Shown: piece after piece, positions 1 through 64,000 of the stretch
How the letters are laid out: the number at the start of each line of letters is the position of its first letter
Numbering within the stretch: the first letter of the stretch is position 1
DNA from: Ewingella americana ATCC 33852
GTDB taxonomy: Bacteria; Pseudomonadota; Gammaproteobacteria; Enterobacterales; Enterobacteriaceae
Assembly: GCF_000735345.1 (NCBI RefSeq)
Contig: NZ_JMPJ01000071.1
Span: 1 to 64,000 of the forward strand
Length of the DNA stretch: 64,000 nt
Reading direction: 5' to 3'
Made by a program: the position numbers and the translations under genes
The notes under the pieces: model-generated
What the model was told of the DNA's origin: nothing
Databases searched by the model: none
The model's input: only the letters and a program-made list of their open reading frames with translations

Positions 1-51
1 CGCAACGGCCCGCAGGGTGAAGCACGCAGTGGTTCATCACCTGCCAGGCAT
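1..51 (+). other. 5S rRNA-like 3' tail preceded by small hairpins
   Basis: Bases 41-51 (ctgccaggcat) are identical to the 3' end of enterobacterial 5S rRNA, and the next bases (caaatta) also resemble sequence after rrn operons. The bases before the tail do not match the 5S body. They form two small hairpins instead: ccc/ggg at 9-17 with a gca loop, and gaagcac/gtggttc at 19-35 with a gca loop and one mismatch. The element is cut by the window edge. It looks like a duplicated 5S tail with a replaced interior at the distal end of an rRNA operon lying to the left. It could instead be a degenerate 5S pseudogene. Confidence 0.55.
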
Positions 52-65
52 CAAATTAGTAAGAA

Positions 66-93
66 ACCTCAGTCGAAAGGCTGGGGTTTTTTG
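66..93 (+). terminator. rrn-type intrinsic terminator
   Basis: The stem cctcagtc/ggctgggg closes a gaaa loop and is followed by six T residues. It resembles the first terminator after E. coli rRNA operons, which also carries a cagtcgaaag core. It would end transcription coming from the left of the window. Confidence 0.75.
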
Positions 94-125
94 CTATGTG
101 GGAACCGACAAAGTGCCAAACAAAA

Positions 126-164
126 AAAAGCCCCCTTGCTCTGACTAGCGAGGGGGCTTCTTGC
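126..164 (-). terminator. terminator downstream of actP
   Basis: A GC-rich inverted repeat (agccccct / agggggct) has an A-run on its left side, which reads as a T-run on the minus strand. It lies just after the actP stop codon, so it should end the acs-yjcH-actP transcript. Confidence 0.75.
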
Positions 165-179
165 GTTATGGCTTAGTGA

Positions 180-1847
180 TTAATGGTTAGAGCTTTGGGA
201 GATACCGATACCTGTTTGGGATCTCACGAACTGCGGATAGAAACGCTCTCTTTCCAGCTGCCCTTCGCGTGAGTTGTCGGTTATTGAGAACAGCCAAGTT
301 CCCACGAAGGCGACAATCATTGAGAATAATGCAGGATATTCATAAGGATAGATGGCTTTCTCATGGCCTAAGATCTGCACCCATATGGTTGGACCTAGGA
401 TCATCAGAATAACCGCAGTCAACAGGCCCAGCCAACCTCCAATCATTGCTCCACGCGTTGTCAGTTTTGCCCAATACATGGAAAGCAGAATAATTGGGAA
501 GTTACAGCTGGCGGCGATAGAGAATGCCAGCCCGACCATGAAGGCGATGTTCTGCTTCTCAAACAGAATACCCAGCAGAATGGCGACAATGCCGAGGATG
601 ATAACCGTGATTTTCGAGACGCGGAGCTCGTCCTTCTCAGTCGCTTTACCATCTTTTATCACGCTGGCGTACAAGTCGTGCGATACCGCAGAAGCTCCGG
701 CTAGGGTCAAGCCTGCTACCACGGCAAGGATGGTGGCGAAGGCGACGGCGGAGATAAAGCCTAAGAAGAAGCTTCCGCCGACGGCATCCGCCAGATGGAC
801 CGCTGACATGTTAGTTCCGCCCAACAATGCGCCGGTTGCGTCTTTAAATGCCGGGTTTGCACTAACGAGGACAATTGCGCCGAAGCCGATAATGAAGGTT
901 AAAATATAGAAATAACCTATAAAACCAGTGGCATAGAACACGCTCTTGCGCGCTTCTTTTGCATCATTGACGGTGAAGAAGCGCATCAGGATATGTGGCA
1001 ATCCGGCTGTCCCAAACATCAGTGCCAGCCCAAGCGATAGCGCAGATATCGGGTCAGATACCAACCCGCCCGGACTCATGATTGCCAGTCCTTTTGGATG
1101 AACTGCGACTGCCTGCTGGAAGAGAGTGTTGAAGTTAAAGTTGACCGACTTCATCACCATAACTGCCATAAAGCTGGCACCGGCGAGCAGCAGGATGGCT
1201 TTAATAATCTGCACCCAAGTGGTGGCTAGCATCCCGCCGAACAGGACATAAAGCACCATCAGAATGCCGACCAGAATCACGGCGACGTGGTAGTTCAGCC
1301 CAAAGAGCAGCTGAATCAGTTTACCGGCACCCACCATTTGCGCGATGAGATACAGCGCGACCACAACCAGCGAGCCGCAGGCTGACAGAGTTCGAATAGG
1401 CTTTTGTTTTAAACGGTAGGAAGCGACATCCGCGAAGGTATATTTCCCCAAGTTGCGCAGCCGCTCGGCGATAAGAAACAGGATGATTGGCCAGCCAATC
1501 AGGAATCCAATCGAGTAAATCAGGCCGTCATAGCCGGAAGTGTAGACCAGCGCTGAAATGCCAAGGAATGAAGCCGCCGACATGAAGTCACCGGCGATGG
1601 CCAGCCCGTTTTGAAAGCCGGTGATTTTGCCCCCGGCGGTATAGTAATCTTGCCGAGAGCGCGTGCGCTTTGACGCCCAATAGGTGATGTACAGCGTCGC
1701 GCCAACGAACAGCACAAACATCACGATGGCTTCGATATTCAGAGGCTGCTTTTTAACTTCCCCCGCAATACCTTCTGCGGCCAGCGCAGCGAATGGCGAG
1801 GCCAGCAACAACGCCAGCGATGTTAACCCTAAACGGCGGGCGTTCAT
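180..1847 (-). CDS. actP: acetate/glycolate permease ActP (sodium:solute symporter family)
   Basis: A 555-residue inner-membrane protein that takes up acetate (and glycolate) by cation symport, the first step before activation by Acs. The N terminus looks like a cleavable signal peptide (to about residue 23, ALA), followed by about 13 hydrophobic segments. The family region with QDYYTAGG and [14 protein letters not shown] near residues 65-95 is clear. Length and sequence match E. coli ActP (549 residues). Its start overlaps the end of yjcH by four bases, so translation is probably coupled, and it is the last gene of acs-yjcH-actP. Function follows from family membership and operon context. 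Confidence 0.96.
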
Positions 1848-2155
1848 GGGTTCACCTCGCGAATGATATCTGCGGTCAGGCGATCAAACTCACCATTAGC
1901 GCGATAGACATAAATACCGGTGAGCACGAAGGAGGCGACAATCAGCCCAACGCCAATCGGGATGCCGCGAGTGATTGTCCCACCTTCATAGAGTGGAGCG
2001 CCGAGCCATTGGGGTTCAAAGGCAATTAAGAAAATAAAGCTGACGTACATCACCAACGTGATAATAGAGAGCAGCCACGCGAAGCGGCTGCGTTTTTCTA
2101 CTAATTCCCTGAAGCGTGGATTATTTACAACTCTTTGATAAATGAGATCATTCAT
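1844..2155 (-). CDS. yjcH: DUF485 inner-membrane protein YjcH
   Basis: A 103-residue protein with two hydrophobic segments (about residues 27-47 and 60-82), typical of the DUF485 family. These are co-transcribed with acetate permeases and may assist the transporter. The exact role is not established. It sits between acs and actP on the same strand: the gap to acs is 54 bases and the stop overlaps the actP start. Length and position agree with E. coli YjcH (104 residues). Confidence 0.93.
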
Positions 2156-2209
2156 CTCAGTGACTCCTGTGAGGCATTGATAGAGTTCACCGCGCCAGGG
2201 CGGTGAAAA

Positions 2210-4171
2210 TTACGACGGCACTTTCATTGATTGTTTTTCTTCCAACAGCTTATCGACCACGCCCGGATCGGCGAGCGTAGAGGTATCTCCCAAATTACTG
2301 GTATCGCCAGCGGCAATTTTGCGCAGAATACGGCGCATAATTTTCCCTGAACGCGTTTTTGGTAAGGAGTCAGTCCAGTGAAGAATGTCAGGCGTGGCGA
2401 TAGGTCCGATTTCTTTGCGTACCCAGTTACGCACTTCGGCATACAGCTCTGCTGAGGGTTCTTCACCGTGATTGAGGGTGATGTAGGCGTAGATAGCCTG
2501 ACCTTTGATGTTGTGCGGGATGCCAACAACCGCGGCTTCGGCGATTTTCGGGTGTGATACCAGTGCAGATTCGATCTCCGCCGTGCCCAGACGGTGGCCG
2601 GAAATATTCAGCACGTCATCGACGCGGCCGGTTATCCAGTAATAACCGTCTTCGTCACGACGCGCGCCGTCACCGCTGAAATACATATTTTTGAAGGTGG
2701 AGAAGTAGGTTTGTTCGAAGCGGTCGTGATCGCCAAACAGCGTTCTCGCCTGACCCGGCCATGAGTCGGTAATAACCAAGTTCCCTTCACATGCCCCTTC
2801 TTGCGGAACGCCTTCGTTATCCACCAAGGCAGGCTTAACGCCAAAGAAAGGACGCGTCGCCGAGCCGGCTTTCAACTCAGTCGCCCCCGGCAGAGGAGTT
2901 ATCATGAAGCCGCCGGTTTCAGTCTGCCACCACGTGTCGACGATTGGGCATTTGCTGTTACCGATGGTCTTGTAATACCACTCCCAGGCTTCTGGGTTAA
3001 TCGGTTCGCCCACTGAACCCATAATGCGCAATGAATCGCGGCTGGTTCCTTCAATAGCTTTATTACCTTCCGCCATTAATGCGCGAATAGCCGTTGGCGC
3101 GGTATATAAAATATTTACTTTATGTTTATCGATAACCTGCGCCATGCGATTTGGTGCCGGGTAATTTGGCACGCCTTCGAACATCAGTGAAATAGCGCCG
3201 CAGGCTAATGGACCATAAAGTAAATAACTGTGGCCGGTGACCCAACCCACGTCGGCGGTACACCAATAAATATCGCCTTCGTGATAATCAAAGGTATATT
3301 TAAATGTCAGCGCGGCATAAACCAAATAACCGCCAGTGGTATGCAATACGCCTTTAGGTTTACCCGTTGAGCCCGAGGTATAAAGAATAAATAACGGATC
3401 TTCCGCTTTCATTTCTTCTGGTGGGCAATCGGCAGAAATATCTTTAATCGCGTCGTGCCACCAAATATCGCGACCTTGTTTCCATTCGCCGTCTTTACCG
3501 GTGCGTTTGAATACCACCACGTTGGTGACGCTGGTGACTGCTGGATTTTTCAGGGCGTCATCGACGTTTTTCTTTAATGGGATGGTGCGACCGGCGCGTA
3601 AACCTTCATCGGCGGTGATCACCACTTTGGAGTTGGAGTCGACAATGCGCCCCGCAACGGCTTCCGGTGAGAAGCCTGCGAAGATCACCGAGTGAACGGC
3701 GCCGATGCGCGCACAGGCCAGCATCGCGACGGCGGCTTCCGGCACCATCGGCATATAGATGGCGACCACGTCGCCTTTCTTCACCCCGAGGCCCTTCAGT
3801 ACGTTAGCGAACTGGCAGACGTCGTGATGCAACTGTTTATAGGTGACGTTTTTGCTTTCGGCTTTCGGGTCATCGCCTTCCCAAATCAGGGCCGTGCGGT
3901 CGCCGTTTTTCGCCAGATGGCGGTCAAGGCAGTTGGCCGACAAGTTAAGAGTGCCATCCTCAAACCAACGGATATCAATGTTGCCGGGAGCAAACGAGGT
4001 GTTTTTAACTTTGCTGTAAGGCTTGATCCAGTCGAGGATTTTCCCCTGCGCTGCCCAAAATGCATCTGGGTTTTCTACAGACTGTTGATAATACTGCTGA
4101 TATTGCTCTGGTGTGATTAGGGTACGTTCTGCAATTGACGCAGGAATAGGGTGCTTATGAACTTGGGTCAT
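2210..4171 (-). CDS. acs: acetyl-CoA synthetase
   Basis: Converts acetate, ATP and CoA to acetyl-CoA through acetyl-AMP, the high-affinity route of acetate assimilation in the cytoplasm. The 653 residues match E. coli Acs (652). The adenylate-forming signature [11 protein letters not shown] is present near residue 264. The C-terminal [10 protein letters not shown] motif holds the lysine that is acetylated to switch the enzyme off. The start has a good ribosome binding site (aaaggag). It is the first gene of the operon with yjcH and actP. In E. coli this operon is controlled by CRP, but no convincing CRP site was found upstream here. Confidence 0.98.
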
Positions 4172-4817
4172 GGTTTTTCTCCTTTAATTTGTTAATCATA
4201 TGTCAATCAAAGGTTAAGTGTAGTTTGCCTTGAGGCTTTGTTCGGATTTTGGGGGGCGGATCACGCAACCTAAGTAACCCAAGCAAGATTGTGGTCATTT
4301 GACCGAGCTGGCGCTCATATTGAGCAAAGAGAGAGCAGTAAGAAAAGGGGAAGGAAAACCGTTAAAACTGACCTACAGCAATGTTTGTTGCGGGCAGAAA
4401 ATTACGATAGGTATGAACGATCAAATTTCTAAGTTGTATGGTTCTTGGCCTATCTGGACGAAGTTGACTCAGACCAAGGCACGGCTTCCAATTAGATTGA
4501 AAAATGACTCAATGTGATATTAATTTAAAACAAAGGTTTTAATGTTGTTAAAAAAAGCTTAATCCATTCACAATTTATATTAATTGCCCAAAAACCATCA
4601 TGAAATATAATGTTAATTAATTTAACCTTAGAGTGAAATTTCCTACAGAAAAGTCTTATAAGTCCTACATATTAGATTAATAATCTTAATATTAGCATTT
4701 TGCGAGTTATTATTCCGACAAAACACAAATAACAGTATATTGATCTGGAAAAGAGAGGGGTGCTCTCTTCGGTATGCGAGATATCTCTTTGCTACCGTTA
4801 TTTCTCAAGGACTCAAT
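4172..4817. other. non-coding spacer between acs and the fimbrial operon
   Basis: This 646-base region separates two divergent operons and should carry both promoters. The part from about 4500 to 4740 is very AT-rich (many TTAA runs), which is typical of H-NS-silenced fimbrial promoters. A short inverted repeat, ggtca-tt-tgacc, lies at 4293-4304. No paired inverted repeats or recombinase gene that would suggest an invertible phase switch were seen. A 72-codon frame at 4299-4517 has no recognisable features and is not called. Confidence 0.6.
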
Positions 4818-5399
4818 ATGTTTATTACTAACAAGAAAGCTCTTATCGTTGCCCTGTCTGCCGTTATCTCTGCTTCAGCTTTTGCAGCTGACGAACCTGT
4901 AGCACCAACGGGAGCCGATCAGGGTTCTGGTCGCATTCATTTCACCGGTACTGTTATTAACGCACCTTGCTCTATTGCAGCAGGTGATGAAGACATTAAC
5001 GTGAATATGGGCCAGGTGGCGAATAAGGTGCTGGAGAGCGGCAATAAATATTCACAAAACGTTAACTACACCATTCACCTGCAAGATTGTGACCTGACTG
5101 CTCAGACCGCTGGCGACGTTCAATACCCAGCGATGTCTAAAGTTGCCGTGTCTTTCGCGGGTACGCCAGACAGCAGCCTGTCCGAGTTACTGGCTAACAC
5201 CGGTAGCGCGAAAGGTGCTGCGATCCGTCTTATCGACTCAAACGGCGATTTGCTGAAAGTAGGTGACACTTCTAAAGACATCAACTTGGTTACCGGTAAT
5301 AACGAACTGGTATTTGCTGCGCGTGTTGAAGCCAACAACCAGCCAGTATCCACCGGTACTATCGTATCTCAGGCAACTTACGCCCTGAATTACAAATAA
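4818..5399 (+). CDS. major fimbrial subunit (pilin), chaperone-usher type
   Basis: A secreted pilin of 193 residues that should polymerise into the fimbrial shaft. The start at 4818 is chosen because aagga lies seven bases upstream and a clean signal peptide follows (MFITNKKALIV... ending SAFA before ADE). The mature part shows the pilin pattern: GRIHFTGTVINAPCSI with the first cysteine, a second cysteine in LQDCDL, and a C-terminal penultimate-tyrosine motif (YALNYK) for chaperone recognition. A frame opening at 4740 would add 26 residues before the signal peptide and is unlikely. It is the first gene of the operon. The subunit-usher-chaperone-adhesin order resembles E. coli ybgDQPO (beta-type cluster). 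Confidence 0.9.
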   Translation: MFITNKKALIVALSAVISASAFAADEPVAPTGADQGSGRIHFTGTVINAPCSIAAGDEDINVNMGQVANKVLESGNKYSQNVNYTIHLQDCDLTAQTAGDVQYPAMSKVAVSFAGTPDSSLSELLANTGSAKGAAIRLIDSNGDLLKVGDTSKDINLVTGNNELVFAARVEANNQPVSTGTIVSQATYALNYK

Positions 5400-5413
5400 G
5401 ACTGCCTTAATGA

Positions 5414-5437
5414 ATAGGGGAGTTTACTCCCCTTTTA
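5414..5437 (+). terminator. intercistronic hairpin after the major pilin gene
   Basis: An 8-bp perfect stem (aggggagt / actcccct) with a two-base loop is followed by TTTT, 15 bases after the pilin stop. Such hairpins behind major pilin genes act as partial terminators or 3' stabilisers, so that the shaft subunit is made in excess over usher and chaperone. Confidence 0.65.
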
Positions 5438-5530
5438 TCGTGCCTTTATTGGCAAGGTATTCTGCTGGCTATATTTCACTGTTCATATAAATAAGCCAAA
5501 CACTCTTTATAAAAATAAAAGTGGTTTTAT

Positions 5531-8068
5531 ATGTTGGTCATTTTTAATAAGACACCGATTAGAAAAAAGCTCACTGTCATCGTTATGAGTTCTTTGACGG
5601 GATGTTTTATTTCAATGAGCAGCCTGGCGGTTGAGTTTAATACTAACTTTATCGACGCCGGGGACAGAAATAATATCGATCTTAAACGCTTTGAAGTCGC
5701 TAACTATATTGCGCCTGGTGAGTATTTGCTGGATGTCGTTCTCAATGGCCGAACTCTGCCTGAACAGAGCCTGATCAAGTACATCCCGGACGCCGACAAC
5801 AAGAACAGCCGTATCTGCCTGACTCCGCAGTTGGTCGATAAATTTGACCTGACCGACGCGGCCCGCAAATCACTGGAAAGCTGGCACGATGGCCAGTGCC
5901 TTTCCCTTGATACGCGCGAAGAAGTGACCGTTCGCTATGACCAAGAGAAGCAGACGCTCAATGTCAGCATTCCTCAGGCGTGGCTGACCTATCACGATGA
6001 GAACTGGGTGCCGCCTTCGCAGTGGGATGAAGGGGTTGCCGGGGCGATCCTTGACTACAACCTGCTGGGCAGCAAATACATGCCGCAGGAAGGCAGCAGT
6101 TCAACCAATTTAAGTAGTTACGGTACGGCGGGCTTTAACGTCGGGCCATGGCGTGCCCGTGCTGATTATCAGTACAACAACACCCGTTCATCGGGCAGCC
6201 AGCATAACAGCCAGTTCAATTGGACTCAGCGCTATTTGTATCGCGCGCTGCCGTCGATTGGCGCGCGCTTCAACGCCGGTGAAACCTATTTTAACTCGGA
6301 CATTTTCGACTCATTCCGCTTTCTCGGCGTCTCGCTAAATAGCGACCAGCGCATGTTGCCTCCTTCACTGCGCGGCTACGCGCCACAGGTGACCGGGATT
6401 GCCAAGACCAACGCCAAAGTCAGCATCAGCCAAAATGGCCGGGTGATTTACCAGACCAACGTGTCGCCGGGGCCGTTCGTGATCCAGGACCTGAGCGAAG
6501 CCGTGCAGGGCGCGCTGGACGTGCGGATTGAAGAGGAAAACGGCAGCGTCACCACTTATCAGGTGAGCACCGCGACTATCCCGTTTTTGACGCGTAAGGG
6601 AGAAGTGCGCTTCAAAACTGCCATGGGTAAACCGACTACCGGCAGCAATAACAAAGTGATGCAGCCGGGCTTCTATAGCGGGGAAATGTCCTGGGGCGCG
6701 CTGAATAACTTCTCACTGTACGGCGGCCTGATTTCCACTACCGGCAACTACCAGTCGCAGGCGCTGGGGGTAGGGCAAAACCTGCAAGACTTCGGCGCTG
6801 TCTCTTTTGACGTGACGCGCTCATCGGCCACGGTCCCGGTCGAAGGCAAGCAGAGTGGCTACAGCTATCGGGTGAACTACTCGAAGCGTTTTGACAGCAC
6901 GGGCAGCCAGATAACCTTCGCCGGTTATCGCTTCTCGGAAAAGAGCTTTATGTCGTTGAACCAATATCTGGACAAGACCAACGGCGAGCACTACTCGCGC
7001 GACGACAAACAAACCTACACCGTGACGGCCAACCAGTTCTTACCTTGGCCAGCCATCACGCTTTATTTGTCGGCGACACACAAGATTTATTGGAACGACA
7101 GCCCGAGCAATAACTACAGCGTTTCGGTCAGCAAGATTTTTGATATCGGCAGCTTTACCGGCGTCTCGGCGACTCTGTCAGCCAGTAAATTGCAGTACCA
7201 ATATACCGATGAAAATCAGATGTTTTTGTCGTTCAGCCTGCCGCTTTCCAGTGGGCGGCAGATCAGTTACGACGCCCAACAGGATTCGCAAAACGGCTTC
7301 TCGCAGACGGCTTCTTACTACAACAGCGAAGATCCGAAAAACAGCTGGCGCGTTGGGGCAGGCGGTAGCAGCCCTGACTTGCAGAAAGGCAACGGTATCT
7401 TCCGCGCTAACTACCAGCACATGTCGCCTTACGGCCAGCTCGGGGTGAACGGCAGCGTGAAGAATAACGACTACCGTTCGGTCAGCGGCAACTGGTATGG
7501 CTCGTTTACCGCCACGCGTTACGGCGCAGCCCTGCATCAGAGCAGCGCGGGGAGCGAGCCGCGCATGATGATATCAACCGGCGTGAAGGGTATCCCAATC
7601 AGCGACGGCGCTTCGGTGACCAACGATTATGGCGTCGCGGTGGTCAATGGCGTCTCCAGCTACCAGACCTCCGACGTTCGGGTGGATGTGAACAACCTGC
7701 CGGATGACGTTGAAGTCTATAGCTCGGTGGTGAGTAAAACCCTCACCGAAGGAGCAATTGGCTTCCGCAAAATCCGCGCGATTAAGGGCGAACGCCTGAT
7801 GGCAACTATTCGTCTGGACGATGGCAGCTTCCCACCGCTGGGGGCTTCGGTCACCGACGATAGCTCAGGCTTCGAAGCGGGATTGATTGGTGATAACGGG
7901 CTGGCGTATCTGGCCGGTGTCTCGGGTGAAAAGAGCCTGACCGTGCATTGGGGCGACGATAAACAGTGCCGCATTCAGGTCCCGAAAGACTCGGCGAGTT
8001 TAAATGGTCAATTGCTGCTGCCTTGCCTACCGGCAACGGGCGCAGCAGGTAATGTTGAATTGAGATAA
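5531..8068 (+). CDS. fimbrial outer-membrane usher
   Basis: An 845-residue outer-membrane pore that assembles and secretes pilus subunits delivered by the chaperone. It has an N-terminal signal region, an usher N domain (FNTNFIDAGDRNNIDLKRFE near residue 37) and a conserved GPF-IQDL plug-barrel region (SPGPFVIQDL). A long beta-barrel follows, then C-terminal domains with DDGSFPPLGASV and a paired-cysteine tail (CRIQVP ... LLPCL). Length is typical of the family (800-880). It follows the pilin by 131 bases and is followed by the chaperone after 16 bases. The exact start is uncertain because the upstream ribosome binding site is weak. Confidence 0.95.
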   Translation: MLVIFNKTPIRKKLTVIVMSSLTGCFISMSSLAVEFNTNFIDAGDRNNIDLKRFEVANYIAPGEYLLDVVLNGRTLPEQSLIKYIPDADNKNSRICLTPQLVDKFDLTDAARKSLESWHDGQCLSLDTREEVTVRYDQEKQTLNVSIPQAWLTYHDENWVPPSQWDEGVAGAILDYNLLGSKYMPQEGSSSTNLSSYGTAGFNVGPWRARADYQYNNTRSSGSQHNSQFNWTQRYLYRALPSIGARFNAGETYFNSDIFDSFRFLGVSLNSDQRMLPPSLRGYAPQVTGIAKTNAKVSISQNGRVIYQTNVSPGPFVIQDLSEAVQGALDVRIEEENGSVTTYQVSTATIPFLTRKGEVRFKTAMGKPTTGSNNKVMQPGFYSGEMSWGALNNFSLYGGLISTTGNYQSQALGVGQNLQDFGAVSFDVTRSSATVPVEGKQSGYSYRVNYSKRFDSTGSQITFAGYRFSEKSFMSLNQYLDKTNGEHYSRDDKQTYTVTANQFLPWPAITLYLSATHKIYWNDSPSNNYSVSVSKIFDIGSFTGVSATLSASKLQYQYTDENQMFLSFSLPLSSGRQISYDAQQDSQNGFSQTASYYNSEDPKNSWRVGAGGSSPDLQKGNGIFRANYQHMSPYGQLGVNGSVKNNDYRSVSGNWYGSFTATRYGAALHQSSAGSEPRMMISTGVKGIPISDGASVTNDYGVAVVNGVSSYQTSDVRVDVNNLPDDVEVYSSVVSKTLTEGAIGFRKIRAIKGERLMATIRLDDGSFPPLGASVTDDSSGFEAGLIGDNGLAYLAGVSGEKSLTVHWGDDKQCRIQVPKDSASLNGQLLLPCLPATGAAGNVELR

Positions 8069-8084
8069 TAAGGAAGGACGACGA

Positions 8085-8822
8085 ATGAACAAGTTCATGA
8101 TGGGTGTAGCCACGGCGGCATTAGTGGCGATGACCCTGACTCAGGGAGCGAACGCCGCCGTCAATATCGACCGCACCCGGATTATTTTTAACGCCGGTGA
8201 GAAGTCGGTCAGCATCATGCTGGAAAACCAAAGCAAAGATTTGCCTTATCTGGCGCAGGTTTGGCTGGAGAATGCCAAGGGTGAAAAGATCTCTTCACCT
8301 CTGGTGGCCCTGCCGCCGATGCAGCGCATCGATGCCGGGCAGAAAAGCCAAATCCGCGTTTTACAGCTGCCGGAAACCGCCGCGCTGCCAAAAGATCGCG
8401 AATCACTGTTCTACTTCAACGTGCGTGAAGTGCCACCGAAAAGTGAGCTGGCAAACGTGATGCAGGTGGCGATTCAAAGCCGCATTAAGCTGTTTTATCG
8501 CCCGGCGGCTATTGCCAGTCAGGCCAAGGGCGCATGGCAAGAGAAGATTAACGTCAAGCTGTCGGCTGACGGCCTGACCATCAGTAACCCCACGCCGTTT
8601 TACATCACCCTTGGCTATTTGGGTAAAGACAACGCGGGAAGTTTTCGCGGCTTCGATAGCCTGATGCTGGCGCCGTTTGCCACCGAAACGCTCTCGGGCA
8701 GCCAGTATGTCAGCTCGAAATACAGCATCGGCTACATGGATGATTACGGCGGTTTACAGGTGAATCAGTACTCCTGTAGCGCCGCCAGCTGCCAGATGTT
8801 GAGCAAGCCGGAGAAGAAATAG
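8085..8822 (+). CDS. periplasmic fimbrial chaperone (PapD-like)
   Basis: A 245-residue periplasmic chaperone that folds pilus subunits by donor-strand complementation and hands them to the usher. It has a signal peptide (to about residue 24, NAA), two immunoglobulin-like domains, and the conserved block LFYFNVREVPPK near residue 107. RTRIIF near residue 30 provides the subunit-anchoring arginine region, and KLFYRP follows at about residue 134. Two cysteines close to the C terminus (YSCSAASC) resemble those of disulfide-containing chaperones. It is preceded by a good ribosome binding site (aaggacg) and its stop is two bases before the adhesin start. Confidence 0.94.
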   Translation: MNKFMMGVATAALVAMTLTQGANAAVNIDRTRIIFNAGEKSVSIMLENQSKDLPYLAQVWLENAKGEKISSPLVALPPMQRIDAGQKSQIRVLQLPETAALPKDRESLFYFNVREVPPKSELANVMQVAIQSRIKLFYRPAAIASQAKGAWQEKINVKLSADGLTISNPTPFYITLGYLGKDNAGSFRGFDSLMLAPFATETLSGSQYVSSKYSIGYMDDYGGLQVNQYSCSAASCQMLSKPEKK

Positions 8823-8824
8823 CC

Positions 8825-9796
8825 ATGCCAACTCTCTATAGCTTATTAGTTCGCAGGAAGTGGCTGCTCATCGTGTTGCTGCTTTGCTCGCGCAGCGTCT
8901 TTGCGCTCGACTGCGTTGAAAAAGGGACCGGCATGGTCAACATGCCGCCTATCGCCATTGGTCCATTGGCTATTCCTTCCAACGTTCCGGCCGGAACCAA
9001 GATTTGGGAATCCAATGAGATCAGTATGACGGCTTACTGCGACAACGTGCTCGGCAGCATTATCGATGTCGTGCACTTTTACTTTAACCCTAAGTCGCAA
9101 TCATTGGGCCAAGGGTTATTACTCGGTGTGAGCTATAACGGTCAGGATCTTGAGCAGAACGAACAGCGCCTGAGCACCAATAGCCCGCCGATTAAAAAAG
9201 GGCAGAACGTCACGGTTAATGTCAGCTTCCGTTTATATATCAAAGTGACGGCGAACCCTCCGTCGAGTGGACATTATGAAGGCACCGACCAATTTACCGT
9301 ATTCCAGCTCGACGGCAGCCGGGGGATAAACCATTCAGCTGGTGCGAAGAACGTGAAATACACCTTGTCGGGCCTGCAGGGAATTCGTTTTCTGGCCTGC
9401 GGATCGGATTTGAAAGTCTATCCAGAGTCACAAATGGTGGATTTTGGCCCCATCCAAAGTATTAATCTGGCGCGCTCTTCAGGCATCACTTTACCGTTTT
9501 CGATTAAAGCCGTGAAGCAAGGCTGTTTGGATAACTTCTCTCTACAGGCGGAATTTTCCACAGCCAGCCCGCTGATTAACAATAATGCAATCGACCTGTC
9601 GAATGGCGCACAGCTGACGTTATTAAATGACAAAGACCAAGCTATCGTCTTTAACCGTTACGACAACTTTGCTGAATTAAACAACATCAATGAAGTGACG
9701 AAAAACTTTACCGCCAAAGTCAGCGCAATCCCCGGACGGGAATTGAAACTCGGTAAATTTGACGCCTCTGTGGTGGTGAAAATCAATTACTACTGA
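8825..9796 (+). CDS. fimbrial tip adhesin / minor subunit
   Basis: A 323-residue secreted protein with a signal peptide ending near VFA (about residue 27) and then LDCVEKG. The N-terminal half is probably a receptor-binding domain. The C-terminal half reads as a pilin-type domain, with FLACGSDLKVYPESQMVDFGPI, a second cysteine (KQGCLDNF) and an ending typical of subunits (VVVKINYY). Its place as the last structural gene after the chaperone, and the two-domain size, fit a YbgO-like tip protein. The ligand cannot be inferred. It starts two bases after the chaperone stop, so translation is probably coupled. Confidence 0.85.
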   Translation: MPTLYSLLVRRKWLLIVLLLCSRSVFALDCVEKGTGMVNMPPIAIGPLAIPSNVPAGTKIWESNEISMTAYCDNVLGSIIDVVHFYFNPKSQSLGQGLLLGVSYNGQDLEQNEQRLSTNSPPIKKGQNVTVNVSFRLYIKVTANPPSSGHYEGTDQFTVFQLDGSRGINHSAGAKNVKYTLSGLQGIRFLACGSDLKVYPESQMVDFGPIQSINLARSSGITLPFSIKAVKQGCLDNFSLQAEFSTASPLINNNAIDLSNGAQLTLLNDKDQAIVFNRYDNFAELNNINEVTKNFTAKVSAIPGRELKLGKFDASVVVKINYY

Positions 9797-9825
9797 TTTA
9801 CAACGGACAGAAAAGGTACACGGAT

Positions 9826-10098
9826 ATGTTGAGAACAGCTAAATTACGAGCGCAAGCGCTTGAAGAACCTGTCGATCACGGTGACGGACCTAACGCGGTA
9901 ACGGAGAATGGAATTTATGGGCTGCTGCAAAGCATGCGGGAGCGAGCGGGGATAAGCCGGGCAGAGTTAGCGAAGCGGCTGGACATCACGCCTCCGGCCA
10001 TTACCCGGCTTGAGAAACGGCCTGCGCAAGCCAGTATGAGTACGCTCACGCGCTATGCCAATGCTTGTGGCTGCACGCTGTATCTGTTCTATAAATAG
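9826..10098 (+). CDS. XRE-family HTH regulator at the end of the fimbrial operon
   Basis: A 90-residue DNA-binding protein. Residues about 32-87 form a helix-turn-helix of the XRE/Cro type (RERAGISRAELAKRLDITPP followed by AITRLEKR). It begins 29 bases after the adhesin stop on the same strand, with no terminator between, so it is probably the last gene of the fimbrial operon. The arrangement parallels mrpJ of Proteus mirabilis, a fimbria-linked XRE regulator that represses motility when fimbriae are made. Any such role here is inference. The start has a modest ribosome binding site (aaaagg). A toxin-antitoxin partner was looked for and not seen. Confidence 0.82.
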   Translation: MLRTAKLRAQALEEPVDHGDGPNAVTENGIYGLLQSMRERAGISRAELAKRLDITPPAITRLEKRPAQASMSTLTRYANACGCTLYLFYK

Positions 10099-10112
10099 GG
10101 CAACGCGGCCTG

Positions 10113-10670
10113 TTATTTAACAAACACACACATGATAAGCGGCGACTGTGTGGTTTCAATTAGCATGCTGTTGGCGTCATATTTTTTTAAAACCAGAGTG
10201 TCAGAGTCACCCACAATATAAGAGCTATTCATGAGAACCAGTCGTGATAGCTCTTCATTCATGGTGTCTACGCTATCAATATTTACCCGATCGCTTTTCA
10301 ATGTGTAAGTCTGCAAGATTTTGTTTTCCAGCACGTAGCTATAGTAAATATTTCTCAACACGATCCTTTTATCGACTAACTTTCCCTTCTCGTCATAGGC
10401 ATAAACATTGCCGCTCATCGACACTAAGATTTTATTCTTATTTAAGAAACTAAAGTAAAGCGTGGTGTTCATTTTGAAACGCCGGTCGTCATATTGCACT
10501 TCACTTAGAAAGTCACCACGGCAGGCTTGGGAATAGGGGAAGTTTTCTCGCGAGTTCTTTGCTTCAATCTGTTTGTAAATCGCCAGACATAAAAAGATAA
10601 GCGTTAAAAGAGGCAACCAGTAAACCGCGTGGCACTTCCTTAGTACCTCGCGTAATTTATTTTTTGTCAT
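10113..10670 (-). CDS. membrane-anchored hypothetical protein, possible ToxS-like partner
   Basis: A 185-residue protein of unknown family. It has one N-terminal transmembrane segment (about residues 17-33, YWLPLLTLIFLCLAIY) and a predicted periplasmic domain with two cysteines (QACRGDF near 50 and MCVFVK at the end). Its start overlaps the end of the upstream ToxR-like regulator by 14 bases. That arrangement is typical of regulator/effector pairs such as ToxR-ToxS and E. coli YqeI-YqeJ. A role in stabilising or tuning the sensor domain of its partner is inferred from that context. Its stop lies 14 bases from the stop of the convergent XRE gene. Confidence 0.7.
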   Translation of the reverse strand: MTKNKLREVLRKCHAVYWLPLLTLIFLCLAIYKQIEAKNSRENFPYSQACRGDFLSEVQYDDRRFKMNTTLYFSFLNKNKILVSMSGNVYAYDEKGKLVDKRIVLRNIYYSYVLENKILQTYTLKSDRVNIDSVDTMNEELSRLVLMNSSYIVGDSDTLVLKKYDANSMLIETTQSPLIMCVFVK

Positions 10671-11586
10671 TACTTGTCCTATCGTTACTGTAAACGCTCA
10701 GGCACGCGGTCGGATTATTTTTCTCATCGACCCGGCACTCTGCCATAAAGTCACGCGTTGAACCTGAGCTTATCAGCGAAACTAACGTCTCGCTTTGGAA
10801 GATAAAAATATTCCCCGGCTGGCAGACGATCTTCTTTTGCGCAATAAATTTCTCCGCTCGGTCAATAAAATCAGCGCGCTGGTTCGCAGGCAGTCGCGTG
10901 GTGGAATAAAGCGCGCACTGACCCAGGGTGGTGACCTCTAAATTCTCTTTCGGATCATAGATATGCTCATGGAGCAGCAACCCAAGAGCGAGCGCCAGAG
11001 TGAACAACGACGCGATAAAAATGGGTAGGGTAAAATCACGCGTGACCTTAGGCGTAACAAGGGCCGCTGGGGTGACCACGGCTGGCACTGCAAGGCTTTC
11101 ATCAGCCATTTCGTGAGTCATGTCGGGCATTAAAATGTTCTGTGGGCATTCCAGAGTCGGGGTTACTACTGGCTTCTGCTGGGCCTCCATTGCCGGTGTG
11201 GCAGTGACTTTATCACTATCCTCTTCGGGGCTGTTAATAGCTGCGGTAGCATCTATTGCAGAAATAGTTATTTCTTTTTTTAATAAAAATCCAACCTTAG
11301 GCACGGTGATTATCAAATCATCAGTATGGCCCAGTGTATTAATCACTTTGCGTAATTTGCTAATGCAGTGGTTAAGATTATTATTACTGGACACCAGCCC
11401 GTAATCATCCCAGACCTTTTTGAAAAGAATGTCACGTTGCACAACCGTGCCCTGCTGTTCGATAAGCAGTAATAAAACGCGGCGCGCGGGGTTCGAAATA
11501 CTCACTTGATTCTCTGGGTCGTTTGGCAAAGATAAAGTATTGTCTTCTGGGTTAAATAGTATTTGATTTTCAATTAGATAAATCAT
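10657..11586 (-). CDS. ToxR/CadC-like membrane-bound transcription regulator
   Basis: A single-pass membrane regulator of 309 residues. Residues about 5-105 form an OmpR/PhoB-type winged helix (ARRVLLLLIEQQGTVVQRD, then NLNHCISKLRKVIN and VPKVGFLL). A proline- and acid-rich linker follows, then one transmembrane helix (about 186-205). The periplasmic domain has four cysteines that could form redox- or ligand-sensitive disulfides. The ATG at 11586 is preferred over the one at 11592, because gaggg is six bases upstream of the former and abuts the latter. In E. coli the ToxR-like cadC also lies next to pheU, but this protein is not clearly CadC. Its targets, perhaps the fimbrial genes, are not known. 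Confidence 0.85.
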   Translation of the reverse strand: MIYLIENQILFNPEDNTLSLPNDPENQVSISNPARRVLLLLIEQQGTVVQRDILFKKVWDDYGLVSSNNNLNHCISKLRKVINTLGHTDDLIITVPKVGFLLKKEITISAIDATAAINSPEEDSDKVTATPAMEAQQKPVVTPTLECPQNILMPDMTHEMADESLAVPAVVTPAALVTPKVTRDFTLPIFIASLFTLALALGLLLHEHIYDPKENLEVTTLGQCALYSTTRLPANQRADFIDRAEKFIAQKKIVCQPGNIFIFQSETLVSLISSGSTRDFMAECRVDEKNNPTACLSVYSNDRTSNDKK

Positions 11587-11938
11587 GCCCATCCCTCTTT
11601 TATTCGCCCGTACGTCCTGGTGTTAGTTAAAGCTTGAGGGCGATATTTTTATTAAAATGCGACACAAAGTTTCCCAATCATATGAATAACCTATGTTGGA
11701 TTTTCTAGGTCAGTATAAACCTAGTATTTTGAAAAATAGAATCATATCCTTAAATAATATTGTTTTAAGGTGTAAGAATGCTCTGCTTTTTGAATATTTA
11801 TTACGTAATAACCTTGCGGATATTCACTTATAAATGAGTTAAGGAATTTTAGTAGAAGATGGGAAGTTTGGATGAGCAAAACAAGCCTCAATGCGCAACA
11901 AAGAGGCTTTCATTCTTAAATTACTCTCAGGCGGGGAT
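11587..11938. other. AT-rich spacer upstream of the ToxR-like regulator
   Basis: A 352-base stretch without a credible gene. Most of it (about 11640-11860) is strongly AT-rich and should hold the promoter of the ToxR-like gene, perhaps under H-NS silencing. No palindromic operator stood out. The right end holds the terminator of the mccF-like gene. Confidence 0.55.
11877..11912 (-). terminator. terminator of the mccF-like gene
   Basis: A 7-bp stem (aagcctc / gaggctt) encloses a 13-base loop. On the minus strand it is followed by gttttgc, 27 bases after the peptidase stop codon. The stem is good but the T-run is short. Confidence 0.6.
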
Positions 11939-12964
11939 TCAGGATAAATAACGACTAATGATAGAAACCAATGATTGGTCAAAATTGATGCACAGTGTCG
12001 CGCCGAGTGGCAGGGTAAGCATTGGGTGGGTGTGACAGCAGTCGAAGCCATCCACAATGGGCATAGGCTGCCCGGCCAGCACTTCGCGCAACACCTCATA
12101 AGGCTGACGGCCGCTGCCCGCGTTGTCGAACAGCTCGTGTTTGCCCAAGATGATGGCGCTCACCTTATCAAAGATGCCGTTAAGCTTGAGCATGGCGAAG
12201 GAGCGCTCGACGGTGGCGATATCTTTCAGGCTGTCTTCGATAAACAGAATGTCGCCGTCGCGGATCTCCGGCATCCAGTCACTGCCCCAAATACCCGACA
12301 GCGTATTCAGGTTGCCCCCTATCACCCGGCCCTCAATCTGCCCGGTACCTACGAAGCGGCATCGGTTCTCATACAAGGCTTTTGGCCGGACTGGCGTCAC
12401 GTCATCCCAATTCAGGCGTTCATCGCTCCAATGCGTCGGCAGTTGATAGCTGTAATGGCCGTGCTGAGGGCGAGTGAGAATATCGAGGAAGGAGTCATAG
12501 GTCGCATCGACCAGCGGCGGGAACTCGCCAAAGGACGCCACCAGAGCAGGCCCGTAGAAGGTAATGAGGCCGGTTTTGGCATAGATGCCCGCCAGCAGGG
12601 CGGTCGTGTCCGAGTAACCAATAATGATTTTCGGGTCGGCAATAATGGCGTCGTAATCCAGCCAAGGCAGCAATGCATTGCTGTTGTTGCCGCCAATGGT
12701 GGACATCACGCAGCGCACCTTGGGGTCACGGATCAGCGCGTTAAACTCCTCAGCACGCTCGGTAATAGAACCAGAACGGTAAAAGTCAGATTTCCCCGTC
12801 AGGCTGCCTGCTTGCAGCTTAAATCCTTTTTCCTCAAGGAAACGCTTGCCGCGATTGAAGCGATTCGGTGCCGTCGCGGTGGCAGGGGATGAAGCCGAGA
12901 AAAAGCCAATGGTGTCGCCAATCTGGAGAGGTTGAGCTAAAAGCTGGGGAGGGCGAATGGGCAT
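11939..12964 (-). CDS. MccF-like serine peptidase (S66, LD-carboxypeptidase family)
   Basis: A 341-residue cytoplasmic peptidase of the S66 family, which includes LdcA (murein tetrapeptide recycling) and MccF (microcin C7 self-immunity). The nucleophile elbow IIGYSDTT places serine at residue 118. A glutamate follows in FIEDS (243) and a histidine in CCHTHP (311), and these equal the Ser118-Glu243-His311 triad I recall for MccF. Trp186, described in MccF as a nucleobase contact, is also present. This points to MccF-type cleavage of aminoacyl-nucleotide antibiotics rather than murein recycling. No microcin biosynthesis gene lies nearby, so it may be a stand-alone resistance gene. Residue numbers for MccF are from memory. 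Confidence 0.85.
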   Translation of the reverse strand: MPIRPPQLLAQPLQIGDTIGFFSASSPATATAPNRFNRGKRFLEEKGFKLQAGSLTGKSDFYRSGSITERAEEFNALIRDPKVRCVMSTIGGNNSNALLPWLDYDAIIADPKIIIGYSDTTALLAGIYAKTGLITFYGPALVASFGEFPPLVDATYDSFLDILTRPQHGHYSYQLPTHWSDERLNWDDVTPVRPKALYENRCRFVGTGQIEGRVIGGNLNTLSGIWGSDWMPEIRDGDILFIEDSLKDIATVERSFAMLKLNGIFDKVSAIILGKHELFDNAGSGRQPYEVLREVLAGQPMPIVDGFDCCHTHPMLTLPLGATLCINFDQSLVSIISRYLS

Positions 12965-13059
12965 CTGAAGTCCTTATCAATCATGATTAATAAATGAATT
13001 CGAAGAGGACAATGTAGCAATATCGGGATTGGGAGAGTAGTTAGCGAAGGACAAATAGC

Positions 13060-13087
13060 AAAAAACCCGCCATAGGCGGGTTCTTCT
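13060..13087 (-). terminator. terminator after the truncated tRNA-Phe tail
   Basis: The stem aacccgcc/ggcgggtt is followed on the minus strand by six T residues. It closely resembles the terminator after the intact tRNA-Phe gene in both sequence and position relative to the tRNA tail, which suggests that tail and terminator were duplicated together. Confidence 0.8.
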
Positions 13088-13092
13088 AAATA

Positions 13093-13198
13093 TGGTGCCC
13101 GGACTCGGACCGCGGTGCGTCAGCACCGACGAACAGCGCTTGCGCTGGCCCCGAAGGGGTGAGTCTCAGGATGAGACGAATAATCGAACGAAGTTCGA
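13093..13198 (-). repeat. truncated tRNA-Phe 3' tail fused to a five-hairpin array
   Basis: Bases 13093-13109 repeat exactly the last 17 bases of the intact tRNA-Phe gene (same strand, CCA included). In place of the tRNA body there are five perfect hairpins in a row. They are 13114-13127 (ggtgc/gcacc), 13134-13147 (cagcgc/gcgctg), 13149-13159 (cccc/gggg), 13163-13177 (gtctca/tgagac) and 13184-13198 (tcgaac/gttcga). Loops are two to four bases. It would be transcribed after tRNA-Phe if its terminator is read through. The E. coli tyrT repeats, which carry 19 bases of tRNA-Tyr 3' end, are a precedent for tail duplication. An integration att remnant is the main alternative. Confidence 0.8.
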
Positions 13199-13222
13199 TG
13201 GAGAGTCCAGACGCCAGAAAGC

Positions 13223-13251
13223 AAAAAACCAGCCGTTAAGCTGGTTTCTTT
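13223..13251 (-). terminator. terminator of tRNA-Phe
   Basis: The stem aaaccagc/gctggttt with a short loop is followed by six T residues on the minus strand, just after the tRNA 3' end. Confidence 0.85.
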
Positions 13252-13256
13252 AAAGA

Positions 13257-13332
13257 TGGTGCCCGGACTCGGAATCGAACCAAGGACACGGGGATTTTCA
13301 ATCCCCTGCTCTACCGACTGAGCTATCCGGGC
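13257..13332 (-). tRNA. pheU: tRNA-Phe (GAA anticodon)
   Basis: A 76-base gene that matches E. coli tRNA-Phe throughout, with encoded CCA, acceptor stem GCCCGGA/TCCGGGC and anticodon loop TTGAAAA. It lies between the variable block and yjdC, the same place as pheU in E. coli. pheU is a known insertion point for genomic islands in E. coli. Confidence 0.98.
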
Positions 13333-13342
13333 AACGGGGCGC

Positions 13343-13371
13343 ATTAAACCGTATTGGCCGGTGGGCGTCAA
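13343..13371 (-). promoter_or_regulatory. sigma-70 promoter of tRNA-Phe
   Basis: On the minus strand, TTGACG (13366-13371) and TTTAAT (13343-13348) are separated by exactly 17 bases and followed by a GC-rich discriminator (gcgccccg). This is the usual form of a strong, stringently controlled stable-RNA promoter. Confidence 0.85.
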
Positions 13372-13459
13372 CGGCTTTATGCGAGAAACCTCATAAAAAC
13401 GGTTTGTTTGCTGCCTTTTCAGTCAAAAGAGAGAGCAGCAAGCCATTTTCAGCGGCTAT

Positions 13460-14035
13460 TTAGGCCAGAGCCCCATGTTCACGACAGCGCGCCACGTTGA
13501 GTACGTCTTCTGCCAACCGACGCGCCACGTCGACGTCGTGCAGCTGGCGTTTGACCAGCAGCTTGCTCAGGCAGCCTTCGAGAATCAGCTCCATCTGCTC
13601 GGCAACCATCTGCGCGTCGTCAGACCCCATCTCCTGCAATAGCTCGAAGGTGTAGTCATAAGAAGCCTGTTTCTGCTGCTCGGCCAACTGGTGGATAGGC
13701 GATTCGGTATCCGGATAGAAACTGCATGCGGCGATGAATAAGCAGCCCGGATAGCGATTTTGCCGAACCTGCTCGTCGAGCACTTTGTAGCGCGCCAGCA
13801 ATTTTTGCGGTGCGCTGAGGGTGTCATCCAGCAGCAGCTGGCGACGCCAGATATCAATCTGCTCGCCGTGGTGGCGCAGACTGTCGTACAGCAGCGCCTC
13901 GGCATCTGGCCAGAAACGGCGCAGATCGCTAAGTGGAATGCTGACCAATTCGGCAACGGATTCCAGTGACAGTGTGGCTAAACCGCGCTGTTCCAAAAGA
14001 TTAAGTGTTTGGTCAAGGACCTGTTCACGTAGCAC
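13460..14035 (-). CDS. yjdC: TetR-like regulator YjdC
   Basis: A 191-residue transcription regulator of the TetR/AcrR type, the same length as E. coli YjdC. The helix-turn-helix lies at about residues 8-45 ([20 protein letters not shown]). A C-terminal ligand domain carries the conserved [15 protein letters not shown] block. The start is GTG, chosen because gaggagg lies directly upstream. It follows dsbD by 43 bases on the same strand and is probably co-transcribed. The E. coli homologue has been linked to stress and copper-related regulation, but its ligand is not settled. Confidence 0.93.
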
Positions 14036-14078
14036 GTTTGCCTCCTCAAAATTCGCGTAATTCAGAACCTAGTGTCGT

Positions 14079-15815
14079 TTAAGGCTGCGTTTTCTGCAAA
14101 TGGCCGACGAACTGGGTTGCATTCATAAAGCCGGTAACCCGCGACTGCGGTAACTCTTTGCCATCAGCGCCAAAGAACAGAATGGTCGGCAGCCCCAGCA
14201 CCTGAAGGCGCTTTAGCAGCGCCACCTGCTGCGGGTTATTCTGCGTCACATCGGCTTGCAGTAACACCGTGTCTTTCAGCTCGTTTTGCACCTCTGGCGA
14301 GGTAAAGGTGTATTTCTCAAACTCTTTGCAAGCCACGCACCAGTCGGCGTACAAATCCAGCATCACTCTTTTGCCCTGCGCCTGCTGCAAGGCGGCATTC
14401 AGCTCTTCCACATTATTGATTTTGTGGAAGGCCAGCGCATGTTGCTGCACCGCGCTGCCCCCTTGTGGCGGGAACGCCCAGTCTTGCAGAGGTCGGCCCG
14501 CGACCAGCAGGGCAGCCAGCAGCAGCAACTGTAGGACGCGCACCAGCCCGCGCTGGCTCTTCAGGCTGATAATCAGCGCCCAGCCGAAGAAGGCAACTCC
14601 CAGCATACTCCACAATCTTAGTCCCCACACATCGCCGATGATTCGTTCTAGCAAGAACACCGGAAGCGCGAGGATCACAAAGCCAAAGCCTTCCTTAACA
14701 TACTGCATCCACGGGCCGCTGCGTGGCAGCAGGCGGTTGCCGAACAGCGTGACGATAATCAGCGGGATACCCATGCCCAAGGCGTAAAGGTAGAGGGTTC
14801 CCGCACCGGCCCACAGGTTTCCACTCTGGGCGATATACAGCAGTATGGCGCTCAGCGGCGCGGTGGTACAAGGCGAGCAGATAAGCCCGGCCAGCGCGCC
14901 CATAATAAAGACGCCCGCCAGCGAGCCGCCTTTTTGGTCATTGCTCCACAGGGTGAGGCGAGTCTGCACCGAGGAAGGCAATTGCAAGCTGAACAGGCCG
15001 AACATCGACAGGGCCAGCAGGATAAAGGCAGCAGAGAGCACAATCAGCACCCAAGGACTTTGTAGCGCGGCCTGGAACTGAAGCCCGGCGGCGGCAACCA
15101 CCATGCCCAGCAAGGTATAGGTCAGCGCCATGCCCTGAACATAAACCAGCGCCAGCAGGAAGATGCGTTTCATGCTTTGCGGGCGCTGGCGGCCAAGAAT
15201 AATGCCGGAAATCAGCGGATACATCGGCAGTACGCACGGGGTGAAGGCGATACCAATGCCAATCAGCAAAGCCCAAAGCGGCGAGAAGGGCAGCGGCGTG
15301 GCCTGCGGCGTCGGCGCGGCTTCAATCGGCTTCTCTGCTGTTGAAGGTGGTGTCGCGGCGTCAGCAGCCTGCCCGCTGACTTCGCTCAGCGGAATAATGC
15401 GAGTTTCCGGCGGGTAGCAGAAGCCCGCCACCGCGCAGCCCTGATAGCTGACTTTCAGCGATGCCTGAGCACTCGCCTGACGCAGCGGTACGCTAAGATT
15501 CAGCTGCTTTTCATAGACTTGGGTATCGCCAAAGAACTCATCGTGATGCTCCAGACCCTTCGGCAAGATAAATGCCGCCAGCTGGGCTTGGTCGCCGACT
15601 AACTCGATTTTGTCGCGATAGAGATAGTAGCCATCGCGGATCTTCCAGTTGAGTTTGAGGTTGGGACCTTGTTGCTGAAAATCGAAGTCGAATGCCTGAT
15701 CAACCGGCACGAACTGCGGGTTCGCAGGCTGGCTGAACAGGGAAGCCTGAGCGTGCAGCGGCAGTAAGAACAGGCTACAAATCAGGAGGAAAAGGCGAAA
15801 AATGCGGTGATCCAT
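14079..15815 (-). CDS. dsbD: thiol:disulfide interchange protein DsbD
   Basis: Carries reducing power from cytoplasmic thioredoxin across the inner membrane to periplasmic DsbC, DsbG and CcmG. The start at 15815 gives 578 residues (E. coli 565) and a clean signal peptide ([10 protein letters not shown]... ending QASLF). A frame open to 15869 would add an unlikely 18 residues. Order of domains: periplasmic alpha domain with [12 protein letters not shown] cysteines, eight membrane segments with the TPCVLPMYP cysteine and a second in CSPCTTAP, and a C-terminal thioredoxin domain with DWCVACK. In E. coli, cutA sits between dcuA and dsbD, and here it is absent. Confidence 0.96.
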
Positions 15816-15988
15816 GCGGATTATCTTTCTCTTAGTCACGGTCAGCAGCAACCGCTGGTTAAATCGCAAGAGGGCGCGCGTCGCTTCATGCCACGGCGCG
15901 TTAATAGAAGCTGATTATAGCCCGCGCAAAGGGTGAGCAGAAAGCGTTGGAATGTCAGGGTTTGTCAGAGTGGCGCGAGGAGGGCGAG

Positions 15989-16014
15989 AACAGGGGCCGA
16001 AGCCCCTGTGAAAA
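15989..16014 (-). terminator. possible terminator downstream of dcuA
   Basis: An 8-bp perfect stem (acaggggc / gcccctgt) with a four-base loop lies just after the dcuA stop. No T-run follows on either strand, so it may stabilise the 3' end or be a weak terminator rather than a full one. Confidence 0.45.
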
Positions 16015-16018
16015 ACTG

Positions 16019-17320
16019 TTAGAGAATGATGCTGCCGAGGCCAAACCCGAACAGCACCGACAGGAATACGCCGATGGTGCCGGGGATGAAGAACGGGTGG
16101 TTGAAGACGAAACGGCCGATGCGCGTGGTGCCGGTGTCATCCATTTGTACTGCCGCAACCAGCGTCGGGTAGGTCGGCAGAATGAACAAGCCGGAGACGG
16201 CGGCAAAAGAGGCCACGGCGGTCAGCGGGGTGACGTTTAACGCCAGCGCCAGCGGCATCAAAGCTTTGGCGGTGGCCGCCTGTGAGTAGAGCAGCGCCGA
16301 GCAGAAGAAGAAAATCACCGCCAGCAGCCACGGGTGAGACTGAATCAGTTCACCGGCAGTGTCTTTAATCCAACCCAGATTGGCCTGCACGAAGGTATCG
16401 CCCAGCCACGCTACGCCGAGAATACAGATACAGGCACTCATGCCCGCCTTGAAAGTGCCGGAGGTGAGGATGGAGTCGGTGTTAATCCGGCAAATCAGCG
16501 TGGTCAGGGTCGCCACGCTCAACATGATGATCAGAATTGCGCTGGTGGTATTCATCAGCGGTTTCTCCACCCAGCCGAGGCTCGGGCTGTTGACCACCGC
16601 GTAGCCCACCACGCTGAAAACGCCGAGCAGGAACAGCAACACGGAGAGTTTAGCGCGCGGTTTGATGGCTTTGCGGTTGTTGCCGCGCAGTTCCACCAGA
16701 CCTTCTTCATAGCGCTTGAGGTAAACCGGGTCGTCAGACAGCTTCGAGTTGAATAACCAGCCAATCAGCAGCGACATCACGATAACCGCCGCGAAGGTGG
16801 AGGGGATCATCACCATCAATAGGTGCAGATAGCTGACCCCGTGACCTTCCATCACCGACGACATATAGACCACCGCCGCCGAAATCGGCGAGGCCGTGAT
16901 ACCAATTTGCGCAGCAACCACTGCCGTGGAAAGTGGGCGGCAAGGCTTAATTCCCTGCTCTTTTGCCACTTCGGCAATCACCGGCAGCGCGGAGAGCGAG
17001 ATGTTGCCAGTACCGGCCAACAGGGTGAGGAAATAGGTAACGATAGGAGCCAGCAGGGTGATGTGCTTAGGGTTACGACGCAGCAGCTTTTCGGTTTGCT
17101 GCACCAGATAGTCCATGCCGCCTGCCACCTGCATGGTGGAGATCGCGGCGATCACCGCCATGATGATGGAGATGACGTCAAAAGGGATGCTGCCGGGTTT
17201 AACGCCGCAGAGGGCCAGCGCCAGAACGCCAATTCCTCCTGCAAACCCAATGCCTATCCCGCCCAGCCGCGCGCCCAAAAAAATCGCCGCCAGTACAATG
17301 ATGAGTTCGATGATTAACAT
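16019..17320 (-). CDS. dcuA: anaerobic C4-dicarboxylate transporter DcuA
   Basis: A 433-residue inner-membrane antiporter (E. coli DcuA has 433) for aspartate, fumarate, malate and succinate. It supplies aspartate to AspA and exports succinate during fumarate respiration. It has about ten hydrophobic segments, and the opening MLIIELIIVLAAIFLGARLG is characteristic of Dcu proteins. It lies 133 bases downstream of aspA on the same strand, the conserved aspA-dcuA order, with a terminator between the two that suggests some independent expression. Confidence 0.97.
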   Translation of the reverse strand: MLIIELIIVLAAIFLGARLGGIGIGFAGGIGVLALALCGVKPGSIPFDVISIIMAVIAAISTMQVAGGMDYLVQQTEKLLRRNPKHITLLAPIVTYFLTLLAGTGNISLSALPVIAEVAKEQGIKPCRPLSTAVVAAQIGITASPISAAVVYMSSVMEGHGVSYLHLLMVMIPSTFAAVIVMSLLIGWLFNSKLSDDPVYLKRYEEGLVELRGNNRKAIKPRAKLSVLLFLLGVFSVVGYAVVNSPSLGWVEKPLMNTTSAILIIMLSVATLTTLICRINTDSILTSGTFKAGMSACICILGVAWLGDTFVQANLGWIKDTAGELIQSHPWLLAVIFFFCSALLYSQAATAKALMPLALALNVTPLTAVASFAAVSGLFILPTYPTLVAAVQMDDTGTTRIGRFVFNHPFFIPGTIGVFLSVLFGFGLGSIIL

Positions 17321-17396
17321 GTTTGTCCGTCCATTGATGCCAACTAAATAGAAATAAAATGAAAATGAGATGTTGTGTAATTGTTGTTATGCACAA

Positions 17397-17436
17397 AAAA
17401 AAAGGCTCGCTGTTCGTGAGAACAACGAGCCTTAAG
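17397..17436 (-). terminator. terminator between aspA and dcuA
   Basis: A long stem (aaggctcg-tgttc / gaac-aacgagcctt with small irregularities) is followed on the minus strand by eight T residues. It lies shortly after the aspA stop and before the dcuA start. Confidence 0.85.
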
Positions 17437-17453
17437 GCTAAAGATTATCTCTG

Positions 17454-18890
17454 TTACTGTTCGTTTTCATCCGTGTACCGTTTGGCCTTGTAGGCTGGGT
17501 GCATCAGGTTCTCGATAGAGAAGATGTCGTCCAGTTCAGCCTCTGTTAGCAGCCCGCGTTCCAATACGACTTCGCGCACGCTCTTACCGGTTTCAGCACA
17601 AATCTTCCCGACAATATCGCCATTGTGGTGGCCGATGAACGGGTTGAGGTAAGTGACGATACCGATAGAGTTGAAGACGTAAAACTCGCAAACTTCTTTA
17701 TTCGCTGTAATGCCGTTGATGCATTTTTCCAGCAGATTGTAGCAGGCATTGGTCAGAATATGGATGGATTCGAACATCGCCTGGCCGATCACTGGCTCCA
17801 TCACGTTCAGCTGCAACTGGCCCGCTTCGGCAGCCATGGTCACGCACACGTCGTTACCAATAACTTTGAAGCACACCTGATTGACCACTTCTGGAATCAC
17901 CGGGTTAACTTTGGCTGGCATGATAGAAGAACCAGCCTGCAATTCTGGCAGGTTGATTTCGTTCAGGCCGGCGCGTGGGCCGGAAGAGAGCAGGCGCAGG
18001 TCGTTACAGATTTTAGAAAGCTTAACCGCCAGACGTTTCAGCGAGCTGTGAACCATCACGTAAGCGCCGCAGTCGGAGGTTGCTTCAATCAGGTCTTCTG
18101 CCGGGATACATGGCAGGTTGCTGACTTCAGCCAGTTTCTCCACCGCCAGCTGTTGGTAGCCTTCCGGGGTGTTTAGGCGAGTACCGATAGCCGTGGCGCC
18201 AAGGTTCACTTCCAGCAGCAATTCGCCGGTGCGCAGCAGGTTACGGGTCTCTTCTTTTAACAGCACGTTGAACGCGTGGAACTCTTGACCGAGGGTCATC
18301 GGCACGGCGTCTTGCAGCTGAGTACGGCCCATCTTAATGATGTTTTCGAACTCTTTGGCTTTACGCTCGAAGCCGTCACCGAGCTGGTCGATGGCGTCAA
18401 TCAGTTTGAGCAGAGAAGCATAAACGGCCAGACGGAAGCCGGTTGGATAGGCGTCATTGGTAGACTGACACTTATTCAGATGATCGTTTGGATTGAGGTA
18501 CTGGTAGTCACCTTTCTGGTGGCCCATCAGTTCCAGCCCAATGTTGGCCAGCACTTCGTTGGTGTTCATATTGACCGAGGTACCCGCGCCGCCTTGGAAG
18601 ACGTCAATCGGGAACTGATCCATGCACTTGCCTTTATTCAGCACTTCATCACAAGCCTGAATAATGACGTCGGCGATGTGGCGTGGGATGGTGTGCAGCT
18701 CTTTATTTGCAAGCGCGGCTGCTTTCTTCACCATAACCATGCCCCGGACGAACTCCGGTACATCGCTGATTTTTGTGTTGCTGATATAGAAGTTTTCAAT
18801 CGCCCGCAGGGTGTGAATTCCATAATAAGCCTCAGCTGGAACTTCGCGAGTACCCAGCAGATCTTCCTCGATACGAATCGTATTTGACAT
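17454..18890 (-). CDS. aspA: aspartate ammonia-lyase (aspartase)
   Basis: Converts L-aspartate to fumarate and ammonia, feeding fumarate to the reductase encoded by frdABCD in this window. The 478 residues equal the E. coli enzyme in length. The fumarase/aspartase signature [11 protein letters not shown] is present near residue 322. The upstream region holds a perfect CRP site and a weak FNR-like site on the minus strand, in keeping with the known CRP and oxygen control of aspA in enterobacteria. A terminator separates it from dcuA. Confidence 0.98.
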
Positions 18891-18958
18891 GAGAACCTTC
18901 TTTTTGGTGCTTGAACACGTTATGCGATGTTTGAAATTATGTTACTAACAGAGGGAAA

Positions 18959-18972
18959 TTAAAAACGATCAA
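18959..18972 (-). promoter_or_regulatory. weak FNR-like site upstream of aspA
   Basis: On the minus strand TTGAT-CGTT-TTTAA has one perfect FNR half site and one with three of five matches. It is centred 75 bases before the aspA start codon. Position and gene fit, but the sequence match alone is weak. Confidence 0.35.
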
Positions 18973-19072
18973 CCGCTGTTTGTAGTACGAAGGCGATCAT
19001 ATGCTGCTCTTGGCGAATTGCACGCACTAAGATCACTCTCCTGCACTGTTACGGAGCATCTATTTCTGTATC

Positions 19073-19088
19073 TGTGAGAACTCTCACA
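19073..19088. promoter_or_regulatory. perfect CRP binding site between aspA and fxsA
   Basis: TGTGA-GAACTC-TCACA is a complete consensus CRP palindrome. It lies 183 bases upstream of the aspA start and 178 bases upstream of the fxsA start. aspA is the known CRP target in E. coli. The rest of this 375-base spacer has no gene. Confidence 0.85.
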
Positions 19089-19265
19089 AATCATTCCTCT
19101 GCTCAATTAAATCTGCGGCGAAGGTTGAAAAAAGGCCACTCCGCTACCACCTCAGTGTAGACAGCCCGAGGCAGAACGATCATTTAGTTCGCTTTCAGGC
19201 CCATTTTTATGGTTTCGGCATGTTGCCTTCACGGCCTGCCGGGGCCTCATCACAAGGAGAATGCG

Positions 19266-19757
19266 GTGCGCTGGTTACCGTTACTGTTGTTATTTCTGTT
19301 GGCTTACATCGAAATAACCTTATTTATCAAAGTGGCTGCCTTTATTGGCGTGGCCATGACGCTGCTGCTGGTGGTCTTCACCTCTTGTGTGGGTGTTTCT
19401 CTGGTGAAAAATCAGGGCATGAAGACTTTCATGCAGTTACAGCAAAAATTGGCGCTGGGCGAAAGCCCTGCGGCGGAGATGGTCAAGAGCGTGTCTCTGG
19501 TCTTGGCAGGCTTCTTGCTGCTGGTTCCGGGCTTCTTCACCGACTTCCTCGGCCTGCTGCTGTTGCTGCCGCCGGTGCAGAAATCCCTGACGCTAAAACT
19601 AATGCCGCACCTCAATATCGTGCGTTCTGGCGGCAACTGGGGTAAGAGCCAGCCGACCGGAAACACCTTCGAGGGCGAGTTCAAACGCACTGACGAACAG
19701 ACTGAACGTCTTGTTTCGCCAGAAAAAGATGACGACATCGATGGCCGCGGCCGCTAA
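19266..19757 (+). CDS. fxsA: FxsA family membrane protein
   Basis: A 163-residue inner-membrane protein. In E. coli its overproduction relieves F-factor exclusion of phage T7. Its normal role is not known. The GTG at 19266 is chosen because aaggaga lies five bases upstream and the product then begins VRWLPLLLLF like E. coli FxsA. The frame open to 19209 would add 19 non-conserved residues. There are hydrophobic segments at about residues 3-45 and 70-100 with the conserved block PGFFTDFLGLLLLLPPVQK, then a polar, acidic tail. It lies upstream of groES on the same strand, as in E. coli. Confidence 0.93.
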   Translation: MRWLPLLLLFLLAYIEITLFIKVAAFIGVAMTLLLVVFTSCVGVSLVKNQGMKTFMQLQQKLALGESPAAEMVKSVSLVLAGFLLLVPGFFTDFLGLLLLLPPVQKSLTLKLMPHLNIVRSGGNWGKSQPTGNTFEGEFKRTDEQTERLVSPEKDDDIDGRGR

Positions 19758-19875
19758 TATCCGCGCCCTCGGTTGTTAAATTATTGTTGTGAAAGGGGAT
19801 GAGGTGCCGCCAGCAAGGCGCACTCTTCTGGTAAAGAAAACTGGCAAAGAAAACGCGATTTTTTTTGCTTTTCCC

Positions 19876-19903
19876 CTTGAAGGGCGGCGTAACGCCCCCA
19901 TTA
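19876..19903 (+). promoter_or_regulatory. heat-shock (sigma-32) promoter of groESL
   Basis: CTTGAAG at 19876 and CCCCATTA at 19896 are separated by 13 bases and match the sigma-32 consensus (CTTGAAA, CCCCAT). The E. coli groE promoter has nearly the same elements. It lies about 80 bases upstream of groES. Confidence 0.88.
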
Positions 19904-19904
19904 A

Positions 19905-20279
<375 letters not shown>

Positions 20280-20321
20280 TCGGTCCCTACCACTTTTCTG
20301 AACTGAACGAATTTAAGGTAA

Positions 20322-21974
<1,653 letters not shown>

Positions 21975-22038
21975 TCATTCCCCCCAGCGTTCATCCGCTG
22001 AATATGCAGGTTGCGTAAGCAATTTGTGTGTTAAAGAG

Positions 22039-22068
22039 ACCCGGTCCTTAGTGGCCGGGTTTTTTTAT
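22039..22068 (+). terminator. groESL terminator
   Basis: The stem acccgg/ccgggt, extended by weaker pairs, is followed by seven T residues, 65 bases after groEL. Confidence 0.85.
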
Positions 22069-22254
22069 TTGACCCTTTTTTCTTCGTTTCAGTAAGATAA
22101 CTCTCATCGTCTCCTGAGTTTAGCGTGTAAACTCTACACTATCTCTGTCTCAGGTAACGCGTTGAAGCTTGCGTAAACGTGGCAACGGATGCCTAAGAGA
22201 ACACGGCGTTCTCTGATAGGCTTTATGAGATTTCAATATCAAATGGGGAAAGTG

Positions 22255-22599
22255 ATGCGGATTAAAATGTTACTGGGCCTGTCAGCTGCCATGCTGCTTG
22301 CCGGGTGCAGTACCACTCATCAACTGGATGCAGCGGGTCAGCAAGTTAAATTTACTGATAGCAAACCGAGTAAAGATTGCCAGCTGATTGGTGAAGTGAC
22401 CGGTACGCAGAGCAATTGGTTATCAGGAAGCGGCGGTAACGGTAGCTCAATGCGCGGTGCTGCAAATGACCTGCGTAACAAAGCTGCTGCGATGGGTGGT
22501 AACACCATTTATGGCGCGAACAGCCCAACGCAAAGCTTCGTCTCCAGCTTCGTTCCTGTTGACAGCAAAATGATCGGTCAGGTCTACAAGTGCCCATAA
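22255..22599 (+). CDS. yjeI: DUF4156 lipoprotein YjeI
   Basis: A 114-residue predicted lipoprotein. The start at 22255 is chosen because gggga lies four to eight bases upstream and a lipoprotein signal follows directly (MLLAGC, lipid-modified cysteine at residue 19). The frame opening at 22189 would put 22 residues before the signal. The mature part carries conserved blocks shared with E. coli YjeI: CQLIGEVTGTQSNWLSG, MRGAANDLRNKAAAMGGN and a C-terminal IGQVYKCP, with two cysteines that may form a disulfide. The function is not known. It lies between groEL and epmB as in E. coli. Confidence 0.92.
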   Translation: MRIKMLLGLSAAMLLAGCSTTHQLDAAGQQVKFTDSKPSKDCQLIGEVTGTQSNWLSGSGGNGSSMRGAANDLRNKAAAMGGNTIYGANSPTQSFVSSFVPVDSKMIGQVYKCP

Positions 22600-22641
22600 G
22601 GGGTTAACACTTTCCTGAAACGACATTGAATTAACCATGAA

Positions 22642-22677
22642 TAAAAAGGGATGCCTGTAATGGGCATCCCTTTTTTC
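22642..22677. terminator. bidirectional terminator between yjeI and epmB
   Basis: The stem aagggatgcc/gggcatccctt is flanked by an A-run on the left and a T-run on the right, so it can end transcription from both convergent genes. Confidence 0.88.
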
Positions 22678-22701
22678 ATGGCGTGGACCTGCGCTGGGGG
22701 A

Positions 22702-23730
22702 TCAGGACTGCTTAAGGCGCAGGTCGAGAATGGTTTTGCTTGGCTCACCGCCGATTTCGCGGGTCAGTTTCGGCACCATATAGCCCGACACCTTGCTCAT
22801 CAGCCCTTTCATGATGACGCGAGCTTCATCGTCGTCCACCATGAAATGCGCCGCGCCCTGAACCTTATCCAGCACGTGGATGTAGTAAGGCATGATGCCG
22901 CTGTCGAACAGCGCGTTGCTCAAGGCCGCTAGCGTATCAGCACAATCGTTGACGCCGCGCAGCAGCACGCTCTGGTTGAGCATAGTCACACCGGCTTTTT
23001 TCAGCTCGGCGATGCTGGCGCGGAACTCATCATCAATCTCGTTAGCGTGATTGATATGGGTCACCATCAGCACTTGCAGGCGGGATTCGCTCAGGCGCTG
23101 GCACAGTTTCGGCGTAATTCGCGCAGGGATAACCACCGGCAAACGGGTGTGGATCCGCAGGCGTTTTATGTGGCTAATGGCTTCCAGTTCTGTGATCAAC
23201 CAGTCAAGTTCGTGATCTTTTGCCATCAAAGGATCACCACCCGAGAAAATAATTTCATCGAGTTCAGGGTGTGAGCGGATATAATCCAGCGCCTGAACCC
23301 AGTTGGCTTTATTTCCCTGGTTTTCCTGATAAGGAAAATGACGGCGGAAGCAGTAGCGGCAATTCACCGCGCAACCGCCTTTCACCAGCAATAGCGCGCG
23401 GTTACTATACTTGTGCAATAGCCCTGGGACGACACTACGTTGTTCATCCAGAGGGTCCGTGGTGAAGCCCGGCGCGGCGATAAACTCTTCGCGTGCGGTC
23501 AGCACCTGTAGCAGTAAAGGATCATGCGGATCGCCCGGTTGCATGCGTGCAACAAAGGCGCGCGGAACGCGTAGCGGGAACAAACGACGGGCTTCATGCC
23601 CTGTTTGCAGTTCTGCATTATTGTTAAGTGCCAGAAGAGTAAGCAGTTCATCCGGGTCTGTAATAACATCGCCGAGTTGATGCAACCAATCTTCTCTAAA
23701 TGGCGCGTTTAGGGTTACAATGTTTGCCAT
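22702..23730 (-). CDS. epmB: EF-P lysine 2,3-aminomutase
   Basis: A radical-SAM enzyme that converts (S)-alpha-lysine to (R)-beta-lysine, the group attached to elongation factor P by EpmA. The 342 residues match E. coli EpmB (YjeK). The iron-sulfur/SAM motif CRYCFRRHFPY, with its three spaced cysteines (GCAVNCRYC), is near residue 120. A PLP lysine is expected in the C-terminal part. It is divergent from efp with a 38-base gap, and epmA lies 5.5 kb away, so all three parts of the pathway are in this window. Confidence 0.97.
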   Translation of the reverse strand: MANIVTLNAPFREDWLHQLGDVITDPDELLTLLALNNNAELQTGHEARRLFPLRVPRAFVARMQPGDPHDPLLLQVLTAREEFIAAPGFTTDPLDEQRSVVPGLLHKYSNRALLLVKGGCAVNCRYCFRRHFPYQENQGNKANWVQALDYIRSHPELDEIIFSGGDPLMAKDHELDWLITELEAISHIKRLRIHTRLPVVIPARITPKLCQRLSESRLQVLMVTHINHANEIDDEFRASIAELKKAGVTMLNQSVLLRGVNDCADTLAALSNALFDSGIMPYYIHVLDKVQGAAHFMVDDDEARVIMKGLMSKVSGYMVPKLTREIGGEPSKTILDLRLKQS

Positions 23731-23768
23731 TTTTTTGGCTAATACCAGTTTAAAATTAGAGGGCCATT

Positions 23769-24335
23769 ATGGCGACTTATTCTAGCAACGATTTCCGTCC
23801 GGGTCTTAAAATCATGTTCGAAAGCGAACCATACGCGATCGAATCCAGCGAATTCGTAAAACCAGGCAAAGGCCAGGCTTTCGCACGCGTTAAAATGCGT
23901 CGCCTGCTGACCGGTTCTCGTGTTGAGAAAACCTTCAAATCTACCGACTCTTGCGAAGGCGCAGACGTTGTAGATACCAACATGACTTACCTGTACAACG
24001 ACGGTGAGTTCTTCCACTTCATGCACCCTGAGACTTTCGAGCAGCACGGTGTTGAAGAGAAAACCGTTGCTGACGCGGCAAAATGGCTGCAAGACAACGC
24101 GGAATGTATCGTGACTCTGTGGGACGGTCGTCCTATCGCTGTTCAGCCGCCGAACTTCATCGAAGCTGAAATCACTGATACTGACCCAGGTCTGAAAGGT
24201 GATACAGCGGGTACCGGCGGCAAGCCTGCTACCCTGAGCACTGGTGCCGTGGTTAAGGTTCCATTATTCGTTCAGATTGGCGAAGTTGTCCGCGTTGACA
24301 CCCGCTCTGGCGAATACGTCTCCCGCGTTAAGTAA
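23769..24335 (+). CDS. efp: translation elongation factor P
   Basis: A 188-residue three-domain tRNA mimic that rescues ribosomes stalled at consecutive prolines (E. coli 188). The modified residue is Lys34 in the loop KPGKGQAF, which receives beta-lysine from EpmA. The start follows a weak but correctly placed site. It is divergent from epmB. Confidence 0.98.
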
Positions 24336-24394
24336 GTCGATAGCGACATAACGTTGGCGAAAGCTGCGGCAGGCTCACCCCTGCCGTGACTTTC

Positions 24395-24430
24395 TTTGCA
24401 TCATTTGCATCATTTGCATCATTTGCATCA
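24395..24430 (+). repeat. four perfect 9-bp tandem repeats upstream of ecnA
   Basis: The unit tttgcatca occurs four times without mismatch at 24395, 24404, 24413 and 24422, ending 16 bases before the ecnA start codon. The array is in non-coding DNA between efp and ecnA. It falls where the ecnA promoter or leader should be. Confidence 0.95.
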
Positions 24431-24446
24431 TTGGATTACGGCTACA

Positions 24447-24575
24447 ATGTTGAAAAGAATATTGTTTATCGTGGTTTCTGTTATGGCGCTGGGTTTGCTG
24501 GCGGGCTGTAACACCGTGCATGGTTTTGGTGAAGATATTCAACATTTGGGCGGCGCTATCTCCCGACACACCTAA
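24447..24575 (+). CDS. ecnA: entericidin A lipoprotein
   Basis: A 42-residue lipoprotein, the antitoxin-like member of the entericidin pair. The sequence MLKRILFIVVSVMALG is followed by the lipobox LLAGC (cysteine 21), then NTVHGFGEDIQHLGG, which matches the family pattern CNTxxGFGEDI. Only a weak ribosome binding site (gga, 11 bases upstream) is visible, and the tandem repeat lies immediately before it. ecnB follows 137 bases downstream, as in E. coli after efp. Confidence 0.88.
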   Translation: MLKRILFIVVSVMALGLLAGCNTVHGFGEDIQHLGGAISRHT

Positions 24576-24712
24576 AGCTTCCGCGCAGGCTTTTGGTTTT
24601 TTAACTCCAAGTTTCAACCTTTCCGAAAATTCCCCGCATAATCCCGCATTGTTATTTTTTAACTACACTTAAGTGGTCGTACTTTACATTCTCTTATAGG
24701 AAGGAAATTTAT

Positions 24713-24847
24713 ATGCTGAAGAAAAGTATTCTCGCCATCTTATCTGTTTTGGTTCTCTCCAGTGCTCTGACGGCCTGTAACACCACTCGTGGGGTAGGCG
24801 AAGACATCTCTGCTGGTGGGCAAGCTATCCAAAAAAGCACGCAATAA
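24713..24847 (+). CDS. ecnB: entericidin B lipoprotein
   Basis: A 44-residue lipoprotein of the entericidin family. In E. coli EcnB is a sigma-S-controlled, bacteriolytic membrane lipoprotein countered by EcnA. It has a signal with lipobox LTAC (cysteine 22), then [18 protein letters not shown], very close to E. coli EcnB. A strong ribosome binding site (aggaagga) precedes it, in contrast to ecnA. Confidence 0.92.
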
Positions 24848-24956
24848 TCCCGCGAACCCTCTTCAATAATGCAGATTCTGCCTGCATGGGATGTGCAGGC
24901 AGTACTCTTTTATGCAATTCTCTCTTTATGCAGTGCTTTCTTCAGGCAGTTTTCTC

Positions 24957-25481
24957 TTAAAGCTGATTCACCCACACTAGTTGGTGAGTATCAAAGCCAT
25001 ATTCCTGCGCGGTATTGAGCAGTTTCTCCCTGACTTCATCACTCAGCCTTGGCGTGCGTGACAAGATCCACAGGTAGCTCTTATTCGGGCCACAGACCAG
25101 CGCGTACTGGTAATCCTTATCCAGCTCAATCACGTTGTAGCCGCCATAGAAGGGGCCGAAGAAGGAGACTTTAAGCGCCGCGCGCGAGGTTGGCCCGGTG
25201 AAATAGCCTTTGCCTTCACTCTGCTGCCACTTCTGCTTTTTGATGTTATAGCCGCGATTAATCACCTTCACGCCGCCATCGTCACGCAGACTGTAATTGG
25301 CTGTGACCTGCTCCAAACCGCTTTCGAAACTGTGGTCCAGCCGGGCGATTTCGTACCATGTCCCCAAATAACGCGTTAACTCGAAGTTGTTGACCACTTT
25401 GACGTCGGCGGGAGGCGTCACGCTACAGGCAACCGACATGACCGCCGTTGCTAACACGCTCAATTTTGACCAGATTTTCAT
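24957..25481 (-). CDS. blc: outer-membrane lipoprotein lipocalin Blc
   Basis: A 174-residue bacterial lipocalin anchored in the outer membrane that binds lysophospholipids and fatty acids (E. coli Blc 177). It has a lipoprotein signal with cysteine at about residue 19 (SVAC), then the lipocalin signature YLGTWYEIARLDHSFE near residue 39 and the later motif YQYALVCGPNKSYLWILSR. It is on the same strand as frdABCD, 117 bases after frdD, as in E. coli. Confidence 0.95.
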   Translation of the reverse strand: MKIWSKLSVLATAVMSVACSVTPPADVKVVNNFELTRYLGTWYEIARLDHSFESGLEQVTANYSLRDDGGVKVINRGYNIKKQKWQQSEGKGYFTGPTSRAALKVSFFGPFYGGYNVIELDKDYQYALVCGPNKSYLWILSRTPRLSDEVREKLLNTAQEYGFDTHQLVWVNQL

Positions 25482-25598
25482 AAACCTACTTTCCTTAGAA
25501 GCCTGAACTAAGTGTAGGTAGAAATAGCAGAAAGGGATAATGCTGCGAGAAGAGAAACGGCCCGCAACACGGGCCGCGAATAGAGTGAAACCGATGGT

Positions 25599-25961
25599 TC
25601 AGATGCGAACCAGCACGATCAACGTCACGATGCTCAGAATGGTCGCCAAGCCGTAAAAAATCCATTTCCCGGCAGGAACGTGAATTTTTAGATCATGCAT
25701 CGCGTGGTGGATCCGGTGCAAACCGCACCACAGCGGCAGGACGATCATCAGCAGCAGGAACAGGCGGCCAACCCAGCTTTGGGCGAAAGCGAGGATCCGC
25801 GGATAGCTCAGCGCGTCGCCGGGAAAGAAGCCTAAAGGCAGCAGGAAGCACACCAATAGGATCATCACCGGCGCGAAAATCGCGCTCCACATCCCCCCAG
25901 CGCCGAACAGCCCCCAAAAGACCGGCTCGTCAGAACGTTTTGGCAGAGTTTTATTCATCAT
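25599..25961 (-). CDS. frdD: fumarate reductase membrane anchor subunit D
   Basis: A 120-residue subunit with three membrane helices that, with FrdC, anchors FrdAB and binds menaquinone. It is the last gene of frdABCD. The conserved [19 protein letters not shown] lies at the N terminus. It starts nine bases after the frdC stop, with an aggag-type ribosome binding site. Confidence 0.96.
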
Positions 25962-25970
25962 CTCCTCCCT

Positions 25971-26375
25971 TTAATAAAGTAGCGCGAGGGTCAAAATCAC
26001 CACTGTCGCGATGCCGGTGATGGCCCAAAAAGCCCCAATAATCGGCTCCGGCCCCATCTTCTGGTCTTTGACGATAATAATTGAAGCCTTGGGCGCTAAC
26101 TCGAACCAGGTTTTGGTGTGTAACAGCGCCGCCAGCAGGGCAATCAGGTTAATCAACAGCACCACAGGATGTTGCAAGAAGGCCACATAGCTCGCCCAGC
26201 TCTCCGGCCCGTGTTTCAGCGAGAAAACCCCCGCCAGCAACAGCAGGCTAAACCAAACCGCAGGCACCGCCGTGCCTTCGCGCAGCATGTAGAAACGGTA
26301 AAATCCGGATTTATGCCACCAGTTGGCTTTCATCTCTGGCGTGTAAGGCTTTCTTTTACTTGGAGTATTCAGCAT
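25971..26375 (-). CDS. frdC: fumarate reductase membrane anchor subunit C
   Basis: A 134-residue membrane anchor with three helices (E. coli 131). The start at 26375 is preferred, because gaggga lies six to eight bases upstream and the product then begins [15 protein letters not shown] like FrdC. The frame open to 26390 overlaps frdB. The conserved [19 protein letters not shown] and [11 protein letters not shown] blocks are present. The gap after frdB is 11 bases. Confidence 0.96.
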
Positions 26376-26386
26376 ATTTTGTTCCC

Positions 26387-27121
26387 TCATTGCGGTCTGA
26401 GCCTCGCAATCATGAAGTCCTTCGAGCTTTCCACTTTGCCTTGCTGGATAGCCGCGGCGGGGTCGACATGTTTCGGGCAGACTTCCGAGCAGTAGCCGAC
26501 AAAGGTACAGCTCCAGACGCCGTTTTGGCCGTTCAGCTGCGGCATTCGCTGTGCCTTGCCGTGGTCGCGGTTGTCCAGATTGTAGCGATGCGCCAGCGTG
26601 ATAGCCGCCGGGCCGATGAACTCAGGGTTGAGGCCAAACTGTGGACACGCGGCGTAGCACAGGCCGCAGTTGATGCAGCCGGAGAACTGATGATATTTCT
26701 CCATCTGTGCCGGCGTCTGGTTGCCCGGCCCTTGGCTGGCATCGCGTGAGTTGCCGATGATATAGGGCTTGATGGCTTCCAGACTCTCGATGAAATGGGT
26801 CATGTCGACCACCAAATCACGCTCAATAGGGAAGTTGCCCAAGGCGGCAATCTGCATGCCGTCTGGGTATTCGCGCAGGAAGGTTTTGCAGGCCAGCTTA
26901 GGCACCCGATTGACCATCATGCCGCACGAGCCGCAGATAGCCATGCGGCACGACCAGCGATAGGAGAGGTCAGGGGCCAGGTGGTCTTTGATGTAGCCGA
27001 GGGCGTCCAGCAGCGAGGTGGTTTCATCAAAAGGCACGTCATAAATCACCGGATGCGGCGCGCTGTCGGTTTCCGGGTTATAGCGCATGATCTCAACCTT
27101 ACGGCTTCTCATTTCAGCCAT
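26387..27121 (-). CDS. frdB: fumarate reductase iron-sulfur subunit
   Basis: A 244-residue electron-transfer subunit (E. coli 244) carrying [2Fe-2S], [4Fe-4S] and [3Fe-4S] clusters. Cysteines are seen in [22 protein letters not shown] and [14 protein letters not shown]. The start at 27121 ([10 protein letters not shown]) overlaps the end of frdA by eight bases, as expected for coupled translation. A longer frame to 27175 lies inside frdA and is not used. Confidence 0.98.
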
Positions 27122-28913
27122 GGGATTGCTCCTTATCTTTTTTGTCCTGAGCATCTGACTCACCGCCGTAGACACGCTTGGCTGGCGGCAGGGTGGTGAT
27201 TTTCACGTCGCCGTACTCAAGACGCGGCGCGGCGTCCGGCTGATAAAAGGCCAGCGTGTGTTTGAGGAAGTTCTCGTCATCACGCTGCGTGCAGCCTTCG
27301 TCAAGGCGCTGGTGCGCCCCGCGCGACTCTTTGCGGTGGAAGGCCGAGTGCGCCATGCATTCCGCCACGTCCAAGCCGTAGCCCAGCTCAAGCGTGTAGA
27401 GCAGGTCGGTGTTGAACACGCTTGAGGTGTCTTTGATTTTTATCCGTTTGTAACGCTGTTTTAGCTCGGCCAGCTTATCGATGGTTTTCTGCATTAATTC
27501 CGGCGTGCGGTAGATGCCGCAGCCTTCCTCCATCGACATGCCCATTTCGTCGCGGATGGTCGCCCAGCTTTCGTCGCCTTCCTGCGCCATCAGCGCCTGT
27601 AGGCGGTTTTCGATGTCAGCCACCTGTGCGTCCAGTGCGGCGCTATTGGCGGTTGAAACCGTCTCCGTGGCGCGCAGCGCGGCTTGTTCACCCGCCATGC
27701 GGCCAAACACCACCAGTTCCGCCAGAGAGTTAGAGCCGAGGCGGTTGGCGCCGTGCAGGCCGACCGACGAGCATTCGCCGACGGCAAACAGCCCTTTGAT
27801 GCGGGTTTCGCACTGGGCGTTGGTTTCAATGCCGCCCATGGTGTAGTGCGCGGTCGGGCGAACCGGGATGGGTTCGTTGACGGGGTCGACGCCGACATAG
27901 GCTTTGGCTAATTCACAGATAAACGGCAGGCGCTCGCGCAGCTTTTTCTCACCCAAGTGGCGCAGGTCGAGATACACCACGTCGCCGCGCGGGGTGGATT
28001 CGGTTCTTCCGGCCCGCCATTCGTGCCAGAAAGCCTGAGACACCTTGTCGCGCGGGCCAAGCTCCATATATTTGTTCTTCGGCTCGCCGAGTGGCGTTTC
28101 CGGCCCCATGCCGTAGTCCTGCAAGTAGCGGTAGCCTTCTTTGTTGATAAGAATGCCGCCTTCGCCGCGACAGCCTTCGGTCATCAAAATACCGGAGCCG
28201 GGCAGGCCGGTGGGGTGATACTGCACGAACTCCATATCGCGCAGCGGGATGCCGTGGCGCAGCGCCATGCCCATGCCGTCGCCGGTCACAATGCCGCCGT
28301 TGGTGTTGTAGCGGTAGACGCGGCCCGCGCCGCCGGTGGCCATCACCACGGCGTTAGCGCGAATCTGCACCTTTTCGCCTTCCATCATGTTGATAGCGAC
28401 CACGCCGTGTACCCGGCCATCGTCGACCAAGATGTCGAGGACGAAATGTTCGTCGAAGCGTTTGATTTTTGGATATTTGAGGGAGGTTTGGAACAGAGTG
28501 TGGAGGATATGGAAACCGGTTTTGTCGGCGGCGAACCACGTGCGTTCTATCTTCATTCCGCCGAAGCGCCGCACGTTGATGGAGCCATCGTCTTTGCGAC
28601 TCCACGGGCAGCCCCAGATTTCTAGCTGGGCCATCTCTTCTGGGCATTGGTGGACGAAGTGGTCGACAACGTCCTGCTCACATAACCAGTCACCGCCGGA
28701 CACGGTATCCTGAAAGTGATAGGCAAAGCTGTCGTGATCCTGAGTTACGGCGGCGGAGCCCCCTTCGGCAGCCACTGTGTGGCTTCGCATTGGATAAACT
28801 TTCGATATCAGCGCAATGTTGAGGCTGGGATTGGCTTCTGTTGCAGCTATGGCCGCGCGTAAACCCGCGCCACCTGCACCCACTATTACAATGTCGGCGT
28901 TAAAGGTTTGCAC
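27114..28913 (-). CDS. frdA: fumarate reductase flavoprotein subunit
   Basis: The 599-residue catalytic subunit that reduces fumarate to succinate in anaerobic respiration (E. coli 602). It begins with a dinucleotide-binding fold ([18 protein letters not shown]). His45 in [10 protein letters not shown] is the covalent FAD attachment site, and the active-site region HPTGLPGSG is near residue 233. It is the first gene of frdABCD, with an FNR-type promoter about 130 bases upstream. Confidence 0.98.
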
Positions 28914-29048
28914 TGCATTCCTCCACTATCATCATGTGTCAGGCGTCTTAGCCTGTTGAAAAGCCAGCATTTATGATGGCTTTGTTGACTCTGATGGCAT
29001 GCAGGCTCTGGCTCAGAGCAATATATTCTTATTATTTGTGTGGGTTTA

Positions 29049-29090
29049 ATTATACCTAAAGGGGAGTAGCTGAAATTTGATGTGAATGCT
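29049..29090 (-). promoter_or_regulatory. FNR-type promoter of frdABCD
   Basis: On the minus strand a perfect TATAAT is at 29049-29054. A half-conserved FNR site (ATCAA half at 29077-29081) is centred about 29083.5, close to -41.5 from the start point expected for that -10 box. The surrounding bases (TCAAATTTCAG) match the E. coli frd promoter, as I recall it. Confidence 0.65.
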
Positions 29091-29205
29091 GATTTTTTGC
29101 TTTCTGTAACTTCTGTTGCTGTTTTATGACACAGAATGAGATATTTGTTTGCCTGTCTGTATACGGGTAGACTGCACCCCCTTTTGAACTTCGGAGTTAA
29201 GCACC

Positions 29206-30183
29206 ATGAGCGAAACAGCAAGCTGGCAACCCAGTGCTCCTATCGCCAATTTGTTGAAGCGCGCGGCAATCATTGCCGAGATTCGACGTTTTTTCGCTGA
29301 TCGTGGCGTATTAGAAGTAGAAACCCCGGCCATGAGCCAGGCGACCGTCACGGACATCCATCTGGTGCCTTTCGAAACCCGCTTTGTCGGGCCGGGCGCG
29401 GCCGATGGCATGACGCTCTATCTGATGACCAGCCCGGAATATCACATGAAGCGCCTGCTGGCGGCGGGCAGTGGTCCTATCTATCAGATGGGCAAGAGCT
29501 TCCGCAACGAAGAGGCTGGCCGCCATCACAACCCTGAATTCACCATGCTGGAGTGGTATCGCCCACGCTATGACATGTATCGCCTGATGAACGAGGTGGA
29601 TGACCTGTTGCAGCAGGTGCTGGATTGCGAAACCGCCGAAACGCTCTCTTATCAGCAAGCTTTTACCCGCCATTTGGACGTTGACCCGCTGTCAGCCGAC
29701 AAGGCGCAGCTGCGCGAAGCGGCGGCGAAACTGGATTTATCCAACATTGCTGATACCGAAGAAGACCGCGACACCTTGCTGCAACTGCTGTTCACCATGG
29801 GCGTCGAGCCGCACATTGGCCGCGACAAGCCGACCTTTGTCTATCACTTCCCGGCGACGCAGGCCTCTCTGGCTGAAATCAGCACCGAAGATCACCGCGT
29901 AGCCGAGCGTTTTGAGGTCTATTACAAAGGCGTGGAGCTGGCGAATGGTTTCCGCGAGTTGACTGACGGACGCGAGCAGCAGCAGCGATTCGAGCAGGAT
30001 AATCGCAAGCGTGCCGCCCGTGGCCTGCCGGTTCAGCCTATCGACCATAACCTGTTGGGCGCGTTGCAGCACGGCATGCCGGAGTGCTCTGGCGTGGCGC
30101 TGGGCGTGGACCGTTTGATCATGATTGCACTTGGCGCGGATAGCCTGAGTGAAGTTTTGGCCTTCCCGGTGATGAGAGCCTAA
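29206..30183 (+). CDS. epmA: EF-P beta-lysine ligase EpmA
   Basis: A 325-residue paralogue of the lysyl-tRNA synthetase catalytic domain (E. coli EpmA/PoxA 325). It activates beta-lysine and attaches it to Lys34 of EF-P instead of to tRNA. Class II motifs are visible: [12 protein letters not shown] near residue 34, [20 protein letters not shown] near 103, and [15 protein letters not shown] near 293. The anticodon-binding domain is absent, as expected. It is divergent from frdA. Confidence 0.98.
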
Positions 30184-30205
30184 AAGGCGCAGCTTCAGGG
30201 TAGGT

Positions 30206-30246
30206 AATAAAAAAGGCCAGCAATGCAGATTGCTGGCCTTTTTCAT
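30206..30246. terminator. bidirectional terminator between epmA and mscM
   Basis: The stem aaaggccagcaat/attgctggccttt has flanking A and T runs and lies between two convergent genes. Confidence 0.88.
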
Positions 30247-30261
30247 GGCATCAAGACGGGC

Positions 30262-33200
30262 TTACAAATCGCCCGGTGAGCGCGAGCTGTTGCTGGTCAT
30301 CGAGTTGCCGCTGGAGGTAGTGAAAGTGGCATTACTGCCATTTTGCGCCCGACGCAGCGTCTCCATCCGCACTTGGAAAGGTGGGAATGGCAGGATGATG
30401 CCGTGCTCGTGGAAGCCAGCCAGAATCAGCTGGTGGATCTCATGGCGCAGTGGCATACGGTGGGCCATTTCCGCGGCATGCATACGCAGCTCGAAAATCT
30501 GAATCCCCTGTTGCAAATCAACCAGATAGACTTCTGGCGCTGGGTTATCCAGTACCAGCTGGCAGCGATGTGCGGCGTTGAGCAAGATCTCAGTAACTTC
30601 CGCGCTGTTGGCTTCTGCCGGTGCCGGAACGGTTAACACCACGCGGGTAACAGAGTCTGACAGCGACCAGTTGATAAACTGCTCGGTGATAAAGGCTTTG
30701 TTAGGCACGATGATCTCTTTACGGTCCCAGTCCGCGATGGTGGTCGCACGGGTATTGATCTTGGTGATGCTGCCCGTCAGGTTGCGGATGGTGACGGTAT
30801 CGCCGATACGGATCGGCTTCTCAAACAAGATGATCAGGCCAGAGATGAAGTTGGCGAAGATCTCTTGTAGACCAAAGCCCAACCCCACACCCAGCGCGGC
30901 GATCAACCACTGGAGCTTGGCCCACTCGATCCCGAGCAGGGAGAAGGCGCTGACGCCACCGATGATCAGCAGCACGTACTTGGTGATGGTCAGGATGGCA
31001 TAGCCAGTCCCCGGCGTGAGATCCAAGTGTTGCAGCAGCGCCAGCTCGAGCAGGGCCGGTAAGTTACGCACCAGCTGGGTGGTGATGATCAGCACCAGAA
31101 TGGCGATCAGCACCGCGCCGAGGGTGATCGGCTGCATGCTTTCGACCCCTTGCACCACCGAGGAGACTTGCCACAGGTGGATGTTTTCAAGGAACGAGAA
31201 TGCCGAATGAATTTCTGACCACAGGAAGATCACCAGCACAAAGGCAATCATGGTCAGGATCGAGCGCACCAGACGCAGTGACTGGGCGCTGATCGCATCC
31301 AGATCCACCTCAGGCTCTTCGATCTCAATCGCCCCTTCATTGCTCGACTGCTGCGACTCTTCTTCACCACGGGCGCGCTGACTGAGCATCTCAGCACGGC
31401 GCTGCTTGGCGCGCTCAAAGGCGATACGGCGGCGCTGGATAAGCATCCAACGGCGGATAATATGGTAAATCACCAGCAGCACGAACCAGATGGCGACTGA
31501 GGTTTCAAGCCTTGCTAGCAGCGCCTGCGCCGTTGTCAGATAACCCAGCAGAGAGAACAGGGCGGCAAGCAGCGGCGCGCCCAGCAGCAGCCACCACAGG
31601 GCATTGTTCACAGCGTTTTCGCCATTACCCTTCTTGTCCAGATAGAGCGGGATCCCGGCGCGTTTCAGGCTATGGGTCACCAGATACAGGGCCAGACAGA
31701 GCAGGACAAAGCACAGGCGGCCAAGGGTATTGGAAAACTCGCGGTCGTTAAGATTGGTGAAGGTTATCTGCGCCATGATCAGCGGCACGATGAGCCAGAT
31801 GGACATCATGTAATAACGCATGGCTCGCGACACCGCGCGCTGCGACCAGCCAAAGTGAGTGATGAACAAGCCCTGCGGGTGCGCCAAAGCGGCACTGATC
31901 ATAAAGGCCCACAGGATTGGCAGGGTGGCAGTTACGCCGTCGCCAATCGCCACCGCGATGGGGTAGGGCCAAGCGCTTTGCAGGCCAAAGCCCAGCGCCG
32001 CCCACAGCACCGGCAGCGGCAGGGCGACCAGAATCGACCAGAAGACGGTACGCAGCGTCAGGGAGAAGTGATCTTGGGTCACCTTACCCACGCGGCTGCT
32101 GGCGCGCTCAAGGAACGCGTAGTAGTGGCGGCGCGAGCTAATACTGACGATAACCAGAATCAGCGCGGCAAACAGGGGGATCAGCGTCTCGCGGCTGGTC
32201 ACCATCATCATAAAGGCGCTGCTCAGCTGGGAGAGGGTATCCAGCGACAGCAGGCGGGTCAGGTCGTGCGCCAGTTGCAGCGGGTAAGCAAAGGTAATGG
32301 GGCTGACATCGGCGACCCAGAACAGATAGCGGTGCGCGGCTTCGTGGATATCATTCAGCGCTTCAACCAGCTGGCCGTTTGCCACTTTCAGCTTGGTCAG
32401 CTCAAGAATTTGTGAATCACAACCTGACAGCAGGGAGTTGAGCAGGTCACGCTGGGTGCGCAGCTGGGCATCCAGAATCTTCTGCTGGGCCGAGGTCAGC
32501 TTCGAGCCGTCATCCTGTAGCGCCTGACTGAAGCTGGACTGCTTGTCTAACAGGTCTTCGTAGTGCAGACGCTGGACGCGCAGCTCGGCCATATCGCGGT
32601 CAAGTTGCTGAGGTTTTGGCATTTCAGGCAGCTTGGCAACCTGCGCCCGCAGCGTTTCCCCCAGCAAATTGGATTGCCCAAGCCACTGGGCCTGTTCGCG
32701 AATGGTGCTGAGTGCCTGACGCACCTGTAGCGTCTGCGTCGCCGCCTGACGTTGCTGGGAAGAAATGAGGTCCATACGCTGAGCTTGCTGGTTGAGCGCC
32801 AGCGACAGCTCGCGGTTGGCCTGCAATTGCTTAGTGACGGAGGAAGGGAGCTCGCCGCTCTGCTCGGCCAGTTGTTCGGTTTTCTCTAGAGCCTGCTCGG
32901 CTTCGCGCTGGCGCTGGCTGTTAAGATTGTTGCGCAGGGTTTGCAGCTGCTGGTCGAGGCGGTCGTGGCGCTTTTTGTATAAATCAGCGCGCATTCTCGA
33001 CAACTCTTGGCGGTTATTGGCCGAAAGCTGTGCCAGTTCCAACTCATCGACTTTGGCTTTGCGCGCCGCCGATTCGGCTTGTAGGGCGCTGAGCTGGGCC
33101 TGAGCCAGCGAAGAAGAGTTGCCGTCGCTGGTGGTCGATTGCAGGCGCTGCTCGATGTCCGCCAGCGCGTTGCGGGCTTCAGATTGCTGCTGGGGTATCT

Positions 33201-33624
33201 GGCTGAGTGAGTCGCTGATATCCCGCGAGCGGTCCTGCTCTTGGCGCAGCTGGCGCGCTTCTTCCAGCAGTTGGCTGCTGACCTGCAAAATCTGCTGATC
33301 GAGCTGTGCCGAGGTCATATCGCTGTCGACCGGCAGAGGAGTATCGCTTTGCGCCTGCAAATCTTGGCGCAGGCTCTGCGTCAGTTTTGGAAAGTCATCG
33401 ATCACTTTCTGGTATTGGTTGGCGCGAACCGTGGAGGCTCGCGCTTCGCTCAACCAGTTAAGGGCATTTTGTAACGCTTCAACAACCTGCGCCTGATTAG
33501 CCATCTCCTTATTGGATTCGGCCTGCTTCAGATCTTGTTTGAGCTGATCTTCCGTCGGCGCTGCGCTAGACACTAGCGGCAGGGCCAGCAATAAACTCAT
33601 CAGTAACGCAGGTATCAGGCGCAC
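30262..33624 (-). CDS. mscM: miniconductance mechanosensitive channel MscM
   Basis: A 1120-residue inner-membrane channel that opens on hypo-osmotic shock (E. coli MscM/YjeP 1107). It has a signal peptide (to about residue 22) and a long periplasmic region rich in Q, L and E with coiled-coil character (about 25-470). Eleven or so membrane segments follow, then the MscS-type pore helix and beta domain near residues 880-1080 (GLGFGLQEIFANFISGLIIL, RIGDTVTI). It lies 36 bases after psd on the same strand, the conserved psd-mscM pair. Confidence 0.96.
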   Translation of the reverse strand: MRLIPALLMSLLLALPLVSSAAPTEDQLKQDLKQAESNKEMANQAQVVEALQNALNWLSEARASTVRANQYQKVIDDFPKLTQSLRQDLQAQSDTPLPVDSDMTSAQLDQQILQVSSQLLEEARQLRQEQDRSRDISDSLSQIPQQQSEARNALADIEQRLQSTTSDGNSSSLAQAQLSALQAESAARKAKVDELELAQLSANNRQELSRMRADLYKKRHDRLDQQLQTLRNNLNSQRQREAEQALEKTEQLAEQSGELPSSVTKQLQANRELSLALNQQAQRMDLISSQQRQAATQTLQVRQALSTIREQAQWLGQSNLLGETLRAQVAKLPEMPKPQQLDRDMAELRVQRLHYEDLLDKQSSFSQALQDDGSKLTSAQQKILDAQLRTQRDLLNSLLSGCDSQILELTKLKVANGQLVEALNDIHEAAHRYLFWVADVSPITFAYPLQLAHDLTRLLSLDTLSQLSSAFMMMVTSRETLIPLFAALILVIVSISSRRHYYAFLERASSRVGKVTQDHFSLTLRTVFWSILVALPLPVLWAALGFGLQSAWPYPIAVAIGDGVTATLPILWAFMISAALAHPQGLFITHFGWSQRAVSRAMRYYMMSIWLIVPLIMAQITFTNLNDREFSNTLGRLCFVLLCLALYLVTHSLKRAGIPLYLDKKGNGENAVNNALWWLLLGAPLLAALFSLLGYLTTAQALLARLETSVAIWFVLLVIYHIIRRWMLIQRRRIAFERAKQRRAEMLSQRARGEEESQQSSNEGAIEIEEPEVDLDAISAQSLRLVRSILTMIAFVLVIFLWSEIHSAFSFLENIHLWQVSSVVQGVESMQPITLGAVLIAILVLIITTQLVRNLPALLELALLQHLDLTPGTGYAILTITKYVLLIIGGVSAFSLLGIEWAKLQWLIAALGVGLGFGLQEIFANFISGLIILFEKPIRIGDTVTIRNLTGSITKINTRATTIADWDRKEIIVPNKAFITEQFINWSLSDSVTRVVLTVPAPAEANSAEVTEILLNAAHRCQLVLDNPAPEVYLVDLQQGIQIFELRMHAAEMAHRMPLRHEIHQLILAGFHEHGIILPFPPFQVRMETLRRAQNGSNATFTTSSGNSMTSNSSRSPGDL

Positions 33625-33660
33625 TCGATATTTCCTTTTAAAATGGGGCTGAGAACGGTG

Positions 33661-34689
33661 TTAGATCTCTTCCGGCGGCGTGGCTGGCTTGGTTACACCG
33701 GCCTGAGCCATGCCCGCTGGCTGAGCTTCTTCACTTTCTGCTACCACTTCTTTGGTCACTTCTTTTTCGACTACGGCTTCAACCACCACGTCGGCGACCG
33801 GCTCTGGCTGAGCTGCCGCTGGCAGACGCACGCCTTCGGCAAATGCGCCACCCATGCGGGTCACGGTGCCATTGCTGAGTTGCGGCATGAAGGTGATTTT
33901 GCCCGGAGCAAACAGGTTGATCACAGTTGAACCTAGCTTGAAGCGGCCCATCTCTTGGCCTTTTTCCAGCGTGATCGCGCCTTCTTCGCCCGCAGCCGGG
34001 TAGGTCCAGCGCTTGATGATGCCTTCACGCGGAGGCGTCACGCAGCCCGCCCAGACGGTTTCAATGCTGCCAACAATGGTCGCGCCGACCAAAATCTGCA
34101 CCATTGGGCCGAATTCGGTATCAAACAGGCAAATCACGCGCTCGTTACGTGCAAACAAGTTTGGCACATTGGCGGCGGTGAGTGGGTTCACGGAGAACAG
34201 GTCGCCCGGCACGTAAATCATTTCACGCAGGGTGCCGTCGCACGGCATATGCACGCGGTGGTAGTCGCGCGGGGCCAGATAGATGGTGGCGAAGTGGCCA
34301 TCTTTGAACTGCTCGGCCAGCTGGTAATTGCCTGCGAGCAGGGCTTCCAGAGAGTAGAAATGGCCTTTGGCTTGGAACAGTTTGCCGTCGGTGATGGCAC
34401 CCAACTGGCTGACCGCGCCGTCGGCTGGCAGTGCCAGCATATCCAGACCGCTAACGACCGGGCGCGCGCCGTCACGCAGCGGGCGCACAAAGAATTCGTT
34501 GAAGGTTGCATAGGATTTGAGGTCCGGGTTCTGAGCTTCTTTCATGTCCACTTTGTAGAAACGTGCGAAGCCCTTGATAACCCAATGAGTCAGGGTTGCA
34601 GCGCGTTTTTCTGCGCCCCAGCCAGCAAGACGGGTCAGCCCTTGTTTAGGAAGTAAGTATTGAAGTTTGATTTTGATACTGTCCAGCAC
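33661..34689 (-). CDS. psd: phosphatidylserine decarboxylase proenzyme
   Basis: Makes phosphatidylethanolamine from phosphatidylserine at the inner membrane. The proenzyme cleaves itself at the LGST motif (residues 252-255), so that Ser254 becomes the pyruvoyl group of the alpha chain. The residue number equals that in E. coli (322 residues). Here the protein has 342 residues, with a longer C-terminal tail rich in A, V, E and P (about 290-342) that is not needed for the known fold. psd is followed by mscM. Confidence 0.97.
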
Positions 34690-34803
34690 GGGGAACCTCT
34701 TGGGGTGTTGTCATCGCGCCGATTCATTCGGCACGCAAAAAAATATGCAGGTTGCTCAAGGTGAGCGGGGTCTGCCTGAGAGCCATTAGCCGCTAATCAC
34801 GAA

Positions 34804-34824
34804 GATGCGGCAAAGTGCCGCATC
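34804..34824. repeat. perfect hairpin in the rsgA-psd spacer
   Basis: gatgcggca and tgccgcatc form a 9-bp perfect stem with a three-base loop. No T-run follows on either strand, so it is not a standard terminator. It lies in the 265-base gap between rsgA and psd and could be an RNA processing or operator element. Confidence 0.6.
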
Positions 34825-34954
34825 AGGTAATGGCGATAGCATGTGTATTGATGCGACACGTTAATGGCGCGGATTGTAACTAGGGTAAATCATGTCTTCA
34901 ACACGGCGAGAAGTCGCCAGACACGCAATTGGTTGTTAATTCAACCCATTACCC

Positions 34955-35992
34955 TTACAGCGCATCAAAGTTTTTACGCGTTTTTACGTCCGCCATGCTT
35001 TCCAGAATACGGTGATAGTTGTCGAAACGCTCTTCGGCAATTTCACCGTTGTCTACGGCTTCGCGAATGGCGCAGCCCGGATCGCTGCCGTGTTTGCAGT
35101 CGCGGAACTTACAGTGGCCGATATAAGGGCGGAATTCGACAAAGCCTTGAGTGATCTGCTCTGGGGCGAGGTGCCACAGACCAAATTCACGCACTCCAGG
35201 GGAGTCGATAACGTCGCCGCCTTTTTGGAAGTGGTAGAGCCGCGCTGCGGTGGTGGTGTGCTGGCCAAGCCCTGAGTTATCAGACACTTCGTTTACCAGA
35301 ATCTGTTTCTCTTCTGGTGGAAGTAGCGCGTTGAGCAGGCTGGATTTACCCACGCCCGACTGACCGGCAAAGATGCTAATTCGGTCGGTCAGGGCGGTTT
35401 CGAAGGCTGGCATGCCTTCACCCGTTTGGCTCGACACCTCAAGCACGCGGTAGTTAATCCGGCGGTAGATATCCATCATGCTCTGAACAAATTTGCGACC
35501 TTCATCGTCGAGCAGGTCAATTTTGTTCAGCACAATCAATGGTTCAACATCCACCGTTTCACAGGCGACCAGATAACGGTCGATAATGTTTAACGACAGC
35601 TCCGGCAAAATCGCGGAGACAATAACAATCTGATCGATGTTGGCGGCAATAGGTTTTACGCCGTCGTAGAAATCAGGACGGGTCAGCACCGAGGTGCGTT
35701 CGTGAACGGCTTCGACGATGCCTTTAACACTGGTATTCTCGCCAGCGCGCCATACGACGCGGTCACCGGTTACCAGCGAACGAATGGTACGGCGGATGTT
35801 GCAGCGGTGTTGGCTGCCGTCGGCCGCTTCAACGTCCGCATGCATCCCGAAACGGCTGATCACCACGCCGTCTTGCGGTTCGCCATGCAGGGAGTCGTCC
35901 AGCTCTTTCCGTTTGTCGGTCTGATTCAGACGACGCTGGTGGTTAGTCTGTACGCGACGTTGTTGCCCTTTAGACAGTTTTGACTTAGTCAC
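34955..35992 (-). CDS. rsgA: ribosome small-subunit GTPase RsgA
   Basis: A 345-residue circularly permuted GTPase that checks late 30S maturation (E. coli 350). The G motifs appear in permuted order: NKID ([13 protein letters not shown]) first, then the P-loop [12 protein letters not shown] near residue 218, then DSPG. A C-terminal zinc knuckle has [14 protein letters not shown]. It also has an N-terminal OB domain and a basic N terminus. It is divergent from orn. Confidence 0.98.
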
Positions 35993-36161
35993 TGCGCCTC
36001 ACTTGACTGGCTTTAATCGCTCGTTGCGACCAAAACGTCTATGATACCAGCTATTTTGTATTTATTAACCGTTGCTGGCCGGCGGTTACTCGAGGCGTCT
36101 CTCATAAACTTCTGATTGTTGGTGCAACAGCATCCGCATCAGGCAGGTAACAGGAAATAAC

Positions 36162-36707
36162 ATGGCAGGAAATGACAGCAACTTAATCTGGATCGATCTG
36201 GAAATGACCGGACTTGACCCTGAACGCGATCGCATCATTGAGATAGCCACGCTGGTCACTGACGCGAACCTGAACATTTTGGCCGAAGGCCCGGTCATGG
36301 CGGTTCACCAGTCAGATGCCCAACTGGCGCTGATGGATGAGTGGAATGTGCGTACCCACACCGGCAGCGGCTTGGTTGAGCGCGTGAAAGCCAGCACCTT
36401 TGATGACAACGCCGCGCAGTTGAAGACCATTGAATTCTTGCGCCAGTGGGTGCCAGAGGGTAAATCGCCAATTTGTGGTAACAGCGTGGCGCAGGACAGA
36501 CGCTTCCTGTTCAAATACATGCCTGAGCTGGAATCTTACTTCCACTACCGCTATCTGGATGTCAGCACGCTGAAAGAGCTGGCGCGTCGCTGGAAGCCGG
36601 AGATCCTGAGCGGATTCAAAAAGCAAAATACCCATCAGGCGCTGGATGACATTCGTGAGTCAGTGGCTGAGTTAGCCTATTACCGCGAGCACTTTATCCA
36701 GAATTAA
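36162..36707 (+). CDS. orn: oligoribonuclease
   Basis: A 181-residue 3'-5' exonuclease of the DEDDh family (E. coli 181) that degrades two- to five-base RNAs, including the linear products of cyclic-di-GMP breakdown. The catalytic motifs [12 protein letters not shown] (Exo I), [11 protein letters not shown] (Exo II) and [12 protein letters not shown] (Exo III) are visible. It is divergent from rsgA and followed by the tRNA-Gly cluster. Confidence 0.98.
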
Positions 36708-36793
36708 GATTTTCTGGCTCAGCGGCGCAAATTATTTTTACTTTCGGATTAACAGAGCATTGCGAGGGTATGGAGATAATATTGCGCCGTTTT

Positions 36794-36852
36794 GCCGATT
36801 AAATCGCCGGTTTGTTGGTTTAATCGGCACTTAAACAAAAAACGCGTTTTTT
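36794..36852. terminator. inverted repeats between orn and the tRNA-Gly promoter
   Basis: A 10-bp perfect inverted repeat (gccgattaaa / tttaatcggc) spans 36794-36828. A second palindrome, aaaaaacgcgtttttt, is at 36837-36852 and ends in a T-run. The second could end orn transcription before the tRNA promoter. The first has no T-run. Confidence 0.5.
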
Positions 36853-36865
36853 TGCTTTCAGGGGC

Positions 36866-36893
36866 TTGCGAGGGGAAGGATTTCTCGTATAAT
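36866..36893 (+). promoter_or_regulatory. sigma-70 promoter of the tRNA-Gly cluster
   Basis: TTGCGA (36866-36871) and TATAAT (36888-36893) are separated by 16 bases and followed by a GC-rich discriminator (gcgcacccc), as in stringently controlled stable-RNA promoters. The first tRNA starts 42 bases after the -10 box. Confidence 0.9.
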
Positions 36894-36934
36894 GCGCACC
36901 CCGTACCGATGAAGAATTTCGTTGAGTGCGCAGA

Positions 36935-37010
<76 letters not shown>

Positions 37011-37055
37011 AATTTTAAGTTTCAGATTTATCGAGTAAAAGCACCACCATGCGAC

Positions 37056-37131
<76 letters not shown>

Positions 37132-37209
37132 AAAAGTTTCATCTCTCAGAAGTAACGCTGTGGTTTTCCAACAAACCAGTTAACAGCGCGATACGCCAAG
37201 TATCTCAAT

Positions 37210-37285
<76 letters not shown>

Positions 37286-37586
37286 AATTATCCACTTCAT
37301 ATCTAAGCCAGACACCACGCCACTTGCAGGCGCGTTACGTCATCACTTTACATCCTTTGTAGTAACTTCTTTAACAGACTTATCCACAGATTTCGTTTGG
37401 TTTTCGCACAGTGCGTTTTTCCATCGCTATTTCTTGTTAAAAAATAACTCTCTGATTTTTAACAAAATAAATATATGAGTAAACGTTATGGCGATCACTT
37501 GCTCTTTTTTTTGCACTTGATTGGCAAAGCATTTTTATTTTTATGCACAGCTAAAAACTTCACAATATTACAATTTAAATCCTGCC
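37286..37586. promoter_or_regulatory. datA: datA-like spacer with DnaA boxes
   Basis: This 301-base AT-rich spacer between tRNA-Gly copy 3 and queG contains two perfect DnaA boxes on the plus strand, TTATCCACA at 37380-37388 and TTATGCACA at 37541-37549. A near box, TTATCCACT, is at 37288-37296. The perfect boxes are 161 bases apart. In E. coli the DnaA-titrating, replication-control locus datA lies in this same glyVXY-queG spacer. A full IHF consensus was not found between the boxes, only a core TTGATT at 37517-37522. No gene is present. Confidence 0.7.
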
Positions 37587-38774
37587 TTATGCGTCGCGCG
37601 GCAAGCCTTTTTCCACCGCCCGAATCAGACGTTTCTTCTGCGAAGATTGCACCTCAACTTGGTTTTCACTTCGCTTTTGCAGCTGCTGCGCGATAGCCCA
37701 CTCAATGTGCTCATCCAGCAGGCTATTTTCCCCTTGGCGAGATTGCAGCGCCAAAAGCACATTTTCAGCATAGGGCGCGTTGCCCAGTGCCACAGAAATG
37801 TTGCGCAGCCAGCGCAGATGCCCAATACGCCGAATCGGCGAGCCTTCGGTGATGCGCAAAAACTTCTCTTCATTCCAGGCGAACAGGGCGACCAGCTCCG
37901 GGGCATGCAGCGCGGCCCGCGGGCTAAAGTCATCTTCATCGGTTAGCTGAGAGTAGCGATTCCACGGGCAAATCAGCTGGCAGTCATCACAGCCGTAGAT
38001 GCGATTACCCATCAGGGGGCGAAATTCTTCTGGAATGGCACCTTCTAGCTCGATGGTGAGATAGGAAATACAGCGGCGGGCGTCCACAGTGTAGGGCGCG
38101 ACAATCGCCTGCGTCGGGCAAATCGTCATGCAGGCCACGCAGCGCCCGCACTGCTCCTCCTGCGGCTTATCCACCGGCAGCGACAAATCAATCAGCAGTT
38201 CGCCCAGGAAGAACCACGACCCGGCTTCACGATTTAATATCAGTGAGTGCTTACCAACCCAGCCAAGTCCGGCTTTCTCCGCCAGCGGGCGCTCCATGAT
38301 AGGAGCTGAATCGACAAAAGGCCGAAATGAAATTTGTGTGCCATGCTGATCCGAGCCATCAACTGCCGCTGAATCAGCATGTTCCGTGCAATAGTCTTGG
38401 ATTTTTTCGCCCAGTTTCTTCAGGCGTTGGCGCAAAACCTTGTGATAGTCGCGGCCTAAGGCGTAGCGGCTGACATAGCCCAGCTCGGGGTTATTCAAAG
38501 TTTTGGCGAAGGCGGCTTTGGCAGGCAGATAGTTCATGCGCACGCTGATCACCCGCAGAGTGCCGGGCAAAAGCTCGTGCGGACGGGCGCGCAGCATGCC
38601 GTGGCGAGCCATCCAATCCATTTCACCGTGGTATTGTTTATCCAACCACGCTTGTAATTTCGGTTCTTCAGCCGATAAATCGGTATCGCAAATACCGACC
38701 TGCTGGAAGCCTAGAGATTGGCCCCATTGCTTGATAAGTTGGGCCAGCTGAATGAGATCGAGAGGGAGTGTCAT
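37587..38774 (-). CDS. queG: epoxyqueuosine reductase
   Basis: Reduces epoxyqueuosine in tRNA to queuosine, the last step of Q modification. It is a cobalamin and double [4Fe-4S] enzyme related to reductive dehalogenases. The two ferredoxin clusters are seen as CGRCVACMTICP near residue 200 and GCDDCQLICPW near 250. The 395 residues exceed E. coli QueG (379), mainly through an insertion near residues 136-154 (TEHADSAAVDGSDQHGT). Its start codon overlaps that of the divergent nnr gene by two bases. Confidence 0.96.
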   Translation of the reverse strand: MTLPLDLIQLAQLIKQWGQSLGFQQVGICDTDLSAEEPKLQAWLDKQYHGEMDWMARHGMLRARPHELLPGTLRVISVRMNYLPAKAAFAKTLNNPELGYVSRYALGRDYHKVLRQRLKKLGEKIQDYCTEHADSAAVDGSDQHGTQISFRPFVDSAPIMERPLAEKAGLGWVGKHSLILNREAGSWFFLGELLIDLSLPVDKPQEEQCGRCVACMTICPTQAIVAPYTVDARRCISYLTIELEGAIPEEFRPLMGNRIYGCDDCQLICPWNRYSQLTDEDDFSPRAALHAPELVALFAWNEEKFLRITEGSPIRRIGHLRWLRNISVALGNAPYAENVLLALQSRQGENSLLDEHIEWAIAQQLQKRSENQVEVQSSQKKRLIRAVEKGLPRDA

Positions 38775-40287
38775 GACTAACCAAAGTGAAAAACGTAACG
38801 CGGCGAGTTTACCACATTCTGTCTTTTCCGCGGACTGGCTGCGGCAGGCGGAGTCTCAGGCGGCGCAGGAAACCGGTATCTCTTTGTTTACGTTGATGCA
38901 ACGCGCGGCGTCGGCGGCCTTTTCTCGCGCCCGCGCTGAGTTCCCTGCAGCGAAACACTGGCTGGTGCTGTGCGGGCAAGGCAACAACGGCGGGGATGGC
39001 TATGAGGTCGCCCGGCTTGCTAAGGCGGCGGGTTTACAAGTGACGCTGCTGGCGGTGGAGGGCAAAAAGCCGCTGCCTGAAGAAGCTCAGACGGCGCAAC
39101 AAGGCTGGCAGAAGGCCGGTGGGAAAACCCTAAGTGCTGAAGCCAGTTGGCCGGAAGAGATTGATTTAATTATTGATGGTCTGCTGGGGACCGGGCTGTC
39201 GTCGGCCCCTCGCGCGCCTTATGACGCACTGATCGCCGCCATTAACCAGCACTCTGCGCCGGTGCTGGCGCTGGATATCCCCTCTGGCCTGAACGCCGCC
39301 ACCGGAGCGGCAGAAGGGGAGACGGTGAATGCTAATGTGACGGTGAGCTTTATCGCCCTGAAGCCGGGCTTGCTGACCGGAAAGGCGCGGGACCATGTCG
39401 GCAAGCTGCACTGTGACGCCCTCGGGCTGGAAAGCTGGCTGGGCGGCCATCCGCCGGTAATGCAGCGCCTCGACGCTACCCAGTTGGCTGACTGGTTGCA
39501 CCCTCGTCGCCCCTGTTCACACAAAGGCGATCACGGGCATTTGCTGGTGGTCGGTGGAGATACCGGCTTTGCCGGGGCGATAAGAATGGCCGCCGAGGCC
39601 GCACTGCGCGCAGGCGCGGGCATGGTGCGAGTACTCACTCACAAACAGCATCTTGGCCCTTTGCTCACCGCTCGCCCTGAGCTGATGGTGCAGGAACTAA
39701 ACGAAAAATCTCTGGCCGAAGGTCTGGAATGGGCCGATGTGGTGGTGCTCGGGCCGGGGTTGGGGCAGAGAAGCTGGGGCAAAAATGCCTTCAAACAAGT
39801 GACGGAAAGCCAAAAAACCGCCTTGTTCGATGCCGATGCGCTTAACTTACTGGCAATCACACCGCAGAAACGGCAAAATCGCGTGTTGACGCCTCATCCC
39901 GGCGAAGCCAGCCGTTTGCTCGGATGTTCAGTGAAAGAGATTGAAAGTGACCGCTTACTTGCCGCGCGTAAATTGTCAGAACGCTATGGCGGCGTGGTGG
40001 TGCTGAAAGGCGCGGGCAGTTTGATTTCCCAAGACGGCGGGCCCTTGGCCTTGGCCGATGTCGGTAACGCGGGTATGGCGACCGGCGGGATGGGAGACGT
40101 GCTCTCCGGCATTATTGGCGGCCTGCTGGCGCAAAAACTTTCTCTGTATACCGCAACCTGCGCGGGCACCGTGGTTCACGGCGCCGCCGCCGACCAACTG
40201 GCTCTTTCGCAGGGAACGCGCGGTATGCTGGCGACAGATCTTTTAACGGTAATTGCCCCGTTAGTTAATCCTGACCTAAAAAAATAG
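38773..40287 (+). CDS. nnr: bifunctional NAD(P)H-hydrate epimerase/dehydratase
   Basis: Repairs NADHX and NADPHX, the hydrated forms of reduced nicotinamide cofactors (E. coli YjeF/Nnr, 515 residues, here 504). The N-terminal epimerase domain has the [14 protein letters not shown] motif near residue 75. The C-terminal ATP/ADP-dependent dehydratase has [17 protein letters not shown] near 250 and the ribokinase-like [16 protein letters not shown] near 435. The ATG at 38773 follows agggag and is preferred to an upstream frame at 38752 lying inside queG. It is the first gene of the mutL-miaA-hfq superoperon. Confidence 0.96.
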
Positions 40288-40297
40288 ATATTACCTA

Positions 40298-40765
40298 ATG
40301 AATCAATTATTTATCTCTCTGCCGGACGAAGCGGCGACGCTTAAATTAGGGGCTTCTCTTGCCAAAGCGTGCAAGGGTTCCACGGTTATTCACCTGTTTG
40401 GTGATTTAGGTGCCGGAAAGACCACCTTTAGCCGAGGGTTCCTGCAAGCCCTTGGGCATCATGGAAATGTTAAAAGCCCAACCTATACTTTGGTTGAGCC
40501 TTATCAGCTTGAGCCGATTGCGGTATACCATTTTGACTTGTATCGTCTGGCGGACCCGGAAGAACTCGAGTTTATGGGGATCCGCGATTACTTCGCTCAA
40601 GACGCGATTTGTTTGGTCGAGTGGCCGCAGCAGGGCGCTGGCGTTTTACCCGCCCCGGACATTGAATTAACCCTTGAATATCAGGGTGATCAGCGAAAAG
40701 CCACGATTAACGCAGTATCTGATTTAGGTCTGAGTTTATTGCATCTGGTACAACAGCAAGGATGA
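40298..40765 (+). CDS. tsaE: tRNA threonylcarbamoyladenosine biosynthesis ATPase TsaE
   Basis: A 155-residue ATPase needed with TsaB and TsaD to make t6A at position 37 of ANN-decoding tRNAs (E. coli 153). The P-loop [15 protein letters not shown] is near residue 35, and the conserved [12 protein letters not shown] follows. It begins 10 bases after nnr and ends seven bases before amiB. Confidence 0.98.
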
Positions 40766-40772
40766 GCACGCG

Positions 40773-42539
40773 ATGACTCAGAGCCTCAAAACATTCTTCC
40801 TCAAGACAACGCTTTTTTTAGCGTCATTAGCGCTTTTCGCTACCGTTTCCCTCTCGCCAGCCTTGGCCGCTGGCATGAAAAACATCAATGTGTCCAATGG
40901 GGCAACCCAATCGACCATTACCATCACTTTCGACGGTAAGCCTGATTACGCTTTTTTCCCACTGCATAACCCAGAACGCGTGGTGATAGACGTTAAGCAA
41001 AGCGGTGTCATGAAAGGGCTGCCGCTCAACTTCAATGGTCAAAACTTGGTCAAGCGCGTGCGTTCGAGTAATGCGCAGGACGCCCAAAGCCAGCGTTTAG
41101 TATTTGAATTAACGCAAAAAGTCCGTACCAACGCCGTTACCCAGCAGAATCAGGTGGTATTCACCATGACGGCGGCGGGAACGCCAACCAAGCGCGCGGC
41201 GCCTATTGATACTGTGACCTCGGCGCCTTCGCCAAACAGAGCGCCACCTCCGGCTCCGGCGAACAATAATGGCTCTAATCCGTTCGACGGCAACAAGCTG
41301 ACGGCAGTCACCAGCGGCCCGGCTTCTGATAACGCGCCGACCCCGCGCACGCGCGGTACCACCAGTGATAATCAGGTGATTGTGGCAATTGACGCCGGAC
41401 ACGGCGGTCAAGACCCCGGCGCTATCGGTAGCAATGGCTTGAAAGAGAAAAACGTCACTATTGCCATTGCGCGCAAGCTTGAAGCCAAACTCAACGCCGA
41501 CCCGATGTTCAAACCGGCGATGACCCGCGATGGCGACTACTTCATCTCCGTAATGGGCCGTTCTGACGTGGCGCGTAAGAAAGGTGCCAACGTGCTGGTG
41601 TCGATTCACGCAGATGCCGCGCCGAACCGCAGCGCGACAGGTGCATCGGTTTGGGTGCTGTCTAACCGCCGCGCCAACAGTGAAATGGGTAACTGGCTGG
41701 AACAGCACGAGAAGCAGTCCGAGCTGTTAGGCGGCGCGGGCGATATGTTGGCGAACACGGCGGCAGATCCTTATTTAAGTCAGGCGGTACTGGATTTGCA
41801 GTTCGGCCATTCGCAACGCGTGGGTTATGACGTCGCGTCTAAAGTCTTGCTCCAACTGCGCCACGTCGGCAAGTTGCACAAAGCCAAGCCCGAGCACGCC
41901 AGCCTTGGCGTATTGCGCTCGCCGGATATTCCTTCTCTGCTGGTAGAAACCGGCTTTATCAGTAATGCGAATGAGGAGCGGCTGCTTGGAAGCAGCGCGT
42001 ATCAGGACAAAATTGCTCAGGCCATCTATTCCGGCCTGCGTAATTACTTCCTGTCGCATCCGTTGCAATCCGGCCCAAAGGTCGAAAACCGACCGTTGCT
42101 GGCCTCAGCAACGGCGGTTGATTCAGGCAATACGGCGGCTAACAGTTCGATGAGCCAACCGGGTCCGGTTGAAGCCACGGCGGCTTCTGCTGGAGCGACG
42201 CAGATTCATCAGGTTAAACGCGGCGAAACCTTAACTGGCATAGCCAATCGCTACGGCACCACGCCGAAAGCCTTGAGTGACCTGAATAAGCTGAAGAAAG
42301 ACGGTGTGTGGGTCGGGCAGCGACTGAAAGTGCCTGCGGGTACCAAGGCGGTTTCGCCAAACAGCACCAAAACTGCCGCCGTAAAGAAAAAAGCGGCAAA
42401 GCATAAAGTGACTCGCGGCGATACGTTATCCGCTATAGCATCCAAGTACGGTGTCAGCATGAATGACATCAAAACCGCGAATCACATGAAGTCCGGCGAA
42501 GTCCAACTTGGCCAAACATTAACTATTCCGCAGTCATAA
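40773..42539 (+). CDS. amiB: N-acetylmuramoyl-L-alanine amidase AmiB with two LysM domains
   Basis: Splits septal murein during cell separation, activated by EnvC. Order: signal peptide (1-32, LALAA), AMIN domain (about 36-130), Pro/Ala-rich linker, Amidase_3 catalytic domain (about 200-428), linker, and two LysM murein-binding domains (about 478-521 and 543-587). Zinc ligands are His210 in [11 protein letters not shown], Glu225 and His279 in SIHAD, with catalytic Glu392 in LVETGF. At 588 residues it is much longer than E. coli AmiB (445), mainly because of the linkers and the second LysM. Confidence 0.96.
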
Positions 42540-42585
42540 CCCCGGCCATGTGTCACGGGTTGTAACGTCGCTTACAGGAGCTGCC

Positions 42586-44499
42586 ATGCCGATTCAGGTT
42601 CTGCCGCCGCAGTTAGCTAACCAGATTGCGGCTGGTGAGGTTGTTGAAAGACCGGCTTCGGTAGTGAAAGAACTTGTCGAAAACAGTCTGGACGCTGGCG
42701 CGACCCGCATCGATATCGATATCGATCGCGGCGGTGCCAAGCTCATTCGTATTCGCGACAACGGCTGCGGCATTGGTAAAGATGAGCTGGCGCTGGCATT
42801 GGCGCGCCACGCCACCAGTAAAATCAGCTGCTTGGATGACCTCGAAGCCATCATCAGTTTGGGTTTTCGTGGTGAAGCGCTGGCCAGTATCAGCTCGGTA
42901 TCGCGGCTGATGCTCACGTCACGCACCGCGGCGCAGCCAGAAGCGTGGCAAGCCTACGCCGAAGGGCGCGATATGGCGGTCACGGTGAAACCTGCCGCGC
43001 ACCCTCAAGGCTCGACGGTCGAAGTGCTCGACCTGTTTTACAACACACCCGCCCGACGCAAGTTCATGCGCACGGAAAAAACCGAATTCACCCATATTGA
43101 TGAAGTGGTGCGCCGCATCGCGCTGGCGCGTTTCGACGTCGCCATTAATCTGAGCCACAACGGCAAGCTGATTCGTCAATATCGCGCCGTGAATGATCCG
43201 GCGCAATCTTCACGCCGTCTGGCAAGTATCTGCTCGCAGACCTTCGTCCAACACGCGCTGGAAGTGAAATGGGAGCACGGCGACTTAGGCATTCGCGGCT
43301 GGGTTGCTGACCCAGCGGGCTCTCGCAGCCTGACCGACATGCAATACTGCTATGTGAATAATCGCATGATGAAGGATCGCCTGATAAACCACGCGATCCG
43401 CCAAGCGTATCAGGATCAGCTGAAAGACGATCAGCAGCCAGCCTACGTGCTCTATCTGGATGTCGATCCGCATCAGGTGGATGTCAACGTTCACCCCGCC
43501 AAGCATGAAGTGCGTTTCCACCAGTCGCGTCTGGTGCATGACTTCATCTATCAGGCGGTGATGACGGTGTTGCAGCAGGCGGCCAAGCCAGAATTAGTCG
43601 CCCAGCCAAAAGTAGATGATGACGGCGTGGAAGAAGAACTGCCGCGCTGGCAGCCGGAGAACCGGCAGGCGGCGGGGGGCAATCACTTCTCTCAGCCAGC
43701 CGCCAAGCGTGATAGTTCGCCAAAAGCGCCTCGGGAGAATGTGTTCCCGGCCACATCGCGAGTCAGCCAGCCGGGCGAGCCGCAGTTTAAAGAAGACAAA
43801 CCGGCTTACAGCACGCCGCAGGGCGAGGTTTATCAGCGTTTGCTGCAAACCACGGCACAAGCCTTGCACGCCAACGAACCTGCACCGGTGACTCAGCCTA
43901 AGGCTTCACACAATCAGCCCGCCGAGCCTGCGCTTGAGTCGCATAGCCAAAGCTTTGGCCGCGTGTTGACCGTCTGCGCGCCGCAATATGCTTTGCTCGA
44001 ACGCGGTAAGCAGCTGGTGCTGCTGTCGCTGCCGGTTGCTGAGCGCTGGTTGAAGAGGGCGCAGCTGACGCCAACGGAAGAGGGTTTACGCCCGCAGCCA
44101 TTGCTTATCCCGTTGAAGCTGCAAATAAATAAAGAAGAGAGCGCCACCGTTGCTCGCCATCAGGCGCTTCTTCAGAAATTCGGCATAGAGATGGTGGTGG
44201 ATCATCAGCGTGTGACCTTGCGCGCGGTACCTTTACCTTTACGCCAACAAAATTTACAAAAGTTGATACCTGACCTGTTAGGCTACCTTGCTGTTCAGCA
44301 GGAGGCGACTTCTGATGCGGTAGCCATGTGGTTTGCCCGCCATATTGGTAGCGATCATGAAGTCTGGACCATTGCTCAGGCCATACAATTACTTACGGAC
44401 GTCGAGCGACTTTGCCCGCAATTGGTGAAATCTCCTCCGTCCGGTCTCTTGCAACCTGTTGATTTACAGCCCGCCCTGGCGGCTTTTAAGCATGACTGA
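42586..44499 (+). CDS. mutL: DNA mismatch repair protein MutL
   Basis: A GHKL-type ATPase that links MutS mismatch recognition to MutH and UvrD (E. coli 615, here 637). The start at 42586 ([20 protein letters not shown]) follows aggagc. The frame to 42550 would add 12 residues before this conserved start. ATP-lid motifs [18 protein letters not shown] and [10 protein letters not shown] lie in residues 30-105. A poorly conserved linker of about 345-440 precedes the C-terminal dimerisation domain. No endonuclease DQHA motif is seen, as expected for MutH-containing bacteria. The end overlaps miaA by eight bases. Confidence 0.97.
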
Positions 44500-45433
44500 C
44501 TTGAATATACATTCTGCACCCCCAGCTATCTTTATTATGGGGCCAACGGCTTCTGGCAAAACCGCGCTCGCGATGTCTTTGCTCGAGCACCTTCCCGTCG
44601 AACTTATCAGCGTGGATTCCGCACTGATTTACCGGGGGATGGATGTTGGCACCGCGAAACCGACGGCTGAAGAACTGAGTCACGCGCCGCATCGATTAAT
44701 CGATATTCTCGACCCGAGCGAAGCCTATTCTGCTGCTGACTTTCGCGCAGACGCTTTACGCGAAATGGCCGAGATCACCGCGCGTAACAAAATTCCGCTG
44801 TTAGTGGGCGGGACCATGATGTATTTCAAAGCATTATTGGAGGGTTTATCGCCATTACCTCCGGCTGATGCTGACGTTCGCCAGCGCATCGAAGCGCAGG
44901 CGGCGGAGTCAGGTTGGGAGTCTTTGCATGCGCAGTTACGCGAGATAGATCCGGTGGCTGCTTTGCGAATTCATCCGAATGATCCACAGAGACTGTCCAG
45001 AGCACTGGAAGTTTTTTTTATTTCGGGTAAAACTTTAACCGAACTGACTAAAATTTCGGGTGAAACGCTGCCGTATCACGTGCATCAATTTGCGATTGCC
45101 CCAACGCGTCGCGAACTGTTACATGAACGTATTGAACAGCGCTTTAGTCAGATGCTATTGAATGGTTTTGAAGACGAAGTCAGAACGCTGAAAGCTCGTG
45201 GCGATTTGCATACGGATTTGCCTTCCATTCGTTGTGTGGGTTACCGCCAGATGTGGTCATATCTTTCTGGTGAAACCGACTACGATGAAATGGTTTATCG
45301 TGGTGTTTGCGCGACACGACAGCTAGCCAAACGTCAGATGACTTGGTTGCGTGGCTGGGAGGGGGTTGAATGGCTGGACACAGAAAAGCCAGACGAAGCC
45401 TTAAGCCGTGTAATTCAGGTTGTTAGTGCATAG
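44492..45433 (+). CDS. miaA: tRNA dimethylallyltransferase
   Basis: Adds a dimethylallyl group to A37 of tRNAs reading UNN codons, the first step to ms2i6A (E. coli 316, here 313). The P-loop [11 protein letters not shown] is near residue 18, and the conserved [18 protein letters not shown] and [12 protein letters not shown] follow. The start at 44492 overlaps the mutL stop (atgactga), so the longer frame to 44459 inside mutL is not used. Confidence 0.97.
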
Positions 45434-45547
45434 GTTGGGTGATTGTGTACAATTGATTAGTACTCAGCGCGCAAATTTTTGATGTGTTTTATTTTCGAGC
45501 CGATAGGCTCAAAGTTACGAACAACAAACTAATAAGGAAAAGATAGA

Positions 45548-45859
45548 ATGGCTAAGGGGCAATCTTTGCAAGATCCGTTCCTGAACGCATTGCGTCGTGA
45601 ACGTGTTCCGGTTTCTATTTATTTGGTGAATGGTATTAAGCTGCAAGGCCAGATTGAGTCTTTTGATCAGTTTGTCATTCTGTTAAAGAACACGGTAAGC
45701 CAGATGGTGTACAAACACGCTATCTCCACCGTGGTGCCTTCCCGCCCGGTTTCTCACCATAGTAATAACCCAAGCAGTGGTGGCGGCAGTAATTATCACC
45801 AAGGTAGTACTTCTTCTGCGCCGCAACAGCCGCAGCAGGACAGCGATGACGCTGAATAA
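45548..45859 (+). CDS. hfq: RNA chaperone Hfq
   Basis: A 103-residue Sm-like protein that forms hexamers and pairs small RNAs with mRNAs (E. coli 102). Sm1 ([21 protein letters not shown]) and Sm2 (YKHAIST) are conserved. The disordered C-terminal tail is rich in S, N, G and Q and ends in the acidic DSDDAE. The 114-base leader after miaA holds a possible -10 (TACAAT) and a small stem (gagcc/ggctc). E. coli hfq also has its own promoters and is autoregulated. Confidence 0.99.
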
Positions 45860-45883
45860 GGCGCAAAGCTGGTTGACCACGAA

Positions 45884-45935
45884 GGGGCTCATAAGTCTTC
45901 CGATTACGCTTATGTGCCCCCGGCTGGCGGTTTTT
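45884..45935 (+). terminator. hairpin (attenuator) between hfq and hflX
   Basis: A long stem, ggggc-t-cataag paired with cttatg-t-gcccc, has a 13-base loop. Ten bases beyond it, after cggctggcgg, five T residues follow. It could limit read-through from the abundant hfq message into hflX. It lies entirely in the spacer. Confidence 0.6.
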
Positions 45936-45957
45936 CCCCAAATGAGAGGTCACAAGC

Positions 45958-47262
45958 TTGTTTGACCGTTATGAAGCCGGTGAGCAGGCCGTACTGGTTC
46001 ATATCTATTTCTCGCGAGACAAAGACACGGAAGACCTGAGCGAATTCGAATCGTTGGTTTCTTCTGCAGGTGTTGAGGCGTTGCAAGTCGTCACAGGTAG
46101 CCGTAAGGCTCCACACCCTAAATACTTTGTCGGTGAAGGAAAGGCCCAAGAAATTGCAGACGCAGTTAAAGCAACTGGCGCGTCTGTTATCCTATTTGAT
46201 CATGCACTTACACCTGGCCAGGAGAGAAACCTGGAGGCACTGTGCGAATGTCGCGTGGTCGATCGTACCGGATTAATTTTAGACATTTTTGCCCAGCGTG
46301 CTCGAACCCATGAAGGTAAATTACAAGTAGAATTGGCGCAATTACGCCACATTGCTACCCGACTGGTTCGCGGCTGGACACACCTTGAGCGTCAAGGCGG
46401 CGGTATTGGTGCTCGTGGGCCGGGTGAAACCCAGCTCGAAACCGACCGTCGTTTATTGCGCGACAGGATAACGCTTATCCTCAGCCGACTTGAGAAAGTC
46501 GCCAAACAGCGTGAACAAGGCCGTCGGGCGCGTATTCGTGCCGATATCCCTACTGTTTCGCTCGTCGGTTATACCAACGCCGGCAAATCAACGCTGTTCA
46601 ACCGTATTACTGAGGCCGACGTGTTTGTGGCCGATCAGTTGTTCGCCACGCTAGACCCGACAGTTCGACGCATTTCGGTCGCAGATGTCGGTGAGACAGT
46701 GCTGGCGGATACCGTAGGGTTTATTCGTCACCTGCCCCATGATTTAGTCGCCGCTTTTAAAGCGACATTGCAGGAAACCCGACAGGCAACTCTGCTAATG
46801 CATGTGATAGACGCAGCGGATATTCGCGTTGAGGAAAATATCGACGCGGTGAATACGGTGCTAGCAGAGATTGAAGCAGATGACATCCCTGTGCTGTTAG
46901 TGATGAATAAAATAGATATGTTGGATGACTTTGTCCCGCGTATCGACCGCAACGATGAGAATTTGCCGATCAGGGTCTGGCTTTCAGCCGTGACCGGTGA
47001 AGGTATCCCGTTGTTATTTCAGGCATTGACGGAGCGTCTTTCTGGTGAAATAGCGCAGCACGAATTGCGTTTACCACCGGAGGCAGGCCGCCTTCGTAGC
47101 CGTTTTTACCAGCTTCAGGCTATTGAAAAAGAATGGATTGAAGAGGATGGAAGTATTGGTCTTATGGTGCGAATGCCCATTGTTGACTGGAACCGCCTCT
47201 GCAAACAAGAACAGGCACTGAGTGGTTATGTCCGCAACCAGAACCTGTCTGATTTGGCCTGA
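45958..47262 (+). CDS. hflX: ribosome-associated GTPase HflX
   Basis: A 434-residue GTPase that splits stalled or heat-damaged 70S ribosomes (E. coli 426). The start is TTG at 45958, nine bases after gagaggt, giving MFDRYEAGEQ as in the family. The N-terminal HflX domain ends near residue 190. The GTPase has GYTNAGKSTLFN near residue 204, the switch region DTVGFIRHLPHD and NKID near residue 318. It is part of the hfq-hflX-hflK-hflC cluster. Confidence 0.97.
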   Translation: MFDRYEAGEQAVLVHIYFSRDKDTEDLSEFESLVSSAGVEALQVVTGSRKAPHPKYFVGEGKAQEIADAVKATGASVILFDHALTPGQERNLEALCECRVVDRTGLILDIFAQRARTHEGKLQVELAQLRHIATRLVRGWTHLERQGGGIGARGPGETQLETDRRLLRDRITLILSRLEKVAKQREQGRRARIRADIPTVSLVGYTNAGKSTLFNRITEADVFVADQLFATLDPTVRRISVADVGETVLADTVGFIRHLPHDLVAAFKATLQETRQATLLMHVIDAADIRVEENIDAVNTVLAEIEADDIPVLLVMNKIDMLDDFVPRIDRNDENLPIRVWLSAVTGEGIPLLFQALTERLSGEIAQHELRLPPEAGRLRSRFYQLQAIEKEWIEEDGSIGLMVRMPIVDWNRLCKQEQALSGYVRNQNLSDLA

Positions 47263-47295
47263 AGAACACCAATCATAGAATAATGGAGCTATAAC

Positions 47296-48576
47296 ATGGC
47301 GTGGAATCAGCCCGGTAATAACGGACAGGACCGCGACCCCTGGGGCAGCAGCAACAATAGCGGCAACTCTGGTGGAAATAATTCTGGTGGTAATAACAAC
47401 AAAGGTGGCCGCGAACAGGGCCCGCCTGACCTCGATGATATCTTCCGTAAACTCAGCAAAAAGCTGGGTGGTTTCGGTGGAAAAGGTTCGGGCAATGGTA
47501 ATGGAACCGGCAATGGTTCTACTCCGCAAAACAGCCTAAGCGGCCGTATTATCGGTATCGCTGTGGTGGCCGTGGTTGTTATCTGGGCCGCCAGCGGTTT
47601 CTACACGATTAAAGAAGCGGAGCGCGGCGTTGTGACGCGTTTCGGTAAGTTTAGCCATCTGGTTCAGCCTGGTCTGAACTGGAAACCGACCTTCATCGAT
47701 CAGGTTCGTGCTGTTAACGTCGAATCTGTGCGTGAATTGGCGGCCTCTGGCGTCATGCTGACCTCCGACGAAAACGTCGTGCGCGTCGAGATGAACGTTC
47801 AGTATCGCGTTACCGACCCAGAAGCTTACCTGTTCAGCGTAGCAAATGCTGACGACAGCCTGAGTCAGGCAACTGACAGTGCGCTGCGTGGTGTTATCGG
47901 TAAATACACGATGGATAAAATCCTGACTGAAGGCCGTACCACGGTGCGTAGCGACACCCAGCGCGTATTGGAAGAAACAATTCGTCCATACAAAATGGGT
48001 ATCACGGTACAGGACGTCAACTTCCAGACCGCGCGTCCACCGGAAGAAGTGAAAGCCGCTTTCGATAACGCCATCGCGGCCCGTGAGAAAGAGCAGCAGT
48101 CTATTCGTGAAGCTGAAGCCTACGCGAACCAGATCCAGCCTCAGGCAAATGGTGAAGCACAGCGTAAGCTGGAAGATGCTAAAGCCTATAAAGACCGTAC
48201 TGTTCTGGAAGCTCAGGGTGAAGTGGCGCGTTTCGCCAAGCTGCTGCCTGAATATAAAGCCGCGCCGGAAATTACCCGCGAGCGTCTGTATATCGAAACC
48301 ATGCAGAACGTCCTTAGCCATACCCGTAAGGTGTTGGTTAACGATAAGAGCAACAATCTGATGATGTTGCCTCTGGACCAAATTATGCGCGGCGGCAACG
48401 CGGCTGCATCAAAAGGAACTGATCAGGGCGGGCTTCTGCCTCCAAGATCTTCAAGTTCACTGAACAGTGTGAACAGCAGTGCCAATAACAGCGGTTCCCG
48501 TTCGTCTGGCAGTGTCATGGACCAACGCCGTGCTGATGCACAGCGTGACGATACACTTCGCGTAGGGAGAGAATAA
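47296..48576 (+). CDS. hflK: FtsH protease regulator HflK
   Basis: A 426-residue SPFH (prohibitin) protein that with HflC forms a large membrane cage around the FtsH protease and restrains it (E. coli 419). The glycine- and asparagine-rich N-terminal tail (about 1-75) is cytoplasmic. One transmembrane helix lies near residues 82-100. The SPFH domain (about 100-260), a helical coiled-coil region and a Ser/Asn-rich tail are periplasmic. It ends two bases before hflC. Confidence 0.97.
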   Translation: MAWNQPGNNGQDRDPWGSSNNSGNSGGNNSGGNNNKGGREQGPPDLDDIFRKLSKKLGGFGGKGSGNGNGTGNGSTPQNSLSGRIIGIAVVAVVVIWAASGFYTIKEAERGVVTRFGKFSHLVQPGLNWKPTFIDQVRAVNVESVRELAASGVMLTSDENVVRVEMNVQYRVTDPEAYLFSVANADDSLSQATDSALRGVIGKYTMDKILTEGRTTVRSDTQRVLEETIRPYKMGITVQDVNFQTARPPEEVKAAFDNAIAAREKEQQSIREAEAYANQIQPQANGEAQRKLEDAKAYKDRTVLEAQGEVARFAKLLPEYKAAPEITRERLYIETMQNVLSHTRKVLVNDKSNNLMMLPLDQIMRGGNAAASKGTDQGGLLPPRSSSSLNSVNSSANNSGSRSSGSVMDQRRADAQRDDTLRVGRE

Positions 48577-48578
48577 CA

Positions 48579-49574
48579 ATGCGTAAGTCATTTTTACTTA
48601 TCGTCGTTGTGGTGCTGGTGGCGCTTTATGCTTCACTGTTTGTGGTTCAGGAAGGCGAGCGCGGTATCGTGCTGCGTTTCGGCAAGGTTCTTCGTGATAA
48701 CGAAAACAAACCTTTGGTTTATGCGCCGGGCCTGCACTTCAAAGTACCTTTTGTTGAGTCGGTGAAAACCCTCGACGCGCGTATTCAGACCATGGATAAC
48801 CAGGCTGACCGTTTCGTGACCAGCGAGAAGAAAGACCTGATCGTTGACTCATACCTGAAATGGCGTATCAGCGATTTCAGCCGTTACTATCTGGCCACGG
48901 GCGGCGGCGACGTCTCTCAGGCAGAAGTATTGCTGAAACGTAAACTGAGTGACCGTCTGCGTTCTGAAATCGGTCGTTTAGATGTGAAAGACATCGTGAC
49001 TGACTCACGTGGTCGTCTGACTCTGGACGTTCGCGACGCGCTGAATAACGGTTCTGCCGAAGAAGTTGAAGCGACAACCGAAGCTGATGATGCGATTGCC
49101 TCCGTGGCTAAACGCGTTGAGCGTGAAACCAGCGGCGAACAGCCTGCGGTGAATCCAAACAGTATGGCTGCGTTGGGTATTCAAGTTATCGACGTGCGTC
49201 TGAAGCAGATCAACCTGCCACAGGAAGTGTCGAGCGCCATTTACGACCGTATGCGTGCTGAACGTAACGCGGTTGCATTGCGCCACATCTCCCAAGGTCT
49301 GGAAGAAGCTGAAAAACTGCGTGCAACGGCTGACTACGAAAGAACCCGTACCGTTGCCGAAGCTGAGCGTACTGCGCGTATTACTCGCGGTGAAGGTGAT
49401 GCAGAAGCGGCTAAGCTGTTTGCTGATGCCTTCAGTCAGGACCCAGACTTCTACGCATTCATTCGTAGCCTGCGTGCTTACGAAGAGAGCTTCAGCAGCG
49501 GTAACGATGTCATGGTGATGAGCCCGGACAACGATTTCTTCCGCTTCATGAAGTCTCCAGATAAAACCAAGTAA
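48579..49574 (+). CDS. hflC: FtsH protease regulator HflC
   Basis: A 331-residue partner of HflK (E. coli 334). A single N-terminal transmembrane segment (about 4-21) is followed by the SPFH domain (VVQEGERGIVLRFGKV) and a coiled-coil region rich in A, E and R (about 220-290). It starts two bases after the hflK stop, so translation is coupled. Confidence 0.98.
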   Translation: MRKSFLLIVVVVLVALYASLFVVQEGERGIVLRFGKVLRDNENKPLVYAPGLHFKVPFVESVKTLDARIQTMDNQADRFVTSEKKDLIVDSYLKWRISDFSRYYLATGGGDVSQAEVLLKRKLSDRLRSEIGRLDVKDIVTDSRGRLTLDVRDALNNGSAEEVEATTEADDAIASVAKRVERETSGEQPAVNPNSMAALGIQVIDVRLKQINLPQEVSSAIYDRMRAERNAVALRHISQGLEEAEKLRATADYERTRTVAEAERTARITRGEGDAEAAKLFADAFSQDPDFYAFIRSLRAYEESFSSGNDVMVMSPDNDFFRFMKSPDKTK

Positions 49575-49592
49575 TCAGGTTTTGCTGATAAT

Positions 49593-49618
49593 CAAAAGGC
49601 CCTTAACGGGGCCTTTTG
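49593..49618 (+). terminator. terminator after hflC
   Basis: The stem aaaaggccc/gggcctttt has a short loop. The T-run is only four bases, so yjeT may still receive read-through. Confidence 0.65.
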
Positions 49619-49658
49619 TGCTATATGAGCCCGTCAATTCACAGAGAAAAGAGCAAAA

Positions 49659-49859
49659 ATGAATTCGAGCATTTGGTTAGCGCTGGGGTTAGTTCTGGTT
49701 CTGGAAGGTTTAGGACCTATGCTTTACCCGAAAGGATGGCGAAAAATGATTCAATCCATGACTCAGTTGCCCGACAGCGTTTTACGTCGTTTTGGCGGCG
49801 CTCTTGTGGTTGCTGGCTTCGTTATTTACTACATGTTGCGGAATCAGACCGGTGGCTAA
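49659..49859 (+). CDS. yjeT: DUF2065 membrane protein YjeT
   Basis: A 66-residue protein with two hydrophobic segments (about 4-22 and 45-60) and the conserved LEGLGPMLYPKGWRKM block of DUF2065. The function is not known. It sits between hflC and purA as in E. coli. Confidence 0.93.
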   Translation: MNSSIWLALGLVLVLEGLGPMLYPKGWRKMIQSMTQLPDSVLRRFGGALVVAGFVIYYMLRNQTGG

Positions 49860-49921
49860 AGATTTGTGACTAAGCCGCGTCACTTTTGTTTTTGGCGCGT
49901 AGCAGGTAATGGAAAAATTTC

Positions 49922-49937
49922 ACGCAATCGTATACTA
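49922..49937. promoter_or_regulatory. PurR-like operator upstream of purA
   Basis: ACGCAATC-GTATACTA matches the PurR consensus ANGCAANCGNTTNCNT at all but two defined positions. It lies 66 bases before the purA start, and purA belongs to the PurR regulon in E. coli. Confidence 0.6.
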
Positions 49938-49969
49938 AAAGTGCTGGAAACCACGGATTGAGATGTTAG

Positions 49970-51301
<1,332 letters not shown>

Positions 51302-51339
51302 CAGCCCGGCTGTCTGCTGCTAACGCCGCAATGAAATCC

Positions 51340-51365
51340 AAACCGGGCCTTGTGCCCGGTTTTGT
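51340..51365 (+). terminator. purA terminator
   Basis: The stem aaccgggc/gcccggtt has a five-base loop and is followed by a T-rich run (ttttgttgt), about 40 bases after the purA stop. Confidence 0.82.
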
Positions 51366-51551
51366 TGTATATAGCAAAGTTTTTCTGCCCGCCTATGCTT
51401 GTGTACTTCTCATAAACCATCCACTATCTAAATGATTAGCCGCGAACTTCATCGCTGGTTTATCATCAACACGCTAATTTAAATAATCTTCTTAACCCTG
51501 TTGTCATCGTCGAAAGAGAAAGAACGGGTAAACTACTACCCAGAGGTATGT

Positions 51552-51977
51552 GTGCAGTTAACGAGTTTTACTGATTATGGTTTGCGGGCACTGATTTACA
51601 TGGCGGCACTGCCAGACGATCAGATGACCAATATTTCACAGGTCACCGAGGTATATGGTGTATCGCGTAACCACATGGTGAAAATCATCAATCAGTTAAG
51701 CCGGGCTGGATTGGTCACAGCCGTGCGGGGTAAGAACGGTGGGATTAAGCTGGGTAAGCCAGCCGAAACTATCCTTATTGGCGACGTTGTGCGTGAACTT
51801 GAACCTTTGACGCTGGTGAATTGCGCCCAAGACTTCTGCCACATCACGCCAGCGTGCCGACTTAAGCAGGTATTACACACTGCTGTAGAACATTTTCTTG
51901 ATGAGCTGAATCAATACACTTTGGCTGACATGGTCAAAGACAATTCATCGCTCTACAAATTATTGCTTGTTGAATGA
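51552..51977 (+). CDS. nsrR: nitric-oxide-sensing repressor NsrR
   Basis: A 141-residue Rrf2-family repressor with an NO-sensitive iron-sulfur cluster that controls hmp, ytfE and other NO-defence genes. The GTG at 51552 gives exactly the E. coli length and follows agagg by five bases. The frame open to 51501 would add 17 non-conserved residues. The winged helix is at about 2-80 and the cluster cysteines lie in [13 protein letters not shown] near residues 91-103. rnr follows after 41 bases, the conserved nsrR-rnr-rlmB order. Confidence 0.97.
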
Positions 51978-52018
51978 AAGAGCTTCAACAAACTGCTGAT
52001 GACAACGGAGGAACCGCT

Positions 52019-54562
52019 ATGTCACAAGATCCATTCCTGGAACGAGAAGCAGAGAAATACGAATCACCTATTCCTAGTCGTGAATTTATTCTTGAACACC
52101 TCGCTAAACGTGAAACCCCTGCCAGCCGTGAAGAACTCGGCAATGAACTGAATTTATCCGGCGAAGAAGCGCTGGAGGCACTGCGCCGCCGTCTGCGCGC
52201 CATGGAGCGTGATGGGCAACTGGTCTTCACCCGCCGCCAGTGCTACGCGCTGCCAGAGCGTCTGGACCTGCTGAAAGGCACGGTCATTGGTCACCGCGAC
52301 GGTTACGGCTTCTTACGCCTCGAAGGTGTGAAAAAGGATGACGTTTACCTCTCTGCCGAACAGATGAAAATGTGTATCCACGGCGACGTGGTGCTGGCGC
52401 AGCCTATCGGCACTGACCGTAAAGGCCGTCGCGAAGCCCGCATCGTGCGCGTGGTGGTACCAAAAACCAGCCAAATCGTCGGCCGCTACTTCACCGACGC
52501 CGGTGCAGGCTTTGTGGTGCCGGACGACAGCCGTTTAAGCTTCGATATCCTGATCCCAGCCGATGCCATTAACGGCGCGCGCATGGGTTATATGGTGGTG
52601 GTCGAGCTGACCCAGCGCCCGACTCGCCGCACCAAAGCCGTGGGTAAAATTGTCGAAGTGCTGGGCGACAAGATGGGCACCAGCATGGCGGTGGATATCG
52701 CGCTGCGTACTCATGAAATCCCTCACGTCTGGCCGCCGCAGGTACTCAAGCAAGTTGAAGGCTTGAGCGAGCAGGTGCCGGAAGAGGCCAAAAAAGGCCG
52801 CGTCGATTTACGCAAATTGCCGCTGGTTACCATTGATGGCGAAGACGCCCGCGACTTCGATGACGCCGTTTACTGCGAGAAAAAACGCGGTGGCGGTTGG
52901 CGTCTCTGGGTGGCCATCGCCGACGTAAGCTATTACGTGCGTCATGGCACCGCGCTGGACGACGAAGCCCGCAGCCGCGCGACCTCTGTCTACTTCCCGT
53001 CGCAGGTTGTGCCAATGCTGCCGGAAGTGCTGTCCAACGGCCTGTGCTCGCTCAACCCGCAGGTTGACCGTCTGTGCATGGTCTGCGAGATGACTATCTC
53101 GGCGCAGGGCAAGCTCACTGGCTCGAAATTCTATGAAGCGGTGATGAGCTCCCACGCTCGCCTGACTTACAACAAAGTTTGGCGCATTATCGACGGCGAC
53201 GAAGAGCTGCGCGAGCAGTACAGCCCGCTGGTGAAACACCTGCAAGAGCTGCACACCATGTACAAAGTGCTGGATCAGGCGCGTGCAGAGCGTGGCGGTA
53301 TCGCCTTCGAAACCGAAGAAGCCAAGTTTATCTTCAACGCCGAGCGCCGTATCGAGCGCGTCGAGCCGACCGTGCGTAACGATGCGCACAAACTGATCGA
53401 AGAGTGCATGATTCTGGCGAACATCGCCGCTGCGCGCTTTGTTGAGAAGCACAATGAGCCCGCGCTGTTCCGCGTTCACGACCGTCCGAGCGACGACCAC
53501 ATCTCCGCGCTGAAAAGCGTGCTGGGTGAGTTAGGTCTGGTGATGGGCGGCGGCATGAAGCCTGAGCCGAAAGATTACGCGCAAATCATGGATGAGCTGG
53601 CGGATCGCCCTGACCGTGAAATGCTGCAAACCATGCTGCTGCGTTCTATGAAGCAGGCGATTTATGACCCGGAAAACCGCGGTCACTTCGGTCTGGCGCT
53701 GCAATCTTATGGTCACTTCACGTCGCCAATTCGTCGCTACCCTGACTTGGCGCTGCACCGTGCGATCAAGTACCTGCTGGCGAAAGAGCACGGCACGCTG
53801 AAAGACCGCTGGACGCCAACCGGCGGCTGGCACAGTGATTACGAAGACATGCTGCAACTGGGCGAGCACTGCTCGATGGCCGAGCGCCGTGCTGATGAAG
53901 CAACGCGTAACGTCGCCGACTGGCTGAAGTGTGACTTCATGCAAGACCACGTGGGCGAAGTGTTTAACGGCATTATCGCCAGCGTCACCGGCTTCGGCTT
54001 CTTCGTGCGTCTCAACGACTTGTTCATCGACGGGCTGGTTCACGTTTCCACGCTGGATAACGACTACTACCGTTACGACAACATTGGTCAGCGCTTGATT
54101 GGTGAGTCTTCCGGCATGGTTTATCGCTTGGGCGACACGGTTGAAATCCGCGTTGAAGCTGTTCACATGGACGAGCGCAAAATCGACTTTGCTCTGGTTT
54201 CCAGCACTCGCAAACCACGTGGTGAAGGTAAAACTGCCCGCGATCGTGCGAAGAAACCGGGTGAACGCGCCATGCGCCCAACTGGCCCGGCCAACGGCGG
54301 TCGCCGCCGTACTGGCAAGAAAGGGGTGAACTTCGAGCCGGACAGCGCCTTCCGTAAAGAAGATGGCAAGCCAGCAAAAGCTTCCCGTTCGAAAAAAGCC
54401 GCTAAAGATGCCGCTGTGGCGCCAGTAGCTAAAGCGGCCGTTAAAGGTACGACGGGCAAAGACGGTAAGCCGAAGAAGGCCAAAAAGCCTTCTGAGAAGA
54501 CGCAGAAGATTGCCGCGGCCACCAAAGCCAAGCGCGCAAAGAAAAAGCAGTCTGACAGCTAG
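52019..54562 (+). CDS. rnr: ribonuclease R
   Basis: A processive 3'-5' exoribonuclease able to degrade structured RNA, important in the cold and in stationary phase (E. coli 813, here 847). The start at 52019 follows ggagg by eight bases. Order: N-terminal helix-turn-helix region (about 20-80), two cold-shock domains, the RNB catalytic domain with [14 protein letters not shown] near residue 275, an S1 domain (about 640-725), and a long Lys/Ala-rich tail (about 730-847). That tail is some 30 residues longer than in E. coli and probably binds ribosomes or RNA. Confidence 0.97.
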
Positions 54563-54605
54563 CCGGACGGGTGATAGAATCGCCCGCAACCTTGTTTAAT
54601 GTTTC

Positions 54606-54631
54606 ATTGCGGACAGCATGCTGTCCGCAAT
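54606..54631. promoter_or_regulatory. perfect 26-bp palindrome upstream of rlmB
   Basis: The half site attgcggacagca is followed directly by its exact reverse complement, with no spacer. It sits in the rnr-rlmB spacer, ending 18 bases before the rlmB start. In RNA it would form a hairpin of about 11 bp. A T-rich stretch (ttctatttta) follows, so partial termination or RNA processing is possible, as is a protein operator. Confidence 0.7.
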
Positions 54632-54649
54632 TCTATTTTAAAGAGCATC

Positions 54650-55390
54650 ATGAGCGAAATTATCTACGGTATTCACTCCGTTAAAGCCTTACTCGACAAC
54701 GATCCGCAGCGCTTTCTGGAAGTTTTCATCCTGAAAGGCCGTGACGACAAACGCCTCAAACCCCTGATTGATGAGCTGGAAGCCAGCGGCATCGTGATTC
54801 AGGTGGCAAACCGTCAATGGCTGGATGAGAAGTCCGAAGGTGCTGTGCATCAGGGCATTATTGCCCGCGTGCGCGAAGGGCGTCAGTATCAGGAGAATGA
54901 TCTTCCTGCGCTGCTCGAAAGCCTCGACAGCCCATTCCTGCTGGTGCTGGACGGCGTGACTGACCCGCATAACCTCGGCGCTTGCCTGCGTACCGCAGAC
55001 GCGGCGGGGGTTCACGCGGTGATCGTTCCTCGTGACCGTTCTGCCAAGCTGAACGCCACGGCGAAGAAAGTCGCCAGCGGCGCGGCAGAGAACGTGCCGT
55101 TAATCAACGTGACCAATCTGGCGCGCACCCTGCGCGTGTTGCAGGAGCACAATGTGTGGATCGTCGGCACCGCCGGTGAAGCTGACCACAACCTGTACCA
55201 GAGCAAAATGACCGGCCCAATGGCGTTGGTGATGGGTGCAGAAGGCGAAGGTATGCGCCGCCTGACTCGCGAACACTGCGACGAGCTGATCAGCATTCCA
55301 ATGGCGGGTTCTGTCTCTTCTCTGAACGTGTCAGTAGCGACCGGCGTCTGCCTGTTCGAAGCCGTGCGCCAGCGCGCGCTTAAAGCCTAA
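54650..55390 (+). CDS. rlmB: 23S rRNA (guanosine-2251-2'-O)-methyltransferase
   Basis: Methylates G2251 in the P-loop of 23S rRNA. It is a SpoU-family enzyme with a knotted fold (E. coli 243, here 246). The N-terminal substrate-binding domain starts [20 protein letters not shown] motifs are [21 protein letters not shown] (motif 1), MGAEGEGM (motif 2) and [20 protein letters not shown] (motif 3). The start at 54650 is chosen for conservation, and the frame to 54599 would span the palindrome. Confidence 0.97.
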
Positions 55391-55416
55391 TCCTTCGGGT
55401 TAAGCCTTTGATATGT

Positions 55417-55445
55417 AAACGGGAGCCAACAGGCTCCCGTTTTGC
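55417..55445 (+). terminator. rlmB terminator
   Basis: The stem acgggagcc/ggctcccgt has a four-base loop and is followed by TTTT, about 30 bases after the rlmB stop. Confidence 0.8.
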
Positions 55446-55542
55446 ATTCCCGCCTTTGTGATCCACTCGCCTGTTAATTCCCCGATTTTTACCATACTTG
55501 ATCTCATCACGACGTGGTCCTTTAACAGTCATGGAGAACATT

Positions 55543-57174
55543 ATGGACTGGCAAACCCATCGAGTTTTTAATCAGCCGAAGCCGCTCAATAACAGCAATT
55601 TATTCCTTTCTGACTCCCCCCTGCGTGAAGCGGTGAACCGGCACCATGCTGGCTGGGACGCCGACGTGCTGGCTTCCCTTGGGCAACAGCTGGGGTCGGC
55701 GGAGTCGCTGGAGCTGGGGCGATTGGCGAATGTAAACCCGCCAGAGCTGCTGCGCTATGACCCGACCGGCGAGCGGCTGGACGAGGTGCGTTTTCACCCC
55801 GCGTGGCACCTGCTGATGCAAGGGTTGATTGCCAACCGGGTGCATAACTTGCCGTGGGAAGACGAAGCGCGGATTGGCTCCTCGGTGGCACGCGCGGCGC
55901 GTTTCCTGCTGCACGCGCAGGTCGAGGCAGGCACGCTCTGCCCCATCACCATGACCTTTGGCGCCATCCCGCTGCTCAAGAAGACCCTGCCCGCCGAATT
56001 CAAACAGTGGCTCACGCCGCTGCTTTCCGACCGCTATGACCCTCATTTGCTGCCCGGCGACCAGAAGAAGGGCGTGCTGATTGGCATGGGGATGACCGAA
56101 AAGCAGGGCGGCTCGGACGTGCTGAGCAACACCACCAAGGCGACGCCGCTGGCTTCGCGTGGCCCCGGCGAAGCTTATCGGCTGGTAGGCCATAAGTGGT
56201 TTTTCTCCGTGCCGCAGAGTGACGCTCACTTGGTGCTGGCCCAAGCCGACGGCGGGCTGTCGTGCTTCTTCCTGCCTCGTGTATTGCCGGACGGGCAGCG
56301 CAACGCCGTGCGCATCGAGCGCCTAAAAGACAAGCTGGGCAATCGCTCCAACGCCAGCAGCGAGGTGGAGTTCCAAAACGCCACCGGCTGGCTGCTGGGG
56401 GAGGAGGGCGACGGCGTGCGGCATATCCTCAAGATGGGCGGCCAGACGCGTTTCGACTGCGCCTTGGGCAGCCACGGCATGATGCGCCGGGCGCTGTCGG
56501 TTTCGCTTTACCACCTCTTCCAGCGTCAGGCGTTTGGTAAGTCGCTGGTGGATCAGCCGATTATGCGCCAAGTGGTGAGCCGCATGGCGCTGCGCCTTGA
56601 GGGGCAAACTCAAATTCTGCTGCGACTGGCGGCGGCCAGCGGCGCGACGGACAGTGTCAGCGAGCAGGTGCTGTATCGCCTGTTGACGCCCGCGGCCAAG
56701 TTTGAAGTGTGCCGACAGGGCATGCCTTTTGTGGCCGAAGCCATGGAGACGCTGGGCGGCGTGGGGTATTGCGAAGAGAACGAGCTGCCGCGCCTGTATC
56801 GCGAGATGCCGGTCAACAGCATTTGGGAAGGCTCGGGCAATATCATGTGCCTCGACGTGCTGAGAACCTTGAAGAAAGTGCCCGACAGCGGCGAGCTTGT
56901 GCAGCAGGTTTTACATCAGGTTCGCGGGCAGAATCGCTGGTTTGACCGCGCGGCCCGGCAGTTGCTGCAAAGGCTGCGTTCGCCGGAGGAAGCGCAGGCG
57001 CGCAGGCTGACTTCTCAGCTATTTAATCTGTTTGCCGGTGCGCAGATGCTGGAGTTTGCTCCGCCGCCGATTGCCGACGCTTGGTGCCAAATGACCTTAG
57101 ACGAGCGCGGCGAAAGCCTGCTGCCAGAGCGCCTGTGCCAGCAGTTGCTTAACCGCGCGATTGGGGCGGAGTAG
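55543..57174 (+). CDS. aidB: acyl-CoA dehydrogenase-like protein AidB
   Basis: A 543-residue flavoprotein of the acyl-CoA dehydrogenase family induced by alkylating agents in E. coli (541 residues). It binds DNA through its C-terminal region and is thought to protect or deactivate alkylating compounds. The ATG at 55543 (MDWQTHRVFNQPKPLNNSN) follows ggaga. Conserved blocks include MGMTEKQGGSDVLSNTT near residue 180, GHKWFFSVPQSDAHLVL near 210 and GGVGYCEENELPRLYREMPV near 405. Its stop is three bases from the stop of the convergent lipoprotein gene. Confidence 0.96.
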   Translation: MDWQTHRVFNQPKPLNNSNLFLSDSPLREAVNRHHAGWDADVLASLGQQLGSAESLELGRLANVNPPELLRYDPTGERLDEVRFHPAWHLLMQGLIANRVHNLPWEDEARIGSSVARAARFLLHAQVEAGTLCPITMTFGAIPLLKKTLPAEFKQWLTPLLSDRYDPHLLPGDQKKGVLIGMGMTEKQGGSDVLSNTTKATPLASRGPGEAYRLVGHKWFFSVPQSDAHLVLAQADGGLSCFFLPRVLPDGQRNAVRIERLKDKLGNRSNASSEVEFQNATGWLLGEEGDGVRHILKMGGQTRFDCALGSHGMMRRALSVSLYHLFQRQAFGKSLVDQPIMRQVVSRMALRLEGQTQILLRLAAASGATDSVSEQVLYRLLTPAAKFEVCRQGMPFVAEAMETLGGVGYCEENELPRLYREMPVNSIWEGSGNIMCLDVLRTLKKVPDSGELVQQVLHQVRGQNRWFDRAARQLLQRLRSPEEAQARRLTSQLFNLFAGAQMLEFAPPPIADAWCQMTLDERGESLLPERLCQQLLNRAIGAE

Positions 57175-57177
57175 CTT

Positions 57178-57486
57178 TTAACGGTAAAGAATGGCCTGCG
57201 AGTACCAGCGGCCCGGCACGATGGTTTCGCTGTTAAACATAATCACGTAGTAACGCGCGCCTGCGGCGTCGGCTTTGCGCTGCACGGCGGCTTCGGCGTC
57301 CATCGGGCTGCCAATCGCTTCCACCGTAATGCTGCCCATTTTGGTCAGCGTCGAGGTTTGCGCGCGGGTGATCTCCTGCGCCTTGGCCGTTGGGGCTGGG
57401 GGCGGAACGGGCGTGGTTTGCGTCAGGCTGCTACAGCCGCTGAGCGCGACAACAAAAAGTAGGCAAAGCAGGGAGGGCGTTTTCAT
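57178..57486 (-). CDS. bsmA: DUF1471 (YhcN-type) lipoprotein, BsmA-like
   Basis: A 102-residue lipoprotein resembling E. coli BsmA (YjfO), linked to biofilm stress tolerance. The start at 57486 gives a lipoprotein signal with lipobox LSGC (cysteine near 18). The frame open to 57555 would add 23 residues before it. The C-terminal DUF1471 domain has QEITRAQTSTLTKMGSITV, then KADAAGARYYVI and WYSQAILYR. E. coli also has yjfN between aidB and bsmA, which is missing here. It is convergent with aidB with a three-base gap. Confidence 0.88.
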   Translation of the reverse strand: MKTPSLLCLLFVVALSGCSSLTQTTPVPPPAPTAKAQEITRAQTSTLTKMGSITVEAIGSPMDAEAAVQRKADAAGARYYVIMFNSETIVPGRWYSQAILYR

Positions 57487-57582
57487 TGGAATGTCCAAAA
57501 TATCGGCGATAGCCTCAGTGTAGCGCTTCGCCGAGGAATCTGGCGAGAGGCTCAACGCCGCCCCTCGCCACAGATCGCACTT

Positions 57583-59535
57583 TTAGGAGCTTATCTTGAA
57601 CAGGCTGACCACCCGCGACAGGTGCTGACCCTGCTCGCTGAGCGACTCGGTGGTCTGGTGAGAATGCTCAACTAGCATGGCGTTCTCCTGCGTGGCTTTG
57701 CCAATCTGCATAATCGCCACATTGACTTGGGAAATGCCCGCCGACTGTTCGTGAGAAGCCACGTCAATGTCATGCATCAGCGCGCTCACTTGGCGAATGC
57801 CCTGCAAGATGTCGCTCATGGTGGCCTGCGTTTTACGCGCGCTGTGCTGGCCGTCGTCGACCTTCTGCAATGAGTCGTTAACCAGCGTTTCAATCTCTTT
57901 TACGGCATTGGAGCTGCGCTGCGCCAGAGCACGAACCTCGGCGGCGACCACGGCAAACCCGCGACCCTGCTCGCCCGCGCGAGCAGCTTCTACTGCGGCA
58001 TTCAGCGCCAGAATATTGGTCTGGAAGGCGATGCTTTCGATAACCGTGGTGATATCCGCAATGCGTTTCGACGAGTGCTCAATGGCCGCCATGCTTTCTG
58101 CCGACTGCCTGACGGCATCTTCACCCGCCGTGGCGGCATCTGCCGTCTGCTGCACCAGTCGCGCCGCCTGAGAGGCGTTGTCGGCGTTGTGCTGCACATT
58201 GCCGGTGATCTGCTCCATGCTGACCGAGGTTTCTTCCAGACTGCTGGCCTGAGTGCCAATCTGCTGGGTGATGCGCCCGCCGTTGGTGGCCAGACTTTGA
58301 GTGCTTTCGCTCACTTCGACCGACACCTGACGCACTTCGGCGACGATTTTCTCCAGCCCGCTGCCAATGCCGTCAATGGCATTCATCAACGCGCCAATCT
58401 CATCGATCCGCTGCGTCTCGGCCCGCGCCAGCAAGTTACCGCTGGCATACTGCTCGGCGATTTTCACCACCTGATTCAACGGCTGGCTCACCATTCTTTT
58501 GGTCAGCCAGACAAACAGCACGGCGAAGGCGACGAGGGCCAGCAGGCTGATGACGATAAACTGGTTGCGCGTCTGATCGACCTTTTCGACCAGACTGTCT
58601 CTGTCGGTGGTGCCCGCCACAATCCAGTGCCACTCCGGGATGCTGGTGTAGACCATAAATTGCGCACGATGGTTTTCGGTGTCGGTATATTCCTGCTCGC
58701 CGTGCTGCTGGCTAATCACCTTTTGCAGCATGCCTTCTGGCCACGACGGGCGCTGGCCTTCGCGATGCGCATCAATCAGGTAGTTGCCCTGGTTTTCCCC
58801 CTCGGCGCTGTTGAGCGCGAAAAATGCTCCTTTGGTGCCAATGCGTTTGGCGAGGATCTTGCTGCGCATATCGGCGAATTGTTTGGTGATATCCACGCCG
58901 ACAAACAGAATGCCAATCACGCCGCCCTGCGCATCGCGCACTGGCTGGTACTTGGTGATGTACTGCTTGCCGAACAGCGTCGCCAGCCCGCTGAAGGTCT
59001 GGCCCGCCATAATTTGCCGATAGGCCGGGGCGGTGGGGTCAAGCAGCGTGCCGATAGCGCGGGTGCCATCCTGCTTTTTCAGCGAGGTAGTTATGCGGAT
59101 AAAGTCATTGCCGCGCCGGGCGAAAATAGTCGAAATCGCGCCAGTGCGCTCGAGGAAGTCGTCCGGCAGCTGAGTATTAAGATTGAGCACTTGCCCACCC
59201 GCCTTCAGGGTTGGCGTGGTTTGGTCACCGACCTTCAGGGTATTTTGGCTATCAAGTTCAAAATCGGAGGGAAGGAAGCGGCTGAAAAGGCGAGTGTAGC
59301 TGTCGACCTGCGCGTTCAGGCTATTGTTATAGATTTCAATCATATCCGTCACGCCAGCGACTTGTTCATTAATCGCCTGTATCGCTAACGTGTTGATTTG
59401 CTTGCCCGCTGATTGCGCCAGTGAAAGCGTGATAATAATAAAGAGGATCCCTACCAGTGCCGAAGCGCAGCTGGCGAGCTTGGCGCCAATACTCCAACTG
59501 CGAAAAAAGAAAGGCTTAGCCGTTTGCATGTTCAT
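57583..59535 (-). CDS. methyl-accepting chemotaxis protein (Cache sensor)
   Basis: A 650-residue transmembrane chemoreceptor. Order: TM1 (about 22-42), a large periplasmic Cache-type sensor (about 55-315), TM2 (325-346), HAMP (347-399), methylation helices and the signalling tip with [20 protein letters not shown]. The C terminus ends VVSLFKISS without the NWETF-type pentapeptide used by CheR and CheB, so it probably depends on full-length receptors for adaptation. No other chemotaxis gene is nearby. The E. coli aidB-yjfP region lacks such a gene, so it is a lineage insertion. A candidate FNR site lies about 90 bases upstream. The ligand is unknown. Confidence 0.93.
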
Positions 59536-59592
59536 TTCCGTTTGTTTTTTGAATAGCGCAGTAACGGCTAAAGCTGGGAAATGATTAGTTCC

Positions 59593-59634
59593 ATAATGTA
59601 AGGATTTGTTTCACTAAATTTTGATCTAAATCAT
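59593..59634 (-). promoter_or_regulatory. candidate FNR-dependent promoter of the chemoreceptor gene
   Basis: TTGAT-CTAA-ATCAT at 59621-59634 matches the FNR palindrome at nine of ten positions. On the minus strand a CATTAT -10-like box at 59593-59598 is placed so that the FNR site would be centred at -41.5, the class II activator position. The transcript would have a leader of about 50 bases. Confidence 0.55.
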
Positions 59635-59780
59635 GGAAATTTAGATTTAACTTAATCAGATATTTTATTCTTGGTTATAAATCATGCCAAAAAGCCAGTG
59701 GTAGCTTTCGCTGAGCTGGCTAAAATAGAGGCTTCGCGAAGATTTTCGCCTTATCGCCATTATTTAAGGGAGTGAATCAG

Positions 59781-60530
59781 ATGGTTGAGATGTATCAAGA
59801 GGAGGTGGAAGGCATCCAGCTGGTCCACGCCGTCCCTTCTGGCCAGTACCACACGCTGCTGCCTACCATTTTCTTCTATCACGGTTTTCTCTCTTCAAAA
59901 GAGATTTACTCCTACTTTGGCTACACGCTGGCGAAAGCCGGATATCGGGTGATCCTGCCGGATGCCCAACTGCACGGCGCGCGCGCCGACGGCGATGAGC
60001 CAAAGCGTCTCGCCAGCTTCTGGCGCATTCTGCAAAGCAATGTCGATGAGCTTGAGCTGCTTAAAGAGTCGTTTGTCGCCCGCTCTTTGGCGGACGGCGA
60101 GCGTTTGGCGGTGGCGGGCGTGTCGATGGGCGGCATGACCACGCTGGCGTCGCTGGTGCGCTTCCCGTGGGTGAAAGTGGCGGCCTGCCTGATGGGCTCG
60201 GGCTATTTCTCAACACTGTCTGCCACGCTCTATCCAAATTATCAGCAGGAAGATGCCGAGCAGCTTGCGGCTTTCCGCCAGCATCACGCGCCGCTCCTCA
60301 GCTGGGACGTCAGTGACAAAGTGGCGCAGATTGCCGATCGCCCGCTGTTTATCTGGCATGGCGAGCAAGATGACGTGGTGCCTTTTGCCGACAGCCTGCG
60401 CCTGCGTCAGGAGATTATTGCCAGCGGCCACGGGTCGAATCTGACCTTTGTTGCCGAGCCCGCCGCTACGCATAAAGTCAGCGTTTTTGCGCTCAACGAG
60501 ACACTCGCCTTCTTCGAGCGCCAGCTATAA
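59781..60530 (+). CDS. yjfP: alpha/beta-hydrolase esterase YjfP
   Basis: A 249-residue alpha/beta hydrolase (E. coli YjfP 249), a carboxylesterase with unknown natural substrate. The ATG at 59781 is preferred, because aaggga ends nine bases upstream and abuts the in-frame GTG at 59772. The oxyanion-hole region FYHGFLSS is near residue 34, the nucleophile elbow GVSMGGMTT near 114, and the acid and histidine regions are WHGEQDDVVP and ATHKVS. Confidence 0.94.
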   Translation: MVEMYQEEVEGIQLVHAVPSGQYHTLLPTIFFYHGFLSSKEIYSYFGYTLAKAGYRVILPDAQLHGARADGDEPKRLASFWRILQSNVDELELLKESFVARSLADGERLAVAGVSMGGMTTLASLVRFPWVKVAACLMGSGYFSTLSATLYPNYQQEDAEQLAAFRQHHAPLLSWDVSDKVAQIADRPLFIWHGEQDDVVPFADSLRLRQEIIASGHGSNLTFVAEPAATHKVSVFALNETLAFFERQL

Positions 60531-60639
60531 CACGAGTATTATCAAAGGCTGAGAATTAATCAGCCTTATTCCTTGAGTTTCCCGCTGGCTATACATATAA
60601 TTGCGCGTCATTTTTTCGACCGCACAACAAACACGTTCC

Positions 60640-61094
<455 letters not shown>

Positions 61095-61100
61095 TTGCCC

Positions 61101-61650
<550 letters not shown>

Positions 61651-61677
61651 TCGGCAACTGTCCATTAACGACTTTGA

Positions 61678-62142
<465 letters not shown>

Positions 62143-62159
62143 TAACGCTGAGGTTAACC

Positions 62160-62195
62160 TGTGAGACGCCGGCCTAGTGCCGGCGTTTTGCTTTT
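62160..62195 (+). terminator. terminator of the rpsF operon
   Basis: The stem acgccggc/gccggcgt with a short loop is followed by ttttgcttttt, about 20 bases after rplI. Confidence 0.85.
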
Positions 62196-62222
62196 TAGAG
62201 AAGCAAAAATTGAAAGCGCGAA

Positions 62223-62954
62223 TTAACGGCTGCGCTGATATGTCCCATCTGCCTGACGAGTAAAGAGTACCGTCGTATTCTGCTCGGTGGTGATTTGTAG
62301 CGACGTCACCGCGCCCTGCGCATCGCGCTGAATCTTCACTTCCTGTCCCGCCTTCAAGTTACTCAGCGGCTTTTGGCTGCCTTCCACCTGCGCCATCGCG
62401 AACACATCGTTAACCGCCAGATTATTGTCGCGGAACAGCTGTGCCATGGTTTGACCCGGCTTCACGCTGTAGCTCTGCCAGTTGTCCTGTGCGACAGGCT
62501 GAGGCGGCTCAGTGGCCGCCTGTTGTTGAGGTTGAATCTCTTGCTGTTGCGGCTGAGCCCGCTGGGTGGTGCGCCCTTGGTCGTTTCGCAGGTCAGCTTG
62601 CATCGGAATGGATGTCGGCTGCTGCGGCTGGGAAGGGGCATAGGTGTTCGGCGGTGAATAAGGCCATAACAGCGCCAGCACCACGATCAGCGCGCTAAGA
62701 AGTATCCAGCGGCGATGCGCGTAAGGCAGGGGTGACATCCAGTGAAAATTATCACTCATATGCCAGACTTTATGCCCCAGCGCCTTGGCTTTGCTCACCA
62801 GTGACGGCTTCTGCGGCGGCAGCTCTTGCGATTCATCGCTTTCAGACTGCGGCGTAGCGTTACGCATCGGTCTTTTCATAATGGCAATCCAGGATCTCAA
62901 CATGGGTTGATACATACGGATGGCTTTCCTTCTCCTGGGCGGGATTCGGCCCAT
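62223..62954 (-). CDS. ytfB: OapA-family cell-division-associated protein YtfB
   Basis: A 243-residue single-pass membrane protein like E. coli YtfB (212), which is linked to cell division and adhesion. The N-terminal cytoplasmic part (about 1-80) contains KVWHMSDNFHWMSPLPYAHRR. One transmembrane segment (about 83-100) is followed by a Gln/Pro-rich linker and a C-terminal OapA/LysM-like domain (YSVKPGQTMAQLFRDNNL). The ATG at 62954 follows gagagg. An in-frame ATG at 62915, after aggagaagg, is also possible and would remove 13 residues. Confidence 0.9.
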   Translation of the reverse strand: MGRIPPRRRKAIRMYQPMLRSWIAIMKRPMRNATPQSESDESQELPPQKPSLVSKAKALGHKVWHMSDNFHWMSPLPYAHRRWILLSALIVVLALLWPYSPPNTYAPSQPQQPTSIPMQADLRNDQGRTTQRAQPQQQEIQPQQQAATEPPQPVAQDNWQSYSVKPGQTMAQLFRDNNLAVNDVFAMAQVEGSQKPLSNLKAGQEVKIQRDAQGAVTSLQITTEQNTTVLFTRQADGTYQRSR

Positions 62955-63252
62955 GACAACCTCTCTTTCTTACGCTTAAAACGCACGACTACTGGATTTA
63001 ACAGAACAAAAATCATACCCGATTATTCTGTCGGATTTTCCCGCTAAGTATAGCTGGTTAACTGCTTGATGCGGAAAGGAACAACGCACAAATAGCACGC
63101 AAACGATGCCTTTGCCGAGAATTAACCCGATAAACCCTGTGATGGGTGGGGAGAAAGTAGAACCATGTCATGCCACGTCATAGAGAATTTTACCCAAAAG
63201 CCGTGCGCTGTTATGCTGCGTTTTCGACTTTTTAAGATTTTAAGGAAACTTC
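62955..63252. other. divergent spacer between ytfB and fklB
   Basis: A 298-base region that must contain both promoters. No repeat, RNA gene or regulator palindrome was recognised in it. Confidence 0.5.
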
Positions 63253-63873
63253 ATGACAACCCCTTCATTTGATAGCGTTGAAGCGCAGGCAAGCTACGGT
63301 ATCGGCTTGCAAGTTGGTCAACAATTGCAAGAATCAGGTTTACAAGGTTTAGAGCCTGACGCATTGCTGGCAGGCTTACGCGATGCGCTGGAAGGGAATA
63401 CGCCAGCAGTTCCTGTTGACGTTGTTCACCGTGCTCTGCGTGAAGTTCACGAGCGTGCTGACGCCGTGCGTCGTCAACGTCAAGAAGCTCTGGCCGTTGA
63501 AGGTCAAGAGTTCCTGGCTGCCAACGCCCAGCGCGAAGGCGTGACCAGCACCGAGTCTGGCCTGCAATTCTCTGTGATTAATCAAGGCGATGGCCCAATC
63601 CCAGGCCGTCAGGATCGCGTGCGCGTTCACTACACCGGTAAGCTTATCGACGGCACCGTGTTCGACAGCTCTGTACAGCGCGGCGAGCCAGCTGAGTTCC
63701 CAGTTAACGGCGTTATCGCTGGCTGGATTGAAGCTCTGACCCTGATGCCAGTCGGTTCTAAGTGGGAGCTGTATATCCCTCATAACCTGGCTTACGGCGA
63801 ACGTGGTGCTGGCGCGTCCATCCCACCATTCAGCGCGCTGACCTTCGAAGTTGAGTTGCTGGAAATCCTGTAA
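63253..63873 (+). CDS. fklB: FKBP-type peptidyl-prolyl isomerase FklB (FKBP22)
   Basis: A 206-residue cytoplasmic peptidyl-prolyl cis-trans isomerase (E. coli 206). The N-terminal helical dimerisation domain (about 1-90) is followed by the FKBP domain with [23 protein letters not shown] near residue 123 and [21 protein letters not shown] near 175. There is no signal peptide. It has a clear ribosome binding site (aaggaaac). Confidence 0.98.
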
Positions 63874-63901
63874 TCGCCATTGATTGCGGATGCTGAAGTA
63901 A

Positions 63902-63934
63902 AATGAAAGGGCGCCTCGGCGCCCTTTTTGCTTT
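63902..63934. terminator. terminator between fklB and the next gene
   Basis: The stem aaagggcgcc/ggcgcccttt is followed by TTTTT on the plus strand. The left flank is A-rich, so it may also serve the convergent gene. Confidence 0.85.
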
Positions 63935-63949
63935 CTAAAACCTTTCTGA

Positions 63950-64000
63950 TCACTTCTTCAGCGGCGTTTGCAGGTCAACCTGATAGACCTCGAAACCGAC
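63950..64000 (-). CDS. cpdB: C-terminal end of a probable CpdB
   Basis: Only the last 16 codons are in the window: VGFEVYQVDLQTPLKK then TGA on the minus strand. The ending resembles that of the periplasmic 2',3'-cyclic-nucleotide 2'-phosphodiesterase CpdB, which lies a few genes from fklB in E. coli. The fragment is too short to be certain. Confidence 0.45.
   Translation of the reverse strand, partial: VGFEVYQVDLQTPLKK

Follow-up and report, generated by a model that had tools for sequence, protein, structure and literature searches.

Why should the end of a tRNA gene be repeated a short distance behind the gene, with a row of hairpins between the two copies? This is the question raised by tRNA-Phe on the minus strand of a 64,000-nucleotide stretch of Ewingella americana ATCC 33852 DNA (contig NZ_JMPJ01000071.1, positions 1 to 64,000; hereafter the window), where the last 17 bases of the gene recur 164 bp downstream of its end as TCCGAGTCCGGGCACCA, with 17 of 17 bases exact. 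A sequence-only reading of the region had described the repeated tail, a second terminator and five intervening hairpins, all confirmed here by position and fold (Table 1). It had also compared the design with the tyrT (rtT) repeats of Escherichia coli and suggested either a stable sponge or decoy RNA or a scar of integration. The rtT-like design, the neighbours at other tRNAs and the compensatory change in the stems stood up to analysis; the sponge or decoy RNA and the plain att scar are the less probable readings.

Table 1. Features of the tRNA-Phe array, in window positions
Feature	Position	Strand	Basis
tRNA-Phe (GAA) gene, with 13257-13273 as its final 17 bases	13257-13332	-	ARAGORN and Rfam RF00005
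First terminator-like hairpin, T6, between tRNA-Phe and array	13221-13247	-	Direct reading of the sequence; present in fold
Outer stem 5' arm GUCUGGACUC, complementary to tail copy	13203-13212	-	Fold and tail-pairing test
Hairpin 1 (hp1), ATCGAAC/GTTCGAT, near-invariant, seen in tRNA-Phe units	13183-13199	-	Conservation
Four-hairpin module	13108-13181	-	R1 match (E 1.5e-17; Phe cores are part of R1), covariation, antisense R1 matches to RtT units
hpA stem	13163-13177	-	
hpB stem	13149-13159	-	
hpC stem	13134-13147	-	
hpD stem	13113-13128	-	
Module linkers in the window array: ATTCG, CTCA, TTC, GTC			
Tail copy TCCGAGTCCGGGCACCA, exact repeat of the 17-base end of tRNA-Phe, closing with CCA	13093-13109	-	
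Second, diverged terminator, after tail copy	13058-13082	-	Terminator scan

The unit thus consists, in order, of the tRNA-Phe 3' tail with its terminator, a complementary arm, hairpin 1, a module of four hairpins with their linkers, and the next tail. The array folds at -93.4 kcal/mol, compared with -58.0 (sd 4.4) for shuffled sequences (z -8; reached by 0 of 200 shuffles). In this fold a 10-bp outer stem joins GUCUGGACUC (13212-13203) to GAGUCCGGGC of the tail copy, so that all five hairpins are enclosed in one multibranch loop. The terminator scan of the region returned the second terminator only, and the first terminator-like hairpin was taken from the sequence itself. At the Rfam gathering level, and with matches listed at E up to 10, no family except tRNA reached its cut-off on the array. 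Over 1.7 kb the locus shares 94% identity with that of another genome of the same genus (L014), and over 4.2 kb it shares 77% with one of Rahnella rivi (L153). Exact 17-mers repeated within 250 bp are rare in the window, which holds 73 of them, and the 60 that were listed lie at the array, at about 24.4 kb and in a tRNA-Gly cluster. The second of these places has a 25-base exact repeat (24395-24419) with copies no more than 250 bp apart, and the third has three tRNA-Gly(GCC) genes in tandem (36935-37285). The window also carries an RpsF leader (RF02893) at 60619-60704.

The other tRNA-Phe of the Ewingella genome is followed by two tandem units that are 92-95% identical to that of the window. 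A search with the unit in 99 genomes, its own included, was positive for 39, in many cases through the terminator part alone. The exact pattern of hairpin 1 was found in 62 stretches from named genomes under 15 enterobacterial genus names: Citrobacter, Klebsiella, Enterobacter, Kosakonia, Lonsdalea, Phytobacter, Mangrovibacter, Raoultella, Rahnella, Serratia, Leclercia, Entomohabitans, Kluyvera, Pluralibacter and Escherichia. Complete units stand behind tRNA-Phe in 36 of these 62 stretches and under 12 of the 15 names; the copies in Citrobacter, Entomohabitans and Kluyvera are partial or without a tRNA in the available stretch. Also among the 62, unexpectedly, two contigs labelled Chryseobacterium sp. 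18061 (L139, L144) carry units of enterobacterial type, perhaps through mislabelling or a mixed assembly.

The arrays hold from zero to three units, and at several tRNA-Phe loci the tail and terminator stand without a complete unit. We parsed 85 units from overlapping loci, of which 68 were distinct, with a length of 160-166 bp (one spurious unit measured 216); some units end early, at varied points. These loci contain 128 copies of the module, and 99 have a tRNA-Phe within 1300 bp. All 99 are downstream of the tRNA and on its strand by their match to R1, a model that we built from Phe-type and dispersed copies and that includes the window copy in its training set; the other 29 could not be judged in this way. 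In none of 5426 E. coli genomes did a match cover 80% of the Phe-unit query, and E. coli K-12 has no unit at a distance of up to 3 kb from pheU or pheV. The hairpin-1 pattern scan of viral contigs gave 0 matches, and dsbD-type genes were among the matches listed in a search of a plasmid collection with the array flanks.

The stems were compared in a set of 64 units (the 68 distinct ones minus two without the string ATCG, duplicate bodies and the one spurious unit) and in 33 cores, 17 of Phe type and 16 from other places. The 64 units have 94.2% of pair cells paired, with changes on both sides in 11 of 32 pairs, and a covariation score of 0.147, which compares with 0.059 for shuffles and no more than 0.047 when the pairing was slid. 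For the 33 cores the corresponding values are 90.5%, 15 of 19 pairs, 0.479, 0.142 and at most 0.108. The number of double-change pairs in the 64 units was reached by 12 of 500 shuffles; the further pair types were not above shuffles, being reached by 390 of 500 for the units and 100 of 500 for the cores. RNAalifold across units gave a covariation term of -1.6 only, with the hpD stem absent, and hpD was badly aligned in the 64-unit alignment, where 75.8% of its cells are paired. Compensatory change, which the sequence-only reading had proposed to look for, is present: hpA, hpC and hpD change on both sides and keep their pairing, while the linkers and hairpin 1 are near-constant.

Since a search by the hairpin-1 pattern forces hairpin 1 to appear conserved, conservation was determined again on 22 units found otherwise. 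Their mean column identity is 0.99-1.00 in the hairpin 1 stems and 1.00 in the linkers TATTCG, TTC and GTCC, followed by 0.98 in the CTCA linker and the arm and 0.97 in the tail, and it is 0.57 in hpA, 0.66 in hpD and 0.64 in the spacer. Of 47 terminal tails 40 retain the CCA end, as do 23 of 24 internal ones, counts obtained with a tail pattern that favours kept tails. The constancy of the linkers and hairpin 1, beside stems that vary and yet stay paired, suggests that the former are recognised by something and that the other stems need only be palindromic. The strong constraint on hairpin 1, the linkers and the tail moreover suggests a present function, beyond what passive upkeep would give by itself.

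Pairing may be kept at the level of RNA or of DNA, and the wobble pairs bear on this choice, although the figures are counts over related sequences that ignore kinship and do not amount to a test. Among the stem cells of 78 Phe modules 1432 are Watson-Crick, 5 G-U, 21 A-C and 32 other, in the orientation of the tRNA strand. In hpA and hpC of the 64 units there are 73 double-changed cells, one of which is the sole G-U cell there. At tRNA-Phe the counts are thus not in favour of a folded RNA from the tRNA strand. For 41 other modules (779 Watson-Crick, 24 G-U, 15 A-C and 6 other) they lean mildly the opposite way. The model alignments gave 3 G-U and 14 A-C cells in hpA to hpC of Phe loci against 4 G-U and 1 A-C in RtT loci, and 47 G-U and 6 A-C in the badly aligned hpD columns of Phe loci. 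Scarce wobble together with many double changes would fit the correction of a palindrome at the DNA level. Compensatory base changes in repeats of this kind need not imply a functional RNA.

Related units occur beside other tRNA genes of enterobacteria, where the sequence-only reading had proposed to search. The RtT family (RF00391) has matches downstream of tRNA-Tyr, tRNA-Pro and tRNA-Lys in the genome of the window, and of the Tyr, Lys, Pro and Ser tRNAs in relatives; no such match was obtained at 12950-13450 of the window at E up to 10, nor on L008, L014 and L017 at E up to 0.01. Model R1, whose training set includes three Lys-array modules (one from L031, two from L032), matches RtT loci with E values of 1e-3 to 1e-10. 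In a strand table of 23 RtT units from selected loci it overlaps 14 and leaves 9 unmatched, and all 15 overlaps are antisense, one of the 15 being a training sequence (a mixed Lys unit, L031). One RtT unit behind tRNA-Lys in L031 overlaps two successive R1 matches, which indicates that modules can be joined in series. As R1 lies on the tRNA strand at tRNA-Phe and antisense at RtT units, the module appears to be flipped relative to the tyrT rtT repeats: the orientation with respect to the tRNA differs between the 99 Phe copies and the 14 matched RtT units. These model matches support homology of the Phe module with the RtT (tyrT) core, on the opposite strand.

The outer stem was compared as well. 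The Phe arm pairs over 10 bp with its own tail and over no more than 6 with seven other tails, as would be expected of an RtT-like outer stem. Among eight units the arm pairs longest with a tail of its own kind in five (Phe, two Tyr, Lys of L059, Pro of L057) and does not in three (Pro of L177, Ser, Lys of L179). The Phe outer stem is secure across the 64 units over about 7 bp only, with the CCA excluded, and is thus not a full acceptor stem.

The module is also found away from tRNA genes, although all three R1 copies in the genome of the window are at tRNA-Phe. At E up to 0.001 there are at least 149 R1 copies in one genome (G046), at least 141 in a second (G027), at least 49 in a third (G008) and at least 6 to 17 in six others, and at least 103 of 246 genomes of the family have one copy or more at E 1e-8. 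BLAST with the Phe unit matched dispersed copies independently of R1. When 20 copies were sampled from each of the two richest genomes, 17 of 17 parsed copies in G046 and 16 of 19 in G027 were inside ERIC-like sequence, compared with 8 of 605 control windows from other genomes and, in own-genome windows away from the locus centre, 8 of 59 (G046) and 1 of 49 (G027). ERIC copies without the module, some of them in the same genome, are 68 bp shorter at that point. The model matches thus support the presence of the same module inside ERIC as an insert of about 70 bp.

Stable RNA genes other than tRNA are likewise neighbours of the module. In G021 it is present in six of the seven matching spacers between 23S and 5S (L221-L226, L228), with 5S and 23S placed on either side by Rfam. 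The seventh spacer was considered as an empty site and rejected, its 7 bp matching one hpD arm and being a probable remnant. A further copy (L186, 1049-1124) precedes the RNase P RNA gene (rnpB) by about 46 bp, and another (L184, 1138-1215) interrupts an rhs-like ORF. Neither a transposase nor a target duplication was identified for the module.

It is well supported that Phe arrays, RtT repeats and ERIC share one module, and repeats that were described separately therefore look like one family. The explanation that we consider best, and probable by a modest measure, is that the array represents a single unit in a tRNA tail repeat of the rtT type, in which a mobile hairpin module, palindromic at the DNA level, has been captured and tandemly amplified. 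What can be said of how the module moves, and of the present-day role of the Phe array, is what we infer from these comparisons. A mobile, non-coding palindromic element may have been caught behind tRNA-Phe in an ancestor of these enterobacteria, and recombination between the direct repeats of tail and terminator, as well as between the two tRNA-Phe loci, would then have increased its number and made the copies alike. The near-perfect stems would come mainly from upkeep of the palindrome in DNA, for example by template switching, and the fixed linkers could be recognition sequences of whatever moves or reads the module. The array would be transcribed only where the polymerase reads through the terminator, in which case a CCA-ended fragment could be freed by tRNA 3' processing as a by-product. 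What such a passive reading chiefly leaves open is why the linkers and hairpin 1 are so strongly constrained.

More tentatively, and with somewhat less than even confidence, we suggest that rtT repeats, ERIC inserts, Phe arrays and 23S-5S inserts are all copies of one mobile module of DNA. It would settle within ERIC and beside stable RNA genes, on either strand, with hairpins kept perfect at the DNA level, and rtT RNA would be a by-product or a domesticated form of it that depends on the orientation.

A functional rtT-like small RNA would explain part of the same evidence. Here read-through transcripts would be cut by the tRNA-processing enzymes to a structured, CCA-ended RNA of 110-160 nt, which would act as a decoy for these enzymes or, as reported for rtT, as a modulator of the stringent response. 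The conserved structure with its compensatory changes, the near-invariant linkers and hairpin 1 and the retention of CCA all agree with this, and Northern signals are reported for RtT-family RNAs of Actinobacillus pleuropneumoniae (PMC4986893). Nevertheless a terminator-like hairpin precedes the module, and a scan of 12900-13500 found no promoter-like site (it also missed the promoter of tRNA-Phe itself). Moreover the module is antisense to that of rtT, the excess of A-C over G-U cells is not in favour of an RNA of the tRNA strand, and the secure part of the outer stem stops short of the CCA that such an RNA would be expected to carry. The stable sponge or decoy of the sequence-only reading is accordingly not borne out, and we regard a functional small RNA as rather unlikely.

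The tail copies might instead be att sites that remain from integrative elements targeting the 3' end of tRNA-Phe. A direct repeat of a tRNA 3' end is what such elements would leave, some units are truncated, not always at the same point, and at about 1430-1700 of L029 (G002) ORFs that by eye resemble parA and dnaB, as in an island, adjoin a broken unit, a terminator and a fragment of the tRNA-Phe 3' end. Against a scar stand the tandem units of 160-166 bp with a conserved, structured interior, found complete in many genera, and the lack of matches to the hairpin-1 pattern in viral contigs; nor was an integrase recognised by eye among ORFs of at least 110 aa at 11500-16500. The plain att scar is thus unsupported, and we consider it improbable. 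A device of transcription, in which the array would insulate behind a highly active tRNA gene, for instance by blocking read-through into the next gene, could draw on the position of the array between tRNA-Phe and the following ORF on the same strand (11939-12964) and on the terminator-like hairpin that comes after each tail. Yet several tRNA-Phe loci do with the tail and terminator, E. coli K-12 has no unit near pheU or pheV (3 kb), and the module stands also at unrelated places such as ERIC, all of which makes insulation very improbable as an explanation.

REP sequences resemble the module in being short palindromes of supposed mobile origin, and differ in that they are palindromes of 20-40 bp, the GTAG type being tied to RAYT transposases (PMC3733652). 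AaHKsRNA22 (RF02902, Aggregatibacter sRNA 22) matches the strand opposite R1 in two dispersed copies above its cut-off of 39.8 bits (L184, 1118-1222, 44.2 bits; L186, 1042-1138, 41.9 bits) and falls just below it in a third (L034, 39.0 bits), whereas at E up to 10 it is absent from the matches listed for the array of the window. As it matches the reverse strand of the module, this family may overlap the same repeat; in the literature only a mention of a sister family was found. In E. coli the 3' end of another stable RNA gene, rnpB, is also repeated together with terminators.

With ERIC the likeness is in the module itself, the inserts having the same four hairpins and the linkers A(T/C)TCG, CTC(A/G)CC, TTC and GTC in 68 bp. 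The difference is in the surroundings, for the window array lies between tRNA tails without the ends or core of ERIC, and neither the ends nor the central primer sites were found on either strand at 12900-13450. Insertions within ERIC elements were reportedly described by Sharp in 1997 (a title in a reference list) and are said to be about 70 bp long; the module found in ERIC here is presumably that insert. A limited literature search, covering few subscription papers, found no published link between rtT and ERIC inserts.

The closest likeness is to the RtT/tyrT repeats, and the comparison made in the sequence-only reading holds in this respect. The E. coli tyrT repeat (rttR, RF00391) is 178 bp long. 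Phe units, as in E. coli tyrT, are bounded by copies of the tail of the upstream tRNA and occur in tandem; in both the unit starts and ends with this 3' tail, which pairs with a complementary arm around a row of hairpins, and the core is detected by R1. Unlike them, the Phe module has the reverse orientation with respect to the tRNA, the unit has the additional hairpin 1, and the array is not matched by RF00391. A terminator-like hairpin was present in each Phe unit that was read and none that is strong follows tRNA-Tyr, while such hairpins occur after Pro, Ser and one Lys tRNA. A rule by which antisense units would have a terminator and sense units none was dropped, the Pro, Ser and one Lys loci combining a terminator with a sense module. 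While rtT RNA has been filed under tRNA operons and the ERIC insert as an oddity of a repeat, they appear to share a module that stands in opposite orientations at different tRNAs, and this sharing makes it testable whether the structure is selected as an RNA or belongs to a mobile palindrome.
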